Part shown: positions 1 through 32,972 of the stretch, in pieces
Layout of the letters: the number at the start of each line of letters is the position of its first letter
Position numbering within the stretch: position 1 is the first letter of the stretch
Origin: Candidatus Kaiserbacteria bacterium RIFCSPLOWO2_12_FULL_50_10
GTDB taxonomy: Bacteria; Patescibacteriota; Minisyncoccia; Phycocordibacterales; UBA918
DNA: 32,972 nucleotides
Assembly: GCA_001783515.1 (NCBI GenBank)
Contig: MFMN01000024.1
Span: forward strand, 1-32,972
Direction: 5' to 3'
Notes under the pieces: generated by a model
The model's database searches: none
Told to the model about the DNA's origin: nothing
What the model saw: only the letters and a program-made list of their open reading frames with translations
Made by a program: the position numbers and the translations under genes

Positions 1-1
1 G

Positions 2-319
2 CTCTTCTTTACCTACTTCTATACGGCAATTACCTTCGAGCCAGAGAAGATGTCGAAGAACCTCCAGCGTTCAGGTGCGTTCATTCCCGGTATTCGCCCC
101 GGAGTTGAAACGACAACCTATCTTGGTACGGTGGTAACACGCCTCACGCTCGTCGGCGCGCTCTTCCTTGCCGCTGTCGCGCTCTTGCCGATTATCCTGC
201 AGTCTGCGACAGGGCTCACCTCAGTCACGATTGGTGGTACCGCCATCCTCATTGCGGTATCGGTCATCATCGACTTCGTCCGCCGTGTCGACGCACAGGT
301 CCTCATGCGTCAGTACTAA
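2..319 (+). CDS. secY: Preprotein translocase subunit SecY, C-terminal part (5' end outside window)
   Basis: Frame open from base 2: LFFTYFYTAITFEPEKMSKNLQRSGAFIPGIRPGVETTTYL...VDAQVLMRQY, a typical SecY C-terminus. Confidence 0.93.
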   Translation, partial: LFFTYFYTAITFEPEKMSKNLQRSGAFIPGIRPGVETTTYLGTVVTRLTLVGALFLAAVALLPIILQSATGLTSVTIGGTAILIAVSVIIDFVRRVDAQVLMRQY

Positions 320-333
320 AAAAGAATGAACAG

Positions 334-356
334 AAAAGCGCCAGCAGGCGCTTTTT
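334..356 (+). terminator. Intrinsic terminator after secY
   Basis: AAAAGCGCC-AGCA-GGCGCTTTTT. Confidence 0.85.
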
Positions 357-412
357 CATGCTTCGCTTATCCACAGTTGTCTTTTCTTAAAACATGATAG
401 TATGATTGCAGT

Positions 413-1564
413 ATGATATTAAATGAGTCAGGGGGTGGCAACGCAGAAGTTGCTGAGGCGAGAGTATCGTCTCGTTATCTTGTATGGGGTGTTTCAAGTA
501 TTGCGCTGTTCGTAGTCGTCGGAGGTTTTGTGTATTGGTATATGCAGATGCAGACATCTGTTTCTGAGAGCACGAGCGCAACGCAAACTGTTGGTGTTGT
601 ACCGCTGTCTGCGGAGGCAAAGGGCAATCTTGTGACACTCTGGAGCGGCGGTGAACTAGACACCTTTATAGCAACAAGCGAAGAAATTACAAAAAATCAG
701 CCAGGAAACATAGAGGCACGCATCGCCTTGGCGAGCGGACTCACTCAAAAAGGGAGTATATTGTTCAAAGAGCGTGAATATGCAGAGCAGGCTATTGTTG
801 TGTTGCAGGAGGCTCTGTTGCTTGATCCGACAAACAGTGAAGCGCATCGCGTGCTCGGCTATGCATACGAAATCATGCAAGAATACCCAAAGGCTGAAGC
901 TTCGTACAATGAAGCCTTGCGCCTTAATTCAAACAATGCACACGCATACAGCAATCGAGGACACGCATTTGCTTTGCAGGGTAATAATCAAGCGGCCCGT
1001 ACTGACTACACGAGCGCACTTGCTATTTGGCCAACATTCGACCACGCACTCTTTAACCTTGCTCGCCTCGATATGCTCGATGGTGACCCTGAATCAGCAC
1101 GAATCCATCTCGACACGTTGCTTGCAAGCAGTACTGATATCACTTGGAAAGCATCAGCGCTACAGGCCTACGGTGCTATCGAGGCTTATACAGGCGATCT
1201 ACAAAAGGCCGTAGATTACTTTACCGAGGCACTTGCGCTCGACAAGACACTCCCTGAAGCCTGGGCTGGTATCGCTGAAGTAAAGTTCGCCATGCTCTTC
1301 GATAACTACACAGAACACCTCTACTTCGAGGTGATTGAGGCGGCGCAGGAGGCAATTAAACTTCACCCTGAGCAGACCAATGTATATATTATACTCAGTG
1401 ACACACTGTTTGCGGGAGAACAATATGCAGATTCGATGGACATGCTTCTTCTAGCAAAAGAAAATGTAGAGAAAGATATTAGTTTGAGTAGCACCGAGAA
1501 GGAAGAAATGCGCACAAGGATTGCAAGTAGAATTACCAATCTCGAAGAAAAGATTGACAAATAG
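413..1564 (+). CDS. Membrane-anchored TPR-repeat protein
   Basis: One N-terminal TM segment, then TPR-like repeats (LLDPTNSEAHRVLGYAYEIMQEYPKAEASYNEALRLNSNNAHAYSNRGHAFALQGN). Confidence 0.85.
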   Translation: MILNESGGGNAEVAEARVSSRYLVWGVSSIALFVVVGGFVYWYMQMQTSVSESTSATQTVGVVPLSAEAKGNLVTLWSGGELDTFIATSEEITKNQPGNIEARIALASGLTQKGSILFKEREYAEQAIVVLQEALLLDPTNSEAHRVLGYAYEIMQEYPKAEASYNEALRLNSNNAHAYSNRGHAFALQGNNQAARTDYTSALAIWPTFDHALFNLARLDMLDGDPESARIHLDTLLASSTDITWKASALQAYGAIEAYTGDLQKAVDYFTEALALDKTLPEAWAGIAEVKFAMLFDNYTEHLYFEVIEAAQEAIKLHPEQTNVYIILSDTLFAGEQYADSMDMLLLAKENVEKDISLSSTEKEEMRTRIASRITNLEEKIDK

Positions 1565-1575
1565 CTGAAAATTAT

Positions 1576-2700
1576 ATGACGACAAATAATCTTTACACAG
1601 CATTTCGAGGACTTACCCTTACCTGCCTGCTCGGTGTTGTAATGATACTTCCTACGGTAAGCCATGGAAGTCACAATGAGGCGAATGCCATTATAACACT
1701 TAGCAACGGGAGAACGTATTCAGTGCATGCTCCAGGATGGACGCGGTTTCCTCGGGCTGCCGTGCTTGAGCAGCTCCGCGGAGAGGCAGCAGCTGGGCTA
1801 AGAGGTTCAGTGGCAGGGCGGTATGATGTCATTGGTGGCGCATACAACTTCACGGTTCAATTTTTGTATGGATGTGGCAATCGTCACAGCTTTACAGATA
1901 TTTCCCCACTCCCACCTACACCCGCACCCACACGACCGCCAACACTCACACTCACTGCAAATCCAACAAATGTAGAATACAACACCGCCACGACACTCAC
2001 TTGGTCATCAGCAAATACAACGAGCTGTACCGCATCAGATGCATGGTCTGGCGCAAAGTCTGTAAGTGGCTCACAATCAAGTGCTGCGCTTACCGCAGCA
2101 TCAAACACCTTTACGCTCGTTTGTAATGGTCCTGGCGGGTCTGTTACAAAAAGCGCTGTTGTCACCACGACTCCCGCACCAACGGTTACTCTTACCGCAA
2201 GCGTAAATGGTGACGCATACACTGGCGTAAATAGAACTATTGACGCTGGCGACACTGTGCGTGTCAAGTGGGATTCAGACAATGCAGATACCTGTACATC
2301 ATCTGACTTTGCGACAAGTAATGCAGCAGATGGCGCGGACGTAGATGTTGTTGAGCCAACACTCGGCACAAGTAAAGGCTATTCGGTTACGTGTACAAGA
2401 GGTTCACGAACTGCATTCGACACCCTAACGGTTACGAATCGCGGACAAGCGCCAACACTTACCCCAAGCAACTCCGTTGTAAAAGCTGGTGGACGAACAG
2501 TCATCGGCTATGATCTCAAGGGAAACGCATCATGTGTACTCAGAAGTACCGACAGTACCGTTAACGGCATTGTTGTTACTCAGAATGGCACAAGGCAAAC
2601 AGGAGTGCTTACTTCCGCAACAAGATACACTATCGACTGTGGGCTTGGCAAAAGCGCATCGGTGGTTGTAAATATAACCGGAAAAATCCAGGAACAATAG
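1576..2700 (+). CDS. Secreted protein with Ig-like repeats
   Basis: Signal-peptide-like N-terminus; repeated LTANPTNVEYNTATTLTWSSANTTSCTAS...GSVTKSAVV modules. Confidence 0.75.
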   Translation: MTTNNLYTAFRGLTLTCLLGVVMILPTVSHGSHNEANAIITLSNGRTYSVHAPGWTRFPRAAVLEQLRGEAAAGLRGSVAGRYDVIGGAYNFTVQFLYGCGNRHSFTDISPLPPTPAPTRPPTLTLTANPTNVEYNTATTLTWSSANTTSCTASDAWSGAKSVSGSQSSAALTAASNTFTLVCNGPGGSVTKSAVVTTTPAPTVTLTASVNGDAYTGVNRTIDAGDTVRVKWDSDNADTCTSSDFATSNAADGADVDVVEPTLGTSKGYSVTCTRGSRTAFDTLTVTNRGQAPTLTPSNSVVKAGGRTVIGYDLKGNASCVLRSTDSTVNGIVVTQNGTRQTGVLTSATRYTIDCGLGKSASVVVNITGKIQEQ

Positions 2701-2731
2701 CAGCACAGTATTCGGCTCATCCGAAGATTTT

Positions 2732-2760
2732 AAAAACAGCTCACACACAGAGCTGTTTTT
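2732..2760 (+). terminator. Intrinsic terminator
   Basis: AAAAACAGCTC-ACACACA-GAGCTGTTTTT. Confidence 0.85.
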
Positions 2761-2873
2761 GGTCATGTCACGCAAGTAGCAAAGAAGGAAGATGGGCATT
2801 GCTAGACAGCCTTTTATGTGGTAGTACTACAGGTGATAGTTTTTTCAACTGCTATTTGAAATAGGAGATTTTC

Positions 2874-4091
2874 ATGGACCACAATCCAATCGTGAACCTC
2901 ACCAAAGCCCAGGTCGAGGCCGCGGCCGAAATCCTCAGTGATTTGACACTCGTGGCCATCGCCGGTGCCTGCGGCGTAGACCTCTCCGAGCCGTTTGACT
3001 CGGAAGACGCAATGCGTCGCCTCGTGGATGCCACGACGCTCGGAAAGAATATCCGGGAAGTTGTTTTGATTTTCAATGAGTTCCCCGAAGGCGACAGCAC
3101 GTACACCGTCGCGGAATCGCTTACCTCGCATTATTTCCGAGACTATGTGAAGGCCAAATATACGTCTGAAACAGAACATAAGGGAGAGCTTCTTCTTGAT
3201 TTGCTTCGAACTTTCCTCAACCCGGTACCGCTGTATCAGGAGGCATATGAATACATTTTGCATGAGGTGTGTGACCTTGAGGCGAAAGAACAGAGAGTGA
3301 AGCTTTTCCGCAGTGCCTATGACATTGCAAAAGATCGGTTTCAGGAAGACCATGAGGTTTGCCTGAAGCTCTTTAATGCAAGCAGGAATCTCGGTGATGT
3401 TTTATACAGCCGGAACAAAAATGACTCGGTGCAGTTGAACTTCCTGATGAAGGAAATGCCATTCAGTGCACGGTTTACTGACTTTCGCAATAAGGTTGCA
3501 TATACGCTTATACCGCTTGCGGAGAAAGAGGGCCAGGCGGGGGTTCTCAGAGAGCTTGTTGCGAGCAGTCATAAGTCGCGGCCCATTAATAGAGAAGCTG
3601 CGCTCGCATTCGCTCGGGTCATCTTTAAGCGTCAAGGGATTTGTGGCTTGGTAACGATATATACAAGTTTTCTTTACCATGACACGTCCGAAGAAACATG
3701 TGGAGCGATTGTTAGAGAGATGAATCCGCTCATTGATGCGGATATCGAAAAGGCAATTGCCAATGAGCTGGTGGGGTGTCTTTTGGATGTATGGCCGCAG
3801 CTGCTTACTTGGGGTGATGGGAAGAAACGGTACCAACGGGTACTCGCCGCACTCCTTGAACACGCGGTGGAAAAAAAGGACATCAGCATACTCAAGGATA
3901 TGTATGTGACGCTCGCAAAAAATGATGAAGCCTGGGATATCGTGTCGAAAACCCTCATTAATCTTGCGATTGATGTCGGCGATGCTGAAACCCTGAAAAT
4001 GGTGACGAACACCATGTCGGACGGAGAGCATCGCGACAGAGCAATCCGCGCACGCGTGGCGCTCATTCACACGCAAGGTCTCCTCCCTTGA
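2874..4091 (+). CDS. Hypothetical protein, probably alpha-helical, 405 aa
   Basis: Long ORF with AGGAG just upstream of ATG and a terminator downstream; no family recognised. Confidence 0.75.
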   Translation: MDHNPIVNLTKAQVEAAAEILSDLTLVAIAGACGVDLSEPFDSEDAMRRLVDATTLGKNIREVVLIFNEFPEGDSTYTVAESLTSHYFRDYVKAKYTSETEHKGELLLDLLRTFLNPVPLYQEAYEYILHEVCDLEAKEQRVKLFRSAYDIAKDRFQEDHEVCLKLFNASRNLGDVLYSRNKNDSVQLNFLMKEMPFSARFTDFRNKVAYTLIPLAEKEGQAGVLRELVASSHKSRPINREAALAFARVIFKRQGICGLVTIYTSFLYHDTSEETCGAIVREMNPLIDADIEKAIANELVGCLLDVWPQLLTWGDGKKRYQRVLAALLEHAVEKKDISILKDMYVTLAKNDEAWDIVSKTLINLAIDVGDAETLKMVTNTMSDGEHRDRAIRARVALIHTQGLLP

Positions 4092-4108
4092 TCTTCTCCA
4101 CACGAAGC

Positions 4109-4148
4109 TTGCCGCACGCCCGATTAAGGGCGTGCGGCATTTTTTTTG
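4109..4148 (+). terminator. Intrinsic terminator
   Basis: GCCGCACGCCC-GATTAA-GGGCGTGCGGC followed by T8. Confidence 0.93.
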
Positions 4149-4196
4149 CATTTTTATCCACTTTGTATTTTCTGCATCCTATCGCATAATAGGCAC

Positions 4197-5756
4197 ATGT
4201 CAAAACAATACATGTTCACCGCTCTCATTGCTCTCACCTTCATCCTCATCATCAGCCTCGTCCTCCGCTACACCGGAGCAGCCGACGTCTCAACCTCAGC
4301 AACAATAACCAACACCGCACCAACCGTTGACACCATTCGCTTCGCAACCACAGCATACGGCACCGACACGCTCACAAGCACAGGAATCCTCCCGAATGTC
4401 GGCACAACAAAAACAATCCACATAAACGGAACTATCCACGACAACAACGGAGAGAACGACATTGCGTCGTCAACCATTTCTCTCGTCTTCTTCCGCACCA
4501 CAAAGACAAATACCTGTACCGGCGACAAAAACGACTGCTACCGTGTCACGGTGTGTGATACAGCCTACAGTGATGGCGACGCAACACAAATCTCATATAG
4601 TTGTCCCGTTTCAATTGCCTTCTGGATTGATGCTACCGACACTTCCTCTGCAAGAAGCAGTGACAACTGGACTGCATCGATTTCGGTGAATGACATCGCC
4701 GGGGCAACAGGGAACCTTACTGCCACAGCAGAAGTTAATTCACTTCTCGCACTCACACTTCCTGATGCAATTAGTTATGGTACACGTGCTCTTGGCGAGT
4801 TGTCATCAGCAACCTCAAACGTCGTGACAACGATTACGCAGCACGGCAACACACGCGCAGACCTTCAGATTTCTGGGGTAAATATGGTTTGCGACGGGCT
4901 AGGGGCGCTTCCGGCAAGCGCACAGAAATGGTCGCTCCTCAATGTTGGTTATGCTGACAATGCTGCAGCAGAACTTGCCAGCTCAGCGAATACGGCAAAC
5001 CGAAATATCTTCATTCGTACGGACGACGCGAATGAGCTTACCGCAAACCTCTACTGGAACATCGCAATTCCTGCAACTGGTGCAAAAGGGAGCTGTGTCG
5101 GTTCGAACACACTTGCACTCGTCGCGCAAACCTTCTCGTGTGGGAACGATGCCGTTCTCTATAACGGCGGTCCATATAATGCGGAAGGAACCTCTCGTGA
5201 CCAAGGCGGCTATTACCGAACGGTGCAGATCGGTACCCAGTGCTGGATGAGGGACAATATGAACGCTGGCACCATGATTACCGGCACGCCCGCAAACAAT
5301 GCAAGTGTAGAAAAATGGTGCTACAGCAACAGCGCGACAAACTGTAACAGTGATGGCGCATTGTATCACTGGAACGAAGCAATGGGCTACAGCACTACGG
5401 AAGGTGCACAGGGTATCTGTCCGTCGGGTTGGCATATGCCAACCGATGCCGAATATAAAACACTTGAAATATTTCTTGGTATGACGCAGGTACAGGCCGA
5501 CGCGACAGGAACTCGTGGGACGAGTCAAGGAACAAAGCTCCTCGAAGGAGGCTCAGCGCTCTTTGACGCTATTCTTATGGGTTTCCGCAGTCCCGCAGCA
5601 GCTTTCTCTGAACACGGAACTCGCACATTGCTCTGGTCGTCATCAAGAAACGGTAGTGATCCGTGGCGACGAAGCTTGAATGCCGGCGTTGCAGAAGTTA
5701 CCCGCGCAACAAATCAGGTGGCGTACGGATTCTCGGTACGTTGTATGAAGAATTAG
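4197..5756 (+). CDS. Secreted protein with C-terminal Fibrobacter succinogenes major paralogous (FISUMP)-type domain
   Basis: ATG at 4197 gives an N-terminal TM/signal segment; C-terminal GGYYRTVQIGTQCWMRDNMNAGTMI...CPSGWHMPTDAEYKTLE...VRCMKN. Confidence 0.85.
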   Translation: MSKQYMFTALIALTFILIISLVLRYTGAADVSTSATITNTAPTVDTIRFATTAYGTDTLTSTGILPNVGTTKTIHINGTIHDNNGENDIASSTISLVFFRTTKTNTCTGDKNDCYRVTVCDTAYSDGDATQISYSCPVSIAFWIDATDTSSARSSDNWTASISVNDIAGATGNLTATAEVNSLLALTLPDAISYGTRALGELSSATSNVVTTITQHGNTRADLQISGVNMVCDGLGALPASAQKWSLLNVGYADNAAAELASSANTANRNIFIRTDDANELTANLYWNIAIPATGAKGSCVGSNTLALVAQTFSCGNDAVLYNGGPYNAEGTSRDQGGYYRTVQIGTQCWMRDNMNAGTMITGTPANNASVEKWCYSNSATNCNSDGALYHWNEAMGYSTTEGAQGICPSGWHMPTDAEYKTLEIFLGMTQVQADATGTRGTSQGTKLLEGGSALFDAILMGFRSPAAAFSEHGTRTLLWSSSRNGSDPWRRSLNAGVAEVTRATNQVAYGFSVRCMKN

Positions 5757-5789
5757 TCTCGCAGCTCACGCATTCCTTGCGTAAACATA

Positions 5790-5819
5790 TAAAAAATAGC
5801 TCGTTGAGAGCTGTTTTTT
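5790..5819 (+). terminator. Intrinsic terminator
   Basis: AAAAAATAGCTC-GTTGA-GAGCTGTTTTTT. Confidence 0.85.
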
Positions 5820-5856
5820 GTGCACAACACTCAACCGCATGGGGGAAAGAAAGGGC

Positions 5857-5885
5857 TTGTATTTTGGTCGTTTTTGTGGTACTTT
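5857..5885 (+). promoter_or_regulatory. Putative promoter of the ribosomal-protein operon
   Basis: TTGTAT, 17 nt spacer, TACTTT, between the upstream terminator and rpsS; followed by a ~170 nt leader. Confidence 0.5.
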
Positions 5886-6014
5886 GTGCGGGTTCTGACC
5901 TTGCTGGCTGCCCGTTAGGGTGAGCAGCATCGCTCTCATATTTTAATATACAACTTAGGAGATTGCGTTGAACTGCAATGGTGCCGTTAACATCATTCAA
6001 ATTTTTTATCATTC

Positions 6015-6047
6015 GACATCGTTCAAAAATTACTTTTGAACGATGTC
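6015..6047 (+). promoter_or_regulatory. Perfect leader hairpin immediately upstream of rpsS
   Basis: GACATCGTTCAAAA-ATTAC-TTTTGAACGATGTC: 14 bp perfect stem ending 12 nt before ATG 6060. Confidence 0.7.
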
Positions 6048-6059
6048 CTAAATCACGTT

Positions 6060-6392
6060 ATGTCACGTTCAGCATACAAAGGACCATACGTCGATGAGAA
6101 GCTCATGCAAAAAATTGAGGGTAAGAAGGGGGATCAAACTCCGACTATCCGCACATGGGCTCGCGCATCGATGATCGCGCCGGAAATGGTGGGCTTCACT
6201 TTTGGAGTCCACAACGGAAAAACACATCTCGATGTGTTTGTGACCGAAGACATGGTTGGGCACCGCCTCGGCGAGTTTGCGCCAACCAAGAAATTTATTC
6301 GCCACGGAGGTAAGATGCAGAAGGATATCGACGCTCGTAAGAAGGAGTCGGAAGTCGCTGCAGCCAAAGCCGCTAAAACATCTGGGAAATAG
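6060..6392 (+). CDS. rpsS: 30S ribosomal protein S19
   Basis: MSRSAYKGPYVDEKLMQKIE...HLDVFVTEDMVGHRLGEFAPTKKF; ATG 6060 is preferred over the track start 6036. Confidence 0.96.
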   Translation: MSRSAYKGPYVDEKLMQKIEGKKGDQTPTIRTWARASMIAPEMVGFTFGVHNGKTHLDVFVTEDMVGHRLGEFAPTKKFIRHGGKMQKDIDARKKESEVAAAKAAKTSGK

Positions 6393-6552
6393 ATTTAGAT
6401 TGGGGGAACGTCCAAAATTGGCGCATTTGCACCCGCTTCACAGATTTCCATCCTCACCGTACGTTAGGTACGGCTCCGGTGAAAATCTGCTCCAGCAGGC
6501 GCAACTGCACTCAATTTAGAACGTTCGTTCCACTCAATTCTCATCTAATTTC
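6386..6552. repeat. Structured inverted-repeat element E1 between rpsS and rplV
   Basis: Nested pairings: GGAACG 6405-6410/CGTTCC 6526-6531; AAATTG 6415-6420/CAATTT 6512-6517; CAGATTT 6441-6447/AAATCTG 6483-6489; CCGTAC 6457-6462/GTACGG 6468-6473. Resembles E2 at 15923. Confidence 0.7.
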
Positions 6553-6566
6553 AATATATAAAAGAT

Positions 6567-6890
6567 ATGAAAGCGTTTTTGAAAAATTACCGCCAGTCAC
6601 CACGTAAGACACGTCTCATTGCAGACCTCGTTCGTGGCAAGACAGTAGCGAAGGCACTTGCGACGCTTCAGTTTACTGAAAAGCGCGCAGCAGAGCAGTT
6701 CACGAAACTCGTCAATTCAGCCGTTGCAAATGCAAAGGCGCAGGGAATCGACGACGCTCGTCTTTTTATCAAGAAGGTGACCGTCGACAAGGGTCTCGTC
6801 ATGAAGCGCTACATGCCAGTGGCACGCGGTTCATCACATCCTATCAATCGTCGCTCATCGCACATCGCGATTGAACTCGAAGTCAAGTAA
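6567..6890 (+). CDS. rplV: 50S ribosomal protein L22
   Basis: MKAFLKNYRQSPRKTRLIADLVRGKTVAKALATLQFTEKRAAEQFTKLVNSAVANA. Confidence 0.96.
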   Translation: MKAFLKNYRQSPRKTRLIADLVRGKTVAKALATLQFTEKRAAEQFTKLVNSAVANAKAQGIDDARLFIKKVTVDKGLVMKRYMPVARGSSHPINRRSSHIAIELEVK

Positions 6891-6892
6891 GT

Positions 6893-7567
6893 ATGACACA
6901 CATTGCACATCCGTTCGGGCAGCGCCTCGGTATCATCCGTGATTGGAAGAACCGCTGGATCGCAACACGCCCAGCGCTCGCACGTGAGTACATTCGTACT
7001 GACGTCGCCGTCCGCAAGCTTCTCGACGCAGAACTTAAGGGCAAAGGCATTGCGTCGATTGCTATCGACCGCAACGAAAAAGAGTACAAAATCACCGTGC
7101 ACTCAGCACGTCCAGGACTCATCATCGGCCGTTCAGGCGATGGGGTAGCCGTGATTACGAAGAAGATTGACATGCTCATGCGTACGCTCAAGCTTACGCA
7201 CAAGCCAGTCATCAAGCTCGATATCGAAGAAGTTCGCTCACCAGAATCACAGGCAGCTATCGTTGCTGAAGGTGTGGTAGAAGCACTCGAAAAGCGTATG
7301 GCATTCCGCCGCGTCCTTAAGATGGCTGTTGAGAAATCAATGCAGACACAGGGCGTGAAGGGTATCCGTGTTGCTGTCTCAGGTCGCCTCGGCGGCGCTG
7401 AAATGGCGCGTTACGAAGAGCTCAAGCGTGGACGTATTCCACTTCAGACACTTCGCGCAGATATCGATTTTGCAATCGCTCGCGCGAATCTTCCGTACGG
7501 TGTTATTGGTGTAAAGGTTTGGATCTATCGAGGTGACATCTTCGAAGACCGTAAAAAGGCCGCATAA
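6893..7567 (+). CDS. rpsC: 30S ribosomal protein S3
   Basis: HPFGQRLGIIRDWKNRW...RPGLIIGRSGDGV (KH motif)...GVKVWIYRGD. Confidence 0.97.
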   Translation: MTHIAHPFGQRLGIIRDWKNRWIATRPALAREYIRTDVAVRKLLDAELKGKGIASIAIDRNEKEYKITVHSARPGLIIGRSGDGVAVITKKIDMLMRTLKLTHKPVIKLDIEEVRSPESQAAIVAEGVVEALEKRMAFRRVLKMAVEKSMQTQGVKGIRVAVSGRLGGAEMARYEELKRGRIPLQTLRADIDFAIARANLPYGVIGVKVWIYRGDIFEDRKKAA

Positions 7568-7579
7568 CCCAATTACAAC

Positions 7580-8011
7580 ATGTTATTTCCAAAGAAAGTA
7601 GCGCACCGCAAGTCACAGACTGGGCGCAAATCAGAGAAGCGACGTATGCGTCCCGACACTCGTGGTATCACGGTTGCATTCGGCGCATTTGGCCTTCGCG
7701 CAATTACCGACTCTCGCGTTCGTTCAAACCAGATCGAAGCAGCGCGTCGTGTGATTCAGCGCACCATCGGCAAGACAGGGCAGGTGTGGATTCGTATCTT
7801 CCCCGACAAGCCAATTACTAGAAAAGCAGCGGAAGTACCGATGGGTAGCGGCAAGGGAGACCTCGACCACTACGTATTCGAAGTACGTCCGGGACGCGTC
7901 CTCTTCGAAGTTGACGGCGTACCGGAAGACATCGCGCGCAAAGCACTTCGCAAGGCGGTAGCAAAGCTCCCGGTTAAGGCAAAGGTGGTGAGCCGCGAAG
8001 AAGCAGCATAA
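7580..8011 (+). CDS. rplP: 50S ribosomal protein L16
   Basis: [16 protein letters not shown]...[47 protein letters not shown]. Confidence 0.96.
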
Positions 8012-8022
8012 TCGTTTGCATC

Positions 8023-8211
8023 ATGAAAACAAAATCTCTTAAAGCAGATATTGCAAAGAAGGATGAGAACGCTCTTATTGACTTCATCCGCTCTGAGCGC
8101 GAAACACTTCGCACTGCACGCTTCGGCACTGCAGGTACCAAGATTGCACCAAGCCATGTTCGCAAGAACATCGCTCGCGCACTCACTGCTCGTAAGGCTA
8201 AGACTGCATAA
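8023..8211 (+). CDS. rpmC: 50S ribosomal protein L29
   Basis: 62 aa, correct syntenic position, [24 protein letters not shown]. Confidence 0.85.
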
Positions 8212-8213
8212 GT

Positions 8214-8459
8214 ATGACAGAAGTAGTATCAAACGGACGCGTACTCCGTGGAAAAGTTGTTTCCTCAAAAATGCAAGACACCATCACGGTGGCCGTCGAG
8301 CGTTACGTGAAGCACCCAAAGTACCAAAAGTTCCAGAAGCTCACCAAGAAGTTTCTTGTACACGATAAGGGTAACACCGCCAAGGTTGGCGATGTGGTCG
8401 AAATCAGCGAGTGCCGCCCACTCTCGCGCCACAAGCACTTTACCCTCGTAACTAAGTAG
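8214..8459 (+). CDS. rpsQ: 30S ribosomal protein S17
   Basis: [32 protein letters not shown]...[21 protein letters not shown]. Confidence 0.96.
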
Positions 8460-8463
8460 TCGT

Positions 8464-8844
8464 ATGATTCAAGATCGTTCAATCGTCCAGATCGCCGACA
8501 ACTCAGGAGGTAAGGTCGGTCGCGTCTTCAAGGTCCTTGGTGGATCAAAGAAGCGCTACGCAGGACTCGGCGACATCGTCGTACTCTCTATCCAGACAGC
8601 TGAACCTCGCAAGATGGTGAAGAAGAAGGATGTTGTGTACGGCATGGTCGTTCGCACCAAAAACAAGACACGTCGTGCAGATGGCTCGTACATCTCGTTC
8701 GACGACAATGCGGTGGTGCTCGTCGAAAAGGATCGCAAGAAGAAGAAGGAGCCTCGCGCAAACCGCATCTTCGGTCCAATCCCACGCGAAATCGCAGAAA
8801 CTGGTTTCCAGAAAATTATTTCCCTCGCACCCGAGGTTGTATAA
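8464..8844 (+). CDS. rplN: 50S ribosomal protein L14
   Basis: MIQDRSIVQIADNSGGKVGRVFKVLGGS...VLVEKDRKKKKEPRANRIFGPIPREI. Confidence 0.97.
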   Translation: MIQDRSIVQIADNSGGKVGRVFKVLGGSKKRYAGLGDIVVLSIQTAEPRKMVKKKDVVYGMVVRTKNKTRRADGSYISFDDNAVVLVEKDRKKKKEPRANRIFGPIPREIAETGFQKIISLAPEVV

Positions 8845-8862
8845 CACAATCTTTATAATCTT

Positions 8863-9153
8863 ATGAAAATTAAAACAGGAGATACAGTTCTTATTAGAAC
8901 TGGAAAGGATGCAGGGAAGCAGGGAACGGTCACTCGTGCCCTCCCGAAGCTCGACAAGGTTCTTGTCGAAGGCATCAACGTCGTCAAGAAGCACGTGAAG
9001 CCACGTGGTCAGAAGGGTACAACCGTTGAGGTTTCTCTTCCGCTCCATGTGTCGAACGTTGCGCTTGTCGACGGCAAGAAAGTCGGCCGTGTCGCATATG
9101 TGACAAAGGGCGACAAAAAGGAGCGTGTTATTAAGGGCAAGCTCGCTAAGTAA
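8863..9153 (+). CDS. rplX: 50S ribosomal protein L24
   Basis: MKIKTGDTVLIRTGKDAGKQGTVTRALPKLDKVLVEGINVVKKHVKP. Confidence 0.96.
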   Translation: MKIKTGDTVLIRTGKDAGKQGTVTRALPKLDKVLVEGINVVKKHVKPRGQKGTTVEVSLPLHVSNVALVDGKKVGRVAYVTKGDKKERVIKGKLAK

Positions 9154-9161
9154 ATCAAACT

Positions 9162-9698
9162 ATGATGAAAGAAACACTCGCATCTACGTTTGATGCACTT
9201 AAGGGACAGTTTGGCTACACCTCAAAGATGCAGGCACCTCGTATCACGAAGGTTGTCGTATCGATGGGTGTTGGTAAGATTAGCGACAAGGCACGCCTCA
9301 CGTTCATTCGTGGACGCCTCGCAAATATCACCGGTCAAAAGGTTGCTGACCGCAAGGCGAAGAAGTCAGTTGCGTCGTTCAAGGTTCGTGAAGGAGACCT
9401 CTCAGGTTTCCAGGCAACCCTCCGCGGCGACCGCAAGAACGACTTCCTCGACAAGCTCGTGCATGTAGCATTCCCGTCAACACGCGACTTCCGTGGTCTC
9501 AAGACTTCGTCAGTCGACGCGATGGGTAACTACTCAATCGGCATCCCCGAACACACCATCTTCCCTGAATGTCAGGACGATGAAATCAAGGACATTTTCC
9601 CGTTCGCGATTACCATCGTCACGACTGCAAAAACAAAGGAAGAAACCCTAGCCCTCCTCCGCCACATCGGCATGCCACTTCAAAAAGAAGTTGCGTAA
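9162..9698 (+). CDS. rplE: 50S ribosomal protein L5, full length
   Basis: APRITKVVVSMGVGKI...TGQKVADRKAKKSVASFKVREGDLSGFQATLRGDR...TIFPECQDDEIKDIFPFAITIVTTAK. Confidence 0.96.
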   Translation: MMKETLASTFDALKGQFGYTSKMQAPRITKVVVSMGVGKISDKARLTFIRGRLANITGQKVADRKAKKSVASFKVREGDLSGFQATLRGDRKNDFLDKLVHVAFPSTRDFRGLKTSSVDAMGNYSIGIPEHTIFPECQDDEIKDIFPFAITIVTTAKTKEETLALLRHIGMPLQKEVA

Positions 9699-9724
9699 AG
9701 ATTAGCGAAGAAGTAAAAGGAAAA

Positions 9725-9764
9725 CAAAATACACTACTACCATTAATGGTAGTAGTGTATTTTG
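9725..9764. terminator. Perfect 40-bp palindrome, probable bidirectional terminator
   Basis: CAAAATACACTACTACCATTAATGGTAGTAGTGTATTTTG equals its own reverse complement; lies between convergent rplE and ppa. Confidence 0.85.
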
Positions 9765-9798
9765 CTATGTCTTCAGAATTCTTACTGTTATACAGCCG

Positions 9799-10191
9799 CT
9801 AGTTTCTAACGATCCTTGATTTAAACCACTGCTCTTGGAAATTGGTAGCTTCTCGTATCTCAGCATCCGTTAACTCTACTCCTTTTGGTACTATAATCAA
9901 TTTGTCATCGTCGTCATTTTCGCGATGAATGATGGCAATACATACGCCTTCAGCTTCTTGTAGCGGTTCGGTAACACCAAGATAATATACATCTAGATCA
10001 TCACCATCTGGAGCCTTTACTCCAGGTACGTACCCGTAATTCGCTTCATATACCCAGCCATGTTTTGGATGAGTGGAACCCAGAGGACGGTCAAAAGCAA
10101 CCTTAACTTCCTTGCCAAGGTATTCCATGGCAATTTCAAGCGATTTTGATACAGAGGTTTCAACTTTTTCTTGTGGTCTAAATTTTTCCAT
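9799..10191 (-). CDS. ppa: Inorganic pyrophosphatase family protein
   Basis: ANYGYVPGVKAPDGDDLDVYYLGVTEPLQEAEGVCIAIIHRENDDDDKLIIVP. Confidence 0.88.
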   Translation of the reverse strand: MEKFRPQEKVETSVSKSLEIAMEYLGKEVKVAFDRPLGSTHPKHGWVYEANYGYVPGVKAPDGDDLDVYYLGVTEPLQEAEGVCIAIIHRENDDDDKLIIVPKGVELTDAEIREATNFQEQWFKSRIVRN

Positions 10192-10242
10192 AGGTTCATT
10201 ATATATATTATTGCAGCAAAATCTAGAACTATAACATTTTGC

Positions 10243-10324
10243 TTGACTTTGGTGGTGTTCTCTGTATAATCACTCTCACAAAGCGCCGAAAGGCTCCGAG
10301 AAAAACCCGCATATGCGGGTTTTT
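10243..10324 (+). ncRNA. Candidate very small RNA: consensus promoter directly followed by an intrinsic terminator
   Basis: TTGACT (10243-10248), 16 nt, TATAAT (10265-10270), then terminator AAAAACCCGCAT/ATGCGGGTTTTT (10301-10324); predicted transcript ~50 nt without an ORF. Confidence 0.45.
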
Positions 10325-10330
10325 CGATGC

Positions 10331-10723
10331 CTACTTGAGAAATGATTGCAGTTTTCGCTTTATGTCGCTCAGAATGCTCATAGATATTTCATACATATTT
10401 CTTTCAAGGCGTTTCACACTCACTAGTCGCATCTGAGCAAGAATTGCAGAAACATGTAGCCCATTCGGGTCGGTGAAATTAAAATAGAAGTCAATATCTT
10501 TTTGCTTTGTAGAAAGAGGAACTACCCAAAACATATGGTTGTTAAACTTCTTAATAACTAAAAGCGGACGAGAGAAATGTTGTCCTGAGCCGTTTTGTTC
10601 ATACCCAATATTCTGACCAAGACTACTCATCCATACCTCACCTTCCTTCGGAAATTTAGATGGAGGTACAGTGCTTTCATCCAGCAACTTTTTAAGCTCA
10701 TTCCAAATATCGAATATTTTCAT
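10331..10723 (-). CDS. PemK/MazF-like endoribonuclease toxin family protein
   Basis: FPKEGEVWMSSLGQNIGYEQNGSGQHFSRPLLVIKKFNNHMFWVVPLSTK; no adjacent antitoxin ORF seen. Confidence 0.75.
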   Translation of the reverse strand: MKIFDIWNELKKLLDESTVPPSKFPKEGEVWMSSLGQNIGYEQNGSGQHFSRPLLVIKKFNNHMFWVVPLSTKQKDIDFYFNFTDPNGLHVSAILAQMRLVSVKRLERNMYEISMSILSDIKRKLQSFLK

Positions 10724-10773
10724 AATAACGAGTATATCACATGATGTAGATAACAAAGAGGTTAGTTGTATTC

Positions 10774-11139
10774 TTCAAGGTTCGTGAAGGAGACCTCTTA
10801 GGTTTCCAGGCAACGCTCCGCGGTGACCGCAAGAACGACTTCCTCGACAAGCTCGTGCATGTAGCATTCCCATCAACTCGCGACTTCCGTGGTCTCAAGA
10901 CTACGTCAGTCGACGCGATGGGTAACTACTCAATCGGTATCCCAGAACATACCATCTTCCCAGAATGTTACGAGGAGGTGAATTGTCACATCGTGACAAG
11001 AGAGACTGCCCTGGGGTATGATGAGATCAAGGATATTTTCCCATTCTCAATCACTATCGTAACAACTGCGAAGAACAAAGCTGAAACCCTAGCCCTCCTC
11101 CGCCACATCGGCATGCCACTTCAGAAAGAAGTTGCGTAA
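10774..11139 (+). pseudogene. Truncated second copy of rplE (3' portion only) with a +45 nt in-frame insertion
   Basis: Strong nucleotide similarity to 9378-9698 (FKVREGDLLGFQATLRGDRKNDFLDKLVHVAFPSTRDF...MPLQKEVA); lacks about the first 72 codons. Confidence 0.9.
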
Positions 11140-11162
11140 CCGTAGTCACGAAGAGTAAAAGG

Positions 11163-11199
11163 AAAAACACCCGAAGCAAGCAATTGCCCCGGGTGTTTA
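11163..11199 (+). terminator. Intrinsic terminator after the rplE fragment
   Basis: AAACACCCG...CGGGTGTTT. Confidence 0.7.
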
Positions 11200-11216
11200 T
11201 AAGTGATGTATCTGAG

Positions 11217-11882
11217 CTATGTTCCTATCGGACGCAGAGGTTTTGAGTGATTTTCTTTTATCTTTCTATCTAACTCCTCCCTGGACTTTTCGAGGTTACA
11301 CTTTTCAATCCTTGACTTCCAAAGATTGTAGAGTGCAATTGTGTTTGAATAATAGTCATGCTCCTTTCTCTTGTCAGATCTCTCAAATGCATAGTAAAGC
11401 CAACGATCTTCAATACTGGTGCAGAAACTATTCCCAGTGCAAGAAAATGCTGTTTCTTCATCGGCTACGCCAGCAATGAATGGAGTAGCAAATACCTCAA
11501 GAATATTTGCCCCATCTAAGTTATAGCGAGATAGAACGTTATGCTCAGTGTGTACATTCACATATTGTTCTCCAGCACGTTTAAGAATATCAGGATATAT
11601 TTTTTCCGATAATTCATTCTTCGTAAACCTAATGAGTCGTACTGGCAATGGTGTTAGTTCAATACCCTTGCTGCTCATGTAATCGTATGATCTTGTTGCC
11701 GCTGGGATATAATCGGTTAAAAAATACTTAGTCATGTCGGATGCCAATTTAACTGAATCTCGTTTGGAATTAAGTTTAAAGATTCGCCAGGTGAAGTATA
11801 TTCCAATGAGGGCAATGAGAGTGGCAATCATTGTGCCGATTTCTGCATATGCTGCAAATTCTTGTAGTGTGGTAGTTCCCAT
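11217..11882 (-). CDS. Hypothetical protein with one N-terminal TM segment
   Basis: YAEIGTMIATLIALIGIYFTWRIFKLNSKRDSVKLASDMTKYFL; DUF4760-like in style, family not confirmed. Confidence 0.7.
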   Translation of the reverse strand: MGTTTLQEFAAYAEIGTMIATLIALIGIYFTWRIFKLNSKRDSVKLASDMTKYFLTDYIPAATRSYDYMSSKGIELTPLPVRLIRFTKNELSEKIYPDILKRAGEQYVNVHTEHNVLSRYNLDGANILEVFATPFIAGVADEETAFSCTGNSFCTSIEDRWLYYAFERSDKRKEHDYYSNTIALYNLWKSRIEKCNLEKSREELDRKIKENHSKPLRPIGT

Positions 11883-11983
11883 AGAATTTAATGTTGGATT
11901 TTAGATTATATCCATATTCTACCATCATGAAAATATAATACAAGATTGTATGTATGGTACATGGAATACTTTTCCTGCTTTCA

Positions 11984-12113
11984 CGCTGGTTCCCTCCTGG
12001 ATGACAAAAATTGTGTAAGGTGTCATAAATTGATTGAAGGTTAAAATCGATTTTAACCATTACATAATTCAAACTTATGTTCCCCCATTTTGTCATCCAG
12101 GAGGGATCCAGCG
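11984..12113. repeat. REP-like inverted repeat pair enclosing a 20-bp palindrome
   Basis: CGCTGGTTCCCTCCTGGATGACAAAA (11984-12009) and TTTTGTCATCCAGGAGGGATCCAGCG (12088-12113): 25/26 complementary. Perfect palindrome GGTTAAAATCGATTTTAACC at 12039-12058. Confidence 0.85.
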
Positions 12114-12172
12114 CTAGGGGGGTGTGCACAATAAATCCCGTGATACGTAATGTGTCGCGGGATTTTCTATAT

Positions 12173-13603
12173 CTAAAAATCATCCATGTGGGCGTAGTCG
12201 GCATTGGGGTCTCCGGTTGCTGAATTTTGATGACCTTGGTCGATGTTGAGGAAGCGGACGTGGGCGCCGTCGAAGAAAAGTTCGCAGGAGCCGACGGCGC
12301 CGTGGCGGTGCTTTTCGACGAGGATTTCGGCGATATTCGGGCGCTCAGCGGGTTTGTCTCTGTTCATCTTGTCCTCACGATGAATGAACATTACAACGTC
12401 GGCGTCCTGCTCGATGGAACCCGAGTCGCGAAGGTCGGAAAGTTTTGGCTTGCCACCGCGTTGTTCGACGGCACGCGAAAGCTGTGAAAGTGCGATAATC
12501 GGCACCTTAAGTTCACGTGCGAGGATTTTGAGCGAGCGAGAAATTTCGGTCACCTGCTGCACCATGGAATCGGAGGCTTTTGTTGCGACAGGTGACATGA
12601 GCTGGAGGTAGTCGACGACGAGCAAATCGAGCCCGAATTCATTTTTGAGGCGACGCGCTGATGAGCGCATTTTCAAAATGTTGGTACCTGGCTGGTCGTC
12701 GATATGGATTGAGGCTTCGGCAAGGCGTCCGATTGCTTCCTGCACGGCAGCGTATTCGTCATCGTTTGAGAGCTTGCCGGTGCGGAGTTTCCATGAGTCA
12801 ACACCTGATTCCGATGCAAGCATACGCTCGCCAAGCTGCGCTGCGGACATTTCGAGCGAGAAAATACCCACATGTTTCTTTCCGTGCACGGCCGCATTGC
12901 GGGCGACGTCCATGGCGAAGGTTGTCTTTCCCATGGCAGGACGCGCAGCGAGAATGATAAGGTCAGACGGTTGGAAGCCGGCAAGGAGGGCATCGAGTGC
13001 GGTAAAGCCAGAGGGAACACCGCGGAGTTGCGCGCCGCCGGACGCGTTGAGTTCTTCGAATTTATTCCACACTTCAACAAGCGTTGAGTTCATCGTTTGA
13101 AACTTTGCCTGTGTTGGTGCGTTCGTTACTTCAAAAATGGACTTCTCGGCATGGTCCATAGCGTACTCGACGTTCTCGGGGTCTTGATAGCCGAGGTCGG
13201 CGATACTGTGTGCTGCGCGAATAAGTCCGCGGAGAATTGCTTTGTCGGAGACAAGCTGCGCGTAGTAGAGCGCATTTGCTGCGGCAGGCACGGCAGAGGT
13301 GAGGTCGGCGATGTAGTTGACGCCGCCGACGCGTTCGAGCTGACCGTTCGTTTTGAGTTTTGCGGTAATAGCAACGGTGTCGATAGGGTCGCCTTTCATA
13401 AAGACTTCCATGATGGCGCGGAAAATCTCACGATGCTTGTCGGCGTAGAAGCTCTCAGGCTTTATGTTTGCAGAGACATCATGAATAGACTCCGGCGTCA
13501 GCAAAATAGCACCCAAAAGCGCGCGCTCTGCATCGAGGTTGCTCGGTGACCTTCGGAGTTGTGCGCCCCCTTCATCCATAGATGGTGTCTCAAAATCTGG
13601 CAT
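12173..13603 (-). CDS. dnaB: Replicative DNA helicase DnaB
   Basis: NLDAERALLGAILL...LIILAARPAMGKTTFAMDVARNAA...VVDYLQLMSP...LSQLSRAVEQR...LRDSGSIEQDADVVMFIHRE. Confidence 0.97.
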   Translation of the reverse strand: MPDFETPSMDEGGAQLRRSPSNLDAERALLGAILLTPESIHDVSANIKPESFYADKHREIFRAIMEVFMKGDPIDTVAITAKLKTNGQLERVGGVNYIADLTSAVPAAANALYYAQLVSDKAILRGLIRAAHSIADLGYQDPENVEYAMDHAEKSIFEVTNAPTQAKFQTMNSTLVEVWNKFEELNASGGAQLRGVPSGFTALDALLAGFQPSDLIILAARPAMGKTTFAMDVARNAAVHGKKHVGIFSLEMSAAQLGERMLASESGVDSWKLRTGKLSNDDEYAAVQEAIGRLAEASIHIDDQPGTNILKMRSSARRLKNEFGLDLLVVDYLQLMSPVATKASDSMVQQVTEISRSLKILARELKVPIIALSQLSRAVEQRGGKPKLSDLRDSGSIEQDADVVMFIHREDKMNRDKPAERPNIAEILVEKHRHGAVGSCELFFDGAHVRFLNIDQGHQNSATGDPNADYAHMDDF

Positions 13604-13725
13604 CCCGCAAAGTATACCACGCAGGAAACCCCGCAGGGAGTTTGACACCTGTGCATTGTGTGGACAAAGTGTGCATAGCGAGAATTCCCCACACGGTTTT
13701 CTCGACTGTGCAGTATACTGCACGA

Positions 13726-14472
13726 ATGAATGACAAGATTACCTGTACGCCGCCTGAGGCGCATCGCATAACCACCGACCTTTTCGCAAACGACAAAAAT
13801 ATCGACCAATCATGGCGTGTATTCACCATTCTTTCTGAGTTTGTCCAGGGGTTTGACATGCTCCGTAAGTACGGCAGCGCTGTGACGTTTATGGGGAGTG
13901 CCCGCACGCTTCCGTCGGACCCGTATCATCAAGCAGCAACCGAACTTGCCTGCATGCTTGCCGGGGAAGGCGTCACTATTGTGACAGGTGGCGGCGAAGG
14001 TATTATGGGTGCGGCAAACTTTGGTGCGTATCGCGCGGGAGGGAAGTCAATTGGCTTCAACATTAAACTGCCAATGGAGCAGAAGCTAAATCCGTACGTC
14101 ACTGAATCAAAAACATTTCACTATTTCTTTTCACGCAAAGTAATGCTTGCCTATGCAAGTGAAGTGTACGTCTTTTTCCCCGGCGGTTATGGCACCTTCG
14201 ACGAGCTCCTTGAAGTGCTCACGCTGGTGCAAACACGCAAAATTGAGCGCGTGCCGATTGTGCTCTACGGTGCGGAATACTGGAATCCTCTTGTTGATAT
14301 TTTCAAGAATGTCCTTGCAAAGCGTGGTTTTATCAACAAAGAAGACCTCGATCTCTTTGTAGTGCGGGACACCGTGGACGATGCCTTCGCCTATATTGCC
14401 GACAGTATCAATAATCGTGCAAAAAAGCGCTCTCGATCTGAAAATGAAATGCCGGCACATCAGCCATCTTAA
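13726..14472 (+). CDS. TIGR00730/LOG-family Rossmann-fold protein
   Basis: VTFMGSART...IVTGGGEGIMGAANFGAYRAGGKSIGFNIKLPMEQKLNPYVTESKTFHYFFSRKVMLAYASEVYVFFPGGYGTFDELLEVLTLVQTRKI. Confidence 0.92.
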   Translation: MNDKITCTPPEAHRITTDLFANDKNIDQSWRVFTILSEFVQGFDMLRKYGSAVTFMGSARTLPSDPYHQAATELACMLAGEGVTIVTGGGEGIMGAANFGAYRAGGKSIGFNIKLPMEQKLNPYVTESKTFHYFFSRKVMLAYASEVYVFFPGGYGTFDELLEVLTLVQTRKIERVPIVLYGAEYWNPLVDIFKNVLAKRGFINKEDLDLFVVRDTVDDAFAYIADSINNRAKKRSRSENEMPAHQPS

Positions 14473-14480
14473 TATAACGC

Positions 14481-15926
14481 ATGCCTGAAATCTCACCCGA
14501 CACCAAAGAATTCTACACGCCAACACCTTTGCGGTGGTGGGCGTTTGTGCGGCAACTTGCGTATGTGATTGCCATGTTTACGCTCCTGAGTGGCGCACTC
14601 TATTTCGGCTATCGCACCTTTTTCTACACGGCACCAACCTGTTTTGACGGCATGCAAAATGGTGAAGAAGCGGGTGTCGACTGCGATGGCTCCTGTGAAA
14701 AAATATGTATCGCGCAGATTGCACAGCCATCAATCGAATGGGCAAAGGCATTTAAGGTGCAAGACGGGCTCTATCACGCCGTTGCATTAATCGCAAACAC
14801 CAACAGAGTGGCAGGCACCCGCGAGCTCGCGTATACCCTTACTGTGGAAGACGAAGCAGGAGTTATTGCAGAGCGGAAAGGTACCATGACGCTCCCGCCT
14901 GATGGGCAATACCCAATCTTTGAAGGGCGCATTGCGACAGGAGCACGCACACCAACATCGGTGCGCGTGAGCTTTGACCACGCGCTCTCCTACTGGAGCA
15001 TGCTGCCATGGAGCCGCACCGACTACACAGTGCTGAGTCGTACGATTACCGGCGCCGGCTCGATTGCCCCAAAACTCACCGCAAGCATACAGAGTAATCT
15101 CTATACCGAGACAAAAGACCTCCGCGTGGTTGCGGTCGCCTACGACAGCATGCGCACCCCGCTCGTCGCGTCGCAAACCATATTGCCAAGCCTTCCTGCA
15201 CAAGCGAAAACTGATGCAATCTTTACCTGGTCCGCACCAATCGCCGGGACGCTTCGCTCGTGTCAAATTCCGTCCGACCTCGTGCTTATGCTCGACCGTT
15301 CTGGCTCAATGGCAGCCGACGGCGGCACACCGCCTGAGCCGCTCGAAAGCGCAAAAAACTCCGCAGCGACCTTCATAGAAACGCTCAGCGCAATCGACCG
15401 TGCAGCGCTCGTTTCGTATGCGACAACACCAAGTCTTGGCGGGAAACTTACGGCAAACCACGCCGATACTCGTGCCGAGATTATGAACATTGCGCTCGGC
15501 AAAGACGGCGTGCAGTACACCGACCTCGCCGCAGCAATTCGCGAAGCAGCGCGTATCTTGGAAGATGGCAAGAATCCCGATGCGCGTCAAGTCATTGCGC
15601 TTCTCACCGACGGCGATATTACTCGCCCACTCAATCCCGCAGGGAAGCGCGATGTGCCCTATGCAGAGGCGCAGGCTGTCGCCGCAGCCGATGAGGTAAA
15701 ACGCGACGGCATTGCCCTCTACACCATCGGCTTCGGCAAAGTGTACGAAGGCGAGTCGTCAGAAGTTGCCCGCAACCGGCAGCTCATCACCTCACTCGCA
15801 ACCTCACCCGCACACAGTTTCTTCGCACCAACAAGCGCCAATCTCGCCAGCGTCTACAAAGAAATCTCCGAAGGCATTTGCGAAGATGGCCCGGCTATTA
15901 TCGACATTTTCATAGTCCCGCAATAA
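14481..15926 (+). CDS. Membrane-anchored von Willebrand factor A domain protein
   Basis: N-terminal TM; CFDGMQNGEEAGVDCDGSCEKIC; MIDAS-type LMLDRSGSMA and LLTDGDITRPLNP. Confidence 0.88.
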   Translation: MPEISPDTKEFYTPTPLRWWAFVRQLAYVIAMFTLLSGALYFGYRTFFYTAPTCFDGMQNGEEAGVDCDGSCEKICIAQIAQPSIEWAKAFKVQDGLYHAVALIANTNRVAGTRELAYTLTVEDEAGVIAERKGTMTLPPDGQYPIFEGRIATGARTPTSVRVSFDHALSYWSMLPWSRTDYTVLSRTITGAGSIAPKLTASIQSNLYTETKDLRVVAVAYDSMRTPLVASQTILPSLPAQAKTDAIFTWSAPIAGTLRSCQIPSDLVLMLDRSGSMAADGGTPPEPLESAKNSAATFIETLSAIDRAALVSYATTPSLGGKLTANHADTRAEIMNIALGKDGVQYTDLAAAIREAARILEDGKNPDARQVIALLTDGDITRPLNPAGKRDVPYAEAQAVAAADEVKRDGIALYTIGFGKVYEGESSEVARNRQLITSLATSPAHSFFAPTSANLASVYKEISEGICEDGPAIIDIFIVPQ

Positions 15927-16050
15927 CTTCTTCCAAAACGGGTGCACTTGTACAGGCTTCAGTCGCCCGCTCCTCCACGGTATAAAAATACCGCTCCGTC
16001 ACTTACTCCCTCCAGCCAGCACAATTGCATCCCGTTTTGAAAGAAGTTAT
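15923..16050. repeat. Inverted-repeat element E2, overlapping the stop of the VWA gene
   Basis: ATAACTTCTTCCAAAACGGGTGCACTTGT (15923-15951) pairs with ACAATTGCATCCCGTTTTGAAAGAAGTTAT (16021-16050), 27 matches; inner hairpin CGGTAT-AAAA-ATACCG (15978-15993). Confidence 0.88.
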
Positions 16051-16159
16051 GTGTTTTGCTCATGGTGCCGCCATTTACAAACTACTATACATGTGGTAGT
16101 TTTTGTGAGTTGTTCCTTCGTTCGTTACCTGTCTGTACACTGCAGAAAAAGGAGTTCAC

Positions 16160-16852
16160 ATGCTCGACAAACATGAGATGGCTATCCGTAGCGTTTATTA
16201 CGCTGATATCTTTGGTGGGGAAAAAATTACGAGAAGTCCTTTTCCGGAGCATCTCTGGCCAGTAATGAGTTACCCTGAGAAAATCAAAGGTCTCACTGAC
16301 CGTGGCTTCAAGGATCCTCACAAGATGATTGCTTCGTTCCCCTCGATTCTTGGTTTAGCCCTCGAAAACATCGATGCAAAAATCAAAGGTCTCACTGACC
16401 GTGGCTTCAAGAATCCGAAGGGGATAATTACCAAGCACTCCCCGATTCTTGGTTTTGCCATCGAAAACATCGATGCAAAAATTAGTGGACTCATCGCTCG
16501 CGGCTTCAAGGATCCTCACAAGATGATTGCTTCGTTCCCCCCGATTCTTGGTTTAGCCTTCGAAAACATCGATGCAAAAATCAAAGGTCTCACTGACCGT
16601 GGCTTGAAGGATGTTCAGGAAAAGGTTGTTTTATCACCCCAGATTCTCAGTTACTCCTTCGAAAACATCGATAGAAAAATGAGGCTTTGCCGTAGGCTTG
16701 GCGGGAATTATCAGGACTTTCTTGATTACGGGATAATTTTTGCAGGTATGTCGCCGAAGAATTACATTCCAATTCTTCGGAAATGCAGAGAACTTGAGTT
16801 CAGCCCATCTCCTAAAAATGTCTTCAAGATATACAGGGCGAAAAGTTTTTGA
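16160..16852 (+). CDS. Tandem helical-repeat protein resembling mTERF repeats
   Basis: About four 33-aa units KIKGLTDRGFKDPHKMIASFPSILGLALENIDA; AAGGAG before ATG. Confidence 0.75.
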   Translation: MLDKHEMAIRSVYYADIFGGEKITRSPFPEHLWPVMSYPEKIKGLTDRGFKDPHKMIASFPSILGLALENIDAKIKGLTDRGFKNPKGIITKHSPILGFAIENIDAKISGLIARGFKDPHKMIASFPPILGLAFENIDAKIKGLTDRGLKDVQEKVVLSPQILSYSFENIDRKMRLCRRLGGNYQDFLDYGIIFAGMSPKNYIPILRKCRELEFSPSPKNVFKIYRAKSF

Positions 16853-16884
16853 GTATCGCGCGTCACTCGCGCTCTGCACTACCG

Positions 16885-16913
16885 TACCTCGCGTCGCCGC
16901 GGGGTATTTTTTT
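16885..16913 (+). terminator. Intrinsic terminator
   Basis: TACCTCGCG-TCGC-CGCGGGGTA then T7. Confidence 0.85.
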
Positions 16914-16950
16914 GCTATTTGCATTTTGGAATTAGTGGTATACTGCTTCT

Positions 16951-17250
16951 ATGAGCGAAACGTTGCAGGCAAATATTTTCTTTCTTATTACCTCGATTGC
17001 GGTGGGTGTGGGGACGTTGTTCGTATGTGCGATATTGTACTATGTGGTGCGTATTGTGCGTCGCATCGACAACATTACTCGCCGTATTGATGAACGGAGC
17101 GAAGAAATCGCTAGCGACATGGCGCGCGCTCGTGCGTACGTTGTGCAGGGCAAACTTTTGCGCGCCTTCGGTACTATGCTCGGAAGAATATTTCGTGCGT
17201 CACCTCGCCGCTCCTCGCGTCCTGTAGACGAAGAGGAGGAAACACTATAA
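16951..17250 (+). CDS. Small single-TM protein
   Basis: MSETLQANIFFLITSIAVGVGTLFVCAILYYVVRIVRRIDNITRRIDERSEEI. Confidence 0.7.
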   Translation: MSETLQANIFFLITSIAVGVGTLFVCAILYYVVRIVRRIDNITRRIDERSEEIASDMARARAYVVQGKLLRAFGTMLGRIFRASPRRSSRPVDEEEETL

Positions 17251-17268
17251 GTATAAGTAACGAGTAAC

Positions 17269-17661
17269 ATGGCAACAAAAAAGGTAGCAGCTTCAAAAGA
17301 AAAAGGACTCTCAAAGGGTGAGAAGGTTGGTCTCGGTGTGGCACTTACCGCAGCTGCGGTGGGTGCTATCGGCGCGTACTTCCTTGCGGGCAGTAAAGAC
17401 GCCGCAAAGAATCGCAAAATGGTAAAGAGCTGGATGCTCAAAGCAAAGGCCGAAGTGCTTGAAGGGCTTGAGCAGGCTAAAAAAATGAGCTCGGAGGAGT
17501 ATGCACAGCTTCTTGATCAGGTATCTGCGGTGTATGCTTCTGCACAGAATGTTTCGAAGAAAGACATTGCTGAGTTTAAAGATGAAATGTCACAGCACTG
17601 GAAGAAGCTCGAACGAACGGGGAAGAAAGCAGTAAAGAAAGTTATTGCACCAAAAGAGTAA
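17269..17661 (+). CDS. YtxH-like small membrane protein
   Basis: VGLGVALTAAAVGAIGAYFLAGSKDAAKNRKMVKSWMLKAKAEVLEGLEQAKKMSSEEY. Confidence 0.65.
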   Translation: MATKKVAASKEKGLSKGEKVGLGVALTAAAVGAIGAYFLAGSKDAAKNRKMVKSWMLKAKAEVLEGLEQAKKMSSEEYAQLLDQVSAVYASAQNVSKKDIAEFKDEMSQHWKKLERTGKKAVKKVIAPKE

Positions 17662-17669
17662 AACTATTA

Positions 17670-17691
17670 AAAAACCGCATGTGCGGTTTTT
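17670..17691. terminator. Intrinsic terminator between convergent genes
   Basis: AAAAACCGCA-TG-TGCGGTTTTT. Confidence 0.85.
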
Positions 17692-17697
17692 CTATGT

Positions 17698-18405
17698 TTA
17701 AGTAAGCGAGCAGTTGTCGCCTTTGTGCAGATGCATAAAGCGCTGCGTGTACATAATGGCGAAGGTACCAATAACGATGGTCATCGAGAACGCGAGCACA
17801 AGATTCGTGAAGAAATTGATGCCAAGCGCGGGAAGGATGAAGAGGGCGAGAGCGAATCCCGTGATATACACGAGAAATGATTTTGCAAATATCTTTAACA
17901 TAACGCAACATGCATCGTTCTTTTCTTCTCGAATTCTTCGATAGTAGGTAAAAATCGTAGCTGCGACGACACTTGCAAAGTATATATTAAGAAGGAATGC
18001 GTACGGTCCAAATACGAGTTCGACATACCCGTCAGCAGTAGGTATGATTGCTTCGTACATGACGCCAGGCGTCGCAATAGATATTCCCATCAGGACCGCT
18101 ACTGCAAGTAGTACGACATGTAGTTTTGAGAACTGCCTATTTGGCACAAGGAGCGCCACAAGGAGGTAACTCATAACTACGAATACCGCGAGAAATGCAG
18201 CACCGTATGAAATAATAGGGATTGGCAGTATAAGCTCAATACTTGCCATGAGTATAAAGACGGTTGTACAAAACGATGAAAAAAGTATAGCGAGCGTACC
18301 TGTCTTGTGTCTAGGACGCATGAGGAGATATACTAAAAAGCATACATTCACCACAAGCGCTATGCCAAGCGCCAAGGCGTTGATTAAAAAAAGAGGTTCC
18401 CACAT
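17698..18405 (-). CDS. Polytopic membrane protein (7TM, sensor N-terminus style)
   Basis: Multiple hydrophobic segments across 235 aa; no catalytic domain. Confidence 0.7.
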   Translation of the reverse strand: MWEPLFLINALALGIALVVNVCFLVYLLMRPRHKTGTLAILFSSFCTTVFILMASIELILPIPIISYGAAFLAVFVVMSYLLVALLVPNRQFSKLHVVLLAVAVLMGISIATPGVMYEAIIPTADGYVELVFGPYAFLLNIYFASVVAATIFTYYRRIREEKNDACCVMLKIFAKSFLVYITGFALALFILPALGINFFTNLVLAFSMTIVIGTFAIMYTQRFMHLHKGDNCSLT

Positions 18406-18549
18406 AGAATAAATATATAAAATTACTTCTTATGTATCATGCCATGACTTTACCGAAAAACAGATTCAGACTGTGTGGATAACTACGTTGTGTGGTATAA
18501 CCATGGTGCAAGATCCTTTGCTCATTCACATTCCTACCTGGAGAAAAAG

Positions 18550-19245
18550 ATGCATATACGACCCGCAGCACTGTCTGACCTCGATGCCGTCATGGCTGTC
18601 GAAAAAGCAACCTTCGGAGAAGGTATTGCTCCTGAAGCAATGGCGACACGTGCGCAAATGCGTTCACGTATCGAGCTCTTTGCGCGAGAAAAATTTCCGG
18701 AAGGATTTTTGCTCGCAGAGCACGAGGGGGTGATTGTTGGTTACATGATCATGTTTCCTACCGCACTCACACCTGAAGAGTGTGCGTCCTGGGATATGGC
18801 GACTGACTGTGGAAATCTTGCGGGGACATTTGATATGACCGCGCAAAATATGTTCATGGTGTCATTTGCGGTTGTCTACAGCGCACCAGATAACACGTCG
18901 GCACTTCTTGCACTCACGTCACAAGTCATTCGACTTGACCGACTTCGCAAATATGGCTACACGCAGGATTGCTGTATGTTTTGCTCGCGCATGCCCGGCT
19001 TTGCAAAAGCTCACAAAAAAACACGTATCTCTGCTGAAAAGTATTGGCGTTTGGAGGACCCGCAGGGCGCACCTCGCGATGCGGCTCTGTATCAATACCA
19101 TCGCATGACCGCGGAGAAACCATTCAAGATCATGCTTGATGGGTATCAGCCCGATGTGCTTTCTGGTGGACACGGCGTTTTGTTTGCGTTGAGAAATCCA
19201 GTCCTGAACATTTGCACGCTCGCAACCCTCATTGCAAATAAGTAA
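18550..19245 (+). CDS. GNAT-family N-acetyltransferase
   Basis: MHIRPAALSDLDAVMAVEKATFGEGIAPEAMATRAQMRSRIELF...FLLAEHEGVIVGYM. Confidence 0.75.
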   Translation: MHIRPAALSDLDAVMAVEKATFGEGIAPEAMATRAQMRSRIELFAREKFPEGFLLAEHEGVIVGYMIMFPTALTPEECASWDMATDCGNLAGTFDMTAQNMFMVSFAVVYSAPDNTSALLALTSQVIRLDRLRKYGYTQDCCMFCSRMPGFAKAHKKTRISAEKYWRLEDPQGAPRDAALYQYHRMTAEKPFKIMLDGYQPDVLSGGHGVLFALRNPVLNICTLATLIANK

Positions 19246-19271
19246 TTTTCATCGACACACTGGAGTACTGC

Positions 19272-20387
19272 ATGAATCCCAAAATTGACCTCCTTTACGG
19301 CAGTGACCGCCGGTGGTATGACGAGCGCGGACAAAAGTTCGTGCGCTTCACCACACTCTACTTGCCGTACGGCGATGCTCGGGGCGGTTGCCCCGATTGG
19401 CGGGGCAAATGGAAAGGTGGCGATATCACCAAAATGCCCTGCGTCTTTTGTGCTTTGCCGAATGCGGTCAAGGCGTATCAAGACACCTTCTACAGCGGCG
19501 CTTCGGTGCCGCACGCGGACATGCTCACGGCGCTTGACGCGAACATTGAAAAGGCGCGCCGTACCGGGCCGCTCCATACGCTTGCGATTTTCAATGGAGG
19601 AAGCTTTCTTGCTATGGACGGAGCATTTCAACAGCAGGTTGCGGCGCAGGCAGCGCTCTCGGGCGCGCGTCGACTTGTGATTGAGTCACGCGCCGAGCTC
19701 GTGACGAGTGAGGCAATTGCGCGCCTCAAATCCGAACTTGCATTGCATGACGTGAAGCTCACGGTGCGTATCGGGGTCGAAACCCAAGACGACAAAATCC
19801 GTATGCAAGTGCTCCGCAAAGGGCACGCACGCAAAGCGCTGAGGGAAGCAGTGCACATTTTGCACTCGTATGGCGTGACCGTTGGCGGCTACGCACTCGT
19901 GCGCCCGGCGCCACTTGCGTGGATCCAGCGGGTGCATCCTCACGTGCAGGACTATGACACGTTTTCGCAAGAAGAGGCGGTTGCAACCATTGACGCAATT
20001 CTCGGAGAGTTCGGCATGGACGAAGTCTATTTTTGCAGCACGTGTGTTGCGCCGGATACCTTGCTCGAACAGCTGTGGCTGCAGGGTGACTACGAGCCTG
20101 CATCGCTTTCGCTCGTTGCAAGCGTGCTTGCCGAGGCGCTCACGAAGCACGACAAGCCGATTCATCTCTTGCCGTTTCGTGATGAGCCGGCGTTCGTCGC
20201 GGTGTCGTCGAACCACGAGAAGCGCGGCGTGCATCAGGATGAAGCTGCGCTTCACCCGCATGACGTGCTCTTCCGCAACCTTCTTGATGGCTATCGCGAA
20301 GCAATGCATCGTCAGATGTTTCTGTATGGATACGCCACGCTGCAGAGCCAGGTGAATGATTGTTCTTTCTGTCGGTTTCCGACATAG
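19272..20387 (+). CDS. Radical SAM-like protein with atypically spaced N-terminal cysteines
   Basis: GGCPDWRGKWKGGDITKMPCVFCALPN (C-x16-C-x2-C), LAIFNGGSFL, VIESRAELVT, GVETQDDKIR; C-terminal CSFC. Confidence 0.75.
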   Translation: MNPKIDLLYGSDRRWYDERGQKFVRFTTLYLPYGDARGGCPDWRGKWKGGDITKMPCVFCALPNAVKAYQDTFYSGASVPHADMLTALDANIEKARRTGPLHTLAIFNGGSFLAMDGAFQQQVAAQAALSGARRLVIESRAELVTSEAIARLKSELALHDVKLTVRIGVETQDDKIRMQVLRKGHARKALREAVHILHSYGVTVGGYALVRPAPLAWIQRVHPHVQDYDTFSQEEAVATIDAILGEFGMDEVYFCSTCVAPDTLLEQLWLQGDYEPASLSLVASVLAEALTKHDKPIHLLPFRDEPAFVAVSSNHEKRGVHQDEAALHPHDVLFRNLLDGYREAMHRQMFLYGYATLQSQVNDCSFCRFPT

Positions 20388-20412
20388 CATGAAGCGCGTT
20401 GCGCAGACATGC

Positions 20413-20437
20413 AAAAGCCCCGCGGTGCGGGGCTTTT
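20413..20437. terminator. Intrinsic terminator
   Basis: AAAAGCCCCGC-GGT-GCGGGGCTTTTTT. Confidence 0.9.
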
Positions 20438-20476
20438 TTATGTGCCTGAGGGGTTTCCTCTTGGACACGGATGAGG

Positions 20477-21625
20477 TTACTTTGTTGTCGGAGTAAACGC
20501 AAGTGTCATGCGGTGTTCCTTTGGTACAAAGAGAGTGATCTCAAACTGTGCTGATGCGCCAAGCGGAAGTGCTGCGCGGAGCGCCTCTTCAGAAGCGAAT
20601 TCAGAAACATGGACGAGTCCTGCGATGCCTTCCTCGATAGAAACGAGTGCGCCGTGGGTGTTGTGCTTAATGACAACGCCGCTGACTTTGTCGCCCTTCT
20701 TGTACTTAGCTGCAACGAGTGTCCAAGGATTCTGCTGGAGCTGCTTAATCGAGAGAGAGATTTTGTTGTTCTTCACATCGATAACCTTTACGCGGATGAC
20801 ATCGCCAACCTTGTAACGTGAACGGGTGTCGTCAACGAGTCCCCAGTCGATTTCTGAAATGTGAACAAGACCTTCAATACCTTCTTCAAGCTTGACGAAG
20901 ATACCGAAGTCGACAACGCCCGTTACTTCGCCGGTGTGGACATCTCCCACGGCGTAAGTGCCGGTACGTACTGCTGCGTCGCCCTTCTTGGTGCGCTTTT
21001 CAGAGAAGATAAGCTTCTGTTCCTTTGCGTCTGCGGTAATCGCAACCACTGAGATGAACTGGCCAGCGAGGTGCTTGAGCTCTGAGAAGATTTTCTCTTT
21101 GTCGCCGTCCTGGACACGTGGGTAGTGTTCGTGGGAGAGCTGTGATGCTGGGAGGAAGCCGGTAATGCCTTGCCATTCGAGGATGAGTCCGCCCTTGTTG
21201 GCGTCCTTGACTTCGAGGCTGAGCACTGAGCCTTCCTTCACGAGACGTTCTGCCTCGGTCCAGATAAGCGCCTGACGAGCTTCCTTGAGGGAAAGTTCGA
21301 TGTAGCCATCTTCATGTTCGCCGATTGCGACAACCTTTGCGGAGATAACATCGCCGACTGATGCCTTGCGGAGCACATCGCGCGCATTCATGAACTCACG
21401 TCCATAGATGATACCCGTACCAAAGGGTACGAGGTCGATGTAGACTGCTGAACGTCCAATCGCGGTGATGGTACCTTCAACAACATCGTCAACCTGCGGC
21501 GTAGCGCCAATAGTATCAGCAAGCGTTTCCATGAGTGTTGCGGGTGCAGCCACTTCAGGAGCTTCTTCGTCTGACGCACGGAAGACTGACTTCATGCGAG
21601 TAATAAGTGAAACTTTTTCTGTCAT
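20477..21625 (-). CDS. rpsA: 30S ribosomal protein S1 (four S1 domains)
   Basis: VVEGTITAIGRSAVYIDL; VKDANKGGLILEWQGITGFLPASQL; GEVTGVVDFGIFVKLEEGIEGLVHISEIDWG; VSGVVIKHNTHGALVSIEEGIAGLVHVSEF. Confidence 0.92.
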   Translation of the reverse strand: MTEKVSLITRMKSVFRASDEEAPEVAAPATLMETLADTIGATPQVDDVVEGTITAIGRSAVYIDLVPFGTGIIYGREFMNARDVLRKASVGDVISAKVVAIGEHEDGYIELSLKEARQALIWTEAERLVKEGSVLSLEVKDANKGGLILEWQGITGFLPASQLSHEHYPRVQDGDKEKIFSELKHLAGQFISVVAITADAKEQKLIFSEKRTKKGDAAVRTGTYAVGDVHTGEVTGVVDFGIFVKLEEGIEGLVHISEIDWGLVDDTRSRYKVGDVIRVKVIDVKNNKISLSIKQLQQNPWTLVAAKYKKGDKVSGVVIKHNTHGALVSIEEGIAGLVHVSEFASEEALRAALPLGASAQFEITLFVPKEHRMTLAFTPTTK

Positions 21626-21773
21626 AAAAAGAGAGGGAATTGTGTCTTCTGCGCTCTGCCACCGCACGCAGAAGGATTAAGCAATTCACCGTAATAAATA
21701 AACCATTTCATTAAAAAAATAGTAGCCGCACTCTACCATTCTCGGTGCATGAAGTCAACGTGCGCGGGAGCGA

Positions 21774-22322
21774 TTACACGCCCTCGGTATGCTTGGTGGC
21801 GCGGCGCTTTTCTAGCTCGCTTTTATGCATGACTTCTTCGGCAACGTCGACAAAAAGCATGCCGTCGAGGTGGTCACATTCGTGTTGGAAAATCTGGGCG
21901 AGCAGGCCTCCTGCGCCACGTTCAAAAAGCTTGCCGTGTTCGTCGTACGCGCGGATAGTGCAGTTCTTTGCACGCGAGACGATACCGTAGTGGTCGGGCA
22001 CGGAAAGGCAGCCCTCGCCAACTTCTTCGCGCTTGCCTGAGGCTTTCACAATCTTTGGATTAACCGCAACCATAAAGGGAAGCACCGGCTCCTCTTTTCG
22101 CTTGACTGCCTCGGCATCTTCCACAAGGAAAATCCGTAGCGGTACGCCAATTTGCGGCGCTGCAATCGCCACCCCCACAAACCCCTTGGCAGAGTAATCA
22201 ATCAGCGCCTGGCGCATATCTTTAATAACCTTCTGGACCTTCGCAGAAGTAATTTCCTCGACCGGCACTTCCTCACATATAGTGTGCAGCGCCGCGTGGT
22301 CCTGTGGCACGAGTTTCGTCAT
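21774..22322 (-). CDS. def: Peptide deformylase
   Basis: GVAIAAPQIGVPLRIF...GEGCLSVPDHYG...LLAQIFQHECDHLDGMLFVD. Confidence 0.95.
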   Translation of the reverse strand: MTKLVPQDHAALHTICEEVPVEEITSAKVQKVIKDMRQALIDYSAKGFVGVAIAAPQIGVPLRIFLVEDAEAVKRKEEPVLPFMVAVNPKIVKASGKREEVGEGCLSVPDHYGIVSRAKNCTIRAYDEHGKLFERGAGGLLAQIFQHECDHLDGMLFVDVAEEVMHKSELEKRRATKHTEGV

Positions 22323-22373
22323 ATGTCAACAAAGTACCACATTCTATACTTTGTTGCAATGAGTATAGAGACA

Positions 22374-22399
22374 AAAAAAGACGGAGCGCGATGCTCCGT
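22374..22399 (-). terminator. Intrinsic terminator downstream of thyA
   Basis: Minus strand GACGGAGC-ATCGC-GCTCCGTC then T7. Confidence 0.9.
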
Positions 22400-22429
22400 C
22401 GGAATGAGGCTCATGCTCACCTACATGTT

Positions 22430-23224
22430 CTACACTGCCACAGGTGCGGCGATGTGCGGGTGGTGGTCATACCCCGCAAGCGCAAAATCAAGATACTCGA
22501 AATCAAAGATGTCTTTCACCTCGGGATTGATGTGCATGGTAGGCAGCTCACGCGGTTCACGGCTGAGCTGCAATTCCACCTGCTCCATGTGATTGGAGTA
22601 CAGGTGAATGTCGCCGCCAGTCCAGACGAATTCGCCAAGCGCAAGGTTAGTGACCTGTGCCACCATCATGGTGAGGAGCGCGTAGCTTGCGATGTTGAAC
22701 GGCACCCCGAGGAAGAAGTCGCAGCTGCGTTGATACAGCTGACACGACAGCTTGCCGTCTGCCACATAGAACTGAAAGAGGCAGTGGCAGGGCTGCAACG
22801 CCATAGACGGTAGGTCTGCAGGGTTCCAGGCCGAAACAATGAGGCGGCGGTCGTCTGGCTTCGCCTTGATGCGTGCGATAACATCCGCGATCTGGTCGAT
22901 TTCGAGCCCGTTCTGCGCCGGCCAGTGTCGCCACTGGTGGCCATACACAGGGCCGAGATCGCCGTGTTCATTCGCCCATTCGTCCCAGATCCTGACCCCG
23001 TTATCCTGCAAGTAGCGAATGTTGGTATCGCCTCGCAGGAACCAGAGCAGTTCAATGATGATGGATTTCAGGTGGCACTTTTTCGTGGTGACAAGCGGAA
23101 AGCCTTTTGCAAGGTCGAAACGCATTTGGTGACCGAAGACACTACGTGTCCCGGTGCCTGTGCGGTCCGTCTTTACGGCACCTGTGTCTCGGATGAGACG
23201 CATCAGGTCGAGGTATTGCTGCAT
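22430..23224 (-). CDS. thyA: Thymidylate synthase
   Basis: [69 protein letters not shown]...APVAV. Confidence 0.98.
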
Positions 23225-23294
23225 GGGAATATCTCCAAAGATCAAGCCGACGGTGGCCTAGGGTAAAGCGTACCTGATTAAGATAATTCTGCAA

Positions 23295-23382
23295 GACCCT
23301 TCGCTTCTTTCTGTGCTCGTTCGGTCATATCCAAGCCTTCGCTTACGCTGCGGTTTGGCTACGACACTCACTCGCTTGAAAG
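23295..23382. repeat. Possible third, degenerate member (E3) of the E1/E2-style structured elements
   Basis: Central CCAAGCC...GGTTTGG pairing flanked by TTCGCT/CACTCGCTTG-type sequence; similarity to E1/E2 is only stylistic. Confidence 0.3.
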
Positions 23383-23385
23383 ATA

Positions 23386-23414
23386 AAAAAACGGCACCCA
23401 ACAGAGGATGCCGC
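23386..23414 (-). terminator. Intrinsic terminator downstream of folA
   Basis: Minus strand CGGCATCC...GGGTGCCG followed by T7. Confidence 0.75.
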
Positions 23415-23436
23415 AGTAGTCAAGTGACCTTTGCTG

Positions 23437-23958
23437 CTAGGAAGTTTTGCGTCTGTATATCTGAAACGAGGTTGTGTATTCGTCGTCGGCACAACAACTC
23501 GGTTCGGAGTCGTTTGTTATTTCCCAGTTCGAGTCAATTTCAGGGAATTTTGCATCACCTGCAATGTCTGCGTAGACTTTGGTGAGGTATATTCTGTCTG
23601 CAAAGTTGATTGCTTCGCGGTACAGAAGACCTCCGCCGATGCAGAAGATTTCTTCCATACCCGAAGCCTCTCGTGCGACAATGAGTGCCTCCGCAAGAGA
23701 ATTAGCGACTACAGCACCAGATGCACTATACAACTTATTACGTGTTACAACGATGTTGGTTCGGCCCAGCAAGGGACGATATTTAGGGTTGATAGACTCC
23801 CACGTCAAGCGACCCATGATCACCGGGTGACAATTTGTAATATCGCGGAACCGTCGCATGTCGCTTGGAATGCGCCAGAGTAGCGAGTTGTCTTTACCAA
23901 TAACGCGCCCGGGGTACGTTGCTGCGGCAATGAGCGAAAGAACAGAACCAGATTTCAC
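23437..23958 (-). CDS. folA: Dihydrofolate reductase
   Basis: LIAAATYPGRVIGKDNSLLWRIPSDMRRFRDITNCHPVIMGRLTWESI...IFCIGGGLLYREAINFADRIYLTKV. Confidence 0.95.
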   Translation of the reverse strand: MKSGSVLSLIAAATYPGRVIGKDNSLLWRIPSDMRRFRDITNCHPVIMGRLTWESINPKYRPLLGRTNIVVTRNKLYSASGAVVANSLAEALIVAREASGMEEIFCIGGGLLYREAINFADRIYLTKVYADIAGDAKFPEIDSNWEITNDSEPSCCADDEYTTSFQIYRRKTS

Positions 23959-24094
23959 GGTATTCTCCAGGTTTGTGGTTGTGCGATTACTCTAGTGAAT
24001 TTTCATGTGAAAGTCAAACGAGGCGCGGGAGTGATAGGTCTTCATTTTGTCAGAATTCGAATAAAGCTCATAAAGTGCGGAAAAGTCAGAACAT

Positions 24095-24140
24095 AAAAAA
24101 GACCCCTCCTCGTGTGACATTGTCATTTGATGGAGGGGTC
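24095..24140 (-). terminator. Intrinsic terminator downstream of the SPFH gene
   Basis: Minus strand GACCCCTCC...GGAGGGGTC followed by T6. Confidence 0.85.
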
Positions 24141-24158
24141 CGACCAGGGAAGGCCTTG

Positions 24159-25067
24159 TTATTTGAGCGGAATCGTCGCTTGTGAGCCAATATCGCCGAT
24201 GATGGTTGTGCAGTTCGCTTTCGCAGCGCACGCCTGCACGGCTTCGACCTGCTTTTTGGCAACCTCCAATTTCAAGAACTGTTCCGGGCTGAAGCCAACA
24301 CTGTTGCGATAGGCGTTGTCGGCATTTGCACGCTCCACCTCAGCGCCTCTGCGGTTGATTTCTGCAGCCATCCGCTCGTTTTCAGTCTTTGACCGCTGCT
24401 GCTGTGAAGCGGTTTCGGCCATCGCTTCGAGCACTTTTTCTGGAGGTGTTGCTTTTCCGACAATGACTTCCATCACTTCAACATCAATACTCTTTGCCTT
24501 CACAAACTCGCGCATCTCACCGAGAACGACACGCTGGATTTCTCCGAGGATATCCTTCCCATCTTTATTGAGCTGTCGAGTTGTGAGTGCTGTCATTGAG
24601 GTTTTCGACACCTCATCACGCACCGAGGTACGAAACAGTTCTTTGATATTCTGTTCGTACCAGTGTGGTCCGAACGACGAATGCAGCTTTGGGGTTTTGC
24701 CGGAAATCGGCCGAACCTTGATGTATGCATTGAAGTCGATTGGGATGTTGTCGCTTGTAATGGTGCCGTCCCTCACGTCATCGAACGCTTCATTGTGCTG
24801 AACGGGTCGAATGTCGTACATGATGACATCAGACGTGTAGAACAACCACTTTGAGCCGGCATCAAGAGGTTCAGAGCGAACCCCGCCATTTTCGAAAAAC
24901 GTAAAAAATGGCTTATCGACGATCACTCCCTCGTGGCCAGCTTCGATTTGCACCCGTTTCAAGACTGCGAGCAGAAAGATCACGGAAAAGAAAAGTATCC
25001 ATGCGACGATGATAGGCTTTTTGTACGAGACCCAAAAACTGGATTCGTTACGATCAGAATAGCTCAT
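24159..25067 (-). CDS. SPFH/band 7 (prohibitin/HflC-like) membrane protein
   Basis: N-terminal TM; VQIEAGHEGVIVDKPFF...GTITSDNIPIDFNAYIKVRP...TSVRDEVSKTSMTALTTRQLN...GKATPPEKVLEAMAETASQQQRSKTENERMAAE. Confidence 0.85.
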   Translation of the reverse strand: MSYSDRNESSFWVSYKKPIIVAWILFFSVIFLLAVLKRVQIEAGHEGVIVDKPFFTFFENGGVRSEPLDAGSKWLFYTSDVIMYDIRPVQHNEAFDDVRDGTITSDNIPIDFNAYIKVRPISGKTPKLHSSFGPHWYEQNIKELFRTSVRDEVSKTSMTALTTRQLNKDGKDILGEIQRVVLGEMREFVKAKSIDVEVMEVIVGKATPPEKVLEAMAETASQQQRSKTENERMAAEINRRGAEVERANADNAYRNSVGFSPEQFLKLEVAKKQVEAVQACAAKANCTTIIGDIGSQATIPLK

Positions 25068-25188
25068 TGGATTTTCCTTTCAGGAATGAGAGAACAAACA
25101 GGGATACATCAAATGTAGTAGATGCGAGAACACAATACATCTATAATTTGAAATCGTCAAGTGTTCCTGTTTGCGATACTAGGCACAA

Positions 25189-25217
25189 CAAAAAGTATCG
25201 CTGGGGCGATACTTTTG
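25189..25217 (-). terminator. Intrinsic terminator downstream of the M13 peptidase
   Basis: AAAAGTATCGC-TGGG-GCGATACTTTT. Confidence 0.85.
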
Positions 25218-25254
25218 GCAGAAAGAGCGCATGGTTCCGCGTTGAGATTGTCTC

Positions 25255-27219
25255 TTACCAAATCTTCGCCTGCTTCTTTTCAGGGAGATAGAGTTTGTGG
25301 TGAGGTTCGGTTTTATATGCTTGATGCCATGCGGGGGTGTTTGCAACGGGGAGGTTGATGCGGGATTTGCTTGGGGCGTGTTCGTCGACGACGAGCTTCA
25401 TGAGTTCGTATTCTTTGCGTCCGTGTCCGCATTCGAAATGGGCAAAGCCGAGGAAGAAACGCTCAGTGGGGGTGTAGCCGCCGAGAGTCACGTTTTCCTC
25501 AGGATGCTTCTCAAGGTGATTCATGAATGCGTCGTAAGCGATGGCAAGGCCGCCAAGGTCGGCGATGTTTTCGCCGAGGGTGAGTTTGCCATTGACTCTC
25601 TGGCCGTGGACACGGAAGTTGTTAAACTGCTTCACGAGCACGGCAGCTTTTTTATCAAAACGTTTCTTATCTTCAGCAGTCCACCAATTTTTATAGTTGC
25701 CGTCGCCATCAAAGAGTGCGCCTTGGTTATCAAAACCGTGCGTCATTTCGTGGCCGATGACGACACCGATTGCGCCGTAATTGATAGCGTTGTCACCTTC
25801 GTGATCGAAGAAGGGGTCTTGGAGGATAGCGGCAGGGAAGACGATTTCATTCATGTTTGGCGAGAAGTAGGCATTCACCATGTGTGGCGGCATAAACCAT
25901 TCGTCATGGTCGACAGGCTTCCCGAGCTTTCCATAGTTGTGGTGCATTTCGTGACGGCCTGCGCGCATGATGTTGCCAACATAGTCTCCTCCGTCAATAT
26001 GAAGTCCGGCATACATGCGCCACGTTGTAGGGTAGCCGATTTTACGGGTCATTTTACCGAGTTTCACCAAAGCCTTCTTTTTTGTCCCGTCCGACATCCA
26101 GTCGAGATTCTTGATGCGGGCGCGGAAGGCAACAAAGAGATCATCAACAAGTGCATCCATGTGTTCCTTTGCATCCTCCGAGAAGTGGCGACGGACATAC
26201 TCTTTGCCGAGAATGTCGGGAATACCTGCATTGACTGCACCGAGCACACGCTTCCAAAGCGGCTCCTGCTTTTCGCTGCCGCTCATAACCTTGCCGTAGA
26301 ATTCGAATGCTGTTGTGCCGATTGCACCCGTAAGCATGCCTGCCGAGGCGTCGAGCAGTCCGAAACGGAGATATAGTTTCCAGGTGCTAAGCGGTGTTTT
26401 TGCAAGAAGCTCCGTCATCTTCTTCAAATACTCTGGCTGCTGCACGAGAAGATGTGTCGCTGACCCTAGTCCTTGCGATGTAAGATATGCTTTCCAAGGA
26501 AAGGCGGGGCACTCTTTTTGCCATGCGCTGACGCTATATTTATGGTACGTCTTTGTAATATCGCGACGGTCATTGCGACTCATGCTGATCTTTGCAAGTT
26601 TCGTTTCAAAATCCCAAAGCGTCTGCGCGAGCCCTCCATTAATGGAGGGAGAATGTTCGAGGAGTTTATTTGCATAGGCGAGGAAGCCGGCTTTGATCGT
26701 TTCGTTGCGTTCGCTTTTGACGAGATAAAAATCCCGCTCGCCGAGCGTAATCCCGCCCTCTACGATATTGGTAATATATTTTGTGCTTGCCTTGTCATCC
26801 TGTCCGACAAATACGCCAAAGAGGGGAGAGAAGCCGTCATTATGCAAATGCGTAATCGCTGCAATAAGTGATTCGGTCGAATCGATATTCTCAATGAGAT
26901 CAAGCCAGTGCTGAATTGGTGTGAGGCCCAGCTTGTTGCGCGTCTTCATATCCATACCTGACGCGAAGAAGTCAGAGAGCTGCTGTGCCTCGTTATCACC
27001 AACACCGTGCTTGCCAGCCACAAGGTTCCCCGCAATAGCATCTTTCGCAATGGCATGGACTTGTTTTGCTACCTTTTCTCGCAAAGCATAAAAGCTCCCC
27101 CATGACGACTTCTCCGGCGGAATAGGATTCTTCGCAATCCACCCACCGTTGGCATACTGGAAGAAGTCATCCTGCGGCAACACCGAGGTATCAAGGTTCT
27201 GTTTTCGATATGTTTTCAT
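25255..27219 (-). CDS. M13 (neprilysin/PepO-type) zinc metallopeptidase
   Basis: LPQDDFFQYANGGWIAKNPIP...VNAYFSPNMNEIVFPAAILQ...GVVIGHEMTHGFDNQGALFDGDGN...LTLGENIADLGGLAIAYDAF. Confidence 0.97.
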   Translation of the reverse strand: MKTYRKQNLDTSVLPQDDFFQYANGGWIAKNPIPPEKSSWGSFYALREKVAKQVHAIAKDAIAGNLVAGKHGVGDNEAQQLSDFFASGMDMKTRNKLGLTPIQHWLDLIENIDSTESLIAAITHLHNDGFSPLFGVFVGQDDKASTKYITNIVEGGITLGERDFYLVKSERNETIKAGFLAYANKLLEHSPSINGGLAQTLWDFETKLAKISMSRNDRRDITKTYHKYSVSAWQKECPAFPWKAYLTSQGLGSATHLLVQQPEYLKKMTELLAKTPLSTWKLYLRFGLLDASAGMLTGAIGTTAFEFYGKVMSGSEKQEPLWKRVLGAVNAGIPDILGKEYVRRHFSEDAKEHMDALVDDLFVAFRARIKNLDWMSDGTKKKALVKLGKMTRKIGYPTTWRMYAGLHIDGGDYVGNIMRAGRHEMHHNYGKLGKPVDHDEWFMPPHMVNAYFSPNMNEIVFPAAILQDPFFDHEGDNAINYGAIGVVIGHEMTHGFDNQGALFDGDGNYKNWWTAEDKKRFDKKAAVLVKQFNNFRVHGQRVNGKLTLGENIADLGGLAIAYDAFMNHLEKHPEENVTLGGYTPTERFFLGFAHFECGHGRKEYELMKLVVDEHAPSKSRINLPVANTPAWHQAYKTEPHHKLYLPEKKQAKIW

Positions 27220-27266
27220 GAGGCATAGTATACAAGGTAATTTTTAAATATCTCGCCCTCGAAGCA

Positions 27267-27295
27267 TTGACAGTACACAGTATATGTGCTAGTAT
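27267..27295 (+). promoter_or_regulatory. Strong sigma70-type promoter for the right-hand cluster
   Basis: TTGACA, 17 nt spacer, TAGTAT. Confidence 0.7.
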
Positions 27296-27302
27296 TTTCG
27301 GA

Positions 27303-27480
27303 AGGTAAAGAGTCTTTCTGTACGGAATGGCTGGTAGCTATTCTACAAGGAGAAAGACCGAACATTGACACTCACAAAGGGGTGAGTATCGGCTCGTTCC
27401 GACCATTCACCCACTTTATCCAGCTCGTTTACACATACCTTCTCACAAGAAAGTATAGGTAAGCGATTTGGTAGAGTTTT
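27303..27480 (+). promoter_or_regulatory. Structured leader RNA, copy C
   Basis: GTCTTTCT/AGAAAGAC outer pair; GGGTGA-GTA-TCGG-CTCGTT-CCGA-CCAT-TCACCC (27380-27412); ACTTTAT...GTAGAGT-TTTT terminator-like hairpin (27413-27480). Confidence 0.65.
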
Positions 27481-27636
27481 AGCCCGCATAATGGGCAGTT
27501 TACATCTAGTTCTGTGCTTTGTGCTCTCACCACAAGATACTGCTTTCGATAGCAAAGAACACATATCTTTTACACCTATTTACACAGGTGGCCCTACTTC
27601 TCAAGTCCGAGAAGTGTGAGTGGGTTCTCTTAGGAG

Positions 27637-28074
27637 ATGGACATGGATTCGTCACTATATGATGATTACCGAGCTAAGTTGGACCGGGAGTTTAACCTCA
27701 AGGCCGATCGGGTCATGAGAGCACTCTATATTTTCTTAGCGTTCTGTGTACTGCTCTGCGCTACCGTCTTCTACTTCAGTGCGAGGGAGGAGAAGTCGCG
27801 CGAAGCAGTGGTCGCGGAAGTTGTTGCGATCAAGAAGGAGCATAGTGGTGGTAGCGCTGGGGTGAGATACGACTACCTCACCTTCAAGATCAGAATTCCT
27901 CAAGGGGAGTTCTGGTCTGCGGAGGAAGTTCGCATTAAAGACTGCCCGCAAGTTTTTCATGGTCAGCTACAAAAAGTGTGGCTTGTGAGGAACGGCTACA
28001 TGTTCCGCGAAGGCGGAGAGACCTACACCACAGAAGGTTTGATCACTTTCTGCAAAACTCCCCGTGCAGGGTAA
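27637..28074 (+). CDS. Hypothetical single-TM protein, 145 aa
   Basis: RVMRALYIFLAFCVLLCATVFYFSAREE TM segment; AGGAG upstream. Confidence 0.7.
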   Translation: MDMDSSLYDDYRAKLDREFNLKADRVMRALYIFLAFCVLLCATVFYFSAREEKSREAVVAEVVAIKKEHSGGSAGVRYDYLTFKIRIPQGEFWSAEEVRIKDCPQVFHGQLQKVWLVRNGYMFREGGETYTTEGLITFCKTPRAG

Positions 28075-28199
28075 TTGTTCTTTCACCACCACTACGGCAC
28101 GGCGCAGTGGTACCTCGGGCAAGGAGAGTTGATTCATTCAGCTTCTTGCCCACTTTATTCAGCTCACGAATGGTTCGTGGGTTGATAGAGTTATTTTTT
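28073..28199 (+). promoter_or_regulatory. Structured leader/attenuator-like RNA, copy A
   Basis: ACCACT/AGTGGT; GGGCAAG...GTTGA-TTCAT-TCAGC...CTTGCCC; ACTTTATTCAGCTCACGAA-TGG-TTCGTGGGTTGATAGAGT then TATTTTTT. Confidence 0.75.
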
Positions 28200-28236
28200 A
28201 CTCAAAAAGCGCCGCGTTGCGGCAGAAAGGGACATC

Positions 28237-28764
28237 ATGCCCAAGATTTTTTCCTTCGACGCGGAAACCAACGGCTTGTGGGGGCAGGCGTTCGCCCTGT
28301 CCGCTGCGGTTTACGAGGAGGGTCAAATGACCCACTCGTTCACCGCCTATCTCGGCGCCGAAAATGTCACTGACGCCTGGGTTCAGGAGAATGTTCTCCC
28401 GAAGCTCTGTGACCTCGCGGTCACTCACTTGTCGTACTCGGAGATGCTGAAAAGCTTCTCCGAATTCTACCTCGCCCACAAGGGCGGGGCTGACGTCATC
28501 GTTCACATGGGCGTACCTGTCGAGAGCCGTGTGCTCTCCAACATGTACACCTCGGGACACATTGGGGAATGGGACGCTCCGTACCCGCTCATCGACGTTG
28601 CCGGGGTGCTCAAGCACGCCGGCGAGGACCCGACGAGCGTCGACGGCTACAACGAACGGAACGGCCTTCTGGCCGACCGTTCGGAGGTGATGGGTCTCGC
28701 GACCCATCACCCGCTCTACGACTCGATCGCCACCGCGGTCGCCTACATGCACTTGATGCGATAG
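28237..28764 (+). CDS. DnaQ/RNase T-like (DEDDh) 3'-5' exonuclease domain protein
   Basis: MPKIFSFDAETNGLWGQAFALSAAVYE (DxE motif) and C-terminal ATHHPLYDSIATAVAYMHL (HxxxD-type motif). Confidence 0.7.
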   Translation: MPKIFSFDAETNGLWGQAFALSAAVYEEGQMTHSFTAYLGAENVTDAWVQENVLPKLCDLAVTHLSYSEMLKSFSEFYLAHKGGADVIVHMGVPVESRVLSNMYTSGHIGEWDAPYPLIDVAGVLKHAGEDPTSVDGYNERNGLLADRSEVMGLATHHPLYDSIATAVAYMHLMR

Positions 28765-28772
28765 GAATACCA

Positions 28773-28895
28773 ATGAAGGACGCCATAAGTGTACTTTCCC
28801 TGATTGCAATGGGGTTCACCGTCGCAGCCTGGATCAGGCTCCGCATGGAGCTCTCCGCAGAGCGGCGGAGAATAATGAGGTCGTGTTCCTCGTAA
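28773..28895 (+). CDS. Small putative membrane protein, 40 aa
   Basis: ATG 8 nt after the exonuclease stop: MKDAISVLSLIAMGFTVAAWIRLRMELSAERRRIMRSCSS. Confidence 0.5.
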   Translation: MKDAISVLSLIAMGFTVAAWIRLRMELSAERRRIMRSCSS

Positions 28896-28898
28896 GAG

Positions 28899-29024
28899 CA
28901 ATTGTTCTTTCACCACCACTGCGGCACGGCGCAGTGGTACCTCGGGCAAGAGACTGACTCGTTCAGTTCCTTGCCCACTTTATTCGGCCTGCAACAATTC
29001 TGTTGTGGGTCGATTGAGTTTTTT
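28899..29024 (+). promoter_or_regulatory. Structured leader/attenuator-like RNA, copy B
   Basis: ACCACT/AGTGGT; GGGCAAG-AG-ACTGA-CTCGT-TCAGT-TC-CTTGCCC; ACTTTATTCGGCCTGCAACA-ATTC-TGTTGTGGGTCGATTGAGT then T5. Confidence 0.75.
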
Positions 29025-29177
29025 GTTTTCTTTGAGCAACCCTGCTCGCATGCTTTAGTAGGTTTCGGGCAATCGTGCACGAAATCGAACGGGAAGTCGC
29101 CTTGAAAAAGCGGCCGAGCAGGGTGGGTTATAGCAGAGATGTAACAGTCTGTGCATCCCTAGCTCGAGGAGATCATC

Positions 29178-31559
29178 ATGAACGGAAACACGCTTCCTAT
29201 CCACGCCTTCCGCGCAGAAATCGTGGAGGCAGTTCGTAACAACTCGGTCGTGGTCATCACGGCTGAGACCGGCGCAGGGAAAAGCACGCAAGTGCCGCAG
29301 TACCTGCTGCAAGCGGGCTACGACCTCGTCGTGACCCAGCCCCGCCGTTTGGCAGCCCGTACGGTTGCCGAACGTGTGGCAGAGGAGCTCGGCGAGAACC
29401 TTGGCAAAACTGTCGGCTACCGCACCGCGGTGGACCGGCAGGACTCCGAGGCAACACGTTGCCTGTTTTGCACCGACGGCCTCGCACTCGTGCGGGAGCT
29501 CATGGGGCAAAACAAGGGCGTTCTCGTCCTTGACGAGGTGCATGAGTGGAACGAGAACATGGAAGTTCTCGTTGCGTGGGCTCGCCAGCAGATTTCTGCT
29601 GGTGTCGAGATGAAGGTGGTGCTCATGAGTGCCACCCTCGAAGCCGAGAAGCTCTCTGAGTTTTTCGGTGGCGCGCCTATCATCGCGGTGCCGGGGCGTT
29701 TGTTCCCGGTCGAGGTGAAGCAGGCAGGTGCGGCACTTGCTGACGACGTGGCAACACTCGTCGCGCAAGGCCGTAACGTCCTTGTATTTCAGCCTGGGAA
29801 GGTCGAAATTGATGAGACGTGTAATTTGCTCCGCATGAAGGTGGATGCAGAGGTCCTCCCGCTGCACGGGCAGCTCACCGTCGAGGAACAGGCGAAGTGC
29901 TTCAAGCATTATGGCCGTCCCAAGGTGGTGGTGTCGACGAACGTGGCGCAAACCAGCGTCACGATCGACGACATTGACGCGGTCGTGGACAGCGGCATGG
30001 AGCGGCGCATCGAATTGGTTGATGGCGTTGAGGGCTTGTACCTCAAACCCATCAGTCGTGCCGATGCGATGCAGCGGAAAGGTCGCGCCGGGCGAACAAA
30101 GCCTGGCGTGTACATCGACCACTGCAATGCACTCACGCGTCCGGATTTCCCGGTCGCGGAGATCATGCGCAAGCGTCTCGACCAAACGGTCCTGCGGCTT
30201 GCAATCGCGGGGTTCGACATGGAAAAGCTGGCATTTTTTCACCAGCCCAACATCGAGGACATTCACGATGCGCGCGAAACGCTCGTTGGTCTCGGCTGCA
30301 TGACAAAGGGCGGGGAAGTGACAAGTGTCGGCAAGCTCGTGAATCGGCTGCCTGTCTCCGTGCAATATGCGCGGATGCTGGTGGAAGCTGATCGGCTTGG
30401 AGTTGTGGACGACGTGCTCACTGTCGCTGCGATTATGGAGCAGGGCGGCATTGTCGTACCGCCGCCGAGTCGCACACAGCCGTTTCGCCCTGATTGGCGC
30501 AACATGGTGCCTTCCGAAAACGAGTCCGACGTTATGGGTCAGCTTGCTGTTTGGCAGCTCGCTGAGAACATGGCGAAGGATGAGATGAAGGAACGGGGCG
30601 TCTCACTGCGTACGTACTTTCACGCAAAGGAAGTACGGCGGCACTTGGAGCAGGCGATCAGGCCGTTTTTCAAGCTTGAGTCCACAGGGCGCCGCGAGGA
30701 CATCCTCAAGGCAGTTTGCGCAGGCATGGTGCACCATCTCTACAAGGTTAGCTTTGCCGGGTGCCGGAACGGCGACGGGGTTACTCGTCAGCTCGGGACG
30801 GCATCGCTCGTACGCGGCGCGGAATGGCTGGTTGGGAAGCCCTTTGATCTCGAGATCAAGACACGGCAAGGGGACATGACCCTCAGGCTGATTGAAATGG
30901 CCTCGAAGGTGGACCCGATGTGGCTGACTGAAATCGCGCCGCAAATGGTGGAGAAAAAGACTGGTGAACATCCGTACTTCGACGCTAAGGAGGGCACGGT
31001 GGTTTCAACCACGCAACTGCTCTTCAATGGTCAAGTGGTGCGGGAAGAAACCGTCCTCGACCCTCAGCATCCGCAGGCAGCAGCGGTTGAAGTGGAGTAT
31101 CTCTATGATACCTTCCAAAAACCTGCGCTCGCGTGGGTGAATGTGGAGGTTGAAGATGAGGCTGTCCCCGAGGTACTCGAATGCATTGTCGGCACGCATC
31201 CGGAAACGGGTGAAGCACTCAAACTCTTTGGGACGTATCAGCTTGGCTGGTACGGTACTGAGGAAGTGTGGGTGCGCGACCGGGACAGTGCCGAGGGTGC
31301 GCGCGCGACGTGTGTGGCGAACATCGAGCAGCGTCGGCAGGAAGCACGTGAACGCCGTGAGGCGAATGACCGCGTGCTTGCGCAACATGCCGAGTGGGAG
31401 CGCCTCCGCGTGCAGGAAGAGCATGCACGTGTCGCGAAAGCTGCGGCAGAAGCCAAAGCTTGTGACGGCGGGAAGGTTCTCGCTCTGCATACCAAGGACG
31501 TGAGCGCTACGACGCTTGCTGCCTCGGTCGAAGCGCTTGCGGCGAAGTTTCGCCGATAA
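29178..31559 (+). CDS. HrpA/HrpB-like DEAH-box (DEVH) RNA helicase
   Basis: TAETGAGKSTQVPQYLLQAGYDLVVTQPRRLAARTVAERVAEE; VLDEVHEWNE; VLMSATLEAEKL; STNVAQTSVTIDDI; RADAMQRKGRAGRTKPGVY. Confidence 0.93.
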   Translation: MNGNTLPIHAFRAEIVEAVRNNSVVVITAETGAGKSTQVPQYLLQAGYDLVVTQPRRLAARTVAERVAEELGENLGKTVGYRTAVDRQDSEATRCLFCTDGLALVRELMGQNKGVLVLDEVHEWNENMEVLVAWARQQISAGVEMKVVLMSATLEAEKLSEFFGGAPIIAVPGRLFPVEVKQAGAALADDVATLVAQGRNVLVFQPGKVEIDETCNLLRMKVDAEVLPLHGQLTVEEQAKCFKHYGRPKVVVSTNVAQTSVTIDDIDAVVDSGMERRIELVDGVEGLYLKPISRADAMQRKGRAGRTKPGVYIDHCNALTRPDFPVAEIMRKRLDQTVLRLAIAGFDMEKLAFFHQPNIEDIHDARETLVGLGCMTKGGEVTSVGKLVNRLPVSVQYARMLVEADRLGVVDDVLTVAAIMEQGGIVVPPPSRTQPFRPDWRNMVPSENESDVMGQLAVWQLAENMAKDEMKERGVSLRTYFHAKEVRRHLEQAIRPFFKLESTGRREDILKAVCAGMVHHLYKVSFAGCRNGDGVTRQLGTASLVRGAEWLVGKPFDLEIKTRQGDMTLRLIEMASKVDPMWLTEIAPQMVEKKTGEHPYFDAKEGTVVSTTQLLFNGQVVREETVLDPQHPQAAAVEVEYLYDTFQKPALAWVNVEVEDEAVPEVLECIVGTHPETGEALKLFGTYQLGWYGTEEVWVRDRDSAEGARATCVANIEQRRQEARERREANDRVLAQHAEWERLRVQEEHARVAKAAAEAKACDGGKVLALHTKDVSATTLAASVEALAAKFRR

Positions 31560-31588
31560 GCATTCGTTGTTCTTTTGAAGTTCTGTTT

Positions 31589-31620
31589 GACCCCACGAGC
31601 AATTGTGGGGTCTTTTTTTT
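31589..31620 (+). terminator. Intrinsic terminator after the helicase
   Basis: GACCCCAC-GAGCAATT-GTGGGGTC then T8. Confidence 0.93.
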
Positions 31621-31787
31621 GGGTATGGATTACCCTGCGTAGGAATGTCGCCGTTTGAAGAGGGGAGTGCTTGGTACAGATTATTGACTTATTTTTCAGC
31701 ACGTGGCACAGTCTTTGGGATTGGTCCTGTTCTAGAAAGAACTGTTCTTTGACAGGTTTTGCTATTTTCTTTTTCAAGGAGAATGTC

Positions 31788-32972
31788 ATGAGTGCTGACA
31801 GCGGTTTTGACGACGAAAATGATTCGACGCCTGAAGAGGCGGCGAAGATTATGTCCATCATGGACATCGTGATTGAAGGCGAGGTCCTGACGGACGGTTT
31901 CGTGTATGCTTCGCCCGAAGAAGAGGCGCAGATGCGCGAGATTGTTTCCGTGTGGAAAAAGATTCGCTGGTATCGTGAATATACGGGTTACCTAGGTGCT
32001 GTCGAGGAGGCGGTTGCGGACAGCTTGCAAGAGCTACTGATGCAGTGGCGTGCTTCCGGCGGCTTGGCCCGTCAAATGGTTGCATTTGCTGAATCTCTGT
32101 CACCAAAAGTTTTGCAGCGTGCGTTTGAATACTACAACATCGACTTCGCGTCGATGGAGAGCTATATTCGCCGCATCACAATTTTGCAGTATGACGGACT
32201 GTTGCATACGCTTCGCTCGGTTGAATCAGGAGAAATCCCTGAATGCTACCGCGAGGGGCTCGCAAACCACGTCGACAAGTTCCGTCGGCCCGAGGTGCAC
32301 ACGCTTGAAGCGATTCAAGCCGACAGTGGCGCTCTCGGCGACCGTTACGTGCCTCGCAATGCTCGTTCGACCGATATTCTCGGTCTCGGCTTCGGGTACC
32401 ACAAGTACCTGTCGCTTAAGAACGACATGCAAGAGTCGCCTAGCACTATTGAACAGGCACGCAACCTATTGTCTCTGGACCATCAAGTCTCGGTCAACAG
32501 GCTGTACGGCATCTACGCGTTTTTGTACGCAATGTTGCCGATTCCGCGGCGTGGAGAAGTTGGCTCGTGGTTTTGCCCGGGCTTTCATGTCACGCTGTGG
32601 GGGTGGCTCGCCATTCTGGTCGGCTCGCCGATCGCGCTCGCGTTTGGCGTTCCCGCATGGGAGCATTCGCCGCTCTATGTCAGCATTCCCTTGCTGATTG
32701 CCGGTGCGTGGCTTCCGCTTGCGCTTTATTATGCGCTCATGTGGTACATCTTTGCGCGCCTAATCAAAAAGGAGAAGCGTGACGCGTGGGGCAAGAATAT
32801 TCGCGACTACTGTGCCCTAAACATGGAGGAGGACTATTGGGCGCATATCGCAATATCGCTTCTTGCAACATTGGGTGTTGTGGCGGCGCTCGGTGTCGCT
32901 GCGGCCGCGGGCTACGGTGTGTATCTCTGGTTTTGGGAGAGCGTGCCGTATGCCATTGTGTACGGACTGTTC
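31788..32972 (+). CDS. Hypothetical membrane protein, 3' truncated by the window end (absent from the supplied ORF track)
   Basis: AAGGAG before ATG 31788; frame open to the last base: MSADSGFDDENDSTPEEAAKIMSIMDIVIEGEVL...FHVTLWGWLAILVGSPIALAFGVPAWEHSPLYVSIPLLIAGAWLPLALYYALMWYIFARLIKKEKRDAWGKN... Confidence 0.8.
   Translation, partial: MSADSGFDDENDSTPEEAAKIMSIMDIVIEGEVLTDGFVYASPEEEAQMREIVSVWKKIRWYREYTGYLGAVEEAVADSLQELLMQWRASGGLARQMVAFAESLSPKVLQRAFEYYNIDFASMESYIRRITILQYDGLLHTLRSVESGEIPECYREGLANHVDKFRRPEVHTLEAIQADSGALGDRYVPRNARSTDILGLGFGYHKYLSLKNDMQESPSTIEQARNLLSLDHQVSVNRLYGIYAFLYAMLPIPRRGEVGSWFCPGFHVTLWGWLAILVGSPIALAFGVPAWEHSPLYVSIPLLIAGAWLPLALYYALMWYIFARLIKKEKRDAWGKNIRDYCALNMEEDYWAHIAISLLATLGVVAALGVAAAAGYGVYLWFWESVPYAIVYGLF

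Follow-up and report, generated by a model that had tools for sequence, protein, structure and literature searches.

The ribosomal protein gene rplE is intact in the window (the whole stretch of 32,972 nucleotides that was analysed, G000:C24:1-32972, from the 819-kb draft assembly G000 of 28 contigs) and is followed by about 1 kb of low-GC cargo and then by a second, 5′-truncated copy of its own 3′ end. On the best reading of this arrangement, foreign cargo is flanked by an rplE end that was either imported or displaced. More specifically, we give a probability of roughly 0.55 to the proposal that foreign low-GC cargo and an rplE end of another lineage recombined at rplE by general recombination and not through an integrase. 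If this is true, streamlined Patescibacteria acquire accessory genes in the interval behind rplE with no integrase involved, and every such event beside this essential gene leaves a readable ribosomal-gene scar.

The second 3′ end of rplE and the DNA around it

The intact gene (copy 1) occupies 9162..9698 on the forward strand, and its bases 9374-9698, together with the 3′ untranslated region (UTR), are repeated on the same strand at 10770..11139 (copy 2). The repeat falls into two ungapped blocks, 9360-9580/10756-10976 with 91% identity and 9579-9698/11020-11139 with 86% identity, and is far above chance expectation; copy 2 still matches the Pfam family Ribosomal_L5_C (E=7.6e-17). A sequence-only reading of this DNA had claimed the duplication and placed it at the correct positions, and its observation that the similarity continues past the stop codon into GAAGA(A)GTAAAAGGAAAA is confirmed. 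The only start codon within copy 2 is an internal GTG, so that copy 2 has no usable start, is a fragment and is untranslatable as L5. Within it lies a 45-nt insert (10974-11018) that belongs to a dispersed repeat and that the sequence-only reading had passed over; it is treated separately below.

At the inner edge of the repeat, 25 bases (9374-9398) are identical in both copies. Similarity does not stop abruptly there: in the 20 bases upstream of 9374/10770 there are still 13 matches, against a maximum of 11 at control offsets within the cargo, so that the 5′ edge of copy 2 (10750..10773) is soft. This partial homology could be the remains of an older, eroded duplication. Past the stop codon the similarity of copy 2 runs through a short UTR and then gives way to a different terminator: copy 1 is followed by a terminator-like perfect inverted repeat (9725..9764) and copy 2 by a terminator-like hairpin (11165..11198) whose sequence is unlike that of copy 1.

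The cargo between the two ends carries two genes, both on the reverse strand. One encodes an inorganic-pyrophosphatase-like protein of 130 amino acids (ppa-like; 9799..10191; PF00719, E=1.8e-8) and the other is a PemK/MazF-like toxin-type gene (10331..10723; PF02452, E=2.1e-8; PHROG MazF-like, E=2.6e-14). Both had been proposed as ppa and a PemK/MazF-like toxin, and both are present by profile match; the name ppa, however, is too strong for what is a short divergent homolog, far under the NCBIfam equivalog cut-offs (25.5 versus 200 bits). Homologs of the ppa-like product at 57-63% identity were found in only three of 58 other genomes searched, with more distant ones in others, and homologs of the PemK/MazF-like gene are distributed patchily among relatives. 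No adjacent antitoxin gene was found beside the latter. The GC content of the cargo is 0.389, compared with 0.497 for the ribosomal operon. A second PemK-like sequence, with two internal stops and probably a pseudogene, is located elsewhere in the assembly (G000:C16:17110-17451). Between the two cargo genes, at 10243-10328, there is a near-consensus promoter on the forward strand (TTGACT-16-TATAAT), and a terminator-like palindrome (10300-10325) follows it by at most about 30 bases; a very short transcript is possible.

Beyond copy 2 lie a 221-amino-acid open reading frame on the reverse strand with no family match (11217..11882; GC 0.389) and a MITE-like element with 26-nt terminal inverted repeats (11984..12113). 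The family of this element, characterized by terminal inverted repeats of about 26 nt, occurs at many places in G000 and in the sister genome G001, with 52 matching stretches in G000. The window also contains a 56-nt direct repeat (28068-28123 and 28895-28950, 95% identical, 827 bases apart) and a tandem repeat of four copies with a 99-nt period (16280-16711). A simple tandem duplication of rplE together with its downstream DNA was ruled out, since the cargo and the right flank are unduplicated.

The sister species and the ancestry of the two ends

Candidatus Kaiserbacteria bacterium RIFCSPHIGHO2_02_FULL_49_34 (G001) was the only other genome of the same genus found for comparison. It shows a similar arrangement between the same neighbours, with the ribosomal genes and rplE on one side and a MITE-like element, at the place corresponding to that in the window, and a convergent dnaB on the other. 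A second rplE end lies about 1.2 kb downstream of rplE in G001 and is shorter, comprising the last ~60 coding bases, the UTR and a terminator. The DNA between rplE and this second end is unrelated to the window cargo and is likewise of low GC (0.354), and no close homologs of the ppa-like and PemK-like genes were found in G001. The second copy starts at about codon 70 of rplE in the window and at about codon 158 in G001, a difference that could also have arisen by later deletion in G001. No such large repeat behind rplE was found in other genomes of the family. In both genomes a separate contig carries the rpsN-rpsH-rplF part of the spc operon (G000:C13:28588-28968; G001:C11:14879-15259), which in several relatives follows rplE. 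In this genus rplE therefore appears to end its transcription unit and, being the last in its half of a split operon, should be little disturbed by DNA placed just behind it.

An assembly artefact, in which the rplE loci of two strains were joined in one contig, has to be considered with a draft genome of 28 contigs and with copies that differ at the strain-to-species level. The junction near 10770, however, offers no long identical stretch to mislead an assembler, and the same kind of arrangement in the separate genome G001 makes a chimeric assembly less likely still; we regard it as improbable.

The two rplE ends of the window differ about as much as the two species do, and mainly at silent sites. 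There are 22.5 synonymous and 9.5 non-synonymous differences between them (dS 0.39, dN 0.04), in agreement with the earlier description of the changes as mostly synonymous. Copy 1 and copy 2 are separated from rplE of G001 by dS 0.41 and 0.25, respectively, and neighbouring ribosomal genes of the two species by dS 0.18-0.58. Twelve changes are unique to copy 2, mostly at third positions. The changes found only in copy 1 cluster in 9541-9638 (permutation p=0.04), a weak hint that copy 1 is a mosaic. In a phylogenetic tree, copy 1, copy 2 and the G001 sequence group with full support in a single clade to the exclusion of other genera, which places any donor within this lineage. Within the clade the three possible groupings are equally likely (AU p 0.45-0.51), so that the tree does not decide which end is native; copies 1 and 2 as sisters remain compatible with this near-trichotomy.

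These values bear on a second explanation, namely that the 3′ end of rplE was duplicated in place in the ancestor of the genus, that each lineage later acquired different cargo and that the second copies eroded unevenly. The presence of a second rplE end with a terminator in both genomes agrees with such a history, as does the residual homology upstream of the copy 2 edge in the window, and with a near-trichotomous tree the copies could date to the species split. Against it, no other downstream DNA is duplicated, and copy 2 has kept a coding constraint that is unexpected after so long a time without a start codon. A start-less fragment under coding constraint is not what an old duplication in place should leave, just as divergence at the interspecies level is not what a recent one should leave. 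We consider an ancestral duplication unlikely, if worth keeping in view. Import of one end from another lineage agrees with both the constraint and the divergence.

The 45-nt hairpin unit and the covarying RNA of relatives

The insert in copy 2 (10974..11018, forward strand) is one of 11 copies of a 45-nt hairpin unit, the others being G000:C7:28649-28693, G000:C11:37657-37701 and eight in G001. At a threshold of at most three mismatches, a search of 397 genomes of the order found it only in G000 and G001, which both belong to this genus. All but one of the 11 copies are inside MITE-like elements, and in three such elements (L074, L076 and L080) the unit is present in one arm and missing from the other, the difference being exactly 45 nt, which fixes the length of the unit with a border ambiguity of one base at most. 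For a dispersed sequence as small as this, the comparison of filled and empty sites is a clean one. Among eight distinct aligned sequences 32 of the 45 positions are invariant, and changes in the stem are compensated (covariation score 0.383 versus 0.193 in shuffles, with none of 500 shuffles as high). As 45 is divisible by three and the frame is free of stops, copy 2 stays open.

Several origins of the unit were examined. It combines a hairpin with insertion without target duplication; an IS200/IS605 or RAYT origin was nevertheless rejected because no match to the Y1 (HUH) transposase PF01797, which was present in five of 14 controls, was found in G000 or G001. A larger parent element was likewise rejected: searches of the G000 and G001 DNA gave full-length copies only, from which a parent sharing just the short ends could escape. 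No copy was found in viral contigs, and no known RNA family matched. The location of ten of the 11 copies in MITE-like DNA ruled out a reading of the insert as a translational bypass. REP/RAYT units and Rickettsia palindromic elements are short dispersed hairpin repeats, and the latter can lie in frame within coding sequence. The 45-nt unit resembles both in being a short dispersed hairpin repeat and differs from them in its length of exactly 45 nt, in its restriction to one genus and in that no Y1 transposase gene was found in either genome.

A different kind of duplication of the rplE 3′ end is seen elsewhere in the family. Six of 29 family rplE loci examined (L010, L011, L012, L013, L014 and L028) show rplE, a structured element (for example L013:1996-2214) and a second rplE-like tail. 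The tail of L011 is a perfect repeat of 33 nt and that of L013 is clear, while in the other four loci a tail at the same place is at chance level by sequence alone. Base pairing joins one strand of the element to the rplE codons around CUUGCCGUUGC, and from genus to genus this strand varies together with the codons. Two-sided compensation is seen at 18 of 34 pairs across the six sequences (8.7 in shuffles), and 97.5% of cells pair compared with 31-47% in slid controls, a percentage that leans towards the structure because the structure was drawn from the same six sequences and from predicted folds. Rfam 15 gave only sub-threshold, off-target matches, and a covariance model gave strong matches only at the loci of those six genomes among 81 sources searched; no match to this model (R1) was found in the window or in G001. 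The element is an undescribed covarying RNA. It may be intron-like, guide-carrying or regulatory, and it is a candidate for a new element of one of these types in a core ribosomal gene.

Any link between this RNA and the duplication in the window is speculative. We think it improbable, for instance, that the 3′ end of rplE is a dedicated landing pad within the family for elements that bring their own rplE end, the element in the six relatives being the structured RNA with its guide-like strand, with the window's duplication as a later state in which a guide element was lost and the cargo kept and with the 45-nt unit as a further undescribed mobile repeat.

Origin of the arrangement and its relation to known systems

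In the proposed sequence of events, an rplE 3′ end from another lineage of the same genus would have arrived together with foreign DNA of low GC content, which brought the ppa-like and PemK-like genes, and would have recombined at rplE. The gene would have been kept intact as copy 1, which may be a chimera. The other 3′ end would have come to lie beyond the cargo, along with its terminator, as copy 2, a dead fragment. General recombination could have achieved this either by a single crossover of a circle or through homologous exchange on one side and joining at an arbitrary point on the other. Patescibacteria are reported to retain recombination genes and DNA uptake (PMC12455944).

Site-specific integration is the main alternative as regards mechanism. 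The arrangement would then be the remnant of an integrative element with a recombinase targeting rplE and its own rplE 3′ end, from which the recombinase was later lost and ppa and pemK remain. In layout it matches e14 in icd (PMC11148124) and integrative and conjugative elements (ICEs) in rplL or rpsI (PMC4701971), and an att core would be expected at the position of the 25 identical bases (9374-9398). However, ORF and profile searches found no recombinase in the ~1 kb cargo. A genome-wide search limited to tyrosine recombinases gave one match per genome in G000 and G001, outside the cargo in each case. The two look like the same Xer-type gene, although the G000 match is truncated at the end of its contig. 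No att core common to the G000 and G001 insertions was found, and their second copies start at different codons. The direct repeats of streptococcal tyrosine-integrase ICEs measure 12-54 bp (PMC4701971), against ~325 bp here. A site-specific remnant is therefore doubtful. The sequence-only reading had envisaged integration into the 3′ part of the gene and is supported in part: the layout, the low-GC cargo, the divergence with constraint and the second end with other cargo in G001 speak for it, but a site-specific element is not supported, with no integrase found in the cargo and a breakpoint at ~codon 70 in one genome and ~codon 158 in the other. Since no dedicated integrase was found and the breakpoints differ between G000 and G001, we rate general or homology-facilitated recombination as at least as probable as integration at a specific site; it also needs fewer assumptions.

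A literature search for integration into rplE and for introns in this gene gave no relevant result. The closest known systems concern other genes. In Escherichia coli, prophage e14 likewise sits inside the 3′ portion of icd, a gene that is essential or central; icd stays intact with a new 3′ end, and a displaced gene fragment remains beyond the insert; this fragment is 165 bp long with 12 nucleotide changes, mostly conservative (PMC11148124). Streptococcal ICEs integrate in the 3′ end of rplL, rpsI or rpmG (PMC4701971) and similarly use the 3′ end of a ribosomal protein gene as a harmless landing site. Two features common to the e14 and ICE cases, a target gene that stays intact and another copy of its 3′ end on the distal side of the insert, are both found in the window. 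Unlike e14, a prophage with its own integrase, the insert here is a 1 kb cargo without a recombinase, and the repeat of ~325 bp shows interspecies-level divergence and a soft edge; the ICEs carry an integrase, conjugation genes and direct repeats of only 12-54 bp (PMC4701971), features that are all absent from the insert here. Homology-facilitated illegitimate recombination, established by experiments in other bacteria, allows short foreign DNA to be gained without an integrase and would give one homologous end and one arbitrary joint (PMC3240628). The layout in the window would fit this process, but 13 of 20 bases still match at the second joint, where little or no homology would be expected. 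Harmless insertions of this style are familiar, rplE being the unusual feature as a target gene, and the 45-nt unit and the covarying RNA of the relatives are less ordinary than the rplE duplication itself.
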